A stretch of DNA of 64,000 nucleotides, taken from positions 857,501 through 921,500 of the forward strand of contig NZ_CP047029.1 in the NCBI RefSeq assembly GCF_009796805.1, read 5' to 3'. This document shows positions 1 to 64,000 of this stretch, in pieces. A model generated the notes under the pieces. It did not search any database and was not told the origin of the DNA. It saw only the letters and a list, made by a program, of their open reading frames with translations. The DNA comes from Algibacter sp. L1A34. GTDB taxonomy: Bacteria > Bacteroidota > Bacteroidia > Flavobacteriales > Flavobacteriaceae. Position 1 is the stretch's first letter. Each line of letters starts with the position of its first letter. Position numbers and translations under genes: made by a program.

Positions 1-262
1 TATCCAATATAATATGGCAACGCAAATTCGTTTCATCATCATAACGTTTGGTATAAAGCTTTTCTGTTTTAGCAAAGAGTTTCCAATCTATATGTCTTGT
101 ACTTTCACCTGGATTATAAATTTTATGCTCTGCAAACTCCGCCGAAAATCCATGAAACGGACTTTTATGCATACCAGCAATAAACCCTTCGACTACCTGT
201 TTTGCAAGTAATCCAAGATTTTTAAAACCTTCTGCCTTATTTAGCTCGTTTTGTAAATTCAT
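1..262 (-). CDS. DUF58 domain protein, N-terminal part (cut by left edge)
   Basis: The reverse strand reads an open frame of 87 codons from an ATG at 262 to the window edge. Its product starts [16 protein letters not shown] and continues through [18 protein letters not shown] and [17 protein letters not shown]. This is the typical start of the DUF58 family, cytoplasmic proteins with a von-Willebrand-A-like fold that usually sit beside a MoxR AAA+ ATPase and BatA/BatB-type proteins (family knowledge); the motif 'GE.tRhIDWk.sAr' is the family hallmark. The MoxR partner would lie outside the window, if present. The rest of the gene is missing, so the metal-site motif cannot be checked. Confidence 0.85.
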
Positions 263-299
263 AATAACCAGAGTTTAAATACTTAATTTATAAAACCAC

Positions 300-346
300 A
301 AAACAGACCTTATTGTGAAGTTTAATTCAACAACCCAGTCTGTTTT
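300..346 (-). terminator. Likely terminator downstream of clpP
   Basis: On the minus strand AAAACAGAC pairs with GTCTGTTTT around an inner, one-bulge stem (TTGTTGAA with TTCACAA), and a T-rich stretch follows. It lies between the clpP stop and the DUF58 start, so the two genes are probably separate transcription units. Confidence 0.55.
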
Positions 347-369
347 ATAGTTTCTAAAATTTTATTCTT

Positions 370-915
370 TTATTTAGCAATGCCATCTACAATACCATAA
401 GTTACAGATTCTTCTGCACCCATCCAATGATCGCGATTAAAATCTTTCATTACTTTTTCAAAAGTTTGTCCGCAATTATCAGCCAAAATTTTCGCACTTA
501 ATTCTTTAGTAATCACGATTTCTTTAGCAGTAATTTCGATATCACTAGCTTGTCCACGCGCACCGCCGCTTGGTTGATGTATCATAACACGAGCATGAGG
601 TTGGATGAAGCGTTTTCCTTTTTGTCCTGCCGATAAAATTAACGATCCCATAGAAGCTGCAAAACCAGTACAAACTGTAGAAACCTCACTTTTTAAAGCC
701 TTAATACAATCGTAAACAGCAAAACCAGAGGTTACGTAACCACCTGGACTGTTAATATAAAGCGTAATATCTTCAGTACCCAAAGCATCTAAATACATTA
801 ACCTATCTACAACATGCTTTGCAGAATCATCATCAACCTGTCCCCACAAAAACACTTTACGCTGCTCTATAAAATTACTATCTATTGCGTCTTGAATTTT
901 TTTATGTCCACTCAT
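370..915 (-). CDS. clpP: ATP-dependent Clp protease proteolytic subunit (ClpP family)
   Basis: Serine protease that forms the tetradecameric chamber fed by a Clp/Hsp100 unfoldase and degrades tagged cytoplasmic proteins. The 181-residue product has the ClpP triad in normal order: Ser89 in GFAASMGSL, His113 in MIHQPSGG, and Asp158 in the DFNRDHWM segment. The INSPGG oxyanion-loop motif is at about 54-59. Length is slightly below the usual 190-220, with a short N-terminus and no obvious propeptide. No tig or clpX lies beside it, unlike the main clpP operon of many bacteria, so this may be a second ClpP paralogue; flavobacteria often have more than one (family knowledge). Terminator-like hairpins flank it, so it looks monocistronic. 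Confidence 0.93.
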   Translation of the reverse strand: MSGHKKIQDAIDSNFIEQRKVFLWGQVDDDSAKHVVDRLMYLDALGTEDITLYINSPGGYVTSGFAVYDCIKALKSEVSTVCTGFAASMGSLILSAGQKGKRFIQPHARVMIHQPSGGARGQASDIEITAKEIVITKELSAKILADNCGQTFEKVMKDFNRDHWMGAEESVTYGIVDGIAK

Positions 916-944
916 CTTTTTAATATCTTTTAATTTTCATCTAA

Positions 945-980
945 AATAAAAAAAGGTTCACCATTACGGCAAACCTTTTC
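945..980 (-). terminator. Terminator downstream of trxA
   Basis: On the minus strand AAAAGGTT and AACCTTTT form a stem with a 13-nt loop, followed by a T-rich run, just after the trxA stop and before clpP. Confidence 0.6.
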
Positions 981-1000
981 AATTTTTATTTTACTATATG

Positions 1001-1318
1001 CTATAATAATGCATCGATCGCTTCTGCGTAAGTTGCTTTAGGTGCTACACCAACTTGACGACCAACAACTTCTCCGTTTTGAAAAACCAAAACTGTAGGA
1101 ATGTTACGCACTCCGTATTTTGCAGCAAACTCCTGATTTGCATCTACATCTACTTTACCAACAACAGCTTTTCCTTCGTACTCGCTGCTAATTTCTTCAA
1201 TAACTGGTCCAACCATTCTACATGGTCCACACCAAGCTGCCCAAAAATCAACTAATACCGGTTTATCACTTTTTAAAACCGTTTCCTCAAACGTTGCATC
1301 CGTAATTTCTAATGCCAT
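1001..1318 (-). CDS. trxA: Thioredoxin
   Basis: Small cytoplasmic dithiol reductase. The 105-residue product is a single complete thioredoxin fold with the canonical active site W29-C30-G31-P32-C33 and the cis-proline in IPT at residue 74. There is no signal peptide or extension, which fits housekeeping thioredoxin 1 rather than an exported TlpA/ResA-type protein. In Bacteroidetes trxA often lies next to a DUF58 gene (here 0.7 kb away, separated by clpP). The region upstream is long and gene-free, so the promoter should be there, but I could not identify a convincing -7 box. Confidence 0.95.
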   Translation of the reverse strand: MALEITDATFEETVLKSDKPVLVDFWAAWCGPCRMVGPVIEEISSEYEGKAVVGKVDVDANQEFAAKYGVRNIPTVLVFQNGEVVGRQVGVAPKATYAEAIDALL

Positions 1319-1867
1319 AATATTTATATTTTTATATGTTCTTAATTCATTTTAATAACACAAATTTAGTCAAAAAATTACCGATTCCTTACAAAGCTAT
1401 CATTTGTTTTACCTATAATGGCATTGAGTACAGTTATTTAATAGTGAATTTAGGCACAACCACAAGGGGACACTGCTTTCACTACTCGTTCGATCCTTTG
1501 CTTAAAAAACTTAAACATACCTTGTCATTCCTAGTGTGAGGCATAATATCTAACCAAGATTATTTATTGAAAATTAAAAAACAACCAAAAAACACAAACT
1601 TCTAACTAATAGTGTTTTATATCAAATTCAACTAACCATATCATAGGCACATAAATACTCTCCTATTTTTATTTCTGAATATAACAAAAAATTAAAGACC
1701 AGTAAAATATGGATTTTAACACAAATTAACACTTGTTAGAAATAGTAAAAACCGATAATAAAAAAAAACAAGGACGTATTGCATAAGACGATAACAAACA
1801 TAAGTTAATATATTTTTTATATATTACAACCGCTATTTACAGCACAAATCTTAAAATAAACCTATTT
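1319..1867. other. 549-bp gene-free stretch with a degraded dispersed repeat
   Basis: Apart from the repeat copy at 1470-1537 this AT-rich stretch shows no convincing coding frame, RNA gene or terminator. It must hold the promoters of trxA (leftward) and of the secreted-protein gene (rightward). A 67-codon frame across the repeat has no family features and I do not call it a gene. Confidence 0.6.
1470..1537 (+). repeat. Dispersed structured repeat, copy 1 (degraded)
   Basis: This shares with copies 2 (3741-3828) and 3 (42164-42310) the left block GCTTTCACTACTCG and, after a variable middle, the block CTTAAACAtaCC followed by a TTC..CTA..G end. Short inverted ends ACACT (1470-1474) and AGTGT (1533-1537) bound it. 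The middle (about 1489-1508) no longer forms the hairpin seen in the other copies, so this copy looks decayed. Confidence 0.7.
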
Positions 1868-3454
1868 ATGTACAAAAAAATCACCCTAGCATTTGCATTG
1901 ATTACTTATGCTTTTTCTTTTTCACAAAATGCCAATTTAGACAGAGAATACTTTGAAGTAGCTTATGTTAAGCTGCCATCTAAACCAATATTAGAAGATA
2001 GTAAACGAACATATGCTTCTAACAAAAGAGCCATTTCCATTTCAGGATTTTCTAGAGTTAAATCTAATGGCACCATAGATGTCAACTATACATTTAACGG
2101 AACTAATATTGGAAATGTAGATATTATAAAAACAAAACACGAAACAAAAGACAAAGATGGTAAAGTAACTTCTACAAGTTATACTTATGCAGCACATAAT
2201 ACTTATTCTTCATCAGGTAGCTTATCAATAAACAATTCTGTGGTTTTAGAAAATAGTTTTGAAAAAACCTATTCAGAAAAAGATGATTACGTAAGTAGCT
2301 CATTCAAATCATACAAACAAGCACAAGACTACTACAACAACAATCGTTATAATATAAAAAAAACACACTCTACCAAACACCAGCAAAATATCCTTTCTTC
2401 AATTAATAGTAGTCTAAATAGCACGTATGGCTATGTGAAATCTAGCACTAGCAATGAGAATTTTTGGATTTTAGGAACTAAAAAACATCCAGAATATCCA
2501 AAACACATGGAAGCCTACGAAACCATGAAAGCTGCTTTTTCAAAAATGAAATACAACGAATCTACAGCTGATTTAAAAGCTGAACTTGAACCAGTAATAG
2601 ATTACTTCAATAGCTTAATACCTGTTTACGAAGGGCCTAAGAAAAAAATGAAGAAAATGAGATATGCTAGTTATTACAATTTAGCTAAAATATACTATTA
2701 CTTAGATATGCCAGAAGAGTCAAAAATATTTGGTCAAAAATTAATTGACAATGACTATGATAAATCAGACGGTAAAAACTTTATAAGAATCTCTGATAAT
2801 CTATTAAGTAAATTTAAAGCAAACGAAACGGATAATAGGCACTTTGAAGTTGTAACTGAAGATCTTACTAATATCGAAGATGAACCAGAAGCTGAAGAAG
2901 AATCAGTTTCAGATAATAAATTAGAATTAGTTAAGGCTTATTTAATATCTAAAGCCGGAGACACCACTTTAGTAGACATGGAAACTAAAGATATTAAACA
3001 AATTGCTTATGAATTAAGAACAGTGCAATATACTACAGACGGTACGCCTATTGGCACAGAAGTTAAAAGTGCTAAAGGTTTTAACGAAGTTCTTTTTGTT
3101 GATGGTACACATTACAAAAATATAGCTTTCAAAGAATCTTCTGTAAAAGGAGATGCAGTAAACGCTGGCCAATTATTACTAGGAGGTTCATCAGAAAAGC
3201 TTTGTAAAATATTATATGAATCAGAAAAATTGAACTTATACCTTTTTAACAATGAAGAAACTGTAATATTTACTCCTGGAAGTAAAAAAGGCAAATCTAC
3301 TTTATCTACAGGTTTTGTATTTGGGTTTAAAAAGAACCTTATTAAACTTGCGGAAGGATGTGCTTCTTTAATTGAAAAAGCAGAAAACAAAGAATTCAAA
3401 AATACTCCAGAAGATTTAATCAAATTCGCTAAAGAACTTGCTTCTTGTGAATAG
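1868..3454 (+). CDS. Secreted protein of unknown function (528 aa)
   Basis: I do not recognise a family. Visible features: an N-terminal signal peptide (MYKKITLAFALITYAFSFSQ, cleavage probably after residue 19-20); a Ser/Thr/Asn/Tyr-rich first half (to about residue 200) with many polar repeats; a helical, TPR-like stretch at about 205-320 (YYNLAKIYYYLDMPEESKIF); an acidic linker at about 335-350 (EDEPEAEEESV); and a C-terminal globular domain that may read as a small beta structure. No Por sorting domain or lipobox is seen. It is transcribed alone and ends 11 bp before a very strong palindromic terminator. Likely periplasmic or surface-exposed; function unknown. Confidence 0.8.
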   Translation: MYKKITLAFALITYAFSFSQNANLDREYFEVAYVKLPSKPILEDSKRTYASNKRAISISGFSRVKSNGTIDVNYTFNGTNIGNVDIIKTKHETKDKDGKVTSTSYTYAAHNTYSSSGSLSINNSVVLENSFEKTYSEKDDYVSSSFKSYKQAQDYYNNNRYNIKKTHSTKHQQNILSSINSSLNSTYGYVKSSTSNENFWILGTKKHPEYPKHMEAYETMKAAFSKMKYNESTADLKAELEPVIDYFNSLIPVYEGPKKKMKKMRYASYYNLAKIYYYLDMPEESKIFGQKLIDNDYDKSDGKNFIRISDNLLSKFKANETDNRHFEVVTEDLTNIEDEPEAEEESVSDNKLELVKAYLISKAGDTTLVDMETKDIKQIAYELRTVQYTTDGTPIGTEVKSAKGFNEVLFVDGTHYKNIAFKESSVKGDAVNAGQLLLGGSSEKLCKILYESEKLNLYLFNNEETVIFTPGSKKGKSTLSTGFVFGFKKNLIKLAEGCASLIEKAENKEFKNTPEDLIKFAKELASCE

Positions 3455-3465
3455 CTAGGTATAGT

Positions 3466-3527
3466 TTTTTGTAAAATTAAAAAGGTGTTACTAAATATTT
3501 AGTAACACCTTTTTAATTTTACAAAAA
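3466..3527. terminator. 62-bp perfect palindrome, bidirectional terminator
   Basis: The 30-nt arm at 3466-3495 is an exact reverse complement of 3498-3527, centred on TA. The GC-containing core is AAAAAGGTGTTACTAAA on the left, and the outer part is A/T-rich, so T-runs follow the core stem in both directions. It serves the rightward secreted-protein gene. In the reverse direction it would also have served a dnaE ending at 3571, which is where the orphan dnaE tail now lies. Confidence 0.9.
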
Positions 3528-3570
3528 TAAGCAGCACCCTTAATTCTTTTAAACATTTTGTTTGTTGTAT

Positions 3571-3735
3571 AACTAATTCAACTTATACTTAACATCTTGC
3601 GCTTCTAATTCAGTTATAAGCTCCTGAGAAACTTTAACCTTTTGCTTTCTACTAATCATGGGCAATTTAATTTTCTCTTTCATATCATAAACTAAAAAAT
3701 TAAGCGCCTGACTTCCTGGGTGCTAATTTAATAAA
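3571..3735 (-). pseudogene. Orphan copy of the dnaE 3' end
   Basis: Bases 3571-3733 match 10487-10649 (the end of dnaE) with three differences that I can count by eye, at 3612, 3675 and 3725, and identity is lost by 3735. Read on the minus strand it encodes the last ~50 residues of DnaE (from HPGSQALNFLVYDMKEK to KYKLN and the stop). The differences at 3612 and 3675 are synonymous (Thr ACC/ACT and Glu GAA/GAG). The third, at the boundary, turns the Glu codon before HPGSQ into TAG. There is no start codon or upstream frame, so it cannot be a gene. The silent nature of the internal changes suggests it was recently part of a functional dnaE. Confidence 0.95.
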
Positions 3736-3740
3736 TAATT

Positions 3741-3828
3741 ATAGTGCTACTAAATGAGTCGGGCTTTCACTACTCACTCCCTTCTACCGTATAGAAGCTT
3801 AAACATGCCGTTCAACCCCTAGCGCTAT
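3741..3828 (+). repeat. Dispersed structured repeat, copy 2
   Basis: GGGCTTTCACTACTCACTCC is followed by a hairpin (CTTCTA with TAGAAG), then GCTTAAACATGCCGTTCAA and CCCCTAGCGC. Outer inverted ends ATAGTGCTA (3741-3749) and TAGCGCTAT (3820-3828) match at 8 of 9 positions. It lies 6 bp from the end of the orphan dnaE tail, on the island side. Confidence 0.8.
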
Positions 3829-3855
3829 TTAGAATAGGTTATAAATTTTGTGCTT

Positions 3856-5610
3856 TTAATTGCCAACCTTAAAAACACGCTTAGATTTAATGTAATCACC
3901 ATTTACAGAATACCCTTCTAAAACTATTTCAAAATCTCCAATAACATCCGATGTGTAAAATTCTATTGTATTATTTTCTTTTTTCAACTCTAAATTTGGA
4001 ACCCACAATAATTGCGCTCTGTAATCGGGAATTCTTTTTAAACTTTCGTTTTCAGCGCTATAATAAGGGTGATAATATAATTTTGACACTTGCGGAGCTT
4101 GAAGATTAAATTTGACCGCGCCTTCATTAATATTTAAAGGCTTAAAGTCGCCATTTTTTGTTTTAAAATCTATAATCCCTTTATAAATTACAGGTCCAGA
4201 AAAATAAATATCACGAACCAAACTTACAGATTCTATTTTATCACAATCAAAATCTACTATATCAGCATTATTCTGAATTAAATATCCATCTACTAAAACT
4301 AATGGGTCATAATCTTTAAAAGTACTATTTTTAAATTCCACAAAGGTATTAACACTAAATCTATAACCTCCCTTAGCCCCTCTAATTGCCGCGTTTTGAA
4401 TGACCTCAACGAATGTCTCTCGAACTGTTGAAAACCTTTTATAATCATCTAAAACATAAGTTAGTGATGGCTTATCATAAAAAACTTCTTCAGGCAACCT
4501 ATACACAATGCTGTCCTTTTTAGAGTCAGCATAAGCATTCTCTATTTGCCTATAAATACTTTGTTTTAACAACCACGACTTTATACTAGCATCTAACTTA
4601 ACCTCATTAAACTTTAAACCCTTAGAATATAAAAATAATTTTGAATCTAAAACAACATCATATTGATCTCTATCAACATCTTGCACCTGAATTAAAGCTT
4701 CCGCATCTTTATAGTTTTCATATAGATTGAAGTAAAAGGCTCCAATATCGTTTGTTTTAACATTCTTAAAAATATAATCTTTTCCGGGTAATACTAATGT
4801 TACAATTTTACCTGCAGCAGACGTTCCATCTTTTTTATTTAACACTTTACCAGAAATAATTTCACTCCTAATTTCAGGCAGATAAAAACCATTAATTTCT
4901 TTTACGCTTTCATTAACTTGTTCATCCTGATTAAGTTTTAAAGAATTAATTTTTTTAATAGAAAGGGAATAATTCCCCTTATAGACATTTGCCAAATTAC
5001 TTTTCAAATTAACCACAACCTTACTTCGTGTTGCGTAAGATTGCTTTTCTATATCAAGACTTATTTTATCAGCTTGATTATCGAGATTATTTGTTACATT
5101 TTCATTTCTTATTATATGTACCGTGTTTTTAGTATTATTTTGATTTTCTTGAAACAACATACCATTTACAGTAAACGGATTTATTACATAAATATCCTTT
5201 ACGAAAAATGGTGAGGAGACATTATTCTCCATCCATTTAGTATAACCTAATAATTTATAGTGTCCCGTATTAATACTAGATGGCATAAAAAAATCACTAC
5301 TTGCTAATCCTTTTTCTAAATTTAATTTATGTTCAAATAGCAAATAATTATTTGCGCCAATTAACTGTACATACCCAACATTACTAACATCACTTGGTTT
5401 ATTGTTTGTTGTTAAACTATAAAATTTATAATACAGAGTTTCGCCTGCCAAATAAACACTTTTATTAGTATGAACAACAACTTTTTCAGTTGGTATTACT
5501 TTTCTAACCTTGCTTAGCTGTTCTTTACTTATTTGTCCCGAAGCCTGAATAAAAAACAGGCACACCACGATACCTATAAAAACCTGTATTTGTTTAATTA
5601 ATCTTCCCAA
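3856..5610 (-). CDS. Exported MG2-like / barrel-less TonB-plug-like protein
   Basis: 584 residues. The signal peptide ends near residue 26 (FIQASGQ). Residues ~40-140 look like an alpha-2-macroglobulin MG2-type domain ('kVVVHTNKSVYLAGETLYY', then a 'GHYKLLGYTKWMEN' segment). A carboxypeptidase-regulatory-like insert lies around 250-320. Residues ~395-510 resemble a TonB-receptor plug (PLVLVDGYLIQN, then DKIESVSLVRD and GIIDFKTKNG) but no beta-barrel follows. The C-terminal segment IPDYRAQLLWVPN...IGDFEIVLEGYS is shared in pattern with the larger protein at 51081-53969. It overlaps the upstream DUF4249 gene by 13 bp, so they are co-transcribed. Probably a periplasmic or surface partner of the receptor; the substrate is unknown. 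Confidence 0.75.
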   Translation of the reverse strand: MGRLIKQIQVFIGIVVCLFFIQASGQISKEQLSKVRKVIPTEKVVVHTNKSVYLAGETLYYKFYSLTTNNKPSDVSNVGYVQLIGANNYLLFEHKLNLEKGLASSDFFMPSSINTGHYKLLGYTKWMENNVSSPFFVKDIYVINPFTVNGMLFQENQNNTKNTVHIIRNENVTNNLDNQADKISLDIEKQSYATRSKVVVNLKSNLANVYKGNYSLSIKKINSLKLNQDEQVNESVKEINGFYLPEIRSEIISGKVLNKKDGTSAAGKIVTLVLPGKDYIFKNVKTNDIGAFYFNLYENYKDAEALIQVQDVDRDQYDVVLDSKLFLYSKGLKFNEVKLDASIKSWLLKQSIYRQIENAYADSKKDSIVYRLPEEVFYDKPSLTYVLDDYKRFSTVRETFVEVIQNAAIRGAKGGYRFSVNTFVEFKNSTFKDYDPLVLVDGYLIQNNADIVDFDCDKIESVSLVRDIYFSGPVIYKGIIDFKTKNGDFKPLNINEGAVKFNLQAPQVSKLYYHPYYSAENESLKRIPDYRAQLLWVPNLELKKENNTIEFYTSDVIGDFEIVLEGYSVNGDYIKSKRVFKVGN

Positions 5611-6815
5611 AATTCTGGTTTTATGTTAGATGCAAAAGTTGAACAATCTCCACATTCAGGATCAACAATCTCATAAAGAGTACCAAAACCTGAAATATAT
5701 TTAAACGGAGGATTATCTGTTAATAACGTTAATAAAATTGACCTTTCATCAAGCTGATATGGATCCAAACTACCTACTTTATCATAATCAAGTAATCTTA
5801 CCTCACAATCAAAATAATACGGCGGTAAAACAAAATTAAAATCGGCATAATTAAAATAAATTCTTTTTGAAGTAACCGTAGATACGTCGAAAAAACCAAT
5901 AACTTTTTCTTCTAAACTTTCTTCCGAAAAAATATTTCCTTGAACAAAACCAGGTTGACTAGTTACAAATACACTTTCGCTATCTCCTCCTAATTCTTTC
6001 AAAATTTTATAAAAGTTATTAGCATCGGCCGATTGCACATACTGCTTAACCAAAATACTATATCGATCTCTCAAAAAAGGGCTGTTCTCCGAAATGAACT
6101 TAATTGGAAATCTCGAAACTCTGTTTTCACTTAAACTACTTACACTCATGAGAAGAATTTCGGTAGAAGTATTTGTGCTGTAGCAATTTTCTTGATCTGC
6201 GGGCCTTTCAATAATATCAATATCATAAGCACGCTCATTATCTATACCTTGTATATTAGAAATAGAAATATCTTGAAATCTAAAATATGGGGTTACAATT
6301 TTATAAGTCTCTTCATATTCATATCTAAAAAATGCAGCTCCATCTAAATCATTATTACTATCGACTAAAACCTGAACTCCACGTACCTCATCCGAACTCC
6401 CCAATTCTGCATACAAATTTTCCAGCTCTGCTTTAGGAGCCAACACTTCAGAATTAGAATAGTACTTTTTACCATCGGAAGTTGTAATTAATAATTTATA
6501 GCTTTCATCTTTAATAGCTTGAAATTGTTCATCTGAATAAAAAACTCCCTCACCAACATGATGGAAATTATAAGTTTTACCACTAGTTGCAATCTGTACA
6601 CTGGCACCAGCATCAAAAACCGGTGTATCACTTTCTAAAAGAAAAGTACGTGTAACTTTTACTTCTTGAATTTTAAATTCATCTGTTATTGTAGCTTCAA
6701 CCACCAAAACATTTTTAAAATTTTCGGTTGATAAAGGAATTTCTTCTGTACAACTAAAAAGAACATAAAAGCCAAACAACAAAAAAACATGAGTATATAA
6801 TTTATTTAATTTCAT
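5598..6815 (-). CDS. DUF4249 family lipoprotein
   Basis: 405-residue predicted lipoprotein with lipobox FSC at residue 22 (VLFSCTEEIPL). The body matches the DUF4249 pattern: an early 'LVVEATITDE' strand followed by 'VKVTRTF', a Cys near residue 210 (ENCYSTNTS) and a C-terminal Cys pair (PECGDCSTF). DUF4249 genes are regularly coupled to TonB-dependent receptors in Bacteroidetes; the protein is presumed to sit at the outer membrane and assist the receptor in an analogous, not demonstrated, SusD-like role. The start is 2 bp after the receptor stop and the end overlaps the next gene, confirming an operon. Confidence 0.85.
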   Translation of the reverse strand: MKLNKLYTHVFLLFGFYVLFSCTEEIPLSTENFKNVLVVEATITDEFKIQEVKVTRTFLLESDTPVFDAGASVQIATSGKTYNFHHVGEGVFYSDEQFQAIKDESYKLLITTSDGKKYYSNSEVLAPKAELENLYAELGSSDEVRGVQVLVDSNNDLDGAAFFRYEYEETYKIVTPYFRFQDISISNIQGIDNERAYDIDIIERPADQENCYSTNTSTEILLMSVSSLSENRVSRFPIKFISENSPFLRDRYSILVKQYVQSADANNFYKILKELGGDSESVFVTSQPGFVQGNIFSEESLEEKVIGFFDVSTVTSKRIYFNYADFNFVLPPYYFDCEVRLLDYDKVGSLDPYQLDERSILLTLLTDNPPFKYISGFGTLYEIVDPECGDCSTFASNIKPEFWED

Positions 6816-6817
6816 TT

Positions 6818-9580
6818 TTAAAATTTAAAATTATAAGTTACTGTAGGAACAGGAATAGAAAATATGGATGATTTGTAAGCCTTAATTTCTCCTGAATTAT
6901 TTACAAAAAACACAGAGTACGGATTATTTCTACCTAACACATTATAAACTGAAATATTCCAAAAACTATGAGCCAATTTTACGTTTTTATGGTTCCCTTC
7001 AATATTTACTCCTAAATCCAAACGATAATAATCAGGGATTCTATGTTCATTTCTATCACTATACAAAACATGCTCACTATTGTTGTAATTATATTTCCCT
7101 ATTGGGTATGTAATTGGCCTTCCCGTTTGATAGTTAAAATTTAAGGAAAAACTATAACGTTTGGTAAGTCTGTAATTTGAAATTATACTAAGGTCGTGCG
7201 GTCGGTCTTGGTTTGCAGAAAAATACTCACCATTGTTTACTTGATTACTTAAAATATCACTATCGAGTTTAACAAAAGATCGAGAATATGAATATCCTAT
7301 CCATCCATTAAATTTACCCTTTTCTTTTTTTAATAGCACTTCTGCTCCGTATGCCTTGCCTTTACCTTGAAGCAATTCTGTTTCTATATCTTCATTTAAA
7401 AACACCTGAGCTCCAGTTTTAAAATCTAATAAATTATTCATTTTCTTATAATACCCTTCAAGACTTAACTCATACAAACCGTCTTCAAAGTTTTTAAATA
7501 CTCCAAAAGAATACTGCTCGGCACGCTGAGGCTCTATATTCAAATCTGACAACTTCCATGAATCTACAGGCGAAGCTGTTGAATTTGTAGACAGTAGATG
7601 TGAGTACTGAATGGTTTTATTATAACCAGCTTTTATCGATAAATCTGGCTTCAATTCATATCGAGCAGAGATTCTGTATTCGGGACCTCCATAAGTTTTA
7701 ATTACCTCGTTTTTGCTATATGTTTTAGCTTCAATAATAGACTCTTCGCTTTTAGGTTGCGATACATCATAAATATTTTGAGTACTTGCTCCTAAAGCGG
7801 CGTATATAGAGTACCTAAACCCGACATCTAATAATAATTTCTTATTCACTTCAATTAAATCTGAAATAAAAACAGCAGATTCTAAACCTTTTTCTTGATC
7901 AATACTTTGCCTTTCAATTACAGACTCGTCTCCTAAAGCCTCAATACTACCTGGTTTTACAGAGTAAAACTTACTACTAAAACCATATCCGAATTTATGT
8001 TTTTTATTGTGTAAATATTTTGCATTTAGTTTCAATTCTGTCTCATTAATACTGTAACCATAATCAAAATTTCGATTAAAATCACCATCGTAAACGATAT
8101 TAAACTTATACTCACTTGTTGCCAATTGCAATGTTGCTCTATTTTTTTTATCAAATTCATGACTCCATTTTAATGAAGCGAGCTTATTACTGTATTCATA
8201 AATAGAATCTGAAGTAATACTAAACTGGTCGTTACTAAAATAACCTGTTCCCTGTATATCGTTTTTATCATTAATTTTATGATTATATTTTAAAATAGCA
8301 TCATAAAAATTAGCTTTACTATTTTTAATAGACTCCTCGGAAACAGCTTTAAGAACCCAATCTGAATACGTTGCTCTAACCCCTGCCAAAACCGAAGCCT
8401 TACCTTCAACAACTGGTATTTCTAACATTAAATTCCCCGTTATAGGACCAATATTACCTTCACCAGAAAATTTTTTATTATTAGCTTCCTTAGTTGAAAT
8501 ATCTATTACTGATGAAAGTCGACCACCATACTCGGCAGGTATACTCCCTTTATAAATATTTACACTTCCTGTAGCAAAAGGATTAATAGCAGAAAACACA
8601 CCAAAAAAGTGAGAAGGATTATACATGGTAGCACCATCAAAAAGTATTAAATTCTGATCAACTTTACCTCCTCTAACATTATAACCTAATGCGCCTTCGC
8701 CAGCCGTTTTTATACCCGGCATTGTTGTAGCCACCTTAAGCACATCGCGCTCACCCAATACTAACGGAATGTTTTTTATGCCTTCCACTTCTATTCTGGT
8801 AACACCAACTTCGGCTTTTCTAATATTATCATCCCTACCAGATTCTATAACGACCTCATCAAGATATTCTGCAGATTCTGACAGTATAAAATCTAAGATT
8901 CCTTCTCCATAAACCAAAAGTGTTCTGCTTGTTTTACCGTAAGAAAGCGAAGAAGTTTCTAATATATTTTCTCCTAAAGGAAGCTCCAAAGTATAAAACC
9001 CAGATGCATTTGTAGTTGTGTTGATGTTTTTATCTTTCACATACAAAACCAAGTTATCTATACCCTTAAAGGTATTAGCATCTCTAATATACCCCGAAAT
9101 AGAAACCTTATCTATATTACGATTTTTAGCCTCTTTACCGATAGGTATAATTTTATTACTATTAAATGAACTAGGTTTATATTGTTTTTGAAAAACAGGT
9201 GTTTTATTAATACTAGCCACGACAGGACTAGATTCATCTGTTTTAACAATCCCGTTTAAACCAGGAGGTAAATGATCTATAATAGCATTATTTTTAGTTA
9301 AAATAACTTTCCCTTCAAATAATAGAAAATTAATAGGTGTCTCTTCTAATAGTTCGGTTAAAACATAATCTAAGGTTGTATTTGTAAATGATTTTGTAAC
9401 GGTAGAATCATCAAACCAACCTGCTTCAAAATAAAACTTATAATCAACTTTTTTCTCAAGATCTTTAAGCGCTTCTAACCTATTAACATTAATAAACTCT
9501 ATTGTTATCTCTTTATTTGTTTGACAGATGATAGTTTGTGCCACCAAAACCAATAACCAAGTAAATACTGTTCTAATCAT
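6818..9580 (-). CDS. TonB-dependent receptor with STN and carboxypeptidase-like domains
   Basis: 920-residue outer-membrane receptor. Order: signal peptide (to ~19); STN domain, about 24-97 (ITIEFINVNRLEALKDLEKK), the short secretin/TonB N-terminal domain used in transmembrane signalling; CarboxypepD_reg-like domain, about 157-240 (VSISGYIRDANTFKGI); plug, about 250-365 (LGYNVRGGKVDQNLILFDGA, then AEYGGRLSSVIDIS); and beta-barrel to the terminal aromatic residue (TYNFKF). An STN domain normally implies a FecR-type anti-sigma partner, but no sigma/anti-sigma pair is in the island. It is the second gene of a four-gene minus-strand operon and is paired with a DUF4249 lipoprotein. The ligand cannot be read from the sequence. 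Confidence 0.92.
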   Translation of the reverse strand: MIRTVFTWLLVLVAQTIICQTNKEITIEFINVNRLEALKDLEKKVDYKFYFEAGWFDDSTVTKSFTNTTLDYVLTELLEETPINFLLFEGKVILTKNNAIIDHLPPGLNGIVKTDESSPVVASINKTPVFQKQYKPSSFNSNKIIPIGKEAKNRNIDKVSISGYIRDANTFKGIDNLVLYVKDKNINTTTNASGFYTLELPLGENILETSSLSYGKTSRTLLVYGEGILDFILSESAEYLDEVVIESGRDDNIRKAEVGVTRIEVEGIKNIPLVLGERDVLKVATTMPGIKTAGEGALGYNVRGGKVDQNLILFDGATMYNPSHFFGVFSAINPFATGSVNIYKGSIPAEYGGRLSSVIDISTKEANNKKFSGEGNIGPITGNLMLEIPVVEGKASVLAGVRATYSDWVLKAVSEESIKNSKANFYDAILKYNHKINDKNDIQGTGYFSNDQFSITSDSIYEYSNKLASLKWSHEFDKKNRATLQLATSEYKFNIVYDGDFNRNFDYGYSINETELKLNAKYLHNKKHKFGYGFSSKFYSVKPGSIEALGDESVIERQSIDQEKGLESAVFISDLIEVNKKLLLDVGFRYSIYAALGASTQNIYDVSQPKSEESIIEAKTYSKNEVIKTYGGPEYRISARYELKPDLSIKAGYNKTIQYSHLLSTNSTASPVDSWKLSDLNIEPQRAEQYSFGVFKNFEDGLYELSLEGYYKKMNNLLDFKTGAQVFLNEDIETELLQGKGKAYGAEVLLKKEKGKFNGWIGYSYSRSFVKLDSDILSNQVNNGEYFSANQDRPHDLSIISNYRLTKRYSFSLNFNYQTGRPITYPIGKYNYNNSEHVLYSDRNEHRIPDYYRLDLGVNIEGNHKNVKLAHSFWNISVYNVLGRNNPYSVFFVNNSGEIKAYKSSIFSIPVPTVTYNFKF

Positions 9581-9589
9581 ATTACAATT

Positions 9590-10321
9590 TTACTTTTCTA
9601 AATTATTTAATTGATTAAAAAGCTTTTCGTAGAACAACTCTTTATCTGTTTTATAGAGTCGATTATTTTTATTGTAAAATGTCTGAATTTCTTTTTTTCT
9701 TATGGGTATTGCCTTTACTAAATCTTTTTTAGAATTGATTTTAAAAAATTGATCCTCAAAACACAAAACATAAGTTGCTTTCTCACTAAACTTATAATAA
9801 AGTTTATTGTCTTTAATTATTTTATGTTTCTCTTTTTTTAATTTAACATACAACTTGTATTTACTGGTAGCATTGTGAATTTCTTTAAAAAACCCATTAC
9901 CATAAAAAGAGGATAAACCTTCATTTATTGTTAATCGAACAAATTTAGAATCACCTAAAAAAAACGATTCAACCATACTAGAGTTTAATTGTAAATAATT
10001 AACCTTTTTATTTACAAACTCTAAAATTATTAAATCGTCTAAGAGATTATACTTCAATTTTAAATTAAAATATGGCTCACCAGCATAAACGACGGTACCA
10101 TTAAAAAAATTATAACTTTGATAAAACTTATTATTATCTGTATCCCAACATCTATAGATATCAAAATATTCTAACCCGTTATAAATACTTCTATTCTCTT
10201 CTTTAGAGAAAGAATCTAAAACACTATAATAATCCGGGTTTTTATCAATAGAATTAGGTTGCGAAACCAGCAAATTAGAAGAAAACAAGCAAACTAAATA
10301 CAGTAAGAGCAATGGCCTCAT
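9590..10321 (-). CDS. Exported protein of unknown function, first gene of the receptor operon
   Basis: 243 residues with a signal peptide (MRPLLLLYLVCLFSSNLLVS, cleavage near 20). The mature part has alternating strands (GTVVYAGEPYFNLKLKYNLL, then DDLIILEF) and a Lys-rich C-terminal helix (KKEIQTFYNKNNRLYKTDKE). I know of similar short exported proteins placed in front of receptor/DUF4249 operons in flavobacteria but cannot name a family. It lies 9 bp before the receptor start codon and leads the operon; its promoter should be in 10322-10358, just beyond the dnaE terminator. Confidence 0.75.
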   Translation of the reverse strand: MRPLLLLYLVCLFSSNLLVSQPNSIDKNPDYYSVLDSFSKEENRSIYNGLEYFDIYRCWDTDNNKFYQSYNFFNGTVVYAGEPYFNLKLKYNLLDDLIILEFVNKKVNYLQLNSSMVESFFLGDSKFVRLTINEGLSSFYGNGFFKEIHNATSKYKLYVKLKKEKHKIIKDNKLYYKFSEKATYVLCFEDQFFKINSKKDLVKAIPIRKKEIQTFYNKNNRLYKTDKELFYEKLFNQLNNLEK

Positions 10322-10358
10322 AAAACTTTCTATTATAACATATACTTAAACAAAATAA

Positions 10359-10385
10359 AAAACAGCCATTTTAATGACTGTTTAA
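10359..10385 (-). terminator. Terminator downstream of dnaE
   Basis: On the minus strand AAACAGtCATT pairs with AATGgCTGTTT (one mismatch) and is followed by a T-rich run. It separates dnaE from the receptor operon and would be the present-day dnaE terminator. Confidence 0.6.
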
Positions 10386-10486
10386 AAAGATATTAGCTAG
10401 TGAGCTAAACTATGCACATATTTCAACAAAAACAAGAAAACAGTAAGAATTATTAACCAAAAAGTTGAATTCACTGAAAAAAATCA

Positions 10487-10651
10487 AACTAATTCAACTT
10501 ATACTTAACATCTTGCGCTTCTAATTCGGTTATAAGCTCCTGAGAAACTTTAACCTTTTGCTTTCTACTAATCATGGGCAATTTAATTTTTTCTTTCATA
10601 TCATAAACTAAAAAATTAAGCGCCTGACTTCCTGGGTGCTCATTTAATAAT
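10487..10651 (-). repeat. dnaE-proximal copy of the island-flanking direct repeat
   Basis: Same orientation and ~98% identity to 3571-3735, 6916 bp apart. It covers the dnaE stop codon and the last ~50 codons, and the match ends 2 bp past the stop codon. Recombination between the copies would remove the ~6.9-kb island and leave one intact dnaE. Confidence 0.95.
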
Positions 10652-13600
10652 TCTTTTAACGCCATGATTTTTTGCTCCGTTAAATCTTTTATATTTATTT
10701 GAATAGATAATTTTTTAGCGTAATTCTCCATTACATCATGCAATAGTTGAAAACTATTAAACTGCAATCGTGGATCACTTTTCTTACCTGTATCCTTATT
10801 AGTCCAACCTTCTCGAACAAAGGTTTTCACAAACACAAAACTATTAATCATAAAAAAGTGTCGAAACTTTAAATACTCTTCACCAAAAACTCGGAATTCA
10901 AAACTATCAGTATAATCTTCAATAGTAAATAACGCCCAGCCTTTACCTTGCTTACTTACACGGTGTTGCACATCTGTAACTACGCCTCCAAAAACAATTT
11001 CACGGTTTACGTAAAGATTTAAATCATTAAACATCCCAATAGTACCGTTACAAAAAGTTTTCATTTCTGTTTTAAAGTCGTCGAGCGGATGTCCAGAAAT
11101 ATAAACTCCAACAACTTCACGCTCTTTGCTTAGTTTTTCCATAGTTCCCCACTCTTCACAAGGCGGAACTTCGGGTTCAGGTATTTGCACATCACTAGCT
11201 TCTCCAAACAAACTTACTTGCGCAGAGTTCTCATTTTCTTTATGCTTGTGCGCGTATTTTATTGCTTTTTCTAAAAAGGTAATACCATCTCCATCATCAT
11301 GAAAATACTGTGCACGATGCGTATCAGATAATCCATCAAAACCACCAGCTAAAGCTAAATTTTCAAAAGCTCTTTTATTAGCTGCACGTAAATCAATACG
11401 TTTAGCAAAATCGAAAATAGATTTATATGGGCCATCTTTTTCTCTATGTTCCACAATCGTCATAACAGCTCCATGCCCTACTCCTTTAATAGCACCCATT
11501 CCAAAACGAACCGCATAATCTTTATTTACAGAAAATTTATAAAACGACTCATTTATATCTGGACCAAGAACGGCTAACTTCATACGTTTACATTCCTCCA
11601 TAAAAAATGTAACCTGCTTAATATCGTTCATATTATTCGACAAAACAGCTGCCATATATTCCGCAGGATAATGTGCTTTTAAATAAGCCGTTTGGTAAGC
11701 AATCCAAGCATAACATGTGGAGTGCGACTTATTAAATGCATAACTCGCAAAGGCTTCCCAATCCTTCCAAACTTTCTCTAAAACTATAGCATCATGTCCA
11801 TTAGCACTAGCCTGCTCAATAAACTTAGGTTTCATTTTATCAAGTACGGCAATTTGCTTTTTACCCATCGCCTTACGTAAAACATCGGCTTCACCTTTAG
11901 TAAAACCCGCAAGACTTTGAGACAGTAACATTACTTGCTCTTGGTAAACTGTAATACCATAAGTTTCCTTTAGGTACTCTTCCATCGCTGGTAAATCGTA
12001 CTCAATATCCTCGTCACCATGTTTTCTACGAACGAAACTTGGAATATATTCCATTGGTCCTGGACGATACAAGGCATTCATGGCTATTAAATCTTCAAAA
12101 ACTGTTGGCTTTAAATCTTTAAGGTGTTTTTGCATCCCTGGAGATTCATACTGGAACACACCAACTGTTTCTCCACGTTGGAATAAAGCATATGTTTCTT
12201 CATCATCTAAAGGAAAAGTATCTGGATCAAGCAAAATATCATGCTTGGCTTTTACAATTTTAACGGTATCTTTAATTAGGGTTAATGTTTTTAACCCCAA
12301 GAAATCCATTTTTAGTAATCCGGCATCTTCCACCACCGAGTTATCAAACTGGGTGACATATAAATCGGAATCTTTTGCCAACGAAACCGGTACGAATTTG
12401 GTAATATCATCGGGTGTAATAATAACACCACAGGCATGAATACCTGTATTTCTTACCGAACCTTCCAGTGTTCGAGCTAGATTTAAAGTTTCGGCTTGTA
12501 AATCACTACCATCGGCAATATTGAGAAGTTCATTGACTTTTTCTAAATCCTCAGCTCTAAATTTTTTCCCTAATTCCTTTTCAGAAAGACCAAAAATCTT
12601 TCCAAGTTTAGACATATTCGGAATTAATTTTGCAATTCTATCGGCATCAAACAACGGTAAATCTAGTACACGTGCGGTATCACGAATAGACGACTTTGCT
12701 GCCATCGTACCGTAGGTAATAATTTGTGCTACTTGGTTAGATCCATATTTTTCGATTACGTAATCCATAACGCGACTTCGACCTTCATCATCAAAATCGA
12801 TATCGATATCGGGCATACTTACACGATCGGGATTTAAGAAACGCTCAAAAAGCAAATCGTATTTAAGCGGGTCAATATTTGTAATCCAAAGGCAATATGC
12901 AGCCACAGAACCTGCCGCAGAACCACGACCAGGCCCAACGGAAACATCCATTTTTCTGGCTTCACGAATAAAATCTTCAACAATAAGAAAATATCCTGGA
13001 TATCCTGTTTTTTCAATTACGCCTAACTCAAAATCGAGACGCTCAACAACTTCTTCCGATAGTTCTTCGCCATAACGTTTTTTAGCACCTTCATACACTA
13101 AATGATTTAAAAAGGCATTCTCACCTCGTTTTCCACCATCGGCTAAATCTTCAATGTGTTTAAATTTTTCTGGAATATCAAAGGCTGGTAATAATACATC
13201 ACGCGCCAATTGATAAGCTTCCACTTTATCGACAACTTCTTGCACATTAGAAATAGCTTCAGGAACATCCTTAAAGATCTGCTTCATTTCATCGGGAGAC
13301 TTAAAATAATACTCCTGATTTGGCATACCATAGCGATAACCACGTCCGCGACCAATTGGTGTTGCTTGTTTTTCACCATCTTTTACACACAATAAAATAT
13401 CGTGAGCGTTAGAATCGCCTTTCTTTCTATAATAGGTATTATTTGTGGCTATTAATTTAACCTCATGCTTTTTTGCTAACGAAATTAACGTTGGGTTTAC
13501 ACGATCTTCATCTTCTTGATTGTGGCGCATTAACTCCACATACAAATCGTCGCCAAATTGTTCTTTCCACCAAATTAAGGCTTCTTCGGCTTGATTCTCA

Positions 13601-14877
13601 CCAACGTTAAGAATTTTACTTGGTACTTCACCATATAAATTCCCTGTTAAAACAATTAAATCTTCTTTATATTCTTCAATTAACTTCTTATCAATCCTTG
13701 GCAAATAATAAAACCCATTTACAAAGGCATGAGATGATAGTTTAGCTAGATTATGATAGCCATTTTTATTTTTTGCGATTATCACAATTTGATAACCGTT
13801 ATCCTTTCGCGACTTATCTAAATGGTTCTCACACACAAAAAATTCGCAACCAATAATAGGTTTCATTTCTTTTGCAGTAACCGTCGCTCCAGTAATTTCT
13901 GCTTCTTTTCTTTTATTTTTTACACTCCCATTATGTTTGTTTACCGCATTCACGAAATGAAATGCTCCCATCATGTTTGCATGATCGGTAAGCGCAACAG
14001 CTTCCATATTATATTCCGCTGCAGCGGAAACAATATCCGCAACACCCATTGTAGATTGTAATACCGAAAACTGCGAGTGATTATGTAAATGCACAAAATC
14101 GACATCGGCTAAAGCAGATACGTTTTGCTTAATATCTTCGGAAGACAAACCGCTGCTTTCGCTTTTCTTTATGCGCTCTAGTATTTTAGAACTTTCGCGC
14201 TTTAAGTTTATGTGCTTTAAACCAATAAGATCAATGGTAGCCGGGTTTTTTTCATTAAAATCCTGAAAATACTCAGGCTCAACATCTAATTGCTCTTTGG
14301 TATATTCACCCAAACGTAACAACTCGAAAAAGCAACGCGTGGTTGCTTCCACATCGGCAGTAGCATTATGCGCTTCAGAAAAACCAACACCAAATAAATG
14401 TTCGTGTAATTCTGATAACGTTGGCAATTTAAACTTACCATAACGTCCACCAGGAATCTGGCATAAATTAGCTGTATGTTCCGTACAAGTATCTAAAACT
14501 GGCAGTTCTTGCAATGGGTTTTCTACATTGCCCCTCACAAACTCGGCACCCATAATATTTAAATCGAACTTTACGTTTTGGCCAACCACAAATTTAGTTT
14601 TCCCTAAAGCTTCATTAAATTTCTCTAAAACTTCAGCTAACGGAATACCTTGTTCTTGAGCTAAATCGGTAGAAATACCATGAATTTTCTCAGCATCATA
14701 AGGAATATTAAACCCTTCAGGTTTTACTAAATAATCTTCATGTTCAACACAATTCCCCATCTCGTCATGCAACTGCCATGCAATCTGAATACACCTTGGC
14801 CAGTTGTCGCTATCGGTTATGGGCGCATCCCAACGCTTTGGTAATCCTGTGGTTTCTGTATCGAAAATTAAGTACAT
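10489..14877 (-). CDS. dnaE: DNA polymerase III alpha subunit with N-terminal 3'-5' exonuclease
   Basis: Replicative polymerase, 1462 residues. Residues 1-~200 form a DnaQ-like (DEDDh) exonuclease: DTETTG at 6-11, a VVGQNVKFD motif near 95 and EAHNATADVEAT near 168. A PHP domain starts at ~258 (FVHLHNHSQFSVLQS). The polymerase core carries the catalytic carboxylates in PDIDIDF at about 688-694, after the GPGRGSAAGS motif. Helix-hairpin-helix, OB-fold and C-terminal regions complete it. Ordinary DnaE is ~1160 residues, so the extra length is the fused proofreading domain, a known flavobacterial arrangement. It is transcribed alone. The 3' end is duplicated at 3571-3735, so this tail may have come with the island. 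Confidence 0.97.
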   Translation of the reverse strand: MYLIFDTETTGLPKRWDAPITDSDNWPRCIQIAWQLHDEMGNCVEHEDYLVKPEGFNIPYDAEKIHGISTDLAQEQGIPLAEVLEKFNEALGKTKFVVGQNVKFDLNIMGAEFVRGNVENPLQELPVLDTCTEHTANLCQIPGGRYGKFKLPTLSELHEHLFGVGFSEAHNATADVEATTRCFFELLRLGEYTKEQLDVEPEYFQDFNEKNPATIDLIGLKHINLKRESSKILERIKKSESSGLSSEDIKQNVSALADVDFVHLHNHSQFSVLQSTMGVADIVSAAAEYNMEAVALTDHANMMGAFHFVNAVNKHNGSVKNKRKEAEITGATVTAKEMKPIIGCEFFVCENHLDKSRKDNGYQIVIIAKNKNGYHNLAKLSSHAFVNGFYYLPRIDKKLIEEYKEDLIVLTGNLYGEVPSKILNVGENQAEEALIWWKEQFGDDLYVELMRHNQEDEDRVNPTLISLAKKHEVKLIATNNTYYRKKGDSNAHDILLCVKDGEKQATPIGRGRGYRYGMPNQEYYFKSPDEMKQIFKDVPEAISNVQEVVDKVEAYQLARDVLLPAFDIPEKFKHIEDLADGGKRGENAFLNHLVYEGAKKRYGEELSEEVVERLDFELGVIEKTGYPGYFLIVEDFIREARKMDVSVGPGRGSAAGSVAAYCLWITNIDPLKYDLLFERFLNPDRVSMPDIDIDFDDEGRSRVMDYVIEKYGSNQVAQIITYGTMAAKSSIRDTARVLDLPLFDADRIAKLIPNMSKLGKIFGLSEKELGKKFRAEDLEKVNELLNIADGSDLQAETLNLARTLEGSVRNTGIHACGVIITPDDITKFVPVSLAKDSDLYVTQFDNSVVEDAGLLKMDFLGLKTLTLIKDTVKIVKAKHDILLDPDTFPLDDEETYALFQRGETVGVFQYESPGMQKHLKDLKPTVFEDLIAMNALYRPGPMEYIPSFVRRKHGDEDIEYDLPAMEEYLKETYGITVYQEQVMLLSQSLAGFTKGEADVLRKAMGKKQIAVLDKMKPKFIEQASANGHDAIVLEKVWKDWEAFASYAFNKSHSTCYAWIAYQTAYLKAHYPAEYMAAVLSNNMNDIKQVTFFMEECKRMKLAVLGPDINESFYKFSVNKDYAVRFGMGAIKGVGHGAVMTIVEHREKDGPYKSIFDFAKRIDLRAANKRAFENLALAGGFDGLSDTHRAQYFHDDGDGITFLEKAIKYAHKHKENENSAQVSLFGEASDVQIPEPEVPPCEEWGTMEKLSKEREVVGVYISGHPLDDFKTEMKTFCNGTIGMFNDLNLYVNREIVFGGVVTDVQHRVSKQGKGWALFTIEDYTDSFEFRVFGEEYLKFRHFFMINSFVFVKTFVREGWTNKDTGKKSDPRLQFNSFQLLHDVMENYAKKLSIQINIKDLTEQKIMALKELLNEHPGSQALNFLVYDMKEKIKLPMISRKQKVKVSQELITELEAQDVKYKLN

Positions 14878-15072
14878 GCTTTGCTTTGTTCTTTGAGGTT
14901 AAGCTGTTTAACTCCTATTAACCTTCTTTGTTATTTGAAGAAAATTTGAATATAAAAAGTTTATAAAAATACAGAGAATATTTTCTTTTTAGGGATGAAA
15001 TGCTCAAGAGTTTTTAACAAATCTATTTTTAAAAAGTAAGACCATTTTTATTAGACTTCATTTTAATTATTA

Positions 15073-15080
15073 TATTTTTG
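15073..15080 (+). promoter_or_regulatory. Possible -7 element (TATTTTTG) of the lactonase gene
   Basis: Fits the Bacteroidetes TAnnTTTG consensus and lies 20 bp before the ATG at 15100. I do not see a clear -33 TTG. Confidence 0.4.
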
Positions 15081-15099
15081 AATCCATCTATACCATACT

Positions 15100-16161
15100 A
15101 TGAAATTTAAAATATTGATTACAGGGCTCTTATTTACTTTTTTCAATGTGAAAGCACAAAACACATCACTTTATGTTGGCACATACACCAATGGTGACAG
15201 CGAAGGCATTTACCGACTTCAATTTAATACGGAAACAGGAGAACTGAGCCAAAAAGAATTGGCCATTACAACCGAAAACCCATCGTTTATCACCTTTTCG
15301 AAAAACAAGAAATTAATTTACGGCGTTAGCGAAGGCACAACCAGTGCAGTTACAGCCTTTAAAATCAAAGCTAATGGAAAGTTAGAAGTTTTAAATACCA
15401 AGAGCAGTAACGGAAAAGGGCCATGCCATGTATCATTGAATAAAAACAGTACAAAAGCTGTTGTTTCAAATTACGGAGCTGGTACGTTTTCGATTTATAA
15501 TTTAAATAAAGACGGTAGTTTGAATAAAGCTTCTCAGGTTTTTGATCATAATTCTGAAACTAAAAAATCGCATGCACATTCAGCACAATTTTATAAAAAT
15601 GATTTATTTGTTTCAGATTTAGGACGAAATCGCCTTTATCAATATAAATTAGAAACAGATAGTTATAAATTAAAATCTCCGACAATCGTTGAAATGAAAG
15701 ACAACCCAGGACCAAGGCATTTTTCAATTAGTAAAAACGGAAAGTTTATTTATATCATAAATGAATACGGAAGCTCGATAACTTCGGTTAAAAAAACAAA
15801 AAAAGGATTTAAACAAATTGATTACGACTCCACTTTAGATGAAAACTATGATGGAGAAAATTCTTGTGCAGATATTCATTTATCGCAAGACGAACGTTTT
15901 TTATACGGATCTAACCGGGGAGAAAATTCTATTGCTGTTTTTAAAAGAAATAAAAAGAAAGGAACGTTAGATAAAATTCAGAACATAAGCGTTCATGGAG
16001 ATTGGCCAAGAAATTTCACACTTGACCCTTCAGGTAAATTTATTCTTGTTGCCAATAAAAAAAGCAATAATATTTCGGTTTTTAAGATAAATCTTGATAA
16101 CGGAAAACTTACTTTTTTGAATGATTCCCCTGTACCTGCGCCTGTTTGTTTACTTTTTTAA
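15100..16161 (+). CDS. Lactonase-type seven-bladed beta-propeller, exported
   Basis: 353 residues with a signal peptide (MKFKILITGLLFTFFNVKA). The mature protein starts with the family pattern YVGTYTNGDSEGIY and continues with regular propeller blades (GPCHVSLNKNSTKAVVSNYG, then GPRHFSISKNGKFIYIINEY and WPRNFTLDPSGKFILVANKK). This matches the lactonase/6-phosphogluconolactonase-like family (Pgl of E. coli type). Export makes a role in the cytoplasmic pentose phosphate pathway unlikely; periplasmic sugar-lactone or lactone hydrolysis is an inference. It is divergent from dnaE and stands alone before the rpsP unit. Confidence 0.85.
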   Translation: MKFKILITGLLFTFFNVKAQNTSLYVGTYTNGDSEGIYRLQFNTETGELSQKELAITTENPSFITFSKNKKLIYGVSEGTTSAVTAFKIKANGKLEVLNTKSSNGKGPCHVSLNKNSTKAVVSNYGAGTFSIYNLNKDGSLNKASQVFDHNSETKKSHAHSAQFYKNDLFVSDLGRNRLYQYKLETDSYKLKSPTIVEMKDNPGPRHFSISKNGKFIYIINEYGSSITSVKKTKKGFKQIDYDSTLDENYDGENSCADIHLSQDERFLYGSNRGENSIAVFKRNKKKGTLDKIQNISVHGDWPRNFTLDPSGKFILVANKKSNNISVFKINLDNGKLTFLNDSPVPAPVCLLF

Positions 16162-16225
16162 AAACACGCTTTAATTACCTATTAATTTCAAAAGAAATAA
16201 TAAGCTGATAGTTAAATTATTATAG

Positions 16226-16233
16226 TATCTTTG
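16226..16233 (+). promoter_or_regulatory. -7 element TATCTTTG of the rpsP promoter
   Basis: Exact match to TAnnTTTG, 47 bp before the rpsP ATG, predicting a start site around 16240 and a ~40-nt leader. Confidence 0.65.
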
Positions 16234-16250
16234 CGCCCTTATTAATAACC

Positions 16251-16265
16251 GAGGTCGCGAACCTC
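16251..16265 (+). other. Small hairpin in the rpsP leader
   Basis: GAGGT (16251-16255) pairs with ACCTC (16261-16265) around a CGCGA loop, 15 bp before the start codon. It could be a ribosomal-protein leader element, but a five-pair stem alone is weak evidence. Confidence 0.35.
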
Positions 16266-16280
16266 AAATAATTAATTATT

Positions 16281-16796
16281 ATGCCAGTAAAAATCAGATT
16301 ACAAAGACACGGTAAAAAAGGAAAACCTTTTTACTGGATCGTTGCAGCCGATGCAAGATCAAAAAGAGACGGTAAATACTTAGAGAAATTAGGTATCTAC
16401 AATCCAAACACAAACCCAGCAACTGTTGAATTAAACGTTGATGGTGCTGTAACATGGTTACAAAACGGTGCACAACCAACAGATACAGCAAAAACTTTGT
16501 TGTCTTACAAAGGAGCTTTATTAAAAAATCACCTTGCAGGTGGTGTTAGAAAAGGTGCTTTAACTGAAGAGCAAGCAGAAGCAAAATTTGCAGCTTGGTT
16601 AGAAGAAAAGACAGGAAAAGTTCAAGCGAAAGCTGATGGTTTATCTGAAGTTGAAGCAAAAGCGAAAGCTGATGCATTTGCAGCAGAAAAAGCGGTTAAC
16701 GAAGCAAGAATTGCTGCGGCAGTTCCTGTTGTTGAAGAAGTAGCTGAAGAAGCTGCTCCTGAAGTTGAAGCAGAAGCATCAAACGAAGAAGAATAA
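16281..16796 (+). CDS. rpsP: 30S ribosomal protein bS16 with C-terminal extension
   Basis: Residues 1-~80 are the standard bS16 fold (MPVKIRLQRHGKKGKPFYWI, DARSKRDGKYLEKLG). The product is 171 residues against ~82 in E. coli; the rest is a low-complexity Ala/Glu/Lys tail, a common trait of Bacteroidetes bS16. It is the first gene before rimM, the usual pairing, but a terminator and a new promoter separate them, so the two can be expressed at different levels. Confidence 0.97.
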   Translation: MPVKIRLQRHGKKGKPFYWIVAADARSKRDGKYLEKLGIYNPNTNPATVELNVDGAVTWLQNGAQPTDTAKTLLSYKGALLKNHLAGGVRKGALTEEQAEAKFAAWLEEKTGKVQAKADGLSEVEAKAKADAFAAEKAVNEARIAAAVPVVEEVAEEAAPEVEAEASNEEE

Positions 16797-16820
16797 AAAA
16801 CACAATTTTTTATACTTTTA

Positions 16821-16849
16821 AACTCCGATAGCAATATCGGAGTTTTTTG
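16821..16849 (+). terminator. Terminator of rpsP
   Basis: AACTCCGATA and TATCGGAGTT form a perfect 10-bp stem with a 4-nt loop, followed by TTTTG; a classic intrinsic terminator. Confidence 0.9.
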
Positions 16850-16918
16850 TTTTCTAGAATATATTTTTCAGAAAACCATCCCGTCGAAAAGCGGGTTCTT
16901 TAAATTGTAAATTTTGAC

Positions 16919-16926
16919 TACTTTTG
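16919..16926 (+). promoter_or_regulatory. -7 element TACTTTTG, probable rimM promoter
   Basis: Matches TAnnTTTG, lies downstream of the rpsP terminator and 57 bp before the rimM ATG. Confidence 0.5.
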
Positions 16927-16948
16927 AATCGTCAATAATCAAATGAGA

Positions 16949-16966
16949 TTTCCGTCTACGCGGAAA
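16949..16966 (+). repeat. Short REP-like hairpin in the rimM leader
   Basis: TTTCCG and CGGAAA pair around TCTACG. The unit GAGATTTCCGTCTACGCGGA resembles short GC-rich hairpin repeats that I have seen scattered in flavobacterial intergenic DNA (recall, not checked). It lies 17 bp before the start codon. Confidence 0.4.
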
Positions 16967-16983
16967 CAAAAAAATGCCATTCT

Positions 16984-17511
16984 ATGAAAAAGGAAGATTG
17001 TTTTTACTTAGGTAAAATTGTAAAAAAATATAGTTTTAAAGGAGAAGTTTTAGCCAAACTAGATACCGATGAACCGGCTATTTATGAAAATCTAGATGCT
17101 ATATTTTTAGAACTTCGAAATAATCTTGTACCTTTTTTTATAGAGAGTTCACAATTACACAAATCGGAATTACTTCGAATTAAGTTTGAAGATGTTGATG
17201 AAGAAGCAGATGCCGATGCCATTATGAAAAGTGGCCTTTACTTACCTTTAGATTTATTACCAAAACTAGAAGGTGATAAATTCTATTTCCATGAGGTTAT
17301 GGGCTTTACTGTTCAAGATGTAAACTTTGGGGAAGTCGGTATTATTAAAGCTATTAACGATTCTACAGCGCAATCCCTTTTCGAGATTGATAGAGATGGT
17401 ATTGAAATTTTAATACCTATGAATGATGAATTTATCACTAAAGTAGATCGTAAAAACAAAACAATTATAGTGGAAACACCAGAAGGACTAATCGATTTAT
17501 ATTTAGAATAA
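16984..17511 (+). CDS. rimM: 16S rRNA processing protein RimM
   Basis: 175-residue assembly factor that binds uS19 and helps mature the 30S head. The N-terminal beta-barrel begins CFYLGKIVKKYSFKGEVLAK and the C-terminal PRC-barrel follows (FYFHEVMGFTVQD, then ILIPMNDEFITKVD). The typical ending 'vetPEGLIDLYLE' is present. It follows rpsP as in most bacteria; trmD and rplS, which often come next elsewhere, are not here, and a tRNA methyltransferase of another family follows. Confidence 0.95.
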   Translation: MKKEDCFYLGKIVKKYSFKGEVLAKLDTDEPAIYENLDAIFLELRNNLVPFFIESSQLHKSELLRIKFEDVDEEADADAIMKSGLYLPLDLLPKLEGDKFYFHEVMGFTVQDVNFGEVGIIKAINDSTAQSLFEIDRDGIEILIPMNDEFITKVDRKNKTIIVETPEGLIDLYLE

Positions 17512-17576
17512 CTTTTTTATAAAACACCATATACCTCCATAAGTTTTTTGGAGATATGGAATTTAGAATTTTTAAA

Positions 17577-18287
17577 ATGAAACCCTTCAAGTTCAAACAA
17601 TTTACAGTTAACCAAGACCAATGCGCCATGAAAATTGGTACAGATGGTGTATTACTAGGCGCATGGACCAACTTAGAACCTAACACCTTTGCTATTTTAG
17701 ATATTGGTGCAGGAACAGGCGTTTTAGGGTTAATGCTTGCGCAACGAAGTAATGCTGACGTTATTGATGCTATTGAAATTGATGATGATGCTTACGAACA
17801 ATGTGTTGATAATTTTGAACACTCTCCATGGGGCGACCGTTTATTTTGTTATCATGCTTCTTTAGAAGAATTTGCAGATGAAATTGATGATGACTATGAT
17901 GTTATAATCTGTAATCCACCTTTTTATGCTGAAGATTATAAAACAGAAAACGATTCGCGAGATTTAGCTCGTTTTCAAGATGCGATGCCTTTTAACCATT
18001 TACTTGAAAGTGTTTCAATTTTACTTTCACCAGAAGGAACTTTCAATGTTATTATCCCTTTTAATGAAGAAGAAAAATTTATCGCATTAGCTAAAAATGT
18101 CCTACTGTTTCCTAATAAAATTTGTCGTGTTAAAGGTAATACGGAAACAGATGTAAAACGAAGTATGCTAACGTTCTCCTTCCGCGAAAGCGAAATAACA
18201 ATAGAAGAACTTATTATTGAAACAAAAAGACATCAATACACCCAAGATTACATTAATTTAACAAAAGATTTCTACTTAAAAATGTAA
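17577..18287 (+). CDS. tRNA1(Val) (adenine(37)-N6)-methyltransferase (TrmN6/YfiC family)
   Basis: SAM-dependent methyltransferase that makes m6A37 in tRNA-Val in E. coli. The family signature FKFKQFTVNQDQCAMKIGTD is followed by SAM motif I (ILDIGAGTGVLGLMLAQR), the acidic motif DAIEIDDDAYEQ and the N6-adenine catalytic motif NPPFY. I place the start at 17577 (MKPFKFKQF), where homology begins; an in-frame ATG at 17556 would add seven residues and its GGAG sits too close to the codon. About 237 residues, normal for the family. Probably translated from the rimM transcript. Confidence 0.88.
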   Translation: MKPFKFKQFTVNQDQCAMKIGTDGVLLGAWTNLEPNTFAILDIGAGTGVLGLMLAQRSNADVIDAIEIDDDAYEQCVDNFEHSPWGDRLFCYHASLEEFADEIDDDYDVIICNPPFYAEDYKTENDSRDLARFQDAMPFNHLLESVSILLSPEGTFNVIIPFNEEEKFIALAKNVLLFPNKICRVKGNTETDVKRSMLTFSFRESEITIEELIIETKRHQYTQDYINLTKDFYLKM

Positions 18288-18459
18288 TTGATTTGCTAAT
18301 TATTCTTTAAATTTGATAGCATAATCTGTTTTATTCTTAAAAAAATAAGTTTTATAGTAAATAAACTATAATCATTGTTGATTTCAATAACATCAACTTG
18401 ACCATTAGAATTTATTTTCTAACCAACTTCACATTTCGAATAAAACATAAATCTCTGCT

Positions 18460-19638
18460 ATGAAACCAGATTTATTTGAAGCGCCCGATTATTATAATTT
18501 AGACGATTTATTATCCGATGAACATAAATTAGTTCGAGATACCGCACGTGCTTGGGTAAAACGAGATGTTTCGCCTATAATTGAGGAATATGCTCAAAAA
18601 GCAGAATTTCCAAAGCAAATAATAGGTGGCCTATCGGAAATTGGAGCATTCGGTCCATATATACCAATGGAATACGGTGGCGCTGGTTTAGATCAAATAA
18701 GTTATGGATTAATAATGCAAGAAATTGAACGTGGAGACTCAGGAATTCGATCTACAGCTTCGGTGCAATCTTCTTTAGTTATGTATCCTATTTGGAAGTA
18801 TGGCAATGAGGAACAACGCCAGAAATACTTACCCAAATTAGCAAGTGGAGAATGGATGGGCTGTTTTGGATTAACAGAACCAGATTACGGCAGTAACCCG
18901 TCGGGAATGATAACCAATTTTAAAGATAAAGGCGATCATTATTTGTTAAATGGTGCTAAAATGTGGATTTCTAATGCACCATTTGCTCAGATTGCAGTTG
19001 TTTGGGCAAAAGATGAAAATGGGCGAATCCATGGATTAATTGTAGAACGTGGTATGGAAGGTTTCTCAACGCCTGAAACACATAATAAATGGTCTTTACG
19101 TGCTTCGGCAACAGGCGAGTTAATATTTGATAACGTTAAAATTCCGAAGGAAAATTTATTACCGAATAAATCTGGTTTAGGGGCTCCACTTGGTTGCTTA
19201 GATTCTGCGCGTTACGGCATTGCTTGGGGTGCAATTGGTGCCGCTATGGATTGTTATGATACCGCACTGCGTTACAGTAAAGAACGCATACAGTTTGGAA
19301 AACCGATTGGACAATTTCAATTACAACAGAAAAAACTAGCCGAAATGATTACTGAAATTACCAAAGCGCAACTTTTAACATGGCGATTAGGTGTTTTAAA
19401 AAATGAAAATAAAGCAACTTCTGCCCAGATTTCTATGGCGAAACGTAATAATGTAGATATGGCAATTACCATTGCTCGGGAAGCTAGGCAAATACTAGGT
19501 GGCATGGGGATTACAGGTGAATATTCAATTATGCGCCATTCCATGAATCTAGAAAGTGTAATTACATACGAAGGTACTCACGATATTCATTTACTAATTA
19601 CGGGATTTGATATTACAGGATTGAATGCTTTTAAGTAG
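18460..19638 (+). CDS. Acyl-CoA dehydrogenase, glutaryl-CoA dehydrogenase-like
   Basis: FAD enzyme of 392 residues with the three acyl-CoA dehydrogenase regions: helical N-domain, beta middle domain (CFGLTEPDYGSNPSGM, then MWISNAPFAQIAVVWA) and C-domain (QFGKPIGQFQLQQKKLA). The segment TYEGTHDIHLLITG carries the catalytic Glu at the position and in the context used by glutaryl-CoA dehydrogenase (YEGThdiH). The early ERGDSGIRSTASVQSSLV motif also fits that subgroup. It would oxidise and decarboxylate glutaryl-CoA to crotonyl-CoA in Lys/Trp breakdown. Substrate assignment rests on motif memory, not on a tree. Confidence 0.85.
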   Translation: MKPDLFEAPDYYNLDDLLSDEHKLVRDTARAWVKRDVSPIIEEYAQKAEFPKQIIGGLSEIGAFGPYIPMEYGGAGLDQISYGLIMQEIERGDSGIRSTASVQSSLVMYPIWKYGNEEQRQKYLPKLASGEWMGCFGLTEPDYGSNPSGMITNFKDKGDHYLLNGAKMWISNAPFAQIAVVWAKDENGRIHGLIVERGMEGFSTPETHNKWSLRASATGELIFDNVKIPKENLLPNKSGLGAPLGCLDSARYGIAWGAIGAAMDCYDTALRYSKERIQFGKPIGQFQLQQKKLAEMITEITKAQLLTWRLGVLKNENKATSAQISMAKRNNVDMAITIAREARQILGGMGITGEYSIMRHSMNLESVITYEGTHDIHLLITGFDITGLNAFK

Positions 19639-19781
19639 TTTTCTTAAATTTTTCTTTAATAAATTGATTTTTTTTTAAATTTTTCTAATTACTGACATTT
19701 GACAGCTTTTTTAAATCGTTTACTTTTTATATTTACGTAAAATAGAACCTTTTACAAGGTTTAAAAGCTTAAAACAGCATT

Positions 19782-22700
19782 ATGGAAGAATCAAGAAAAG
19801 ACATCGTTCAATTTATTAACCTCCAATTAGCCTCATTAGGTCAACCTATTTACAGAGATTTAGAAGATAGTTTAGAAAAATTTTGCGACCCAAAATTTGA
19901 AGAATTAACCAGTGGTTTAATAAAGAGTATCCGTGAAAAATCAAGACTTTTAGCGAATCATCATTCCCCTGTCGATACAAGAATTCAAAATTTTTTAAAC
20001 GATTATTTAAGCGATGTTTCTATTGATAAACCGTATATACTGCCTAACGATACTTTAGTTTTATCTAAAAAAGGACATGCTAGAGAAGTGAGCTTGCCTC
20101 CTAACGGGAATTCATTTAAAAGTGATAATGTAACGTCTCATAGAATTAAACAAGGGATTTTGAACAATCCGCTACATGATAAAAGAACAACAAAAGGCAC
20201 GTTTCATATCGTGGAAGGTAATTTACCTGTTCCTTTAGATAAAAAGGAAGTTCCAAAAATTGCGTTCGCTCACTTTTTAAACTCAGCTTTTAATCCTTCA
20301 GATGAATTAAAAACATTGCCATTTACAGCAAATCAAAAACAACAGGCAAAAACCATAGTCTCTATGTTATTACGCCCAATGGTTTGCCCTGAAGTACCTT
20401 TAATAATTTCAAAAAAATCTCTAGAAGTTCGCTTTTTTGCTCCAGGAAGCCTAGTAAGTAATTTAGACTTTGTTGAATCTATTTTCGGTAATGCCGGCGA
20501 TCCTAATTTAGCTCAAAACGATGCCGGATTAGATACAGAACACTGGACCGGACATACTGGATGTATCATTTTGGCTCCTCAATTAAGAACTTTAAAAAAG
20601 AAAGATGTAGGATTACCTCATTTTGATGATGCCACAGAGCGTCAGAAAAAAGAAGGCATGTGCTGGAAAAATGCAGATGAATTATATAATGAAGGTGGTG
20701 CTTTTAAAATTACTTGTAGAAATGACAGAGGTGTTGTTGTAACTATTATTGCTGATAACTATTACGGGTATTCTAAAAAAGAAATTAAAACTCAAATAAG
20801 TTATTCTGCTAATTTATTTGGACTAGTAGAAGAAGAACACTCTGGTGGTGCTATTGCATATCCAAGAGGTGTTATGGGTACTATTGTTGATGGTGTTGCA
20901 TTTTCAGGAAAACACGGCGATAATTTCTCTTTTGAAGATGTTAAAAGCTTATTAGGTGATAGAATTGATGTACAACCAGAAAACTATGCTATCGATAAAA
21001 AATATCCAGATATTATTTATATTCCGGAAGCATCTTTTATAAATACAAATACTAATAGTATTACTTGGACGCATAACGGAAAAGAGCAAAAGCTTAAATT
21101 ATCACCAAAAAAGAAATATGTACACCCAACAGGTAATAAATTTACATTAGAAAAACATCCAGCTATCCCATTATGGCGTATAGTGAACACCATGGCAGAA
21201 GGCATATTTTGCCATAAACCTTGTACCGTTTCTGGTGGTGGAAAATCTGAGATTTCAAAATCCATGTTAAATGCAATTACATACAGCACATTTAACATAA
21301 GAGATATTGACGAGGATTTCAAAAAAGCAGATGAAATAATAGAATACAATTACGCCAAACGTTGGAAAGATTATGATCCTTCGCTAAAGCCATCTAGAAC
21401 TTTTTTAAGTAAAGGAAGAACATTAGGTTCTGCCGTAAAACTACTAACACCTTCCGATAAATGCACCGATGAATACAACGAATTTGTAGCAAATATACCT
21501 GTACATATCCGATCTTTAGTTTTATTTGTAAAACGATTATACCGTCAAGATTTCGAAAATTTAAGTTGGAAAGATTGCATGTCTGTAGAATTTATTAACG
21601 GTAAAAAAGGAACAGGATTACTCTATAATAACACCGCAGTTGTGGGTAGTTATGTTCGTATTGGTTTCAATGAAAACGGCAATTGGTTATTAAACAAATT
21701 ACGTTCAGATTTTTCTGCAAGTATAAAAATTCAGACTGAAGATGACATTTCCGCTTCAATAACAATTCCGCGTGAAAGATTTAAACACCTGAGCCCAAAA
21801 TTTCAAAACAAAAGTTTGAAAGTTGTGGCAAATTGCGAATCTTATCTATTCCAAAGACCCGATGAAGCCATTATAAGAGGTTATGATAAAAATGCTGAAA
21901 GAGATATTGTTTCTCCAAACACCTATTTAACCAATTATGAATTACTGAAAAAGAAAGATGCTATTGAAATTTATGAGGACACCATTAATTTTGACAAGTA
22001 CACACAACCAGTAAAAGATTTGATTTTAAGCGTTATTGAAAGTCCAAACGAGGAAGAATATTTCGCATTACCATCGCATACTAGAATCGTAAATGGCGAA
22101 CCAACAAAAAACCCGCGTTATCTTGAACGTAATGTAAATACTGAAGAAACTAAAGAAAGCTATTTAGGTGAAATTGGAATTCGATTATTCCGAAAAATAC
22201 CAACAAATGATCCTGTAATACAAGTTGTAAACGCTGTGCTACCAGGTCGTAGAAATAATCCTGCGGACAGAAAAGCTGGTATCCGTCCATTAGCTGTTTA
22301 CAACCCAATACACTATCAAGAAACGCCAGAATTATTTATGGATTTTATTTGTAGCTTAACAGGTAAATCCCCATCAACAACTGGAGCCGGATCTGAAGGT
22401 GCTTTAACAAAAAGTCCATTCAATATGCTTACTCCAACAACAGATTTAAATAATGCTCTGCTATCACACATACTAACAGAATCCGATGCTTTTAGTACTG
22501 CTGCGGGTTATGTTGGTGGCGACAATAAAGTAGACCACGATATTAGCTTACTAATCCCAGAAATTTGGGCACGTTTAACTCCAGAGGATAGAGATCCTAA
22601 AAAATTAATTGAACATGGAGCTTTAGAAAAACTGGAAGATTTTGAACACAATGGAAAAACTATTTTGGCCAGCCGCTTAGGTTACAGAATAACTAAAACA

Positions 22701-23228
22701 TTTTCTTTAAGATGTTTAAACCGTTTATTTGACGAGCCAACGGCTGTTTTTAACGAGAAAATGTTAAAACCAGAATTACAAGGTTTAGAAGATTATGTAG
22801 ATGGCATTAATAATATTGTTGAAGCTCAACAAAAAGTAGCTTTAAGTTATTTTGAAGACGGAAGTATAACATCTGCCGTACCGCCGTTAAAAATATTATT
22901 ACACATTATGGCTTATGGCAATTACGAAGGTAAAAATATTAGCGATCCAGAATTACGTAAATATTTTGATAGAGACTACGTATTAAATAGCGATTGGTAT
23001 AAAGAGCGACTAGAATTAAAACAACAAAAGGATATTTCTTTTTATGATGCTCAAATTACATATTTGCAAGATTTTATAAAAAATCCAAATAACGAGATTC
23101 TTGTTTCTGAAATGAATATAGAAGATCGCTTACATGCTGCTAAAGAACATTACAGTAACGTAATATCTGAAGATTATTTAAAAGAATTGGTAGGTACTAT
23201 CGGAGCAGATCCGCTGTATCGAAATTAA
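19782..23228 (+). CDS. Large protein resembling PPi-type phosphoenolpyruvate carboxykinase
   Basis: 1148 residues, cytoplasmic (no signal peptide or membrane span). It has a P-loop-like TVSGGGKSEISKSM at about 483-496, reminiscent of the PEPCK kinase motif. Conserved-looking blocks include TEHWTGHTGCIILAPQL (~252-268), CWKNADELYNEGGAFK, EEHSGGAIAYPRGVMG (~353-368) and a long C-terminal region (GAGSEGALTKSPFNM). Size (~130 kDa) and these blocks agree with my memory of the PPi-dependent PEPCKs of Propionibacterium and Entamoeba, which interconvert PEP+Pi+CO2 and oxaloacetate+PPi and are unrelated in length to the ATP/GTP enzymes. I cannot run the comparison, so the function is provisional. Single gene with its own terminator. 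Confidence 0.6.
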   Translation: MEESRKDIVQFINLQLASLGQPIYRDLEDSLEKFCDPKFEELTSGLIKSIREKSRLLANHHSPVDTRIQNFLNDYLSDVSIDKPYILPNDTLVLSKKGHAREVSLPPNGNSFKSDNVTSHRIKQGILNNPLHDKRTTKGTFHIVEGNLPVPLDKKEVPKIAFAHFLNSAFNPSDELKTLPFTANQKQQAKTIVSMLLRPMVCPEVPLIISKKSLEVRFFAPGSLVSNLDFVESIFGNAGDPNLAQNDAGLDTEHWTGHTGCIILAPQLRTLKKKDVGLPHFDDATERQKKEGMCWKNADELYNEGGAFKITCRNDRGVVVTIIADNYYGYSKKEIKTQISYSANLFGLVEEEHSGGAIAYPRGVMGTIVDGVAFSGKHGDNFSFEDVKSLLGDRIDVQPENYAIDKKYPDIIYIPEASFINTNTNSITWTHNGKEQKLKLSPKKKYVHPTGNKFTLEKHPAIPLWRIVNTMAEGIFCHKPCTVSGGGKSEISKSMLNAITYSTFNIRDIDEDFKKADEIIEYNYAKRWKDYDPSLKPSRTFLSKGRTLGSAVKLLTPSDKCTDEYNEFVANIPVHIRSLVLFVKRLYRQDFENLSWKDCMSVEFINGKKGTGLLYNNTAVVGSYVRIGFNENGNWLLNKLRSDFSASIKIQTEDDISASITIPRERFKHLSPKFQNKSLKVVANCESYLFQRPDEAIIRGYDKNAERDIVSPNTYLTNYELLKKKDAIEIYEDTINFDKYTQPVKDLILSVIESPNEEEYFALPSHTRIVNGEPTKNPRYLERNVNTEETKESYLGEIGIRLFRKIPTNDPVIQVVNAVLPGRRNNPADRKAGIRPLAVYNPIHYQETPELFMDFICSLTGKSPSTTGAGSEGALTKSPFNMLTPTTDLNNALLSHILTESDAFSTAAGYVGGDNKVDHDISLLIPEIWARLTPEDRDPKKLIEHGALEKLEDFEHNGKTILASRLGYRITKTFSLRCLNRLFDEPTAVFNEKMLKPELQGLEDYVDGINNIVEAQQKVALSYFEDGSITSAVPPLKILLHIMAYGNYEGKNISDPELRKYFDRDYVLNSDWYKERLELKQQKDISFYDAQITYLQDFIKNPNNEILVSEMNIEDRLHAAKEHYSNVISEDYLKELVGTIGADPLYRN

Positions 23229-23268
23229 ATTTAGATACATTTTACAATACCATTTTTTTAAAATCATT

Positions 23269-23298
23269 AAAAAGCGTTTCAAATTGAAACGCTTTTTG
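23269..23298. terminator. Terminator after the PEPCK-like gene
   Basis: AAAAGCGTTTCAA pairs with TTGAAACGCTTTT around a tiny loop, with T- and A-runs on both sides. It is only 14 bp before the start codon of the next gene, so that gene needs read-through or a promoter inside the hairpin. Confidence 0.85.
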
Positions 23299-23312
23299 TT
23301 TACATTTACTTT

Positions 23313-24212
23313 ATGTTTTCAGCTAAAAAAAGATTAGATAATGCTTATAATAATGCCAAAGTGGTCGAATTTGATGACGATAGCAAATTTATACTTTTTA
23401 GTGATTGCCATCGCGGTGATAATAGTTTTGCAGATGATTTTGCAAATAATAGAAACATTTATTTCCATGCATTAAAGCATTATTTTGATGAAGGTTTTGA
23501 ATATTTTGAAATCGGAGATGGCGACGAACTTTGGGAAAACCTATCGTTCGAATCTATTTTAAATGCACACAAAAATGTATATATGCTTATGAAACAATTT
23601 CATACAGAGCATAAATTACATATGATTTGGGGAAACCACGATATGGTTTACAGAAACCCAAGTTATGTTGAAAAGCATTTATCAACTTATTTCGATGCCA
23701 AAACTGGTGAAGATGTCGAGTTATTTAAAGATATAAAATATCACGAAGGCATTATATTAAAGCATTGTTCTACAAATCAAGAAGTATTTTTAACCCATGG
23801 CCATCAAGCTGATTGGTGGAACTTTTTATTTTGGAAATGGAGTCGTTTTTTGGTACGCATACTATGGAAACCTTTAAATGTAATGGGTATTGCAGATCCA
23901 ACAAGCCCTGCTAAAAACTACACGGAGCTTATAAAAGTAGAGCGGCGAACAAAAACTTGGATTGCAGAAAACAACAATTTAATAACGGTTGTTGGCCATA
24001 CGCACAGACCACGATTTCCAGAGCCTGGAGATATTGCTTTTTTTAATGATGGTAGTTGTGTGCACCCTAGAAGTATAACGGGGATTGAAATTGAAAATGG
24101 AGAAATCTCACTAATAAAATGGGGGATTTCTACAAAAGACGATGGCACTTTACAGATTGTTAGAAATGTTTTAGAAGGCCCAAGAAAACTTATAGATTAT
24201 AAAACAACATAA
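23313..24212 (+). CDS. Calcineurin-like metallophosphoesterase
   Basis: 299 residues with the binuclear-metal motifs in order: SDCHRGDNS (in place of the usual D-x-H), GDGDELW, WGNHDM (GNHD motif), THGHQADWW and GHTHRPRF. The Trp/Lys-rich segment FLFWKWSRFLVRILWKPLN after THGHQ may be an amphipathic membrane-contact patch. General fold resembles UDP-2,3-diacylglucosamine hydrolases and other phosphodiesterases, but the substrate is not evident. It converges with the racemase gene, 5 bp between stops. Confidence 0.85.
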   Translation: MFSAKKRLDNAYNNAKVVEFDDDSKFILFSDCHRGDNSFADDFANNRNIYFHALKHYFDEGFEYFEIGDGDELWENLSFESILNAHKNVYMLMKQFHTEHKLHMIWGNHDMVYRNPSYVEKHLSTYFDAKTGEDVELFKDIKYHEGIILKHCSTNQEVFLTHGHQADWWNFLFWKWSRFLVRILWKPLNVMGIADPTSPAKNYTELIKVERRTKTWIAENNNLITVVGHTHRPRFPEPGDIAFFNDGSCVHPRSITGIEIENGEISLIKWGISTKDDGTLQIVRNVLEGPRKLIDYKTT

Positions 24213-24217
24213 AAATT

Positions 24218-24907
24218 TTACTTCACTGCTAATTCAAAAGCGGCTTTAGCATGAATAGTTGTGGTATCAAAAACAGGAACTTCAACATCATTTTGCTCTA
24301 TGAGTAATGGAATTTCAGTACAACCCAAAATAATTCCTTCTGCTCCACTTTTTATTAATTTCTGAATGATCTTAAGGTAAATAGCTTTTGACTCTGAAGT
24401 TAATTTTCCTTTAGACAATTCATCATAAATAATTCTATGAACTTCATTTCTATCATCTAACTCAGGAATTATAGTTTCTATACCAAAAGATTTTAAAACA
24501 TCTGTATAAAACGTTTTTTCCATGGTGTATTTTGTTCCTAGAAGAGCTACTTTTTTTAAGCTTTTGGTTATAATTTCTTTTGAAGTAGCTTCGGCGATAT
24601 GTATTACAGGAACACTGACACCTTTCTTAACTGCCTCAATGGTTAAATGCATGGTGTTGGCGCAAATTAAAACACAAGTCGCCCCTGCCTTTTCTAAACT
24701 TACGGCAGCATCGCACATTAGATTATCTAATAAATCCCAACGATTTTCTTTTTGAAGTTTTGCTATTTCCCCAAAATCAACAGAATTTATAATAACTTTT
24801 GCTGAATGCGACTCACCATAAGTAGATTGCGCTAAATCGTTTAATATTCGATAGTATAGAACTGTAGATTCTGGCGTGATGCCTCCAATTAAGCCGATGG
24901 TTTTCAT
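24218..24907 (-). CDS. Aspartate/glutamate racemase family protein
   Basis: 229 residues, complete Asp/Glu racemase fold: N-terminal MKTIGLIGGITPESTVLYYR, first catalytic Cys in CVLICANTMHL, second Cys in GIILGCTEIPLLI. The N-terminal motif GGiTPESTvlYY is that of PLP-independent aspartate racemases (YgeA/RacX type) rather than MurI. It probably makes D-amino acids or has lost racemase activity; specificity cannot be read. It lies alone between convergent and terminator-bounded neighbours. Confidence 0.88.
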   Translation of the reverse strand: MKTIGLIGGITPESTVLYYRILNDLAQSTYGESHSAKVIINSVDFGEIAKLQKENRWDLLDNLMCDAAVSLEKAGATCVLICANTMHLTIEAVKKGVSVPVIHIAEATSKEIITKSLKKVALLGTKYTMEKTFYTDVLKSFGIETIIPELDDRNEVHRIIYDELSKGKLTSESKAIYLKIIQKLIKSGAEGIILGCTEIPLLIEQNDVEVPVFDTTTIHAKAAFELAVK

Positions 24908-24960
24908 AAGTTATTTTTATTTGAATTAAAAGTAGCGCAATTACTTCAACCTACAAAACA

Positions 24961-24992
24961 AAAAAAGCCAGAACTTACGTTCTGGCTTTTTG
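24961..24992. terminator. Terminator of the rimP-nusA-infB operon
   Basis: AAAAAGCCAGAAC pairs with GTTCTGGCTTTTT around TTAC. On the minus strand it follows the infB stop by about 25 bp; it is symmetric and can work both ways. Confidence 0.88.
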
Positions 24993-25016
24993 ATAATTTA
25001 TAAAGTTAATTTTGAA

Positions 25017-27872
25017 TTACTTCAACTTTTTCTTAACCTCTACTTCATGGAATGCTTCAATTACATCACCTTCCTTAATATCGTTGTAATTTTTAATTTG
25101 TAAACCACAGTCGTAACCTTTAGTTACTTCTTTAGCATCATCTTTAAATCGTTTTAACGAAGTTAATTCACCTGTATAAACAACTACACCATCACGTATT
25201 AAACGAATACCTGCATTACGCGTTATTTTACCATTAGTTACCATACAACCTGCAATAGTACCAATTTTAGATACTTTAAACATTTCTCTAATTTCTGCTG
25301 TACCTAAAATCTCTTCTTTCAACTCTGGAGATAACATACCTTCCATAGCATCTTTAAGATCATTGATAGCATCGTAGATAATAGAATATGTACGGATATC
25401 GATTTCTTCTTTATCAGCAATTGTTCTAGCATTTCCAACCGGACGTACATTAAATCCAACAATAATGGCATCGGAAGCCGAAGCTAACAATACATCACTT
25501 TCGGTAATAGCTCCAACTCCTTTATGAAGAATATTAACTTGAATTTCTTCAGTAGAAAGTTTTTGGAACGAATCGGTTAACGCTTCCACAGAACCATCCA
25601 CATCACCTTTAAGGATAATATTTAATTCTTGGAAATCACCAAGTGCTATACGACGACCAATTTCATCTAACGTAATATGACGTTGCGTTCTAACGGATTG
25701 CTCACGTTGTAATTGAGCACGTTTAGAGGCGATTTGTTTCGCTTCACGTTCGTCTTCAAATACATTGAATTTATCACCTGCTTGTGGTGCACCATCTAAA
25801 CCTAAGATAGAAACTGGAGTTGAAGGTCCTGCTGCAAGAACATTATTTCCACGTTCATCATGCATAGCTTTTACTTTACCACTATTTCTACCTGCTAAAA
25901 CATAATCTCCAACGCGAAGTGTTCCGGCTTGTACTAATATAGTTGATACATAACCACGACCTTTATCTAAAAAGGCTTCGACTACAGTACCAACAGCTGG
26001 TTTATCTGGATTTGCTTTAAGCTCTAATAATTCAGCTTCTAGCAATACTTTTTCTAATAATTCTTTAACACCTGTACCTACTTTAGCAGAGATATCGTGT
26101 GATTGAATTTTACCACCCCAATCTTCAACTAAAAGATTCATTTGTGCTAAACCATCTTTAATCTTTTCAGGATTAGCATCTGGCTTATCTATTTTATTAA
26201 TGGCAAATACAATTGGCACTCCCGCAGCTTGTGCATGCGAAATAGCTTCTTTAGTTTGCGGCATAATATCATCATCGGCAGCTGCTACAATAATAGCAAT
26301 ATCGGTAACTTGAGCTCCACGTGCACGCATGGCTGTAAAGGCCTCGTGACCTGGTGTATCTAAGAAGGCTATTTTTTGTCCGTTCTCTAATTCAACGCCA
26401 TAAGCACCTATATGCTGTGTAATTCCACCAGACTCGCCAGCAATTACATTTTCTTGACGAATATAATCTAGAAGAGATGTTTTACCGTGATCTACGTGAC
26501 CCATTACCGTAACAATTGGTGCACGAGGTTTTAAATCTTCTGGTTTATCTATAACTTCTTCAATTGATTCTTCAATATCCGCAGTTACAAATTCTACTTG
26601 ATAACCAAACTCATCTGCAACAATAGATAAAGTTTCAGCATCCAAACGTTGGTTCATTGTAACCATCATTCCTAACGACATACATGCCGAAATAATTTGT
26701 GTTACACCAACATCCATCATAGTTGCCATTTCGCTTGCCGTAACAAACTCGGTAACCTTAATGATTTTGCTTTCAGCTGCTTCTATTTGCTGATCAATTT
26801 CAGTCTGTTCTCTATGTTTATCTCTTTTATCTCTTCTGTTCTTAGCACCTCTACCTTTGCTAGATTTACCTTGAAGTTTTTCAAGTGTTTCACGCACTTG
26901 TTTTTTAACATCTTCCTCACTAGGTTCCTCTTTAACAATACTACGACGTCCAACACCTGGCTTACCTTTAAAGCGGTCATTCCCACCTGGTCTAGCTGGT
27001 CTAGCAGTACTTGGTCTATTATCTCCAGGAGCTCCAGCTTTACTAATACGACGACGCTTTTTCTTATTTGCCGCTGCACCTGCCGCTGGTTTCCTTTCTA
27101 CAGGTTTCTTTTTAGGTTTATTAAATTGAGATAAATCAATTTTATCACCTGCTATTTTAGGACCTGTAAGTTTTTGATATTGTGTTTTTACCTTTTCTTC
27201 AGGAGTAACAATTTCACCATCAACAATAATGGTTTCTTGCTTCTCTATCTTTTCTGTTGCAATTTGTTTTTCTTCCGCTTTAGGTTTTTCAATAACCTTT
27301 GCCGCTGGTTTCTCTTCAACTTTTGGCTTAGCTTCTTCAACTTTAACAGGTTCCTTTTTAGTTACTTCTACAGGCTTTTCTGTTTTAGGAACAACTGCTT
27401 CTTCCTTAACAACTTCTTTTACCTGTTCTTTAGTAACTTCTTTAACAACCTCTTGTTTTTCAACTTTAGGCTCAACCACTTTTGGTTTCTCCTCGATTGT
27501 TGGTTTTGGAGTTTCTTTTTTACCGTCTAAATCAATTTTACCAACCTGTTTAGGTGGGTTAAGTGTTTTAGTCGCTTTAATAATCTCCTCTCTTTTGGCA
27601 GCTGCTTTTTGCTTTTCTTCAAGTTCACGCTCGCGTTGCTCACGTAACACTTCTTTCTCTTTTAGTTTTGCTTCACTAACCTCTAAAGATGCCACTTTTT
27701 TACTAGCGTCTGTTTGAAACTCATCGGAAAGAAATTTATATGTTTCCTTTGATATTTTCGTAGTCGGACGCTTCTCTATTTCGACACCTTTAGAATCTAA
27801 AAATTCTACGGCACGATCTAGAGAGATGTTAAGCTCGCGTAATACTTTATTTAATCTAATTGTTTCAGCCAT
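25017..27872 (-). CDS. infB: Translation initiation factor IF-2
   Basis: GTPase that places fMet-tRNA on the 30S subunit. I start it at 27872 ([19 protein letters not shown]), seven codons inside the longest frame, because that is the conserved N-terminus. Order: winged IF2-N module (1-~60); Lys/Glu/Pro/Val-rich linker (~80-340) with a basic KKKRRR patch; second IF2-N module (~370-425); GTPase domain with P-loop [11 protein letters not shown] at ~455, DTPGHEAFT and NKID; then domains II, III and IV ([18 protein letters not shown]). 951 residues, normal for Bacteroidetes. Third gene after rimP and nusA, 100 bp behind nusA. Confidence 0.97.
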
Positions 27873-27972
27873 AATTGCCTTTAAAATACTCAAATATATA
27901 TATTATACCAATTCTATCATAAAATTAAGAAACATCTAACGATAATTTCTTGTAATTTTTATGAAATTGATA

Positions 27973-29205
27973 TTATTCTTCGAATTCTTCTCTTAAAATC
28001 CTAATAACGTCGTTAATGGTCTCTTCCTCTAAGTCCGTTCTTTTAACTAAATCTTTCACCTCTTGTTCTAAAATACTTTTAGCAGTGTCTAATCCAGCTT
28101 TACTAAATTCATCAATAATCCATGATTCAATTTCATCTTTGAATTCACGTAATTCTACATCTTCCTCTGCGCCTTCTCTAAACACATCGATCTCATAACC
28201 TGTAAGTTGACCAGCTAAACGGATGTTATGACCGCCTCTACCAATAGCCTTACTTACTTCTTCTGGTTTTAAGATAACCTCTGCACGTTTTGTTTCTTCG
28301 TTTAATTTAACCGAAGTTACACGTGCTGGGCTTAATGCTCTAGTAACAAATAATGGTAAGTTACTAGTATAGTTTATTACATCAATATTTTCATTTCCTA
28401 ATTCACGAACAATACCGTGAATACGAGATCCTTTCATACCTACACAAGCTCCTACTGGATCAATTCTATCATCATACGAATCTACAGCTACTTTTGCTTT
28501 TTCGCCTGGAATTCTTACTACTTTTTTAATAGTAATTAAACCATCAAAAACTTCTGGAATTTCTTGTTCGAATAATTTCTCTAAAAATATAGGGGAACTT
28601 CTAGACATGATAATAGTTGGTTTAGCTCCTTTAAGCTCTACACTATCAATCACTCCACGAACATTATCTCCTTTTCTAAAGAAATCCGAAGGAATTTGTT
28701 TGTCTTTTGGAAGTACAATTTCGTTTCCTTCATCATCCAACAAAATAACCGCTCTATGACGAATATGGTGTACCTCTGCTGTATATATCTCACCTACTAA
28801 ATCTTTAAAATGTTTAAAGACAATAGTATTATCGTGTTCATGTATTTTAGAAATCAAGTTTTGGCGTAATGCTAAGATAGCACGACGACCTAAATCGATA
28901 AGTTTTACTTCTTCCGATACATCTTCACCTACTTCAAAATCTGGTTCAATTTTGCGAGCTTCCGTTAACGAAATCTCTTGATTTTCTTCTTCAACCTCAC
29001 CATCAGCAACAACAACTCTATTTCTCCAAATTTCTAAATCACCTTTATCTGGATTCACAATAATATCAAAATTATCATCATCCCCAAACTTTCGTTTTAA
29101 GGCACTTCTAAAAACATCTTCTAAAATAGCCATTAACGTTACTCTGTCAATAAGCTTATCGTCTTTGAATTCTGAAAAAGAATCAATTAACGCAATATTT
29201 TCCAT
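27973..29205 (-). CDS. nusA: Transcription termination/antitermination factor NusA
   Basis: 410 residues: N-terminal RNA-polymerase-binding domain (MENIALIDSFSEFKDDKLID), S1 domain (GEIYTAEVHHIRHRAVILL), and two KH domains (VGACVGMKGSRIHGIVRELG and SKAIGRGGHNIRLAGQLTGY). The C-terminal acidic repeats of the E. coli protein are absent, as is usual outside proteobacteria. It binds nascent RNA, promotes pausing and intrinsic termination. It lies 13 bp after rimP and before infB in the classic conserved operon, whose leader carries a terminator-like hairpin (29691-29716). Confidence 0.97.
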   Translation of the reverse strand: MENIALIDSFSEFKDDKLIDRVTLMAILEDVFRSALKRKFGDDDNFDIIVNPDKGDLEIWRNRVVVADGEVEEENQEISLTEARKIEPDFEVGEDVSEEVKLIDLGRRAILALRQNLISKIHEHDNTIVFKHFKDLVGEIYTAEVHHIRHRAVILLDDEGNEIVLPKDKQIPSDFFRKGDNVRGVIDSVELKGAKPTIIMSRSSPIFLEKLFEQEIPEVFDGLITIKKVVRIPGEKAKVAVDSYDDRIDPVGACVGMKGSRIHGIVRELGNENIDVINYTSNLPLFVTRALSPARVTSVKLNEETKRAEVILKPEEVSKAIGRGGHNIRLAGQLTGYEIDVFREGAEEDVELREFKDEIESWIIDEFSKAGLDTAKSILEQEVKDLVKRTDLEEETINDVIRILREEFEE

Positions 29206-29218
29206 AACTGGTTTCGAT

Positions 29219-29680
29219 TTAAAATTTTATCACAACTTTTGCTTCTACAATATCGTCGTAAGCTATATTCGCTTGCTTCTTTACCGTTACTTTCCCTTTA
29301 CCAACGGGCTTAGGTTCTCTAGTTTTCCACTCTAGTAGTATATCGTTTTCGGTAGCGGCTGTTAAAACACCTTCTACTTCTTCCGTTTTTGTACGCACAT
29401 TTAGCGTTCTATCAATATTTTTTATATACTGGCGTTGATGTGTAAACGAAGCTGTTGCTCCTGCCGACATCACTTCTATAGAATAATCATGTTCCTCCCT
29501 ATCCAAATCATTCTCAACAAATCTGCTAATAAAAATACAGTCCTCAACTAAAACGCCGTTATCACCATCGATAACAATGTTTATATGACTTTCTGCACTA
29601 ATAGTTAAGCTGATAAGAAATAAATCTTGTCGCTCTGTTAATGCCTCTTCGAGTAAATTTTCTACGGTAGTTTTAAACAT
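29219..29680 (-). CDS. rimP: Ribosome maturation factor RimP
   Basis: 153 residues; needed for 30S maturation. The N-terminal alpha/beta domain includes HINIVIDGDNGVLVEDCIFI and the typical YSIEVMSAGA (usually YxLEVSSPG), followed by the C-terminal SH3-like domain. First gene of rimP-nusA-infB. The start codon is only 10 bp from the T-run of the leader hairpin. Confidence 0.93.
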   Translation of the reverse strand: MFKTTVENLLEEALTERQDLFLISLTISAESHINIVIDGDNGVLVEDCIFISRFVENDLDREEHDYSIEVMSAGATASFTHQRQYIKNIDRTLNVRTKTEEVEGVLTAATENDILLEWKTREPKPVGKGKVTVKKQANIAYDDIVEAKVVIKF

Positions 29681-29690
29681 TTTCTAGTAT

Positions 29691-29716
29691 AAAAAGAGGG
29701 GACTTTCCGTCCCCTC
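29691..29716 (-). terminator. Terminator-like hairpin in the rimP-nusA-infB leader
   Basis: On the minus strand GAGGGGAC pairs perfectly with GTCCCCTC around GGAAA and is followed by TTTTT. The nearest upstream gene on that side (Usp, 29895) runs the other way, so the hairpin is not the end of another transcript; it lies between the promoter and rimP. Confidence 0.75.
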
Positions 29717-29743
29717 ATTTTCTTAATTCGCCTTTCAACGGTG

Positions 29744-29751
29744 CAAATATA
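29744..29751 (-). promoter_or_regulatory. -7 element TATATTTG, probable rimP operon promoter
   Basis: On the minus strand, an exact match to TAnnTTTG ~64 bp before the rimP ATG. The predicted transcript would start near 29737 and run straight into the leader hairpin. Confidence 0.55.
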
Positions 29752-29894
29752 TAAAATATTATTGATTCTTAAAGGAATTTTTCATAAATTTAGATACGCC
29801 ATAGCTTATGTTACAAACAAATAAGTGTATTTTTAAGCTTTATATCTGTAATGCAGATAATGCCTTACTCAACCACTAAACACCTAACGATTCT

Positions 29895-30722
29895 ATGAAA
29901 AAAATTCTTGTACCCACAGACTTTTCCGACCAAGCCGAGAATGCCTTAAAAGTAGCAGCACAACTAGCTAAAACTTACGATTGCGAAATTTATTTACTGC
30001 ACATTATTGAATTACCAATCGATCAAGTTGATGCTTTAACGTCTCATAGCGATTTTCCTGAAGCTTTATTTTTCATGAAGTTAGCACATAAAAAATTCGA
30101 AGAATTAAAAACCCAAGACTATTTAAAAGATATTACAGTACATGAAACTGTTGATTTTCAAGAAATTTTTAAAGGAATTTTTCATGTTAGTAAAAAACAC
30201 GATATTGATTTAATAATCATGGGATCTAATGGCGTAAGCGGACTAAAAGAAATGCTTATTGGAAGTAATACTGAAAAGGTAGTAAGAACATCAGAAACCC
30301 CTGTTTTAGTAATTAAAAACGAGCACAAATATTTCAACGTCAAAGATTTTGTTTTTGCTTCCGATTTTAAGGAAGAAAGCAAACCAAGTTACGAGCAATC
30401 GCTTCGTTTTGCTAAAATTTTTAATGCAAACATGCATTTATTAATGGTTAATACTCCAAACAAATTTAGAACCACAGGAGAAGCCAAGGCTTGTATGCAT
30501 GCTTTTGCTAGCAACTTTGAATTCCCGAAACAGAGTATTAATATTTACAATGATATAAGTATTGAAAATGGCATCATGAATTTCTCGCAATCTATCTCAG
30601 CTGATTTAATTGGAATGAGTACGCATGGTCGACAAGGAATTTCGCACTTTTTTAACGGCAGCATAAGTGAAGATTTAGTAAATCATGCTAAACGCCCTGT
30701 TATCACTTTTAAGATTGATTAA
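29895..30722 (+). CDS. Universal stress protein, two tandem Usp domains
   Basis: 275 residues. Domain 1 (1-~140) starts MKKILVPTDFSDQAENALKV and ends with the ATP-binding-type loop IIMGSNGVSGLKEMLIGSNT, then PVLVIK. Domain 2 (~150-275) starts FVFASDFKEESKPSYEQSL and ends GMSTHGRQGISHFFNGSIS, then RPVITFKI. The G-x2-G-x9-G-S/T pattern is present in both. Cytoplasmic stress-related protein of unclear ligand; divergent from the rimP operon. Confidence 0.93.
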   Translation: MKKILVPTDFSDQAENALKVAAQLAKTYDCEIYLLHIIELPIDQVDALTSHSDFPEALFFMKLAHKKFEELKTQDYLKDITVHETVDFQEIFKGIFHVSKKHDIDLIIMGSNGVSGLKEMLIGSNTEKVVRTSETPVLVIKNEHKYFNVKDFVFASDFKEESKPSYEQSLRFAKIFNANMHLLMVNTPNKFRTTGEAKACMHAFASNFEFPKQSINIYNDISIENGIMNFSQSISADLIGMSTHGRQGISHFFNGSISEDLVNHAKRPVITFKID

Positions 30723-30776
30723 CAAAAAACTAGGGTTATCTGGGTTAAAATAAGAATTAGGTACAGACAATATTTA

Positions 30777-31325
30777 TTATGCGTCAGGATTTTTACTTCT
30801 TATATTTTTATAAACTTTGAATCCTAACATGATTAAAACCCCTAGAACAAGAATTCCTACTACACCCCAAACCCAGTTAATGGCGCTTTTTAAAATCACT
30901 AAAAACACAACAGCAAAAAGAATAAAAGTTGCACCTTCATTCCAAATACGCATAAAACTAGATGTTTTTTTAACCACATCATTCTGCAACTGCTTAAAAT
31001 ATTGATGCGTTTTTAAATGATAAATAATAAGAAGCACCACAAAAGTAAGTTTTACATGCATCCAAGGTTGCTCCAACCAAAACGGTTGTAAAACCAAGAG
31101 CCAAACAGCAAAAATAGTACACAAAATTGCCGACGGCCAAGTAATAATATACCACAAGCGCTTTGCCATAATTTTTAGTTGTTTACCCAAAATCTCTTTA
31201 TCTGGCGATGGTTTATGATAGGCCTCAATTTGATAAACAAATAACCTAGGAATATAAAATAGGCCTGCAAACCAAGTAACAACAAATATAAGATGAAACG
31301 ATTTTATATAATTATAATACTCCAT
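30777..31325 (-). CDS. hemJ: Protoporphyrinogen IX oxidase HemJ
   Basis: 182-residue inner-membrane protein of the UPF0093/HemJ family: N-terminal YIKSFHLIFVVTWFAGLFYI with the conserved His11, followed by four hydrophobic segments and the HVKLTFVVLLIIYH motif carrying the conserved Lys. HemJ oxidises protoporphyrinogen to protoporphyrin IX in bacteria lacking HemG/HemY (family knowledge). Last gene of a tight minus-strand run headed by the small ORF and including hemH, the enzyme of the next step. 12 bp behind the MATE gene. Confidence 0.9.
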   Translation of the reverse strand: MEYYNYIKSFHLIFVVTWFAGLFYIPRLFVYQIEAYHKPSPDKEILGKQLKIMAKRLWYIITWPSAILCTIFAVWLLVLQPFWLEQPWMHVKLTFVVLLIIYHLKTHQYFKQLQNDVVKKTSSFMRIWNEGATFILFAVVFLVILKSAINWVWGVVGILVLGVLIMLGFKVYKNIRSKNPDA

Positions 31326-31337
31326 ACTGCTATTGAT

Positions 31338-32690
31338 TTATACGGTTTTTACTATTAAATTTTTTCGGATTTCGCGATTTAAAAAATACGCTGTTACTAT
31401 TGTGGAAAGCACATCGGAAACAGGAAATGACATCCATACACCTAGTTCGCCATAAAATTTTGGCAATATAAATATAAGCGGTATAAAGAAAAACCCTTGA
31501 CGTGACAAAGTAAGCAACAAAGCAGGCGTTGCCTTACCAATAGCCTGAAAATAAGCCGCTCCAATAAGCTGCAGCGCGATTACTGGTGTTGCAGCAAAAA
31601 CCCAACGCATAGCGGATGGAGTTTGCTCTATAACCGCTATATTTGTGGTAAACACTTTGGTGATAGCCTCCGGGAAAAGCATGAGAACAATAAATATTAG
31701 AGTTGCCAAAATAGCCGCATATTTTATAGCAATATTAAGACTCTCTCTTACTCTATCGTAATTTTTTGCACCATAATTAAATCCCGCAATCGGCAAAAAC
31801 CCTTGGGTAACACCCAAGACAGGGAACAAAGCAAACATAAGCATTCTACCAACTATAGCATATGATGTAACCGAGGTTTCTCCACCTAAATCGAATAAAA
31901 TATTATTCATAAACAAGTAAGTAACACTTACCACGGCCTGCCTAGCAAGGGTTACAAAACCCAAAGAACCTATCTCTTTTACAATAGGAAAATGCAAACC
32001 AAAGTCTTTTATATTTATTTTTAATTCTGAATTTTTAGAAATGAAAAACCAAAGAATAAATGTAAATGAAAAACCATAAGAAATAGTGGTTGCCCATGCA
32101 GCGCCAGCCATTCCATAATCTAAAACATTAATAAAAATATAATCTAACAGCAAATTCGCTACCGACGGAATCATCATGGAGTACATCGCAAACTTAGGCT
32201 TACCTTCCGCCCGTATTACATTGTTTCCAAGCATAGAAAACGCCAAAAGAGGAACACCATACAATACTATTTTATAATATATCTTAGCAGGTTCAAAAAT
32301 AGCACCTTTACCTCCAAACAACAAAATGATATCGTCAACAAAAAACAACCCGAGTGCAACAATAGAAACCGTTAACAATAAAACAAGTGTTATTTGGTTT
32401 CCAAAAGTTTTTAGAGCTTTTTCGTAATTTGAAGCACCAAGTGCTCGAGAAATAATCGAGGCGCCTCCAATACCAATACTCATTCCCAAAGCCGCAATAA
32501 AAAAAGAAACCGGTAACACAATATTTATAGCAGCAATAGCAATTGCCCCAATCCATTGACCTACAAAAACTGTATCGACCAAAACATTAAGAGACATTAC
32601 TAATACACCAATAGATGCCGGAACAGCCTGCTTAATAAGTAATTTACCAATAGGTTGCGATCCTAAATCTTCCGAAGATACCTTAGCCAT
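31338..32690 (-). CDS. MATE family efflux transporter
   Basis: 450 residues with about twelve hydrophobic segments and the two-fold MATE repeat (LVDTVFVGQWIGAIAIAAIN at the start, FLPIAGFNYGAKNYDRV in the second half). Na+- or H+-driven multidrug/metabolite exporter in the inner membrane. It starts 2 bp after the hemH stop and ends 12 bp before hemJ, so it is translated with heme genes; exporting porphyrin intermediates is an attractive but untested inference. Confidence 0.92.
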   Translation of the reverse strand: MAKVSSEDLGSQPIGKLLIKQAVPASIGVLVMSLNVLVDTVFVGQWIGAIAIAAINIVLPVSFFIAALGMSIGIGGASIISRALGASNYEKALKTFGNQITLVLLLTVSIVALGLFFVDDIILLFGGKGAIFEPAKIYYKIVLYGVPLLAFSMLGNNVIRAEGKPKFAMYSMMIPSVANLLLDYIFINVLDYGMAGAAWATTISYGFSFTFILWFFISKNSELKINIKDFGLHFPIVKEIGSLGFVTLARQAVVSVTYLFMNNILFDLGGETSVTSYAIVGRMLMFALFPVLGVTQGFLPIAGFNYGAKNYDRVRESLNIAIKYAAILATLIFIVLMLFPEAITKVFTTNIAVIEQTPSAMRWVFAATPVIALQLIGAAYFQAIGKATPALLLTLSRQGFFFIPLIFILPKFYGELGVWMSFPVSDVLSTIVTAYFLNREIRKNLIVKTV

Positions 32691-32692
32691 TA

Positions 32693-33724
32693 TCAGTCAT
32701 TAGTTTTACCAGCTCCCCAAGTATTTATCCATTTTGAAAGCAATTCTACAAACTCATCATCGTCGTTTAAACAAGGTACCGTTGTGAAATCCTTACCACC
32801 CATTTCATGAAAAATTTCTTGACCTTCCATTGCTATTTCTTCAAGAGTCTCTAGACAATCACTAACAAATGCAGGTGTTATAATCGCCATATTCTGCACT
32901 CCTTTTTTACCCAAACGCTCAATAGTTCTATCTGTATAAGGTTGTAACCATGGATCGAAACCTAAACGAGATTGAAAAGATGTTGAAAACATATCTTCCT
33001 TAAAACCAAGTTTTTCACCAACCAATCGAGTTACCTCTAAACACTGGTGTTTATAGCAATACTCGTGAGCTTTACTTGGGGTAACACAACAACTTTTATC
33101 AATTTTGCAATGCGATTTTGTAACATCACTTTTTCTAATATGTCGTTCTGGAACACCATGATAAGAAAACAATACGTGATCATAATTCTTATCTTTTAAA
33201 TGGTTTTTAATTGAATTTGCAAGCACTTCTATATAATCTGGTTTATTATAAAAAGCAGGAACAGATTCAATTTTTAAATCAGGAAAATACTCCTGACGTA
33301 ATTCTTCAGCTAAAACCGTTATTGTTTCAGTGGTTGCCATAGCAAATTGAGGATAAAGAGGAAAAAGTAAAACCTCCTCTACACCTTTATCTACTAATTC
33401 TTGAAGCCCCTTTTTAATAGTCATACTACCATAACGCATAGCAAGCGCAACAGGATACTCAACTTCTTTTTGAATTTTATTTTGAAGCCTTTCTGAAATT
33501 ACAATAAGCGGAGAGCCCTCTTTCCACCATATCTTTTTATACGCCGCTGCAGATGCTTTTGGGCGCGTTTTTAATATAATCCCCTTAACTAAGGCGGCTC
33601 TAGCAATATACGGAAGATCGATTACGCGTTCGTCCATTAAAAACTCACCTAAATATTTTTTTACATCTTTTGGCTCAGGACTTTCCGGTGAACCAAGATT
33701 GACAAGTAATATACCTTTTTTCAT
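32693..33724 (-). CDS. hemH: Ferrochelatase
   Basis: 343 residues; inserts Fe2+ into protoporphyrin IX. Family features: MKKGILLVNLGSPESPEPKD at the start, catalytic His in VLFSYHGVPERHIRKSD, and the Glu-containing TLEEIAMEGQEIF near the C-terminus. Cys residues in SHCKIDKSCC and YCYKHQC hint at an extra metal or redox site sometimes seen in ferrochelatases. The first 20 residues are not membrane-spanning. It follows the ThuA-like gene by 5 bp and overlaps nothing. Confidence 0.96.
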   Translation of the reverse strand: MKKGILLVNLGSPESPEPKDVKKYLGEFLMDERVIDLPYIARAALVKGIILKTRPKASAAAYKKIWWKEGSPLIVISERLQNKIQKEVEYPVALAMRYGSMTIKKGLQELVDKGVEEVLLFPLYPQFAMATTETITVLAEELRQEYFPDLKIESVPAFYNKPDYIEVLANSIKNHLKDKNYDHVLFSYHGVPERHIRKSDVTKSHCKIDKSCCVTPSKAHEYCYKHQCLEVTRLVGEKLGFKEDMFSTSFQSRLGFDPWLQPYTDRTIERLGKKGVQNMAIITPAFVSDCLETLEEIAMEGQEIFHEMGGKDFTTVPCLNDDDEFVELLSKWINTWGAGKTND

Positions 33725-33729
33725 TTATT

Positions 33730-34434
33730 TTATTTATCTAAACAATATAAGATTCCACCTAAAAGATGCGCTCTAAATTCTGGATTTGAATATGATTCTA
33801 CAGTATGCCCTAGCCCTGTGTAAAACATTCTACCACCATCAAATTCTTGACACCATGCAATAGGGTGAAATTCTCCATTTTCACCACCTGTATAACTCGA
33901 TTCATCAAGTGTTAAAAGCACATGGATATCGCTACTTATACTTTTAAAATTATACCACTCATCATAATGACTCCATGGACTTGGCAAATGCTTGGTGGCT
34001 TCGTGATTTTTATCTTTTACCTCAATAGAGGCTTGCGCTTGCTTTGGGTGACTTACAAAATAAGCCCCAACAAGTTTCCCGTACCATTCCCACTCAAACT
34101 CGGTATCTGTAGCGGCATGTATTCCTAAAAAACTGCCACCATTATTAATATACTTTTTAAAAGCCGCTTCTTCTTCAGAATTTAAAATATCTCCTGTAGT
34201 GCTTAAAAAAATAATTAAATCGTATTTCTTTAATTTTTTACTTAGGAAAACCTTAGAATCCTCACTATGCGTAACTTTAAAATTATTATCAGCACCTAAA
34301 ACCTCAATAGCTTTCACTCCTGTTTCAATAGATTTATGCCTAAACCCTTCTGTTTTTGGAAAAACTAAAACGTGATCTGTAGCGTTACAAGCTAGAGTAA
34401 AAAACACCAATACTACAATTAAAATTGCTTTCAT
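33730..34434 (-). CDS. ThuA-like domain lipoprotein
   Basis: 234 residues. Hydrophobic start MKAILIVVLVFFTLAC with a plausible lipobox Cys at 16. The body is a ThuA (trehalose-utilization-like) class I glutamine-amidotransferase fold: VLVFPKTEGFRHKSI, then GGSFLGIHAATDTEFEWEWY, SPWSHYDEWYNF and GGRMFYTGLGHTVESYSNPE. ThuA family members are linked with carbohydrate metabolism; the link to heme here is only positional (8 bp from the small ORF, 5 bp from hemH). Confidence 0.85.
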   Translation of the reverse strand: MKAILIVVLVFFTLACNATDHVLVFPKTEGFRHKSIETGVKAIEVLGADNNFKVTHSEDSKVFLSKKLKKYDLIIFLSTTGDILNSEEEAAFKKYINNGGSFLGIHAATDTEFEWEWYGKLVGAYFVSHPKQAQASIEVKDKNHEATKHLPSPWSHYDEWYNFKSISSDIHVLLTLDESSYTGGENGEFHPIAWCQEFDGGRMFYTGLGHTVESYSNPEFRAHLLGGILYCLDK

Positions 34435-34442
34435 GTTTGCTC

Positions 34443-34598
34443 TTATTTATTTTTGGTTAGTTGTTGGTGATATAATTTAGGACGATCTTCTGTATACTCG
34501 CAATCTTGAAAAATACCACAAGAGGTACTTGTTCTAGCTAAAGACTTAGTGCTTTCATATTTGGCTAACGCCGCTATTTCTGGAGATAAATATTTCAT
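34443..34598 (-). CDS. Small protein, 51 aa, two cysteines, unknown
   Basis: On the minus strand an ATG at 34598 opens a 51-codon frame ending at 34443, only 8 bp before the ThuA-like start, the same tight spacing as the rest of the run. The product begins MKYLSPEIAALAKYES and contains TSCGIFQDCEYTED, i.e. two Cys five residues apart, ending HQQLTKNK. Codon choice looks like that of the neighbours. No signal peptide or membrane span. It may be the first gene of the ThuA-hemH-MATE-hemJ run, or be co-transcribed from the AraC gene 53 bp upstream. Function unknown. Confidence 0.6.
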   Translation of the reverse strand: MKYLSPEIAALAKYESTKSLARTSTSCGIFQDCEYTEDRPKLYHQQLTKNK

Positions 34599-34651
34599 TT
34601 TTTTTGTTTTTTTATCAGAAGGAAAACATAAGTTGTACTACTTCCGTGTTT

Positions 34652-35560
34652 TTAATTGGTTAAGGACATCACATACTTTTTAGGAGTCGTGCCATATTTC
34701 TTTTTAAATGCCGCAATAAAATGACTAGAAGTACTGTAACCTACTTTAAGTCCAACTTCGTTCACATTATCATTTCCTGCCTCTAGTAATTTTCGAGCTA
34801 CTTCCATTTTATAGTCGAATAAAAAACTGAAAACTGAATCGCCATAAATTTGTTTAAAGCCTTCTTTTAATTTTTTAATATTTAATCCAATTTCATCAGC
34901 AAGTTCCTGTAAACTTGGCGGCTCTGCTATTCTTGAAATTACAATATCTTTAGCCTTTCTTATTTTTATAACATTTGTTTCATCAACTAAAAACGGACAT
35001 TGTTCAACATCGGCATCTTCACTTCTATTAAAATACAAACTTAAAAGTTCATAAGCCTTTCCTTTAAAATATAAGTTTTTTATAGATTGATTTAAGTTAT
35101 AATTTATTAACTGATTTAAAACTATAGCCATAGATGGCGAAATTACACCGTCTTTATAATATTTTTTATCTTTATTATCATCGCTTAAAAAAGTAATATA
35201 ACCAGCTTCTTGAGAAAACAAACCATGAAATTTTTTAATTGAAATTAATATAGAAACCATCCAAGAATTGGGTTCAATTTTTAGATTAATTGGCAAATCG
35301 CGCTGTGGGTTATACAAAAGCAACGAGTTTTCTTCAAGTATATTCAACGTATAGCGGCCTTCATTAAATATAAATTGACTAGAACCTTTAACACAAAAAT
35401 GAAATTGAATGAAATCGCTATATATTTCTTTTACAATGTTTTGCACTTCACTTTTATCATTCTTATACATTAAAACAAAAAAACCCTCATCCACTTCCGT
35501 TTCTAAAAACGAACTTTGAGCGTTACTTTTTTGATTGTTTTCAATGTTATTCTTATTCAT
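34652..35560 (-). CDS. AraC family transcriptional regulator (PchR-like layout)
   Basis: 302 residues. The C-terminal ~100 residues form the double helix-turn-helix (PSLQELADEIGLNIKKLKEG, DYKMEVARKLLEAG, then VGYSTSSHFIAAFKKKYGTT, PKKYV). The N-terminal ~190 residues are a beta-rich sensor (FIQFHFCVKGSSQFIFNEGR). The overall layout resembles PchR/siderophore-type AraC regulators. It is divergent from hemA with a 158-bp (to the long frame) control region carrying both promoters and an inverted repeat, so it most likely controls hemA and the heme genes and itself; the inducer (heme, iron or a porphyrin) is inference. Confidence 0.9.
   Translation of the reverse strand: MNKNNIENNQKSNAQSSFLETEVDEGFFVLMYKNDKSEVQNIVKEIYSDFIQFHFCVKGSSQFIFNEGRYTLNILEENSLLLYNPQRDLPINLKIEPNSWMVSILISIKKFHGLFSQEAGYITFLSDDNKDKKYYKDGVISPSMAIVLNQLINYNLNQSIKNLYFKGKAYELLSLYFNRSEDADVEQCPFLVDETNVIKIRKAKDIVISRIAEPPSLQELADEIGLNIKKLKEGFKQIYGDSVFSFLFDYKMEVARKLLEAGNDNVNEVGLKVGYSTSSHFIAAFKKKYGTTPKKYVMSLTN
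35514..35531 (+). repeat. 18-bp direct repeat, copy inside the AraC coding start
   Basis: CTTTGAGCGTTACTTTTT occurs here, in the first codons of the AraC gene, and again at 35681-35698 in front of hemA. The sharing of 18 exact bases within 170 bp is unlikely by chance and may mark a regulator site. Confidence 0.5.
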
Positions 35561-35611
35561 CTTATTTAGATTGGTTCTAAATTAACTCCTTCAAATCAAT
35601 TGATTTCACTA

Positions 35612-35619
35612 CAAAAATA
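35612..35619 (-). promoter_or_regulatory. -7 element TATTTTTG of the AraC gene
   Basis: On the minus strand it fits TAnnTTTG and lies 51 bp before the AraC start. A CRP/FNR-like TGTGA-N6-TCATA motif (35618-35635, minus strand) overlaps its upstream edge. Confidence 0.5.
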
Positions 35620-35647
35620 TGATATTTATCACATATTCAGCAAAAAC

Positions 35648-35691
35648 AACGCTAAAAAACCACAAACGACACTAAAAGTTCTTTGAGCGTT
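35648..35691. promoter_or_regulatory. Candidate AraC operator between AraC and hemA
   Basis: AACGCT (35648-35653) and AGCGTT (35686-35691) are inverted copies 32 bp apart. The right half lies within the 18-bp repeat CTTTGAGCGTTACTTTTT (35681-35698), at the expected -33 position of the hemA promoter. A related AACGACACTAAAA is between them. The location between divergent promoters is typical for autoregulating AraC proteins; binding is inferred. Confidence 0.45.
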
Positions 35692-35713
35692 ACTTTTTAA
35701 CCCGCCATCCGTA

Positions 35714-35721
35714 TATTTTTG
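35714..35721 (+). promoter_or_regulatory. -7 element TATTTTTG of hemA
   Basis: Fits TAnnTTTG and lies 21 bp before the ATG at 35743. A TTG start codon at 35719 would lie inside this element, which argues for the ATG. Confidence 0.5.
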
Positions 35722-35742
35722 CCACACAATTTTAATCAACGC

Positions 35743-37005
35743 ATGCAGCAATATAACGTTTCGAAAAGCAGTTACTTTTACGCCATTGGTTTAAGTTACA
35801 AAAAAGCCGATGCCGATATTCGAGGACATTTTAGTCTAAGCGAAGATGGTAAACTTTCACTTTTAAATCAAGCTAAAGATAGTAAAATAGAAAGCTTGGT
35901 AGTAACTTCTACCTGCAACAGAACCGAAATTTACGGCTTTGCCCAACACCCTTTTCAACTTATAAAATTACTTTGTGATAACACACGCGGTACTGTTGAA
36001 GAGTTTCAAGAGGTTGCTTACATTTATAAGAATAAAGACGCCATATCTCACATGTTTCGTGTAGGCTCTGGTTTGGATAGTCAAATTCTTGGCGATTTTG
36101 AAATTATAAGTCAGTTAAAAATTAGTGCTAAACTTTCAAGAAAACACGGGTTACTTAACCCGTTCTCAGAACGATTAATAAATGCAGTAATTCAAGCGAG
36201 TAAGCGTATTAAAACCGAAACCGAAATTTCATCGGGTGCCACATCTGTATCATTTGCTTCGGTTCGCTATATTTTTAATGCTGTTGAAGATATTAGCAAT
36301 AAAAATATTTTACTCTTCGGAACAGGTAAAATTGGTAGAAACACTTGCGAAAACTTGGTGAAACACACCAAAAATGAGCATATTACCTTAATAAACAGAA
36401 CTAAAACAAAAGCGGAGCAAATTGCCGGGAAATTTAATTTAGTAGTTAAAGATTACTCTAATTTACAAGAAGAAATTACCGATTCGGATATTTTAATTGT
36501 TGCCACTGGAGCACAACGCCCAACAATTGATAAACATATAATACAAAATAACCGACCACTTTTAATTTTAGATTTATCGATTCCGAAGAATGTAGATGAA
36601 AATGTTTTGGAATTAGAAGGTGTTAAATTGGTGCATTTAGATCATTTATCTCAAATTACCGACCAAACGCTCGAAGCTCGAAAAGAACATATTCCTTCTG
36701 CGGAAGCGATAATAGAAGAAGTAAAAACAGAGTTTAATAATTGGTTAGAAACTCGAAAATTCGCGCCAACTATTAAAGCTTTAAAACATAAACTGAACGA
36801 TTTTGCAACGGCGGAATTAGATACACAACGTAAAAAAATGTCCGATTTTAACGAATCGCAAGCCGAAATTATCAGCAGTAACATTATTCAGAAAATAACT
36901 AATCATTTTGCGCATCATTTAAAAGATGATGACGTTTCTACAGACGACAGTCTTGAACTTATTAAAAAAGTGTTCCAATTAGAACCTTCTACAAAAAATG
37001 TCTAA
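35743..37005 (+). CDS. hemA: Glutamyl-tRNA reductase
   Basis: First committed step of C5-pathway heme synthesis: reduces glutamyl-tRNA to glutamate-1-semialdehyde. From ATG 35743 the product has 420 residues: catalytic domain with the active-site Cys58 in VVTSTCNRTEIY, SGLDSQILGDFEI motif, NADPH Rossmann fold (NILLFGTGKIGRNTCENL) and C-terminal dimerisation helices. An eight-codon longer frame starts with TTG inside the probable promoter and is rejected. Overlaps hemC by 8 bp. hemL, the next enzyme, is not in the window. Confidence 0.95.
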   Translation: MQQYNVSKSSYFYAIGLSYKKADADIRGHFSLSEDGKLSLLNQAKDSKIESLVVTSTCNRTEIYGFAQHPFQLIKLLCDNTRGTVEEFQEVAYIYKNKDAISHMFRVGSGLDSQILGDFEIISQLKISAKLSRKHGLLNPFSERLINAVIQASKRIKTETEISSGATSVSFASVRYIFNAVEDISNKNILLFGTGKIGRNTCENLVKHTKNEHITLINRTKTKAEQIAGKFNLVVKDYSNLQEEITDSDILIVATGAQRPTIDKHIIQNNRPLLILDLSIPKNVDENVLELEGVKLVHLDHLSQITDQTLEARKEHIPSAEAIIEEVKTEFNNWLETRKFAPTIKALKHKLNDFATAELDTQRKKMSDFNESQAEIISSNIIQKITNHFAHHLKDDDVSTDDSLELIKKVFQLEPSTKNV

Positions 37006-38572
37006 AATCATAAAAATTGGTACTCGTGATAGCGAATTAGCGCTATGGCAAGCCAAAATAGTACAAAGTCAACTCGAGCAATTAGGTCATAAAACCCAGA
37101 TAGTACCAATAAAATCCACAGGCGATTTAGTTTTAGACAAACCGCTTTACGAATTAGGTATTACAGGTATTTTTACCCGGACGTTGGATATTGCAATGCT
37201 TAACAACGATATCGATATTGCTGTACATTCCTTAAAAGATGTACCAACGGTTTTACCAAAAGGTATTGTGCAAGCAGCAGTTATAAAACGTGGTAATCCA
37301 AAAGACACTCTTGTTTTTAACGACAACGAAGAGTTTTTAGGATCGAAAGATGCCGTAATTGCAACCGGAAGTTTACGCCGACGTGCACAATGGTTAAACC
37401 GTTTCCCGACACACACCATTACAGATTTAAGAGGCAACGTTAATTCGCGCCTACAAAAACTTGAAGACAGCGAATGGAACGGTGCTATTTTTGCTGCCGC
37501 CGGTATTGGAAGAATTGGTGTTAGACCGGAAGAAGCCATTAATTTAGACTGGATGATTCCTGCACCAGCGCAAGGAACTATTATGGTTACAGCTTTAGAA
37601 GAAGATGAATTAGTAAGAAGCATTTGCGCCGAGTTAAATCATGAAGAAACCGAAATTTGTACTACAATAGAACGTGAATTTCTAAATAAATTAGAAGGCG
37701 GTTGTACAGCTCCTATTGGTGCTTTAGCCGTAATAAAAGACGAAGAAATCACCTTTACCGGTGTTTTATTAAGTCCAGATGGAACAAAACGTATTGATGT
37801 ATCTCGTGTTAAAAAACTAGGAGAGCACCATGATGTTGCTCAATATTGCGCCGATTTTATTATTGAACGTGGCGGAAAACGGTTAATGGATGACATTAAA
37901 AATTCTGATAGAAAAACTAATGTGTATTCTACAAAATCGCTAACAGAAGATCAACGTTTGTTGTTTCATGAAAAGGTGAAATATGAAAGTACCGATGTGG
38001 TTAAAATTAGTTTAAACCGTATTCATCCTAGATTCTTAAAAAACGAAATTGAAAACGTGATAATTACAAGCAAAAATGCTGTAGAATCGCTAACCACAAA
38101 CTATTCTGCTCTAGAGCTACAGTTTAAAAACATTTATTGTGTTGGCCGTAGAACCAAGCGTTTAGTTGAAAATAGAATAGGAAAAGTTACTCACTCGGAA
38201 AATAATGCTAAAAAATTAGCCGATTATTTGGTAGAATATATGACCGGTGCAGAAGTAACTTACTTTTGTAGCGATATTAGATTAGATGCTTTGCCAACTA
38301 TTTTAAGTGAAAACAATATCAAAGTTACCGAAATTGAAGCTTACCAAACTAAATATGATGGCGTAAGAGTTAACGACTCTGTAGAAGCTGTTATGTTTTA
38401 TAGCCCTTCTACAGTTGAAAGTTTTACTCAGAAAAACAAAAAACAAGTTATTGCTTTTTGTATTGGTGAAACTACGGCAGCAGAAGCTAGAAAACATTTT
38501 GAAGATGTTCGTGTAGCAAAAGTACCAACGGTAGAAAGCGTTATAGAGTTAATAAATGAGTATTATATTTAG
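36998..38572 (+). CDS. hemC: HemC-HemD fusion: hydroxymethylbilane synthase + uroporphyrinogen-III synthase
   Basis: 524 residues, against ~310 for HemC alone. Residues 1-~300 are porphobilinogen deaminase (IKIGTRDSELALWQA, ATGSLRRRAQWL, GNVNSRLQKL) with the dipyrromethane-cofactor Cys236 in LEGGCTAPIG. Residues ~310-524 match uroporphyrinogen-III synthase (NVIITSKNAVESL, IYCVGRRTKRLVE, VMFYSPSTVESF, FCIGETTAAEARK). The fusion couples the unstable hydroxymethylbilane product to its cyclising enzyme. The start overlaps hemA by 8 bp, so translation is coupled. Confidence 0.94.
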   Translation: MSKIIKIGTRDSELALWQAKIVQSQLEQLGHKTQIVPIKSTGDLVLDKPLYELGITGIFTRTLDIAMLNNDIDIAVHSLKDVPTVLPKGIVQAAVIKRGNPKDTLVFNDNEEFLGSKDAVIATGSLRRRAQWLNRFPTHTITDLRGNVNSRLQKLEDSEWNGAIFAAAGIGRIGVRPEEAINLDWMIPAPAQGTIMVTALEEDELVRSICAELNHEETEICTTIEREFLNKLEGGCTAPIGALAVIKDEEITFTGVLLSPDGTKRIDVSRVKKLGEHHDVAQYCADFIIERGGKRLMDDIKNSDRKTNVYSTKSLTEDQRLLFHEKVKYESTDVVKISLNRIHPRFLKNEIENVIITSKNAVESLTTNYSALELQFKNIYCVGRRTKRLVENRIGKVTHSENNAKKLADYLVEYMTGAEVTYFCSDIRLDALPTILSENNIKVTEIEAYQTKYDGVRVNDSVEAVMFYSPSTVESFTQKNKKQVIAFCIGETTAAEARKHFEDVRVAKVPTVESVIELINEYYI

Positions 38573-38627
38573 TACCATCTAGCTTTTATTTTAAAACAGG
38601 TTTTCGTTATAAATCATTAGATTTAAA

Positions 38628-40379
38628 ATGCCTAAATTAAAAAAACAATCATTATTAAATTACGTGTATCGGTTTTTCGATATAATCGTATTATTTTTTA
38701 TTGTCTTCGATTTAGGCTACGATCATGCCGATAATTATACATCACCACATGTTTTTGGTTTAATAGCATTATCGGTTTTATTACTAGTATTTAATACTGT
38801 AAAACTTTTTATTTACAAGTATAAAAACAACAAACGCGTAGCTCAAGTTAACATTTTAATTATCTCAATTTTATTGATAACCTCTATGGTGGTCTCGCTA
38901 ACGCATATGCATAACGACTACCATTTTGTTCTACAAAAAATAAAACCCATACTCGAACTCGGCCTTATTTTATACTTCCTAATAAGGTTACTTGTATTGG
39001 TACGTTATATTTATGAAGTCTATTTTAATCCAGCCATCGTTTTTGTAGGCAGCTTTTTTATTATGGCCATTCTAGGTGCTTTTTTACTTATGCTACCAAG
39101 TGCTACTATAGAAGGTATTAGCTTTACAAATGCTCTTTTTACAGCTACAAGCGCCGTTTGTGTTACGGGCTTAGCCGTTTTAGATACTAGTCACGATTTT
39201 ACGTTAGTTGGTCAATCTATTATTTTAGTTTTAATTCAACTAGGAGGATTAGGAATATTAACTTTCACCTCCTTTTTCGCGTTTTTCTTCAGAGGAAGCT
39301 CCTCATTTAAGGAAGGTTTAAATACTAAAGATTTTATTGCACAAGAAGGATTGAGAGATGTGTTTAGAGCAGCTTTAAATGTGGTTGCATTTACGCTTAC
39401 TTTAGAACTTATAGGAGCAGCATTTATTTATTTATCTGTACATGATAACACGGTAATTAAAGACAAATTATTTTTCTCAGCTTTTCATGCTATTTCGGCA
39501 TTTTGTAATGCAGGGTTTTCAATTTTACCATCTGGATTATTTGAAAAAAGTATTCGTTTCAATTACGGTTTTCAGTGGATCATTATGATGCTTATTATTT
39601 TTGGAGGTTTGGGACACAACATCATTTTTAATTTCTATAAAAAAATAAGAATTTATTTTTTAGAAATTTTCGAAAGAGATGCTGTCCATAAACGTGTACC
39701 AATAATTACTTTAAATACTAAAATAGTAATTTATACCACATCTATTTTACTATTTGTAGGATGGGTGTTTTTCTTTATATCAGAATACAACAACACCATG
39801 TTGGAACACACTACCATTGTTGGTAAGTTAACAAATTCAGCATTTAATTCGGTTAGCCCTAGAACTGCAGGATTTAACGTGATTAATTATAGTGAAATGA
39901 CTATGCCTTCCTTATTATTTATAATATTATTAATGTGGATTGGTGCTTCACCAGCATCAACTGGTGGTGGTATAAAAACGAGTACCTTTGCATTAGCAAC
40001 ATTAAATATTTATGCTACGGCAAGAGGAAAAAGTCGTATTGAAATTTTCGGAAAACGAATCTCGGCAGAGTCAACATCAAGAGCCTTTGCTATTTTATCT
40101 CTTTCTCTAATAGTTATAGGTTTTTCTATTATGGCGCTTTTAATTTTCGAACCTAAACATACGTCATTATTAAGTATAACTTTTGAGTGTTTTTCGGCAT
40201 ATAGTACAGTTGGCTTGAGTTTAAATTTCACACCTAGTTTAACAGAGCCTAGCAAATATGTTATAATTTTAGTCATGTTTATTGGTAGAATAGGAATGCT
40301 CAATTTAATGATTGGTTTAATGCGCCAAATCAATCATCAATTTTATGAGTATCCAAAAGAAAATATTTTGATCAACTAA
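38628..40379 (+). CDS. TrkH/KtrB family potassium transporter, membrane subunit
   Basis: 583 residues with 10-12 hydrophobic segments. Selectivity-filter motifs of the four M-P-M repeats are visible (TATSAVCVTGLAV, HAISAFCNAGFSI, NSVSPRTAGFN, SAYSTVGLSLNF), with a GGGIKTST segment between. An extra N-terminal hydrophobic region (about 130 residues) precedes the core. It pairs with the TrkA/KtrA gene 31 bp downstream. It sits inside the heme run, 55 bp after hemCD. Confidence 0.92.
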   Translation: MPKLKKQSLLNYVYRFFDIIVLFFIVFDLGYDHADNYTSPHVFGLIALSVLLLVFNTVKLFIYKYKNNKRVAQVNILIISILLITSMVVSLTHMHNDYHFVLQKIKPILELGLILYFLIRLLVLVRYIYEVYFNPAIVFVGSFFIMAILGAFLLMLPSATIEGISFTNALFTATSAVCVTGLAVLDTSHDFTLVGQSIILVLIQLGGLGILTFTSFFAFFFRGSSSFKEGLNTKDFIAQEGLRDVFRAALNVVAFTLTLELIGAAFIYLSVHDNTVIKDKLFFSAFHAISAFCNAGFSILPSGLFEKSIRFNYGFQWIIMMLIIFGGLGHNIIFNFYKKIRIYFLEIFERDAVHKRVPIITLNTKIVIYTTSILLFVGWVFFFISEYNNTMLEHTTIVGKLTNSAFNSVSPRTAGFNVINYSEMTMPSLLFIILLMWIGASPASTGGGIKTSTFALATLNIYATARGKSRIEIFGKRISAESTSRAFAILSLSLIVIGFSIMALLIFEPKHTSLLSITFECFSAYSTVGLSLNFTPSLTEPSKYVIILVMFIGRIGMLNLMIGLMRQINHQFYEYPKENILIN

Positions 40380-40410
40380 ATGTTTTTCAAAAAATAAATA
40401 ATTTATATAG

Positions 40411-41127
40411 ATGAAAATAATAGTTATTGGACTCGGAAATTTCGGAAACGCTCTAGCATTGAGTCTTACCGAAACAGGCAACGAAGTAATTGCCATAGAC
40501 AAGCAAATAGAGAAAATCAACCTGGTAAAAGACCTAGTTTCTCACGCCATTTGTATGGACTCTACCAACGAGTTAGCCTACAGCGCCGTGCCTTTAAAAG
40601 ATGCCGACAAAATAGTCGTTGCCATTGGTGAAAATGAAGGAGCCGCCATAATCACTACAGCTATTGTTAAAAAATTATGCGATGTAAAAATTATTAGCCG
40701 TGCACTTTCACCCATCCACGATACCGTTTTAGAAGCTATGGGCGTGCATAATATTATTCATCCAGAACAAGATTCAGCTAACAGGTTAACCAAACAAATC
40801 AATTTTAAATCTACTTTAGAAAATTATCAATTAGATAATAACTTCACAATTTCCGAAGTAAAAGCTAAAAAAGATTTCTTCGGAAAAACACTAAAAGAGC
40901 TAGATACAACAAACAAATTTCAGCTTACATTAATTACCATAATTCGCGAAATAGAAAAACGTAATATTTTAGGTAAAAAACATATTATAAAAGAAAGTAT
41001 TGGCCGAGTTAATTCGGAAACCTTAGTCCTCGAAAATGATATTTTAGTCGTTTACGGAAACAACAAAGACATTGAAGATTATTGCATGGGCCAAGAAGAA
41101 TACGATTTAAGAAATAAAAATATATAA
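40411..41127 (+). CDS. TrkA/KtrA potassium uptake regulatory subunit
   Basis: 238 residues, a single RCK unit as in KtrA: N-terminal Rossmann RCK-N ([19 protein letters not shown] with GxGx[11 protein letters not shown]) and C-terminal RCK-C ([19 protein letters not shown]). Cytoplasmic gating ring that binds nucleotides and controls the TrkH-like channel encoded just upstream. Only 1 bp separates it from hemE, so they are probably on one transcript. Confidence 0.93.
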
Positions 41128-41128
41128 C

Positions 41129-42154
41129 ATGATTAAGAACGATTTATTTTTACGAGCATTAAAAGGAGAAACCGTAGACCGTCCACCAGTTTGGATGATG
41201 CGTCAAGCAGGGCGATATTTACCAGAATTCATGGAAATTAAAGCCAAATACGACTTTTTTACGCGCTGCCAAACTCCAGAATTAGCGAGTGAAATAACCG
41301 TACAACCCATAAAACGTTTTGGTATGGATGCCGCTATTTTATTTAGCGACATATTGGTGATTCCACAAGCCATGAATATCGAAGTGCAAATGAAACCAAA
41401 TTTTGGTCCATATTTACCTAATCCAATACGCACACAAAAAGATGTCGATAATGTAATCGTTCCCGATGTTACTGTAGCGCTAGATTATGTTTACCAAGCC
41501 ATAAAAGCAACTAAAGAAAAACTAAACGACGAAATTCCTCTAATTGGTTTCGCAGGTTCTCCATGGACTATTTTATGCTATTGCGTACAAGGCCAAGGCA
41601 GTAAAAATTTCGATAAAGCCAAGGAGTTTTGCTTTACAAACCCAATTGCAGCTCACGGATTATTACAAAAAATAACAGATACTACAATTGCTTATTTAAA
41701 AGAAAAAGTAAAAGCAGGTGTTAACGCCGTACAAGTTTTCGATTCTTGGGGAGGCATGCTTTCCCCTGTAGATTATCAAGAATTTTCTTGGAAATATATC
41801 CAACAAATCATCGATGCCTTAAAAGATGAAACTCCGGTTATTACTTTCGGGAAAGGTTGTTGGTTTGCACTTAACGAAATGGCAAACTCTGGTGCTTCTG
41901 CACTTGGTATCGACTGGACGTGTTCTGCAAGAAACGCGCGTTATTTAACCGGTGGAAACATCACCCTTCAAGGTAATTTCGATCCTACACGTTTATTTTC
42001 CCCACCAGCAGAAATCAAGAAAATGGTGCACCAAATGATTAACGAATTCGGTAAAGACAAATACATTGTAAATCTAGGACATGGTATTTTACCAAACATC
42101 CCAATAGAAAATGCTCGCGCCTTTATCGATGCCGTAAAAGAATATAAAGTTTAA
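41129..42154 (+). CDS. hemE: Uroporphyrinogen decarboxylase
   Basis: 341 residues; turns uroporphyrinogen III into coproporphyrinogen III. Signature segments: [37 protein letters not shown] with the catalytic Asp, and [13 protein letters not shown]; the C-terminal half has GALSIDW-like [19 protein letters not shown] and [11 protein letters not shown]. Starts 1 bp after the TrkA-like stop. A dispersed repeat separates it from the next gene. Confidence 0.97.
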
Positions 42155-42163
42155 AATTATTTG

Positions 42164-42310
42164 GACGTTACCTACTTTTTTAAGTAACATTTTAGCTAAA
42201 CATGCTACATATAGCTGGAAAAAGTAGGTCGCGCTTTCACTACTCGCTCCCTCCCGAAAAGGTCGGGGAGCTTAAACAGACCGTTCAATCGCTAACGCAA
42301 GAGTAACGTC
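42164..42310 (+). repeat. Dispersed structured repeat, copy 3 (best preserved)
   Basis: The core (42227-42298) has GCTTTCACTACTCGCTCC, a hairpin (CTCCCGA with TCGGGGAG), CTTAAACAGACCGTTCAATC and GCTAACGC. It is enclosed by an 8-bp perfect inverted repeat GACGTTAC (42164-42171) / GTAACGTC (42303-42310). The right end abuts the ATG of the EI24 gene at 42311. Copies 1 and 2 are at 1470-1537 and 3741-3828. Confidence 0.85.
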
Positions 42311-43072
42311 ATGATTAAAAACATAATTTCTGGTATTAAAGCATACTTCGGTGCTTTCAGCTTAATATCAAAACTCAAACTCTGGAAATATTTTGCCATC
42401 CCCATGCTCATTAGCGTGGTAACAGCGGCCGCTATTTTCGGTTCAGCCTATGGTCTATCGGATAATATTGGGAGTTTCATTTCTAAAATTTGGATTTGGG
42501 ATTGGGGAAAAGAAACCTTCACCTCTATTAGTAATTTTATTGGCGGCCTTTTTATTGTAGTTATTGGTCTTATATTATTTAAACACATCATTATGGCACT
42601 ATCTGCGCCATTTATGAGTCCGGTTTCCGAAAAAATTGAAGCACACCTAACAGGCAACGCTCCGCATTCTCATCGAGACACGTCGTTTTTAGAACAATTA
42701 ATGCGTGGTATAAAAATAAATGGACGTAATTTAATAATGGAATTACTACTAACAATTCCTTTACTTATTTTAAAATTCATTCCAGTTGTTAATATTTTTT
42801 CCGCAGTTTTACTATTTCTTTTACAAGCCTATTATGCAGGTTTTGGTAATATGGATTACACTTTGGAGCGCCATTTTCAATACAAAAAAAGCGTACAATT
42901 TGTCAAAAAAAATAGAGGTATCGCTATAGGAAATGGTATTGTTTTTATTCTATTTTTATTAATTCCAATTATTGGTGTAATTTTAGTGCTACCTTTATCA
43001 GTAACTGCAGCAACTATAAAAACAGTTAATGCTCTAGAATTAAAAAACAATGCAACACATGCAAACTCTTAG
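42311..43072 (+). CDS. EI24 domain membrane protein (CysZ-like)
   Basis: 253 residues with about four hydrophobic segments (YFAIPMLISVVTAAAIFGSA, FIGGLFIVVIGLILFKHIIM, LLLTIPLLILKFIPVVNIFS and VFILFLLIPIIGVILVLPLS). The ATLT-type GLSDNIG and APFMSPVSEKIE segments match the EI24/CysZ family of inner-membrane proteins; in proteobacteria CysZ moves sulfate, but here the substrate is unknown. Next to hemE and hemF by position only. The start codon directly follows a structured repeat, so its translation or expression may depend on it. Confidence 0.78.
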   Translation: MIKNIISGIKAYFGAFSLISKLKLWKYFAIPMLISVVTAAAIFGSAYGLSDNIGSFISKIWIWDWGKETFTSISNFIGGLFIVVIGLILFKHIIMALSAPFMSPVSEKIEAHLTGNAPHSHRDTSFLEQLMRGIKINGRNLIMELLLTIPLLILKFIPVVNIFSAVLLFLLQAYYAGFGNMDYTLERHFQYKKSVQFVKKNRGIAIGNGIVFILFLLIPIIGVILVLPLSVTAATIKTVNALELKNNATHANS

Positions 43073-43604
43073 TTTTAAGAACTTCAATATAATACCCATT
43101 AATACTAACGATGCTTGGCCCCTATGCAATTTTATGTCAGCAAATGAAGATCGATTAAAACGTTATTTCCCAAAAACTTTACAAGAAAACTTAACACCAA
43201 GTTTAGCTAAATCCTTTACAGATAAAAAAGTTAAACAATTTCAATTAAAAGAAGAGTTTCTATTCACGATAAAAGAAAAACAATCCAATGATGTTGCGGG
43301 CTTAATCTATATAAAAGACCTTAATTGGACAACCAAACAAGCAGAATTTGCATATTGTATTTCTTATCAATTTGAAAGCAAAGGCATCACAACAAAATCA
43401 GTAGCCCTTTTATCCGATTATGCTTTTGAAACTTTAGGCTTAAAAACGCTTCAAATTATAGTACATAAAGACAATCTTGCAAGTGTTGCTGTAGCGACAA
43501 ATAACAGCTTTACCTGGATAAAAACATTAAAAAACGAACATACACCTCCAAACGAAAGCCCATTAGATATGGAACTTTACGAGTTGTATTATGAAATGGA
43601 ATAA
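43050..43604 (+). CDS. GNAT family N-acetyltransferase
   Basis: 184 residues, RimJ/RimL-type acetyltransferase: early FNIIPINTNDAWPLCNFMSA, a catalytic-core strand AEFAYCISYQFESKGITTKS (Q/R-x-x-G-x-A-like acetyl-CoA loop is degenerate), and TLGLKTLQIIVHKDNLASVA. Overlaps the EI24 gene by 23 bp; an in-frame ATG at 43059 would shorten it by three residues. It precedes hemF by 6 bp. Substrate unknown. Confidence 0.85.
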   Translation: MQHMQTLSFKNFNIIPINTNDAWPLCNFMSANEDRLKRYFPKTLQENLTPSLAKSFTDKKVKQFQLKEEFLFTIKEKQSNDVAGLIYIKDLNWTTKQAEFAYCISYQFESKGITTKSVALLSDYAFETLGLKTLQIIVHKDNLASVAVATNNSFTWIKTLKNEHTPPNESPLDMELYELYYEME

Positions 43605-43610
43605 TTAAAA

Positions 43611-44513
43611 ATGAAAAACAAATTCTACCAATATATTCAAAGCCTTCAAGATAGTATTACATCTAAACTAGAAGTTATCGATGGCAAAGCAACCTTTCAA
43701 GAAGATATTTGGGAACGTCCAGAAGGCGGTGGCGGCCGCACACGAGTAATAGAAAACGGTCATGTTTTCGAAAAAGGAGGTGTAAATATTTCTGGTGTAA
43801 ACGGCAAGCTACCAAAGTCTATGCAAGACTATTTTAAAGTTGGCGATGTCGATTTTTTTGCATGTGGTTTAAGTTTAGTACTTCACCCTACAAACCCAAT
43901 GGTACCAACCGTGCATGCTAATTGGCGCTATTTTGAAATGTATGATAAAACTGGAGAGATCGTAGGTAGTTGGTTTGGTGGCGGACAAGATTTAACGCCT
44001 TATTATTTATTTGAAGAAGATGCTAAACATTTCCATCAAACATGTAAAACAGCCTGCGATAAACACAACCCAGAGTTTTACCCAAAATACAAAGCACGCT
44101 GCGATGAGTATTTCTACAATGCACACCGAAATGAAGGTCGTGGATTAGGCGGTTTATTTTTCGATTACTGTAAAGAAACCGAAACTATGAGCATGGAAAA
44201 CTGGTACAATTTTGTAACCGAAGTTGGAGATAGTTTCTTAGAAGCTTATGTGCCAATTGTTGAAAAACGCAAAGACTTACCATACACAGAAGCCCAACGC
44301 AATTGGCAAGAAATTCGTCGTGGACGTTATGTAGAATTCAATTTAGTACATGATAAAGGCACCCTTTTTGGATTAAAAACCAACGGGCGCATAGAAAGTA
44401 TTTTAATGAGCTTACCTCCGCATGTGCAATGGGTTTACGATCATCATCCAGAAGTAGGCAGTGAAGAAGAAAAATTAATAAACATACTACAAAACCCTAT
44501 AGATTGGGTTTAA
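43611..44513 (+). CDS. hemF: Oxygen-dependent coproporphyrinogen III oxidase
   Basis: 300 residues. Hallmarks: GGGGRTRVIENGHVFEKGGV, NPMVPTVHANWRYFEMYD, SWFGGGQDLTPYYL and NEGRGLGGLFFDYC, and the C-terminal RRGRYVEFNLVHDKGTLFGL. Converts coproporphyrinogen III to protoporphyrinogen IX using O2, feeding HemJ. The aerobic type (not HemN) fits an aerobic organism. Six bp after the GNAT gene. Confidence 0.97.
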   Translation: MKNKFYQYIQSLQDSITSKLEVIDGKATFQEDIWERPEGGGGRTRVIENGHVFEKGGVNISGVNGKLPKSMQDYFKVGDVDFFACGLSLVLHPTNPMVPTVHANWRYFEMYDKTGEIVGSWFGGGQDLTPYYLFEEDAKHFHQTCKTACDKHNPEFYPKYKARCDEYFYNAHRNEGRGLGGLFFDYCKETETMSMENWYNFVTEVGDSFLEAYVPIVEKRKDLPYTEAQRNWQEIRRGRYVEFNLVHDKGTLFGLKTNGRIESILMSLPPHVQWVYDHHPEVGSEEEKLINILQNPIDWV

Positions 44514-44531
44514 AATATTAATGTTTTTATC

Positions 44532-44918
44532 ATGAATTGCCACTGTGGAAATTTAAAACCTTATACAGATTGTTGCCAAAAAGCGCACCATAATATTGCC
44601 GAAGCTAAAACAGCCGAACAACTTATGCGCTCGCGCTACAGTGCTTTTGTGTTAGCCAATGGCGATTATTTAATGGCCACGCATCATACATCTACACGCC
44701 CAATAAAAGAAAAAAAAGCGATAATAAACTGGGCGAAATCTGTAAAATGGATAAAATTAGAAGTTCTAGAAACTTCCGAAGGACAAGAAAACGATACTAA
44801 AGGTACGGTTACATTTAACGCATATTTTTTCGAAAACGGAAAAGTAGATGTGATACACGAAAAATCGGCTTTTGTACGAGAAAACAATCATTGGTCGTAT
44901 TTAGGACTAAGTAAATAG
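44532..44918 (+). CDS. YchJ/SEC-C metal-binding domain protein
   Basis: 128 residues. N-terminal SEC-C-like zinc motif (MNCHCGNLKPYTDCCQKAH: CxCG...CC), followed by the YchJ/UPF0225 body: AEQLMRSRYSAFVLANGDYL, then NTF2-like strands GTVTFNAYFFENGKVDVIHE and VRENNHWSYLG. Usually encoded as a single small cytoplasmic protein of unknown function. It starts 18 bp after hemF. Confidence 0.9.
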   Translation: MNCHCGNLKPYTDCCQKAHHNIAEAKTAEQLMRSRYSAFVLANGDYLMATHHTSTRPIKEKKAIINWAKSVKWIKLEVLETSEGQENDTKGTVTFNAYFFENGKVDVIHEKSAFVRENNHWSYLGLSK

Positions 44919-44936
44919 AAAACATACTACAACATT

Positions 44937-45710
44937 ATGAGTAAAATATTTCAACGCGTGTTTTTAATTATTAATTTTAAAACACTCTTGATCACGGGTT
45001 TATCTATTGCTTCCACAGCGTTTTGTTTACATTTTGAAATTAAAGCAGATTTTCCATTAACCCTAATTGGTACTGCCATTGTGTTCCCTATTGTTTTTTC
45101 TATTGGTGGCGCTTACAAACGTCGTGAAGTTGCTTTAGATGAATATGGTTCGATAAAAGCTCATGGTCGTGCGTTGTTTTTTGCAGTTTCAGACTGGGTA
45201 GAAAATCCACCCCAAGAACTCAAAGACGAATTAAAAGAAAATCTGAGAAACCTTTTAAACTCATGTAAGCATGTTTTTAGTAATCATAAAGAACAACTAG
45301 AAGAAAACGAAAAAGGTGTATATACCAGCTTTGAAGATCTTTCTAAGTTTATAAAAAGTATGCGTGCACACGGCTTACCTTCTGGCGAAGCATCACGTTC
45401 TAACCAGTTTTTAAGCAAAATGATGATTTCATTCGAGCGCATCAAACATATTTACCAATACAGAACACCAAGAACACTACGTACTTATAGTGATATTTTT
45501 ATTGTGCTTTTACCAATTATCTACGGACCACATTTTGCACACAACGTAACAAGTTATAACTACGGGTTGGAGTTTGCTGTGCCTGTTATGTTTAGTGTAA
45601 TTTTAGTCGCTTTAGATAATATACAATCACACTTAGAAAATCCTTTTGATCAACAAGGTGAAGATGATGTTTATATTAATGTCGATAAATTTATAAGAAA
45701 CTTAGATTAA
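44937..45710 (+). CDS. Bestrophin-like membrane protein
   Basis: 257 residues with hydrophobic segments at about 12-30, 38-56, ~186-202 and ~212-228. The C-terminal IQSHLENPFDQQGEDDVYI and the RTPRTLRTYSDIF motif resemble bestrophin/UPF0187 or DUF4239-type anion channels (recall of the pattern LENPFG..D.DD). Not a certain family assignment. Its stop codon abuts that of the convergent helicase gene without a single spacer base. Confidence 0.6.
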   Translation: MSKIFQRVFLIINFKTLLITGLSIASTAFCLHFEIKADFPLTLIGTAIVFPIVFSIGGAYKRREVALDEYGSIKAHGRALFFAVSDWVENPPQELKDELKENLRNLLNSCKHVFSNHKEQLEENEKGVYTSFEDLSKFIKSMRAHGLPSGEASRSNQFLSKMMISFERIKHIYQYRTPRTLRTYSDIFIVLLPIIYGPHFAHNVTSYNYGLEFAVPVMFSVILVALDNIQSHLENPFDQQGEDDVYINVDKFIRNLD

Positions 45711-48338
45711 TTACTTCCAAACCATAACCTGTTTTGATACTTTCTTAAAAGCATTATGCACATGCGCCAATCTAGCTTTTAATAGTAATCTTCGACCTTC
45801 TTTATGCCTTGTGTAAAACAATTTACTTTTGCCAATATGCGTGTTCCAATTTTTTTGAAAAACTAAGGCCTTCGCTTTTTTATCTCCAAAAATCTCAGGA
45901 ACCGGGTAGAAATTTTCAATATCTAATCGCTTTCTGAAGAAACTACTTTTAATAATAAGATATCTCGGTGAATCTATCGGGTTTATAATTTCACTTAATG
46001 CTTTAGAGAACACAGTACTTTCATAAGCATTCCCTCCAAGTAAGCTACACGACACATCTCCTTTATTTACAAGGTTAGATGTTACAATTAACTCCTCTTT
46101 ATTCGTTGTTATATAATTCAATTCAACCATAGTATCCAATATGGAAAGGCCCATATTTTGTATCTTTTTGTACAGATATCCATGTTTTATATAAAGCATT
46201 ATAGCACGATATAATTTAAGTCCAAACGAAAATAAAAAAGCAGCTAGAAAGGCATAAATAAAATATAGCACACCACGTTGTACCACGAGGTTTATACCTC
46301 TTAAAATAAACTCGACATAAAACACAGAAACAGCAAGCATTAACTCAACTACAAAAAAGCGAATAGCGTCAAAGTAATATAATTGTCGCTGTCTAGTAAA
46401 AGGTTTATCGCCTATATAAAACAGCCTCACATCTTTAGTTAATCTTGTTCCTTTACCAATAGAGTCTTGCCATTTTTTGGTTGTTTCACTTCTGTTTTTT
46501 GCACGTTTTAAAGTCACTTCATTTAAAACATCAATATCTTCTTCTAAAAAATGCTCAGGAAAATTTAAACGATCAATGCCGTTAGAAATAAACGGAACAT
46601 CATTATTGGTAACACCTACAAAAGCATCAAAACGTCGCTTTAAAACTTCAACATCTCGCCCACCGCTTGCATCTGTAATATCAACGCAAGCCAAATGCCA
46701 AATATTCCCAGTTTTATCTGGCTTATCGGCATCTTTTCTAATAGCACGACCGCGCATTTGATTAGATGAAACAAACGAACCAATAAAGGAAGCTAAAATT
46801 AAACTATTGATAGAAGGTGCATCCCAACCTTCACCAAGCAACGATTTTGTACCCACCAGAACTTTAATATCTCCATCTTCAAAAAGCTTTGTAATAATAC
46901 TAACAATGCTATTTTTTGTTTTAATTTTAGATGATACCACTAAAAAATCGGCATCAATTTCTAAAGGGGAAAAGGAAAAATCATCACAACTTTCAATCTT
47001 ATCAAAAGCCACCAACAGGTTTTTATGCACAACAACTAAGCTTCCTGAAAGCACCGCCAGGTCTTCTTTATGCGAGCAACTACTTCTTATAAACTGAAAT
47101 ATTGGCATAACACCAATACTATTTATGAGTTCTTTTTGGCTGTTTAAAAATTCTTTCCGAATATAATCGGTTAAAATAACGCAACGTAAATCTTCTTTTA
47201 AATTTTCGCGTTCTGCCTTTACAATATCAACAATACTTTTTAATTTACTCGGGCTGTTTGACAGTGATTTATACAGCAAATTTTCACCAATAAAATCTAC
47301 TCTTCTTTTTCGAAACACATCTAATTGTCGGAGTTTCTTTTCCAACCTCATCAAATACACCTCGTGATCTATCAAAAGCTCTCGATCGGACACTAATAAA
47401 TTCTGAAATAAAACACCCAACCATTCTAATTGTAACTCTGGAAACTGAATAGTTTCATCACCCTCAAAACCAAGAAGTTCAAGTTTTTCCTTTTCAATAC
47501 TAATTCCGCAGGCATTTAAAAAAATAAGTATGACCGAAAAATATTCAGTATTGCTATAAATAGCTTCTAAATGATACTTCGGACTTTTATAAAAACGATG
47601 GGCTTTTAAAAAAGAAATAAAAATTTCATCTTCTATTAATTCATCTTTAAACGTTGCTATTTTCTCTCTGTATTCAACTATAAAATTAATCTCTAAATCT
47701 TCAGGTTTAGAAAAGTAAACAAAATCTTGATGCGGACATAAATCGGTTTCTCTAACTAAATCTGGTACCGCGATTTCATCGTCTATGTCTCCACATAGCT
47801 TAAAATATTTAGCAACTTCCGTTCTATCGCTATCATAAGGTGGCGTGGCGGTTAAGGCCACTAAATGAAACGGAATATTTTCTTTTAAATCAATTAAGCA
47901 GGTCCACCATGCATTTTTTAAATGATGCGCTTCATCTAAAACCAATGTTTGAATATTATGCTTTTTGAAAAAGGCGTAATAATCATTTTTATCTTCGAAC
48001 GTTTTGTAAAAAGCATGTAACGATTGGTAAGTAGAAAAGGTAATATCTTTAGGCGCTTTTAAATCGAAAGAAAACGGCTCGAAATCTTCATCTCTAGTAA
48101 AAAAGGTTTGTAAGCGGTTTTCCCATTGATTTCTAATAGTTAAGGTTGGAGCCAAAACCAAAGTTTTCTTATTTAATTTTCTAATAATTTCAATGCCTAG
48201 AATGGTTTTCCCAGATCCTGGAGGTGCAATAACATGAAAATGATTGTCCTCAATATGAGTATTGAAGTGTTTTAGCAAATTAGCCTGATAACTTCGCCAA
48301 GGAAAGTTAAATTCTAAAAATCGAAATGATTCGAGCAA
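45711..48338 (-). CDS. SF2 DEAD/DEAH helicase with two membrane spans near the C-terminus
   Basis: 875 residues. Helicase motifs: Walker A APPGSGKT (38-45), VLAPTLTI (Ia), DEAH in LVLDEAHHL (135-138), TATPP (163-167), and in the second RecA lobe TKSLLGEGWDAPS and QMRGRAIRKD (motif VI). After the motor, residues ~657-677 (FFVVELMLAVSVFYVEFIL) and ~685-705 (GVLYFIYAFLAAFLFSFG) are strongly hydrophobic, suggesting an anchored protein. The C-terminal ~150 residues (FFRKRLDIENFYPVPEIFGD, then KLFYTRHKEGRRLLLKARLA) look soluble. A membrane-bound nucleic-acid helicase is uncommon; it is not in an operon. Function unknown. Confidence 0.82.
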   Translation of the reverse strand: MLESFRFLEFNFPWRSYQANLLKHFNTHIEDNHFHVIAPPGSGKTILGIEIIRKLNKKTLVLAPTLTIRNQWENRLQTFFTRDEDFEPFSFDLKAPKDITFSTYQSLHAFYKTFEDKNDYYAFFKKHNIQTLVLDEAHHLKNAWWTCLIDLKENIPFHLVALTATPPYDSDRTEVAKYFKLCGDIDDEIAVPDLVRETDLCPHQDFVYFSKPEDLEINFIVEYREKIATFKDELIEDEIFISFLKAHRFYKSPKYHLEAIYSNTEYFSVILIFLNACGISIEKEKLELLGFEGDETIQFPELQLEWLGVLFQNLLVSDRELLIDHEVYLMRLEKKLRQLDVFRKRRVDFIGENLLYKSLSNSPSKLKSIVDIVKAERENLKEDLRCVILTDYIRKEFLNSQKELINSIGVMPIFQFIRSSCSHKEDLAVLSGSLVVVHKNLLVAFDKIESCDDFSFSPLEIDADFLVVSSKIKTKNSIVSIITKLFEDGDIKVLVGTKSLLGEGWDAPSINSLILASFIGSFVSSNQMRGRAIRKDADKPDKTGNIWHLACVDITDASGGRDVEVLKRRFDAFVGVTNNDVPFISNGIDRLNFPEHFLEEDIDVLNEVTLKRAKNRSETTKKWQDSIGKGTRLTKDVRLFYIGDKPFTRQRQLYYFDAIRFFVVELMLAVSVFYVEFILRGINLVVQRGVLYFIYAFLAAFLFSFGLKLYRAIMLYIKHGYLYKKIQNMGLSILDTMVELNYITTNKEELIVTSNLVNKGDVSCSLLGGNAYESTVFSKALSEIINPIDSPRYLIIKSSFFRKRLDIENFYPVPEIFGDKKAKALVFQKNWNTHIGKSKLFYTRHKEGRRLLLKARLAHVHNAFKKVSKQVMVWK

Positions 48339-48391
48339 GATAAAAAGGGTTTAAATTATTAACTTTGTATTCGATAAAAGTAATAAAAACT

Positions 48392-49384
48392 ATGTATCCA
48401 TTACGAAGAAATAGAAGATTGAGGACTAATGAAGCTATTCGTAGCTTAGTTCGAGAAACTGTAATAACTCCAAACGACTTTTTAGTACCACTTTTTGTGG
48501 TTGAAGGGAAAGGTATTAAAGATGAAATAGCATCGATGCCAAACTATTTTAGGTATAGTTTAGATTTATTAGAAGGTGAAATAAAAGAACTTTGGAGCCT
48601 TGGACTAAAATCGGTTTTACTTTTTGTAAAAGTGCCAGATAACTTAAAAGATAATAAAGGCACTGAAGCTTTAAACCCAAACGGATTAATGCAACGCGCC
48701 ATTAAAACGATAAAAAACGTTTGTCCGGATATGTTAGTGATGACGGATGTTGCACTAGATCCTTATTCTTCTTTTGGACATGATGGTATCGTGCAGAATG
48801 GTATGATAATAAACGACGAGTCGGCTGCTGTATTATCGCAAATGGCTTTAACACATGCACAAGCAGGAGCCGATTTTGTTGCGCCTAGTGATATGAATGA
48901 TGGCAGAACCTTACAAATTCGTCAACTATTAGAAAACGAAGGTTTTAAAAACACAGGAATTATGAGTTATTCAGCAAAATACGCATCGGCTTTTTACGGG
49001 CCTTTTCGTGATGCTCTAGACTCTGCCCCTGTTGATTTGGTTGATGTGCCAAAAGACAAAAAAACTTACCAAATGGATTGCGGAAATAGAATAGAAGCTA
49101 TACGCGAAACTTTAATGGATATTGACGAAGGTTCGGATATTGTTATGGTAAAACCAGGACTTTCGTATTTAGATATTTTACGAGATATAAAAAATGAAGT
49201 AGACGTTCCTGTGGCGGTATATCAAGTTTCTGGAGAGTATGCTATGATAAAAGCAGCTGCTGAAAAAGGCTGGTTAAATCACGACCAAGTGATGATGGAA
49301 ACCACCATGGCTTTTAAACGTGCTGGCGCCGATATTATCGCGAGTTACTTTGCTAAAGATGTCGTGAAAATTTTAAACGGTTAA
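48392..49384 (+). CDS. hemB: Delta-aminolevulinic acid dehydratase (porphobilinogen synthase), Mg-type
   Basis: I start it at 48392 (MYPLRRNRRLRTNEAIRSLV), nine codons inside the longest frame, because the family begins there (330 residues). Schiff-base lysines are in SYSAKYASAFYGPF and DIVMVKPGLSYLDI. The metal-site stretch reads DVALDPYSSFGHDG; the three Zn-ligand cysteines of the yeast/E. coli type are absent, as in Mg2+/K+-dependent enzymes. It is separated from the rest of the heme genes by the leftward helicase gene. It joins two ALA molecules into porphobilinogen. Confidence 0.95.
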   Translation: MYPLRRNRRLRTNEAIRSLVRETVITPNDFLVPLFVVEGKGIKDEIASMPNYFRYSLDLLEGEIKELWSLGLKSVLLFVKVPDNLKDNKGTEALNPNGLMQRAIKTIKNVCPDMLVMTDVALDPYSSFGHDGIVQNGMIINDESAAVLSQMALTHAQAGADFVAPSDMNDGRTLQIRQLLENEGFKNTGIMSYSAKYASAFYGPFRDALDSAPVDLVDVPKDKKTYQMDCGNRIEAIRETLMDIDEGSDIVMVKPGLSYLDILRDIKNEVDVPVAVYQVSGEYAMIKAAAEKGWLNHDQVMMETTMAFKRAGADIIASYFAKDVVKILNG

Positions 49385-49472
49385 GACGTTTTACCTTTTT
49401 CATATTTATTTTTTTCGCATACTCAAGTAATCTTCTAAAAAAAGATACGACTACATGCGAAACATTTTATTT

Positions 49473-50174
49473 ATGAAAAAGGTAATCTTTATTTTTATTT
49501 TAATTACTTCAACCATAGTTTCTAGCTGTATTGGTGAAGACATTAGGCAAGATGAAATTTCTGAAGAACTACGAATTTTAAACCCTATTGAAAGCATCGT
49601 TGTTTCTGAAAGTTATAAGTTTAACACCTCTTTTTTTAATAATATTGGTGAAATAGACAACTCTACTACAGTAGTCTGGTCCAGTAGTAACGAAGCCGTA
49701 GCAAGTATTGATACTTCAGGTTTATTATCGACTCTTACAGAAGGAACTACTATAATAACCGCTCAAATAGAAGACGGCTCTTCTATTATTACTGAAACAT
49801 CTCTACCAATTACAGTAACTTTAGAGCCTACCGAAATGGAAACGCTTCCTGCTAATAAAAGTGGGACTATAGCAACCACAAGCAGTTATAGATTAGAGGG
49901 CGATTTTACCATAGCCGAAATAGAAAACACAAATAATATTCTAATTTCTATAGCCGATAATTACACGGCTACCACTAGCCTTCCTGGTTTATATGTATAC
50001 CTAAGCAACAACCCTAATTCCATTAATGGTGCTCTAGAACTTGGTGCAGTAACCGTATTCAATGGCGCTCACACCTACACCGTTAGCAACACCAATATTA
50101 ACAACTACACTTATATTCTATACTGGTGCAAACCTTTTGGAGTTAAAGTTGGTGAAGGAAAAATAAACAATTAA
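49473..50174 (+). CDS. Lipoprotein with BIG2-like and DM13 domains
   Basis: Likely start 49473 (MKKVIFIFILITSTI); a longer frame begins at 49455. Lipobox SSC (about residue 19). Residues ~35-115 form an Ig-like BIG2-type domain (TTVVWSSSNEAVASIDTSG, then TEGTTIITAQI). The C-terminal ~105 residues match a DM13 domain: YRLEGDFTI, DNYTATTSLPGLYVYLSNNP, AHTYTV and YILYWCKPFGVKVGEGKI, with the conserved Trp-Cys. DM13 is proposed to take part in electron transfer. It precedes an outer-membrane barrel by 21 bp, so the pair is likely functionally linked at the cell surface or periplasm. Confidence 0.78.
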   Translation: MKKVIFIFILITSTIVSSCIGEDIRQDEISEELRILNPIESIVVSESYKFNTSFFNNIGEIDNSTTVVWSSSNEAVASIDTSGLLSTLTEGTTIITAQIEDGSSIITETSLPITVTLEPTEMETLPANKSGTIATTSSYRLEGDFTIAEIENTNNILISIADNYTATTSLPGLYVYLSNNPNSINGALELGAVTVFNGAHTYTVSNTNINNYTYILYWCKPFGVKVGEGKINN

Positions 50175-50195
50175 GAGCACATTAATAAAGATATT

Positions 50196-51062
50196 ATGAC
50201 GTTAAAAAAAATTCTACCCCTTGTTGCAGTAATCTGTTTTTTCTCGACCAACACTTTTGCACAATGGACACAAAAAAAAGGAAATGGTTATTATAAATTA
50301 TCAGCTTGGTATTTAGAAGCAGACTCGCATTATACCGATACAGGAGAAACAGACCCTAACACGACTAGAGGTCAGTTTACTGTTAACCTATATGGAGAAT
50401 ATGGACTTTCAGATAAAATAGATATTATTGCTTACATACCTTTTTTTGCTAGAAGTTTTGAGAATGATGTTATATCGGGGACAACCGGACAAACCCTTTC
50501 AGAAGGCCAAGCCATTAACAACATTGGAGATATTGATTTAGGAATTAAATACAGTATCCTTCAAGGAAAAAACTATGCATGGTCTACCAGTTTAACTTTA
50601 GGCCTACCTACAGGAGAAAATGCTGGAGGAAGTAATGGTAGTTTTCAAACTGGAGATGGCGAATTTAATCAACTTATACGTACTGCTCTTGGAGTGCCTT
50701 TTAGCTTAGGAAACTTACCTGCTTATGCTAAAACATATGTCGGTTTTAATAACAGAACTAATAATTTCTCAGATGAATTTAGATCCGGTTTAGAAATTGG
50801 CGTCAATACATTAAACAAAAAATTATGGATTACAGGTAAAGCCGATGTTTTAAAATCTTTTAAAAACGGCTCTTTAAGTGCTCAAAATTCACAAGGAAGT
50901 ATTTTCGCAAACAATATAGAGTTTGTTAGCTTAGGTGTAGAAACAGCTTATTATTTAACCGAAAAACTAGGGGTTTCATTAAGTTTTTCAAACGCCGTAA
51001 GTGGTCGTTTAATATATGCTAACCCATCGTTTTCTGGAGGTGTCTTTCTAGATATAAATTAA
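50196..51062 (+). CDS. Outer-membrane beta-barrel protein (transporter family)
   Basis: 288 residues, signal peptide MTLKKILPLVAVICFFSTNTFA. Alternating amphipathic strands with Gly/aromatic patterns (KGNGYYKLSAWYLEADSHYT, then NLYGEYGLSDKIDIIAYIPF) and a C-terminal GGVFLDIN fit a small barrel of the 'MetA-pathway of phenol degradation'-like/transporter group (family by pattern). Follows the DM13 lipoprotein by 21 bp. Convergent with the MG2/plug gene at 51081. Confidence 0.75.
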   Translation: MTLKKILPLVAVICFFSTNTFAQWTQKKGNGYYKLSAWYLEADSHYTDTGETDPNTTRGQFTVNLYGEYGLSDKIDIIAYIPFFARSFENDVISGTTGQTLSEGQAINNIGDIDLGIKYSILQGKNYAWSTSLTLGLPTGENAGGSNGSFQTGDGEFNQLIRTALGVPFSLGNLPAYAKTYVGFNNRTNNFSDEFRSGLEIGVNTLNKKLWITGKADVLKSFKNGSLSAQNSQGSIFANNIEFVSLGVETAYYLTEKLGVSLSFSNAVSGRLIYANPSFSGGVFLDIN

Positions 51063-51080
51063 CAAATAGACGGATAGCGC

Positions 51081-53969
51081 TTACCTTTCAATCTTTTTAT
51101 CGACGGTAAATTGGGTTTCAACATAACCTATTTTACCGTTTTTTGTTATCCCTTCAACTATAACGAGCATATCACCAATATAATCAGCATTGTAAAACTC
51201 AACTTTAGCTGCTCCATTTTCATCGGTGTCCACATTTGGCGCCCAATGCACTACCGAACGCAAATCGGGAATATTCCAATCGTTTTCCGACTCACTACTG
51301 TATTTAGGGGCATAAAACTCACTTTTAGGTGCAAAGCCAGAAACAAAACCTTTAAAGATACCTTTAGCCCTCCGCGCTCCATATAACCCTTTACCGGCAT
51401 AGGTATAGATACTTATAATTGATGTTTTTGGGTCTATTTTTAAAATAAAATCCTCCATTGAAGGATTGAAAGAATTTTCATATACGCCTACTCCATCAAG
51501 ACCAAGACCACTATAAAGTGGAGATGAAGAATCAGGTATCATGCCTATGATCCCAATTTCCTCATTACCAAAAGGAGCTTGAAAAACTTCATTTGTATAA
51601 TAATTTGCATTTGTAGGGTTTTTTATCAATTCAAAACTTTTAATTTCTTCACTGGGTAAGCTTTCTATATAAGGATAGTCTAACAATTTCACGGGAACAC
51701 CATCTATAACAATAAAAGTAAAGTTTCCACCGTATAATTTAGCTTGTAAAAAGGGGGAGTTAGGACCTTCTATATTTATTATTTCAATATCATTAGGATA
51801 ACTGGATTGTAATAAACTGAACAATCCAGAATGCCATTTTTTAACCTTGGTTAACAATTCTTTATTTTCTATAACTAAATCTGGCGCCCCATGCAAGTCC
51901 ATCATCTTCTCTCGTGCTGGGGTCATGTTATATCCACTCAATTCCACTTCATCTAAAGCAATAGTTCCTTTTGTCACTTTGAAATCTGTTACTGTTTGTT
52001 TTCTAGCAATATTTTGCTCTACCATACGAAATTGCATGCTATCTGCCAATTGAATACGTTCTTTAATTTTGTAATTTATTTTAGGACTTTTGTAACCATC
52101 CAAATCAATAGTGAAATCCTTTTTCTTTCCTTTTTCATTCTTAGATTGAATCGATACTTTAAACTCATCTTTATAATAATCTTCTAAATGAAAACGAAAA
52201 GCCCCTGTACTGTCTACTTTTTGGGTTGCTACATTTAAAGGCCCATAAATCATAGTAAGATCTATAGGTTTTCTTAATGGTTTATTTGGACTGAGTAAGT
52301 TTCTAACCGTTCCTGAAACCGTTAAAGTTTTTTCGGGTAAAAATTTAAAATCTAAATTGAATGCTGAATTTTCGTATTTATAATTACTCCAGCCTTGAGT
52401 GAGCATTAGCGCATCCATATCATATTTTCTGCTTTGGTTTTTCGGGTTGAAATAATATGAAGGTTTTTCTATAGTACCACGCAATTCTGAATTCAATAAA
52501 AAATAGGATAAAATATTGCTTCGGGTATCGTTAAGAGCTCCTAATTGTTCTTTGTTAATCACTAATACTGATAAATTAGACACGACACCCGTGCTATCTT
52601 TCCTTATTGAACTTAAGTCTAACACCGTTTTATCGCGTTGACTATAATGCGCCAAATGCGGTTTTGCACTTAAACTAATTCTATCGTCTTCTTTAAAATT
52701 GAAAAATAAACGCTCGGCAACAATCTCATTTTTCATGTTTTGAATCGTGGTTTTTATAATCCCTTCGGGAAGGGTGCCTTTTTCAATACCCGCACTGGCC
52801 GATCCATTTTTAAGCTGAAGCATAAAATCGTCATAAACCACACCTCGCGATTGCACTTTAACTTGAAAATCTGTTTCATGATTAGATTTTAACCCAACCA
52901 CCAAATACTCAGCCACCGTTTTTACATTTAAAACCACGCCCTTTTTATGAACTTTTGGTAATGGAAATTTCAGATGAACACCTTCACTATTTGTTATTTG
53001 GGCAAAGTATGTTTTTTCTGTTTTTGGTGTTAAATACGTAATCCCCATGCCTAAAGCATTACTTTTAAATGGAATCATTATCGCATCATTTTCATCTATA
53101 ATTTGCCCAGTAATTTCAATACCTTTGTTTTTATAGTCTAAAACTTTAAAGCCAATTTTACTAGTTAAACCATCCACCAATTTCCCGCCTTCCGGAAAAA
53201 ACTGCGCATCTAAAAAATGAGTATCCACAGCCACGGTTTTACTGAAAGAATTTAAAGCTTTATAATTATTATTTCGGAGTTTTACCGAATCCAATTTCAA
53301 CTCTATTCTAGCTTTCACCGTTTCTTTGGGAAGTAGATACTGCACGCTGTAACTATCATCATCATTTTGTTTAATTTCTACCGTGTCCGTTTTAGCATCG
53401 GTATGAATATACAGTTTTAACTTACCGCGATATTCCGGGTTTATTAACTTAGGATAAGCCGTTGCGGATAGCTGAAATTGCTTGCCCTCTGTTTCCGTAA
53501 GTGTCACGTTTCTTATCGCTTCATCGGCTTCTTGTATTTCTTTTGCCGCATATATTTGAATATAATTTTGAGAAATAACCGGCTTAGTAAAATTTTCATT
53601 CCATTTGGTATAGGCCCGAATTAAATACCGTCCAGCAGGCATGTCTTCGGTGAGCTGAAAATAACCATCAGCAATACCCTGTTCTAACTTTAATTTTTTC
53701 TTATCAATAATACGTTTATCAAAATCGATAAGTTCAACATGTAAAACACCACTTAATTGGGTTGGTAAATTTGCAATATCAGTAACAATAGCTTTAAACC
53801 AAACCGTTTTATCATTCGTAAAAATAGTGCTGCTTAATTGGATGTATATTTTCTCGGCATAGGCGTATTCAGATTCTATAACAGTTAGATTACTCTGCTG
53901 AGCCTGGGTTTGGAATATTGAGAATAAAAAAAAGAATCTAATAAAAAAAGTTGCAAAATAATGTTTCAT
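51081..53969 (-). CDS. Large exported MG2-like / TonB-plug-like protein
   Basis: 962 residues with a signal peptide (FLFSIFQTQAQQ, cleavage near 23). N-terminal MG2-type domain (KIYIQLSSTIFTNDKTVWFK, then ADGYFQLTEDMPAGRYLIRA and YTKWNENF). Further beta-domains occupy 150-600. Around 715-790 a plug-like stretch appears (FTFIVIDGVPVKLLDYPYIE, then SEEIKSFELIKNPTNANYY), and the end (IPDLRSVVHWAPNVDT, then NADYIGDMLVIVEGITKNGK) matches in pattern the 584-residue protein at 3856-5610. No barrel is present. Unlike that paralogue it is not next to a receptor or DUF4249 gene. Periplasmic/surface, function unknown. Confidence 0.75.
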   Translation of the reverse strand: MKHYFATFFIRFFFLFSIFQTQAQQSNLTVIESEYAYAEKIYIQLSSTIFTNDKTVWFKAIVTDIANLPTQLSGVLHVELIDFDKRIIDKKKLKLEQGIADGYFQLTEDMPAGRYLIRAYTKWNENFTKPVISQNYIQIYAAKEIQEADEAIRNVTLTETEGKQFQLSATAYPKLINPEYRGKLKLYIHTDAKTDTVEIKQNDDDSYSVQYLLPKETVKARIELKLDSVKLRNNNYKALNSFSKTVAVDTHFLDAQFFPEGGKLVDGLTSKIGFKVLDYKNKGIEITGQIIDENDAIMIPFKSNALGMGITYLTPKTEKTYFAQITNSEGVHLKFPLPKVHKKGVVLNVKTVAEYLVVGLKSNHETDFQVKVQSRGVVYDDFMLQLKNGSASAGIEKGTLPEGIIKTTIQNMKNEIVAERLFFNFKEDDRISLSAKPHLAHYSQRDKTVLDLSSIRKDSTGVVSNLSVLVINKEQLGALNDTRSNILSYFLLNSELRGTIEKPSYYFNPKNQSRKYDMDALMLTQGWSNYKYENSAFNLDFKFLPEKTLTVSGTVRNLLSPNKPLRKPIDLTMIYGPLNVATQKVDSTGAFRFHLEDYYKDEFKVSIQSKNEKGKKKDFTIDLDGYKSPKINYKIKERIQLADSMQFRMVEQNIARKQTVTDFKVTKGTIALDEVELSGYNMTPAREKMMDLHGAPDLVIENKELLTKVKKWHSGLFSLLQSSYPNDIEIINIEGPNSPFLQAKLYGGNFTFIVIDGVPVKLLDYPYIESLPSEEIKSFELIKNPTNANYYTNEVFQAPFGNEEIGIIGMIPDSSSPLYSGLGLDGVGVYENSFNPSMEDFILKIDPKTSIISIYTYAGKGLYGARRAKGIFKGFVSGFAPKSEFYAPKYSSESENDWNIPDLRSVVHWAPNVDTDENGAAKVEFYNADYIGDMLVIVEGITKNGKIGYVETQFTVDKKIER

Positions 53970-54082
53970 GGTGGGTCGTTTAGCTTTTTTATGATATCAA
54001 AAACCACACCAATATAAAACAAATTCTTACAAAGATGGTGTTGTTTGATTTTGTAAATTAGCAATTAATTAAATATTTATTG

Positions 54083-55168
54083 ATGAGCACATTAATTTTC
54101 TGGGCAACCGTTTCAATTTTCTTTTCTTTTTTATGTTCTATACTCGAAGCTGTACTGCTTAGTGTAACACCAACCTTTATAAATGTTAAAAAGCAAGAAG
54201 GCAAAGATTACGCTTTAACGTTAGAAACTTTAAAGAAAGATGTAGACAAACCACTAATTGCTATTTTAACATTAAACACTATTGCGCATACTTTAGGCGC
54301 TATGATGGTGGGGATTCAAGCAGAAAGCTTACCTTATAAAATAGAGTTTTGGGGTATAAATACCGTTGGTGTCGTTTCGGCAATTATGACGTTGCTTATT
54401 TTAGTGGCTTCGGAAATTATCCCGAAAACAATTGGTGCCATGTACTGGAAACAATTGGCTAATTTTACATCTAAAGCTTTAGTTGTTTTAATTTTCCCAT
54501 TAAAATGGACTGGAATTTTATGGACACTTCAACTTACAACTAAACTTATTGGCGGTAAAGGTCATGGTAGTGTTTTAAGTCGTGAAGGCTTTTTAGTTAT
54601 GGCAGATATGGCACATGAAGAAGGCGTTTTTCAAGAAAACGAAAGTAAAATAATAAAAAACTTACTAACCTTTAGAGAGGTGTTTGCTAAAAACGTAATG
54701 ACGCCAAGAACGGTTATGCAAGCCGAAAATGAAAATACAACGGTTGAAGATTTTTTTAATAGAAACTTAAATTTACGTTTTTCTAGAATTCCAATTTTTT
54801 CTGATAATCCAGATAATATTACTGGTTTAGTTTTAAAAGATGAAGTTTTTAAAGAAATGGCTTTAGGGAATGGTACTAAAAAACTATCAGAACTTCAACG
54901 AGATATTATTATTGTAGATAGAAATTTACCAATACCAAAACTATTTGAACAACTTGTTGAAACGAGAAACCACATGGCGTTAGTGGTTGACGAGTATGGA
55001 TCTGTTAGCGGTCTAGTAACTATGGAAGATGTGATAGAAACACTTTTAGGTTTAGAAATTATGGACGAAAGTGATAGTGTTTCAGATTTGCAGCATATGG
55101 CTAGAAAAAGTTGGGAATCACGAGCTAAAAAACTTGGTATTTTTGATGAACCCAATACTGAAAAATAA
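54083..55168 (+). CDS. CNNM/CorC-type membrane protein with CBS pair
   Basis: 361 residues from the ATG at 54083 (a TTG start one codon earlier is unnecessary). N-terminal DUF21/CNNM membrane domain (FWATVSIFFSFLCSILEAVL, then LASEIIPKTIGAMYW) and two CBS motifs (VMTPRTVMQAENENTTVEDF, then MALVVDEYGSVSGLVTMEDV and IETLLG). The usual C-terminal transporter-associated (CorC_HlyC) domain is absent, so it is a short form. Probably Mg2+/Co2+-related. Its stop overlaps the next ATG (TAATG). Confidence 0.9.
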   Translation: MSTLIFWATVSIFFSFLCSILEAVLLSVTPTFINVKKQEGKDYALTLETLKKDVDKPLIAILTLNTIAHTLGAMMVGIQAESLPYKIEFWGINTVGVVSAIMTLLILVASEIIPKTIGAMYWKQLANFTSKALVVLIFPLKWTGILWTLQLTTKLIGGKGHGSVLSREGFLVMADMAHEEGVFQENESKIIKNLLTFREVFAKNVMTPRTVMQAENENTTVEDFFNRNLNLRFSRIPIFSDNPDNITGLVLKDEVFKEMALGNGTKKLSELQRDIIIVDRNLPIPKLFEQLVETRNHMALVVDEYGSVSGLVTMEDVIETLLGLEIMDESDSVSDLQHMARKSWESRAKKLGIFDEPNTEK

Positions 55169-55641
55169 TGGAAACCTGTATCATCAAATCGCCTTTAGGA
55201 TTCACTAAAATTAGTGGTGATATAGATGGTATTTCTCAAGTTACAGTTTTAAATTCCGAAGAAAAAGAAACCGATATTATCCCCGTAGAATTAGAAGATT
55301 GTGTGATGCAACTCCGAGAGTATTTTGAAGGTTCTCGCACACAATTCAACTTAAAACTAAATGCCCAAGGTACCGATTTTCAACAACGAGTATGGGATGC
55401 ACTGGAACAAATTCCACATGGAAAAACAACATCTTATTTAGAGCTTTCAAAAAAACTTGGTGATGTAAAAGCCATCAGAGCAGTTGCGAACGCAAACGGG
55501 AAAAATCCGCTTTGGATCATTGTGCCTTGTCATCGCGTTATTGGTAGTAATGGCAGTTTAACTGGTTATGCCGGTGGATTACACCGCAAACAATGGCTAA
55601 TAAATCACGAAAACCCATACAAACAACAATCGCTTTTTTAG
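55168..55641 (+). CDS. Methylated-DNA--protein-cysteine S-methyltransferase
   Basis: 157 residues. The active site PCHRVIG is at about 126-132, preceded by IRAVANANGKNPLWIIV and followed by GSNGSLTGYAGGLHRKQWLI. The helix-turn-helix segment TDFQQRVWDALEQIPHGKTT, then SYLEL is complete. Removes O6-alkyl groups from guanine in a suicide reaction. The N-terminal domain is short, as in Ogt. TAATG overlap with the CNNM gene implies coupled translation. Confidence 0.94.
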   Translation: METCIIKSPLGFTKISGDIDGISQVTVLNSEEKETDIIPVELEDCVMQLREYFEGSRTQFNLKLNAQGTDFQQRVWDALEQIPHGKTTSYLELSKKLGDVKAIRAVANANGKNPLWIIVPCHRVIGSNGSLTGYAGGLHRKQWLINHENPYKQQSLF

Positions 55642-55642
55642 G

Positions 55643-56167
55643 ATGTATAGAACGATAACAAAGATTGCAAAACGTTTTTTTACAGATGCTCAAATTTATA
55701 AATATGGGTTTAACTGGTCTCCTATGTACAGGCGTTCCACGGGTAGGCTAGTTACTGTTTCGGAAGATTTAATGTATGTTAAAATCAAAATCCCGTTAAG
55801 TATTAAAAACAGAAACTATGTCGGGACTATTTTTGGTGGTAGTTTATTTTCAGCAACCGATCCCATTTACATGATTCAGCTTATGAATATTTTAGGCGAA
55901 AACTATGTAGTTTGGGATAAAAACGCTTCTATAAATTTTAAAAGACCAGCCAAAGAAACAGTTTTTACGGAATTTATTTTTTCCGAAGAAGACATCCATC
56001 TTATCAAAAATAAGGTTTTAGAAAACGGTGAATTTAATTTAGTAAAAACACCAAATATTGTAGATAAAAATGGCGTTATTATTGCGGAACTCTCAAAAAC
56101 TATTTACGTTGCCGATAAATTATTCTATAAAGAAAAACGGAAACAAAAAGAAAATTCACCCTCTTAA
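55643..56167 (+). CDS. DUF4442 hotdog-fold protein
   Basis: 174 residues with the hotdog-like pattern TGRLVTVSEDLMYVKIKIPL, NRNYVGTIFGGSLFSATDP (family hallmark), then NASINFKRPAKETVFTEF. DUF4442 belongs to the thioesterase-like hotdog superfamily; substrate unknown. The start is 2 bp after the methyltransferase stop. Confidence 0.85.
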   Translation: MYRTITKIAKRFFTDAQIYKYGFNWSPMYRRSTGRLVTVSEDLMYVKIKIPLSIKNRNYVGTIFGGSLFSATDPIYMIQLMNILGENYVVWDKNASINFKRPAKETVFTEFIFSEEDIHLIKNKVLENGEFNLVKTPNIVDKNGVIIAELSKTIYVADKLFYKEKRKQKENSPS

Positions 56168-56232
56168 ACTCTACCCTCTTTTTTATTAGTATAGAATTTT
56201 ATTATCTTTAGTTTCTACATTAAACTAAATAA

Positions 56233-57384
56233 ATGAAATTCCTTAAGAAATTTATTAAATGGCTTGCCATAATATTAGGCTTGCTTATTCTAACACTCTA
56301 CATCACAGATACCGATTATCTAATAAAAGCCGTTAGAACTGTATATTTAAAAGGCCATACTACGGCATATATTGAAGATACCAACCAATTTGACAATAGA
56401 GTTATTGAAAACGGAACACCAGAACCTTGGCCAAATCACAAAAACTACAATGCCGTAAAAGAAACTGAAATATTAAATAAAATTAATGCGGCCAACGGAA
56501 CCATCGCGTATGTTATTATAAAAAACGATAGCATTTGGTTCGAAAATTACTACGATGGTTTTAATGAAAACTCCCAAACCAACTCCTTTTCTATGGCAAA
56601 AAGTTACGTGTCGGGACTTATGGGTAAAGCTATTCAGCAAGGTTATATTAAAAGTCTAAATCAACCTGTTTGCGATTTTCTTCCAGAATTTTGCGACGGT
56701 TTAGCCGCTAATTTAAAAGTAGGTGACTTATCTAGTATGGCATCGGGAACCAATTGGGACGAGAAATACTACTCGCCTTTATCTATTACAACACGTGCTT
56801 ATTTTGATGATGACTTAGCAAAAGTTGCTAATAGCTTAAAAGTAGTTGCAGAACCTGGAAAAGCTTTTAAATATGCAAGTGGAGACACCCAAATGTTAGC
56901 GATGGTTATTGAAAAAGCTACAGGTAAAAAACTTTATGATTATTTAACCGAAAGCTTTTGGAAGCCCTTAGGTAGTGAGAACCAAAGTCTTTGGCAAGTA
57001 GATAGTGATACTCACGATTTAGTAAAAGCTTATTGCTGTATAGCCAGTAATGCTAAAGATTTTGCGCGTTTTGGAAAACTTTATAAAGACCACGGAAAAT
57101 GGCATGGTAAACAAATTTTAGATTCTGCTTTTGTTGCAAAATCTATTACACCACGTTTTAAAGCAAGTCCCGAATACGGATATGGTTGGTGGATGAGAGA
57201 ACTAAACGGAAAACATTTTTTTATGATGCGTGGTCATTTGGGGCAATACGTTATTGTAGAACCTGAAGACAATGTAATTATAGTCCGCTTAGGACATTCT
57301 AAAGGTAACTCAAATAGTGTAGGTGCCTTTACCGACGATATTTCGGTTTACATTACAGAGGCTTATAAAATGCTAGAAAAATGA
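56233..57384 (+). CDS. Serine hydrolase (beta-lactamase/transpeptidase-like)
   Basis: 383 residues with an N-terminal membrane anchor or signal (FIKWLAIILGLLILTLYI). The SxxK catalytic motif is in NSFSMAKSYVSGLMG and the class C Tyr motif in KAFKYASGDTQMLAMVIEKA; the third motif may be the HLGQYVIVEP region. Resembles 6-aminohexanoate-dimer hydrolase and other EstB/class-C-fold enzymes, acting in the periplasm. Its end overlaps the next gene by 4 bp (ATGA). Confidence 0.87.
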   Translation: MKFLKKFIKWLAIILGLLILTLYITDTDYLIKAVRTVYLKGHTTAYIEDTNQFDNRVIENGTPEPWPNHKNYNAVKETEILNKINAANGTIAYVIIKNDSIWFENYYDGFNENSQTNSFSMAKSYVSGLMGKAIQQGYIKSLNQPVCDFLPEFCDGLAANLKVGDLSSMASGTNWDEKYYSPLSITTRAYFDDDLAKVANSLKVVAEPGKAFKYASGDTQMLAMVIEKATGKKLYDYLTESFWKPLGSENQSLWQVDSDTHDLVKAYCCIASNAKDFARFGKLYKDHGKWHGKQILDSAFVAKSITPRFKASPEYGYGWWMRELNGKHFFMMRGHLGQYVIVEPEDNVIIVRLGHSKGNSNSVGAFTDDISVYITEAYKMLEK

Positions 57385-58094
57385 TAAGAAAACTCAACTT
57401 AGAAAACATTTTATTTTTAGATATTGAAACCGTACCGGAAACTCAATATTTTTCAGATTTAGATGAAACGAAACAAGCCCTTTGGGAGCACAAGTCTAAA
57501 TACCAACGTAAGGACGATGAAACTGCTGAAGAGTTTTACGATCATGCCGGAATTTGGGCCGAGTTTGGCAAAATAGTTTGCATTTCGGTAGGGTATTTTA
57601 AAATTTCGGATAATTTACGAACCTTTAGAACCACTTCTTTTTTTGGTGATGAGACTAAGATTCTAGTAGATTTTAAAAATTTATTAAACACTCATTTTAA
57701 CCAAGCAAAACACTTACTTTGCGGTCATAATGGTAAGGAATTCGATTTTCCATTCATCGCAAGACGAATGATTATAAATGATATTGAATTGCCAGAAAAA
57801 TTAAACCTTTTCGGTAAAAAACCATGGGAAGTACCACATCTCGACACACTTGAGCTTTGGAAATTTGGCGATTACAAAACCTATACCTCCTTAAAACTAT
57901 TAACTAGCGTATTAGGTATTCCTTCACCAAAAGATGATATTGATGGCAGCGAGGTCTATCGTGTATTTTACGAAGAAAATGAAATTGACAGGATTGTTAC
58001 CTATTGTGAGAAAGACACCATTGCCGTGGCTCAAATATTTTTACGCTTACGAGGTGATGCCATTTTAAAAAACGACGAAATTATTCATATTTAA
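57381..58094 (+). CDS. 3'-5' exonuclease, PolB-like (DEDDy)
   Basis: 237 residues with exonuclease motifs: ILFLDIETVPE (Exo I), CGHNGKEFDFPFIARRM (Exo II), and VTYCEKDTIAVAQIFLRL (Exo III). Resembles the predicted 3'-5' exonuclease related to the DNA polymerase B proofreading domain, with no polymerase domain attached. Overlaps the serine hydrolase by 4 bp and abuts the ABC gene, so it is part of the six-gene run. Confidence 0.88.
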   Translation: MIRKLNLENILFLDIETVPETQYFSDLDETKQALWEHKSKYQRKDDETAEEFYDHAGIWAEFGKIVCISVGYFKISDNLRTFRTTSFFGDETKILVDFKNLLNTHFNQAKHLLCGHNGKEFDFPFIARRMIINDIELPEKLNLFGKKPWEVPHLDTLELWKFGDYKTYTSLKLLTSVLGIPSPKDDIDGSEVYRVFYEENEIDRIVTYCEKDTIAVAQIFLRLRGDAILKNDEIIHI

Positions 58095-59771
58095 ATGAAG
58101 AAAAATATTCTTAGCGTTAACGATTTATCGATTGCATTTAATGGCAATGAGGTAATCCATAATATATCTTTCAACCTTAAAGAAAATGAAATTTTAGGTA
58201 TTGTAGGCGAATCGGGTTCAGGGAAATCCGTATCCTCTTTAGCAATTTTAGGCTTACTTCCGAAGAAGATTTCTAAAATTACTTCCGGAAGTATTATATA
58301 TAATGAAGAAGATTTAACCAAGCTTTCTTCTAAAGCATTTAAAAGTATTAGAGGAAAAAAAATTGCCATGATTTTCCAGGAACCTATGAGTTCTTTAAAT
58401 CCATCTATGACTTGCGGAAAGCAAGTACAAGAAATTCTTCTACAGCATACCAATTTATCGAAAAAAGAAGCCGAAAACGAAACAATTTCCTTATTCGAAA
58501 AAGTCAAGCTTCCAGACGTTAAGCGTACCTATACAAAATATCCGCACGAAATATCTGGAGGCCAGAAACAGCGTGTTATGATTGCCATGGCTATTGCGTG
58601 TAAACCAGACGTTTTAATTGCCGACGAACCTACAACGGCACTCGATGTTACCGTTCAAAAAGATATTATAAAATTACTTAAAGAGCTGCAAGCCGAAACC
58701 AAAATGAGTATTATTTTCATTACTCACGATTTGGCATTAATTTCTGAAATTGCTAATCATGTTTTAGTTATGTTTAGAGGTAATTTAGTTGAAGAAGGCC
58801 TTGTGGAAACCATTTTTAAAAACCCGCAGCATAATTACACCAAGGCACTCATTAATTCTAGACCCTCGCTTGATACCAGATTAAAGACCTTGCCAACTAT
58901 TAAAGATTTTTTGGAAGATACCATATCTACCGAGATTGTAACCGATGAAGATCGAAAACAAAACCACAAAAAGATCTATAGCAAACCTCCAATACTAGAA
59001 GTTATAAACGTTGAAAAAGAATACTTCTCTAGTGGTGGCTTTTTTATAAAAGCAACCTCGTTCAAAGCTGTAAATAATGTGAGTTTTAAATTATATGAAG
59101 GTGAAACTTTAGGTTTAGTAGGTGAATCTGGCTGTGGAAAATCGACACTTGGTAACGCCATTCTTCAATTAGATAAAGCAACTGCTGGCCAAATAATATA
59201 TAAAGGTACAGATATTACAAAATTAAATAAAGCAGAAACACGAAAACTAAGAAAAGAAATTCAAATTATTTTTCAAGACCCGTATTCATCTTTAAACCCA
59301 AGAATTCCGGTTGGAGAAGCCATTATGGAACCAATGAAAGTTCACGGACTATTCAGCTCTACTAAAGAAAGAAAAGAAAAAGTAATTGATATTTTAAACC
59401 GCGTTGGTTTATCTGAAGATTATTTTAATCGTTATCCTCACGAGTTTTCTGGTGGACAAAGACAACGTATTGGTATTGCACGTACTATTGCATTGCAACC
59501 TAAGTTAATTGTATGTGATGAATCTGTTTCTGCACTAGATATTTCGGTGCAAGCGCAAGTTTTAAATTTACTAAATGAATTAAAAGAAGATTTTGGCTTT
59601 ACTTATATATTTATTTCACACGATTTAGCCGTTGTAAAATATATGAGTGACCAATTACTAGTCATGAATAAAGGACAAATTGAGGAATTAGACGATGCAG
59701 ATATTATTTACAAATCGCCGAAAAAGGATTATACTAAAAAACTAATAGAAGCTATTCCAAAAGGAATTTAA
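58095..59771 (+). CDS. Double-ATPase subunit of an oligopeptide/dipeptide-type ABC transporter
   Basis: 558 residues: two complete ABC modules, so DppD- and DppF-like halves in one chain. Half 1: Walker A GESGSGKS, signature SGGQKQR, Walker [13 protein letters not shown]. Half 2 (from ~300): Walker [10 protein letters not shown], signature SGGQRQR, Walker [13 protein letters not shown]. The oligo/dipeptide C-terminal motif follows half 1 ([16 protein letters not shown]) and half 2 ([15 protein letters not shown]). Permeases and binding protein are not in the window. It abuts the exonuclease without a gap. Confidence 0.93.
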
Positions 59772-60116
59772 TATATCACCAAAATAAATTCACGCTATAA
59801 CTTGGGGAGGCTATAGCATGAAAATTTTCTTGGTTAAATAAAGTAGGCTTTTTAAAAACTGTAAGTTTCCTTGAACGGATTCTTGAAATTTACTCGTTTT
59901 AATTGTAGATTGTTCAGGTAGATTTGGTGCAAAATTCATAGGGGGTTAGGTTATGGTAGATTTGGGGAAATCTATAGTTAAACTTTATTTCTTTGTACAC
60001 TGTAAATATATTCTTTTATTTCATTTAATCAGCTAAAAAACACATATTATCGATAAAATACAATAAATTTTAACATTTAAACTTATTTATTGCCCTAAAC
60101 CATATAATCACACGTA
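59772..60116. other. 345-bp gene-free stretch with short repeats
   Basis: No reading frame is supported. It holds an imperfect stem (GCTATA 59802-, TATAGC near 59812), a repeated GGTAGATTTGG (about 59918-59963), and a hairpin TAGATTTggggAAATCTA near 59956-59973. The stop codons of the ABC and scoB genes face each other across it, so a terminator is expected, but none is convincing. Confidence 0.45.
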
Positions 60117-60770
60117 TTAAAATTGCATTTCTGGAATCTCACCTTCAACGATTAATGTCCCCTCTGTTGCGTTTTTTATTTCATCTACAGAAACTCCAGG
60201 CGCACGCTCTAAAAGTTTAAAACCTTTTTCAGTGATTTCAATTACAGCGAGATTCGTTATAATTTTTTTTACACAACCAACACCTGTTAATGGTAAAGCA
60301 CATTTTTTCAAGAGTTTAGACTCTCCGTTCTTATTTGTGTGCATCATAGCCACAATAATATTTTCGGCACTCGCTACTAAATCCATAGCACCTCCCATAC
60401 CTTTAACCATGCGTCCTGGTATTTTCCAATTTGCTATATCCCCATCTTCAGATACTTCCATGGCTCCTAAAATAGTTAAATCAACATGTTGCCCGCGAAT
60501 CATAGAGAAGCTTAAAGCAGAATCGAAAAAACTAGCACCAGGTAACGTCGTTATCGTCTGTTTTCCCGCATTAATAACATCAGCATCTTCTTCACCTTCA
60601 AAAGGGAAAGGCCCCATGCCTAACACGCCGTTTTCACTTTGGAACTCCACTTCAATATCATCTCGAACATAATTTGCTACCAAAGTAGGAATACCAATTC
60701 CTAAATTAACGTAATAACCATCTTGAACCTCTTTCGCTATACGCTTTGCTATACCTATTTTATCTAACAT
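60117..60770 (-). CDS. Succinyl-CoA:3-oxoacid CoA-transferase, subunit B
   Basis: 217 residues. The catalytic Glu is in FQSENGVLGMGPFP; the start IAKRIAKEVQDGYYVNLGIG and IPTL is typical. Transfers CoA from succinyl-CoA to acetoacetate. The other subunit (60865-61566) is upstream on the same strand, 94 bp away, with a short REP-like hairpin between. Confidence 0.93.
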   Translation of the reverse strand: MLDKIGIAKRIAKEVQDGYYVNLGIGIPTLVANYVRDDIEVEFQSENGVLGMGPFPFEGEEDADVINAGKQTITTLPGASFFDSALSFSMIRGQHVDLTILGAMEVSEDGDIANWKIPGRMVKGMGGAMDLVASAENIIVAMMHTNKNGESKLLKKCALPLTGVGCVKKIITNLAVIEITEKGFKLLERAPGVSVDEIKNATEGTLIVEGEIPEMQF

Positions 60771-60787
60771 GCTTTGTGTCTTTATTA

Positions 60788-60805
60788 TTTCCGCGAAAGC
60801 GAAAA
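60788..60805. repeat. Short GC-rich hairpin between the CoA-transferase genes
   Basis: TTTCCGCGAAAGCGAAAA can fold as TTTcCGC-GAAA-GCGAAA. A 14-bp part (TTCCGCGAAAGCGAA) also occurs at about 18180 inside the tRNA methyltransferase gene, which may be chance. Confidence 0.35.
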
Positions 60806-60864
60806 CATTTTTAATTTGGATACTTCTTTATTTGAAATTCATGCTTACAAAAATCAACAACCTT

Positions 60865-61566
60865 CTAAGTACGCTGTCTTACCGTGCGGTGCTCGATACG
60901 TTTCTCATAATGTTCACCCTGAAAAATACGCTGTACAAAAATACCTGGAATATGAATTTGATTAGGATCTAAGGTTCCTAACGGTACTAATTCCTCAACC
61001 TCAGCAACAGTAATTTTAGCAGCACCACACATATTTGGATTGAAATTACGTGCGGTTCCCTTAAAAATTAGATTACCGGCAGCGTCGCCTTTCCACGCCT
61101 TAACGAAAGCAAAATCGGCTTTAAACGCATATTCTAAAACATACATTTTACCATCGAATTCACGAGTTTCTTTACCTTCGGATACTTCTGTTCCATAACC
61201 TGCAGGTGTATAAATAGCAGGAAATCCAGCTTGAGCTGCTCGACATCTTTCAGCTAAGGTACCTTGCGGAATGAGTTCAACATCGAGTTCTCCAGAAAGC
61301 ATTTGACGTTCAAACTCATCATTTTCTCCAACATAAGAGGATATCATTTTTTTAATTTGCTTTTTCTGAAGGAGTAAGCCTAAACCAAAATTATCAACAC
61401 CCGCATTATTAGAAATACAAGTTAAACCCTTAACGCCAAGGTTAACCAATTTAGCTATGGCATTTTCGGGTATACCGCTAAGTCCAAATCCACCAAGCAT
61501 AAAAGTCATATTATCCTTCACACCCTTTAGAGCCGTATCAACATTGGCTACTTTTTTATTTATCAT
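60865..61566 (-). CDS. Succinyl-CoA:3-oxoacid CoA-transferase, subunit A
   Basis: 233 residues with family segments: [56 protein letters not shown], and [18 protein letters not shown]. Forms the heteromeric SCOT enzyme with subunit B; activates acetoacetate. The C-terminus ([11 protein letters not shown]) is basic. No terminator is seen between the two genes. Confidence 0.93.
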
Positions 61567-61726
61567 TATGAATCCGTTTTAGAATTAAGCTTCATGATTT
61601 TATAAAAACATCATTTAAAGCTGTATAAATTTACGAATAATTCAAAAGAATACTAAAAATTAAACAGATTTTATTGCAAAGTACTAATCTAAAAATAATT
61701 TAAGCCTAATAAAATCTTTGTAAAAA

Positions 61727-61756
61727 CAAAAAAACCACTCTTTTCAGAATGGTTTT
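61727..61756 (-). terminator. Terminator of the penicillin-binding protein gene
   Basis: On the minus strand AAACCA-TTCT pairs with AGAG-TGGTTT around a GAAA loop (one mismatch), followed by a T-rich run, 49 bp after the PBP stop and before scoA. Confidence 0.75.
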
Positions 61757-61804
61757 ATATTTAAATTTCTATTCTGAAATGATATTCAGAACAAAATTTT
61801 CTAT

Positions 61805-64000
61805 CTAAAAATCTAAATCCTGAGGAGTATCAGTATCTTGTTGATCCGCATCACCTGTCTCTTCAACTTTAGAACAATCTACATTTATAGATAGGTTTTT
61901 AGGCTTTTGAAAATCGGATTTTGAAATTTCTAAATGTTTATCACCGTAGCAACTCTTCATATAAACTCCCCAAATAGGTAACGCCATAGCAGCACCTTGT
62001 CCATAAGTTATAGATGGGAAATGTGCCGCTCTATCTTCTGCTCCAACCCAAACACCTGTTACTAAATTTGGTACCATCCCCATAAACCAACCATCACTTT
62101 GGTTTTGCGTTGTTCCGGTTTTACCAGCAATTGGGTTTGTAAATTCGTATGGATATCCTGTAATAACTTCTCTATAATCTGCTCTGTAAGAATCTCTACC
62201 TTTCCCCCTTAATCTTGCACCAGAACCAGATTGCGTTACACCTTCCATAAGTTTTACGGTAACATAAGCGGTTTCTGCACTTAAAACATCTCTAGTTTCA
62301 GGCTTAAATTGATATAAAATAGTTCCGTTTTTATCGGCAATTGTAGTAACCATTACTGGTTTGGTATAAACACCTTGATTTGCAAATGTAGAATATGCGC
62401 CAACCATTTCGTATACACTAATATCTGGCGTTCCTAACGCTATTGAAGGTACCGCAGGAATATCTGATTCAATCCCTAACTTTCTAACCAAATCTATAAC
62501 CGTTTGTGGCCCAACCTTATCAATTAATTGTGCTGTAATTGTATTTACTGAATTTGCCAAAGCATTTTTCAACGTACGCGTTCCACCATATTCACCACCT
62601 GAGTTTTTAGGACACCAAGCTTCTGGATTACCATATTTATTGGCTTCTATACAGAATGGAGTATCTGGCAACTCATCGCAAGGCGATAAATGTAACTGAT
62701 CCATAGCCGCTGTATAAACAAAAGGTTTAAAAGTAGAACCAATTTGACGCTTACCTTGGTTTACCATATCGTATTGAAAATGGCGATAGTTTATACCACC
62801 TACCCAAGCTTTAACATGGCCCGTTTGCGGATCCATAGACATCATACCTGTACGTAAAAAAGACTTATAATAACGCATAGAATCTATGGGTTTCATGATA
62901 GTATCTATTTCCGATGCTTTACCTTCTCTCCATGCAAAAACAGACATTTCTGCTGGCTTATTAAACGAATCTTCAATTTCTTTATCCGATTTTTTTAAGT
63001 CGTATTTAAGATGTCTCCAACGTTCAGACTGTTTCATACCTCGTCTTAATAAAGATGCTATTTCATTTTTATCAAGATCTAGAAACGGTGCTGTTGGGTT
63101 ACGTTCTGGTGTGTTTTGATGAAAAAACTCAGCTTGTAATCTTGGCATATGTTCTTGCACTGCATCTTCTGCATGCTTTTGCATACGTGAATCGATGGTG
63201 GTGTAAATTTTTAATCCGTCGTTGTATAAATTATATTTTGTGCCGTCTGGTTTCGGATTATCTTTAATCCAATTTTTCATAAAACCATCTAAATACCCTC
63301 TAAAATAAGTTGCTATACCTTCTCGATGCGACTCTGGAGAATAATTTAAATCTAAATCTGTTTTTTGCAGAGAATCTTTTACTGCTTCCGATATAAAATC
63401 GTATTTCTCCATTTGAGCCAACACCACATTTCTACGTGTTTTTGTAAGCTCTACTCTTTTTCTTGGATTGAATAAAGATGAATTTTTAAACATCCCGACT
63501 AGCATAGCAGATTCTTTTAAATCTAATTCCATTGGCTCTTTTCCAAAATAAATACGCGAAGCACTACGAATACCATCGGCATTATTTAAAAAATCGTAAA
63601 TATTGAAGTATTGCGCAATAATCTCTTCTTTGGTATATTGACGTTCTAAACGAATAGCAATGATCCATTCTTTTACTTTTTGCAAAACACGCTCTATAAT
63701 ATTTTTTGAACCTTCACCATGAAATAACTGCTTTGCCAATTGTTGAGAAATAGTACTTGCTCCTCCACCGCTACCAAGCGTCAAAATTGCACGTAAAGTT
63801 CCTTTGGCATCAATACCAGAGTGATCTTTAAAACGTGCATCTTCTGTTGCTATTAAAGCATTCACCAAATATTGTGGTAACTCATTATAACCAACAGGTG
63901 TTCTGTTATCATTAAAATAGAATTTCCCCAGTGTTTGTCCATCTGAAGAAATAATTTCGGTTGCTAAATTTGTTTTAGGGTTTTCTAGCACTGTGTGATC
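61805..64000 (-). CDS. Class A penicillin-binding protein 1A (N-terminus cut by right edge)
   Basis: At least 731 codons. The first apparent start (GTG at 63991) is internal, since the frame continues DHTV before LENPKTNLATEI, so the N-terminal anchor lies outside the window. Glycosyltransferase (GT51) domain: EDARFKDHSGIDAKG with the catalytic Glu, GGASTISQQLAKQL. Transpeptidase domain: SxxK in GSTFKPFVYTAA, SxN in NALANSVNTITAQ, KTG in AGKTGTTQNQSDGWFMG. Polymerises and cross-links peptidoglycan in the periplasm. The C-terminus is Asp-rich (DADQQDTDTPQDLDF). Confidence 0.96.
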   Translation of the reverse strand, partial: DHTVLENPKTNLATEIISSDGQTLGKFYFNDNRTPVGYNELPQYLVNALIATEDARFKDHSGIDAKGTLRAILTLGSGGGASTISQQLAKQLFHGEGSKNIIERVLQKVKEWIIAIRLERQYTKEEIIAQYFNIYDFLNNADGIRSASRIYFGKEPMELDLKESAMLVGMFKNSSLFNPRKRVELTKTRRNVVLAQMEKYDFISEAVKDSLQKTDLDLNYSPESHREGIATYFRGYLDGFMKNWIKDNPKPDGTKYNLYNDGLKIYTTIDSRMQKHAEDAVQEHMPRLQAEFFHQNTPERNPTAPFLDLDKNEIASLLRRGMKQSERWRHLKYDLKKSDKEIEDSFNKPAEMSVFAWREGKASEIDTIMKPIDSMRYYKSFLRTGMMSMDPQTGHVKAWVGGINYRHFQYDMVNQGKRQIGSTFKPFVYTAAMDQLHLSPCDELPDTPFCIEANKYGNPEAWCPKNSGGEYGGTRTLKNALANSVNTITAQLIDKVGPQTVIDLVRKLGIESDIPAVPSIALGTPDISVYEMVGAYSTFANQGVYTKPVMVTTIADKNGTILYQFKPETRDVLSAETAYVTVKLMEGVTQSGSGARLRGKGRDSYRADYREVITGYPYEFTNPIAGKTGTTQNQSDGWFMGMVPNLVTGVWVGAEDRAAHFPSITYGQGAAMALPIWGVYMKSCYGDKHLEISKSDFQKPKNLSINVDCSKVEETGDADQQDTDTPQDLDF

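Follow-up and report, generated by a model that had tools for sequence, protein, structure and literature searches.

Homology-facilitated illegitimate recombination (HFIR) has been reported in Acinetobacter, Streptococcus and Pseudomonas (studies cited in PMC5361080 and in the reference list of PMC2884548) and has been tied to conjugation in E. coli (PMC3240628). Homology joins one end of the incoming DNA and an illegitimate joint the other, no recombinase being needed, and the reported frequency of the process lies orders of magnitude below that of homologous recombination (PMC5361080). The T6SS effector-immunity arrays of Vibrio cholerae are reported to have formed by sequential displacement, for which the authors suggest an HFIR-like process (PMC5361080). 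According to that account, an added module comes to lie behind a conserved anchor and shifts the resident cargo downstream, while the 3' end of a resident gene stays behind as a remnant. Merodiploids made by transformation in Streptococcus pneumoniae are described as arising when incoming DNA promotes unequal exchange, which doubles a repeat-bounded chromosomal interval; the duplications cover ~100-900 kb between pre-existing repeats, and the one that was followed was unstable (PMC3784515).

In a 64,000-nucleotide stretch of DNA from Algibacter sp. L1A34 (the window), the interval from the dnaE end to trxA is doubled, and its two halves differ in cargo. The window probably represents two haplotypes, A and B, of close kinship, joined in tandem by recombination that used homology at one end and microhomology at the other. 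The joining apparently came about through imprecise recombination and not through a mobile element. HFIR would supply both kinds of joint, with the difference that in the window genome the process is read solely from its scar. The layout of anchor, new module, displaced cargo and gene-end remnant recalls the V. cholerae arrays; there, however, the described remnant comes from an effector and immunity genes accumulate, whereas here the housekeeping gene dnaE forms the anchor, a receptor operon and a gene of unknown kind make up the cargo, and the scar is single. Compared with the pneumococcal duplications as reported, with their ~100-900 kb and pre-existing repeats, the doubled interval is ~7 kb and closes on an 8-bp seam.

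Features of the doubled interval

370-915, minus strand: clpP-like protease gene, conserved flank
1001-1318, minus strand: trxA (thioredoxin), which forms the conserved right-hand border of the slot
1449-1542, minus strand: degenerate copy of the structured element, in the usual position 130 bp before trxA
1868-3454, plus strand: orf528, 528 aa, module B cargo, oriented convergently with dnaE, without a match in Pfam or NCBIfam
3466-3527, no strand: 62-bp perfect palindrome, read as a bidirectional terminator of orf528
3571-3734, minus strand: second dnaE 3' end, with which module B starts, with an in-frame stop just past the seam
3726-3733, minus strand: seam, 8-bp identity TATTAAAT
3739-3830, minus strand: orphan copy of the structured element beside the orphan tail, end of module A
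3856-5610, minus strand: 584-aa protein, module A cargo, sub-threshold MG2 match
5598-6815, minus strand: DUF4249 protein, module A cargo
6818-9580, minus strand: TonB-dependent receptor, module A cargo (Plug PF07715, CarbopepD_reg_2)
9590-10321, minus strand: 243-aa protein, module A cargo, no Pfam or NCBIfam match
10487-10650, minus strand: native repeat copy, the dnaE 3' end plus 2 bp beyond the stop
10489-14877, minus strand: dnaE, DNA polymerase III alpha, 1462 aa, intact

A repeat search of the window recovered the two dnaE ends as a direct repeat of 164 nt (3571-3734 and 10487-10650; 98% identical, spacing 6916). The first-pass annotation had described 165 bp with three differences; the differences are there, but base 3735/10651 already differs and the length is 164 bp. 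It had correctly placed the start of the match 2 bp beyond the dnaE stop. Its reading of the mismatches also holds: those at 3675 and 3612 are silent third-position changes (GAA/GAG and ACC/ACT), and the one at 3725 turns GAG into the stop TAG.

When the complete 4.64-Mb, Algibacter-like genome was searched with the dnaE tail, both copies were returned (E 1.5e-81 and 4.9e-77); there was no third copy at E <= 0.001. A dnaE end was matched in 274 family genomes, of which the window genome and one other (G139) gave a two-tail signal, and the second tail is convincing in the window genome only. The G139 matches share 991 bp at 97% identity and lie on two contigs, both at contig edges, of a 64%-complete genome; this candidate was rejected as a near-duplicate. 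At 80 named dnaE loci, followed downstream for at most 10 kb and in several cases for less, no second tail was seen. Successive scars behind a constant anchor, as in a displacement array, were therefore not found, the window holding one and the 80 loci none.

The two tails are 98% identical to each other vs 80-89% to those of four congeners, so donor and recipient were probably close relatives. The figure is no proof of a conspecific donor, because gene conversion might also have preserved the similarity of the tails. As to donor direction, the two silent differences favour neither copy clearly, and trxA is too short and conserved to decide by divergence. That the window is an assembly chimera of two strains, one with each haplotype, is extremely improbable, since the genome is a single contig, estimated as 100% complete and 0.49% contaminated, and the repeat is short with copies that differ.

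Cargo of the two modules

Module A had been described as a four-gene TonB island without a visible integrase, and the four genes were confirmed. PF07715 and PF14054 scored above cut-off in the predicted TonB-dependent receptor operon, in which the Plug receptor would stand beside a putative partner lipoprotein; beside the Plug receptor and the DUF4249 protein stand the protein with the sub-threshold MG2 match and one without a match. The latter, the 243-aa protein, has 90.5% amino acid identity to its counterpart at the same place in a congener (G001). NCBIfam gave no usable name for the five slot proteins, and no integrase, transposase or recombinase family was matched in the four island proteins or orf528 (Pfam, NCBIfam).

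In module B, orf528 had no match in four other congeneric genomes searched. The palindrome begins 11 bp past its stop, and a hairpin (arms of at least 10, within 35 bp of the stop) follows 12 of 17 distinct orf528 relatives, on or off the dnaE-trxA site, in a count without a shuffled control. For these two reasons the palindrome is better read as the terminator of orf528, possibly shared with dnaE. Of its earlier designation as the original dnaE terminator, the perfect 62 bp and a possible service to dnaE are retained, but the assignment passes to orf528. The palindrome was also considered as a dispersed repeat and rejected, as it occupies one genomic place, its two matches being that place on both strands. 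An Rfam RNA was rejected as well, the matches being far below gathering scores and mostly of miRNA models to a hairpin.

The dnaE-trxA slot in relatives

Genomes were compared with one per species. In G001 the same four genes follow dnaE directly in the same order, with both junctions homologous and a single dnaE tail. In A. lectus (G004), which is 95% identical to G001 over ~26 kb around the slot, the site is empty. The dnaE of the window genome is 88.6-88.7% identical to those of the two. Homologues of orf528 (52-71% aa) lie convergent behind dnaE and before trxA at three loci (L058, L061 and L077), in one of which (L061) four extra genes separate orf528 from trxA. A further genome (G063) probably has orf528 between dnaE and trxA, its contigs breaking between dnaE and orf528. 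The dnaE-trxA distance is at most 600 bp in 35 and longer in 37 of the 72 named loci with trxA in view; in these Flavobacteriaceae the spacer is by this comparison a variable slot. No tail scars were seen in the other filled slots examined, so the stacking event is exceptional. A literature search on dnaE insertion hotspots in flavobacteria returned nothing.

These arrangements bear on the first-pass proposal that the island came in by site-specific insertion of an integrating element with a dnaE 3' end, whereby the original tail was displaced. A direct repeat of a gene 3' end, a gene regenerated intact and silent differences would all suit such an element. However, G001 holds the same island with the same junctions and one tail, a situation that the proposal itself had named as speaking against it and that largely refutes it. 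Because the G001 island has a single tail and the A. lectus site is empty, the repeat does not mark where the island attached, and att-type integration was rejected. Also, integrase families are absent from the proteins covered, the repeat ends on its outer side in 8 bp identical to the trxA-upstream spacer, the repeat divides two modules that each end in a trxA-upstream element, and two tails were signalled in just 2 of the 274 genomes, one of them the contig-edge near-duplicate. Site-specific integration is thus quite improbable. What survives is that the second tail looks like a displaced dnaE end, for which a chromosome with dnaE, palindrome and orf528 offers a source. Related genomes do show dnaE with a convergent orf528 behind it.

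The seam

A search of 57 named loci, 51 of which have trxA in view, placed a structured element of ~92 nt 125-132 bp before trxA in 10, and the orphan type occupies a position ~130 bp upstream of trxA in A. lectus and others. In the window it occurs both 130 bp before trxA and next to the orphan dnaE tail. The interval is doubled because the dnaE end and this element each occur twice.

As far as TATTAAAT, the element side of the seam aligns with G001 and with the trxA-upstream spacer of the window itself, and the dnaE side opens with the identical 8 bases. The run is found in the trxA-upstream spacer, in G001 as well as in the window's second copy, and in the window genome's dnaE end (10642-10649), and the seam position falls within it. 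The 8-bp figure is deduced from the G001 spacer and the window's second spacer; the A. lectus spacer matches just 7 of the 8 bases. The run is AT-rich. When the real junction is included, 0.02-0.05% of the junction positions between the sequences compared carry a shared run of at least 8 bp. An illegitimate joint at a few shared base pairs, as in HFIR, is found here, with TATTAAAT present in both parent-like sequences.

The same seam and the same doubled element would result if haplotype A had tandem-duplicated its dnaE tail, island and element by slippage at TATTAAAT and the second island had later been replaced by orf528. This course is unlikely: it requires two events and an exchange of the second cargo, and the trxA-proximal element is degenerate (41 bits) where the orphan copy is not (88 bits), and therefore the second half is no recent copy of the first. 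Template switching, by which ~164 bp of dnaE would have been copied locally into a chromosome already holding island and orf528, accounts for microhomology at one edge. It leaves unexplained the doubled element and the other edge, which lies 2 bp past the dnaE stop beside a gene also found behind dnaE in other genomes, and is very improbable.

Probable route of the joining

Under the preferred reading, a tandem joining of the two haplotypes, haplotype A would have run dnaE, four-gene receptor operon, element, trxA (as in G001), and haplotype B dnaE, terminator, convergent orf528, trxA. The leftover dnaE end would be present because two alternative cargoes, held by relatives at the same spot, were joined end to end. 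Transformation, conjugation or transduction may have brought linear DNA of one haplotype into a cell carrying the other, where it would have paired by homology at one end, in dnaE if A was incoming or in trxA/clpP if B was. The other end would have been joined via TATTAAAT by HFIR, or by unequal exchange with the same product. Both flanks, dnaE and trxA-clpP, are candidate anchors of extended homology; a near-identical donor would leave no visible crossover point. Homologous recombination with a related donor, which the first-pass annotation had kept as a second option, is in this form the likely route, between close relatives. A ComEC-type gene was found in the window genome by family match; present in 10 of 14 control genomes, it is widespread and no demonstration of competence. 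dnaE would have been kept intact because the break fell in a redundant copy of its end. In turn, RecA-dependent recombination between the 164-bp repeats could delete the receptor operon, leaving haplotype B with dnaE intact.

The window presents a readable scar of a chromosome gaining cargo without mobile-element enzymes. Both parent-like arrangements survive in relatives, the seam is legible to a few bases and the essential border gene survives. It is conceivable, if rather doubtful, that the dnaE-trxA slot serves as an integrase-free stacking site, in which the dnaE end and the trxA element are reusable anchors, alternative surface cargoes are swapped or stacked from strain to strain, and the receptor operon is lost and regained. 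If so, the 164-bp dnaE repeat would permit loss of the operon at the population level and its regain by recombination, a phase-like variation of a surface receptor, for example under phage pressure.

The trxA-upstream element is a second duplicated feature of the window besides the dnaE tail, absent from the first-pass annotation. It had no Rfam match, and a literature search on dispersed repeats in Algibacter found nothing. It is a dispersed structured repeat, with 43-80 matches per congeneric genome.

Duplication of the dnaE tail

The window carries a 164-bp direct repeat (3571-3734 and 10487-10650) whose copies differ at three positions and are the only two in the 4,638,103-bp single-contig genome (E <= 0.001). 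The copy at 10487 forms the end of the intact dnaE. The first-pass annotation had described this repeat accurately except for its end coordinate, which lay one base too far; its observation was right, and its model, in which the repeat marks the integration of a four-gene receptor island, needs correction. The order in the dnaE direction is given below.

Features downstream of dnaE
Island: genes for a 243-aa protein, a TonB-dependent receptor, a DUF4249 protein and a 584-aa protein
3830-3739, minus strand: dispersed intergenic element of about 92 nt, orphan copy
3733-3726: seam
3734-3571: copy of the dnaE tail
3527-3466: palindrome
3454-1868: orf528 (528 aa), convergent to dnaE
1542-1449, minus strand: second copy of the element
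trxA

The C-terminal 49 residues encoded by dnaE, used as query, were matched in 274 of 299 family genomes, twice in two of them, the window genome and G139; the second match in G139, an incomplete genome, was a near-identical copy at a contig edge and was rejected as another case. In 80 named dnaE loci (kept from 114 found), the last 300 bp of each dnaE were compared with its own downstream DNA (up to 10 kb; under 2 kb in three loci), and no dnaE tail was detected there, 13 loci having short matches (longest 55 bp, 73%); decayed tails would escape this test and the census alike.

The receptor operon in related genomes

Four congeneric genomes (G001-G004) were compared. G001 has dnaE, the same four island genes in the same order, the spacer, trxA, clpP and DUF58 (the last three named from Pfam matches), with one dnaE tail. 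The island proteins are, in gene order, 90.5, 94.0, 67.6 and 72.6% identical to those of the window. The leader that separates dnaE from the island matches at 82%, and the spacer past the island at 88%; therefore, both island junctions are common to the two genomes. G004 (A. lectus) is an empty site, with dnaE followed directly by the spacer and trxA. Two stretches, of 13.9 and 11.9 kb, are shared by G001 and G004 at 95.3 and 95.5% identity, and the window-genome dnaE is 88.6-88.7% identical to theirs. G002 and G003 have one dnaE tail each; no trxA was found behind dnaE in the stretches read, and both are uninformative on the dnaE-trxA slot. Because G001 has the island and its junctions with a single tail, and G004 an empty site, the island is not tied to the tail duplication. 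The first-pass annotation had itself named a relative with the island and no second tail as evidence against its model, and G001 is such a relative. Judged from these comparisons, entry of the island into the slot most likely preceded the duplication.

In A. mikhailovii (L053), whose gene order is also that of G272, and in an uncultured flavobacterium (L067), the slot holds a diverged form of the operon (30-55% amino acid identity), which in L067 includes two DUF4249 genes. Flavivirga amylovorans (L057) has a relative of the 243-aa protein (45%) and one of the receptor (69%, closer to the window's than the A. mikhailovii receptor is); both lie about 6.4-7.2 kb downstream of the dnaE stop, beyond trxA-clpP-DUF58 and thus near the slot, outside it.

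A probable orf528 haplotype

Taken together, the tail copy, palindrome, orf528 and trxA resemble what would lie behind dnaE in another haplotype rather than the end of an island. Matches to orf528, some weak, were found in 16 of 299 family genomes, the window genome included. The gene lies convergent behind dnaE and before trxA in three of the 80 named loci: L058, L061 (482 bp ahead of orf528, and four further genes from there to trxA) and L077 (a longer protein, 708 aa). It probably occupies the slot in G063 (the genome of L052) as well, where the contig with dnaE stops 167 bp beyond the matched end of the gene, that with orf528 starts 177 bp before the end of orf528, and trxA follows. The contig ends at this break (L171/L170) carry short inverted matches, ACCCGTTGGGTGTAATTA and its complement, and a possible start of a reading frame, which suggests an insertion sequence at this site. 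Among nine other genomes with both positions known, orf528 is on another contig than dnaE or more than 100 kb away in seven (G104, G312, G296, G190, G244, G123 and G282), so the slot is not its sole home; the remaining two are G239 (the slot of L077) and G063.

The palindrome at 3466-3527 is perfect over 62 bp, without a loop, and occurs at one place in the genome; the hairpins that follow orf528 in the relatives examined are shorter. By raw count, 12 of 17 distinct orf528 relatives have a hairpin with arms of at least 10 that begins no more than 35 bp from the stop codon; L061, L126, L128, L130 and L133 have weaker or more distant hairpins only. The hairpin of G063, AAAGGTG-nn-ACTA ... TAGT-nn-CACCTTT, resembles the palindrome.

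The seam and its probable origin

Past the island, the spacer can be aligned with G001 and with the window's second spacer, the one before trxA, as far as TATTAAAT. The tail copy opens with these eight bases too; they occur once in the window-genome dnaE and are absent from the corresponding place in the dnaE of G001 and G004, and the G004 spacer has CATTAAAT. Shared runs of at least 8 bp occur at 0.02-0.05% of all junction positions between these sequences, the real seam included. The base just past the seam creates an in-frame stop.

The element was searched in the window and 57 of the 80 named loci with a sequence-and-structure model built from an alignment of dispersed copies. It was found in 13 loci: in 10, one of them from Aquaticitalea, it precedes trxA by 125-132 bp, and in three it lies elsewhere. 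One window copy (1449-1542) is at the usual place, 130 bp before trxA; the other (3739-3830) is an orphan adjoining the seam. Because the element is dispersed, the identity of the orphan rests on its 87-88% match to the trxA-upstream spacer of G001, the best outside the window genome. With dnaE tail and element both doubled, the dnaE-to-trxA interval has each of its ends twice, as is predicted by a tandem join of two alternative spacers and not by insertion at an att site.

A chromosome with the operon and one with orf528 would yield such a product by homology-facilitated illegitimate recombination. For Vibrio cholerae T6SS loci a similar mechanism was proposed to explain displaced effector ends, and its authors also remarked on its rarity (PMC5361080). 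Homology-facilitated illegitimate recombination in E. coli conjugation is the subject of PMC3240628, unequal exchange by transformation was shown in pneumococcus (PMC3784515) and natural transformation is reported for Riemerella anatipestifer (PMC8459023). The window genome has a ComEC match, but such matches are widespread and are no proof of competence. Native tail and tail copy agree at all but 3 of 164 positions; in G001 and G004, this stretch is 11-14% diverged from either copy. Provided that the copy evolves without constraint and has escaped conversion, the join would be much younger than the species split. The event is an interesting scar of an ordinary kind of recombination, in an unusual place.

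Either haplotype may have been the incoming one. Arrival of the orf528 haplotype is favoured by the operon being common to the window genome and G001, and by orf528, which had no match in any of the four congeners. Arrival of the operon haplotype is favoured by the receptor gene, which is closer to G001 than the core is (third positions 84% versus 72% for dnaE; as high as 98% in the 300-bp block 7978-8277), and parts of the operon may for this reason have moved recently. The DUF4249 and 584-aa genes are far from those of G001 (75 and 79% at the nucleotide level). By 300-bp block, the middle of the receptor gene (7378-8577) is about 95-98% identical and these two neighbours 70-82%; this mosaic pattern suggests that sequence was recently exchanged within the operon.

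A variable slot and a dispersed element

The dnaE-trxA spacer is a variable slot. Among 72 named loci with trxA in view, the distance is at most 600 bp in 35 and 674-9548 bp in 37 (within L034-L113), with many unrelated cargo genes. The two largest clusters of slot ORFs hold 16 each; their members in L061 are an ArsR-type regulator and an AHSA1-domain protein.

The window has a further copy of the element at 42209-42303, minus strand. Four copies of the element gave no Rfam match at the gathering threshold. Matches to the R1 model numbered 80, 70, 74, 43 and 69 in G000 to G004 respectively. The element occurs in 23 of 40 genomes searched, the window genome included; these 23 comprise four of the 15 genomes from other families of the order (1-3 matches each). 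Its outer stem is 6 bp, with compensatory changes at three pairs, a weak signal; an RNA and a REP-like DNA hairpin are both candidate identities.
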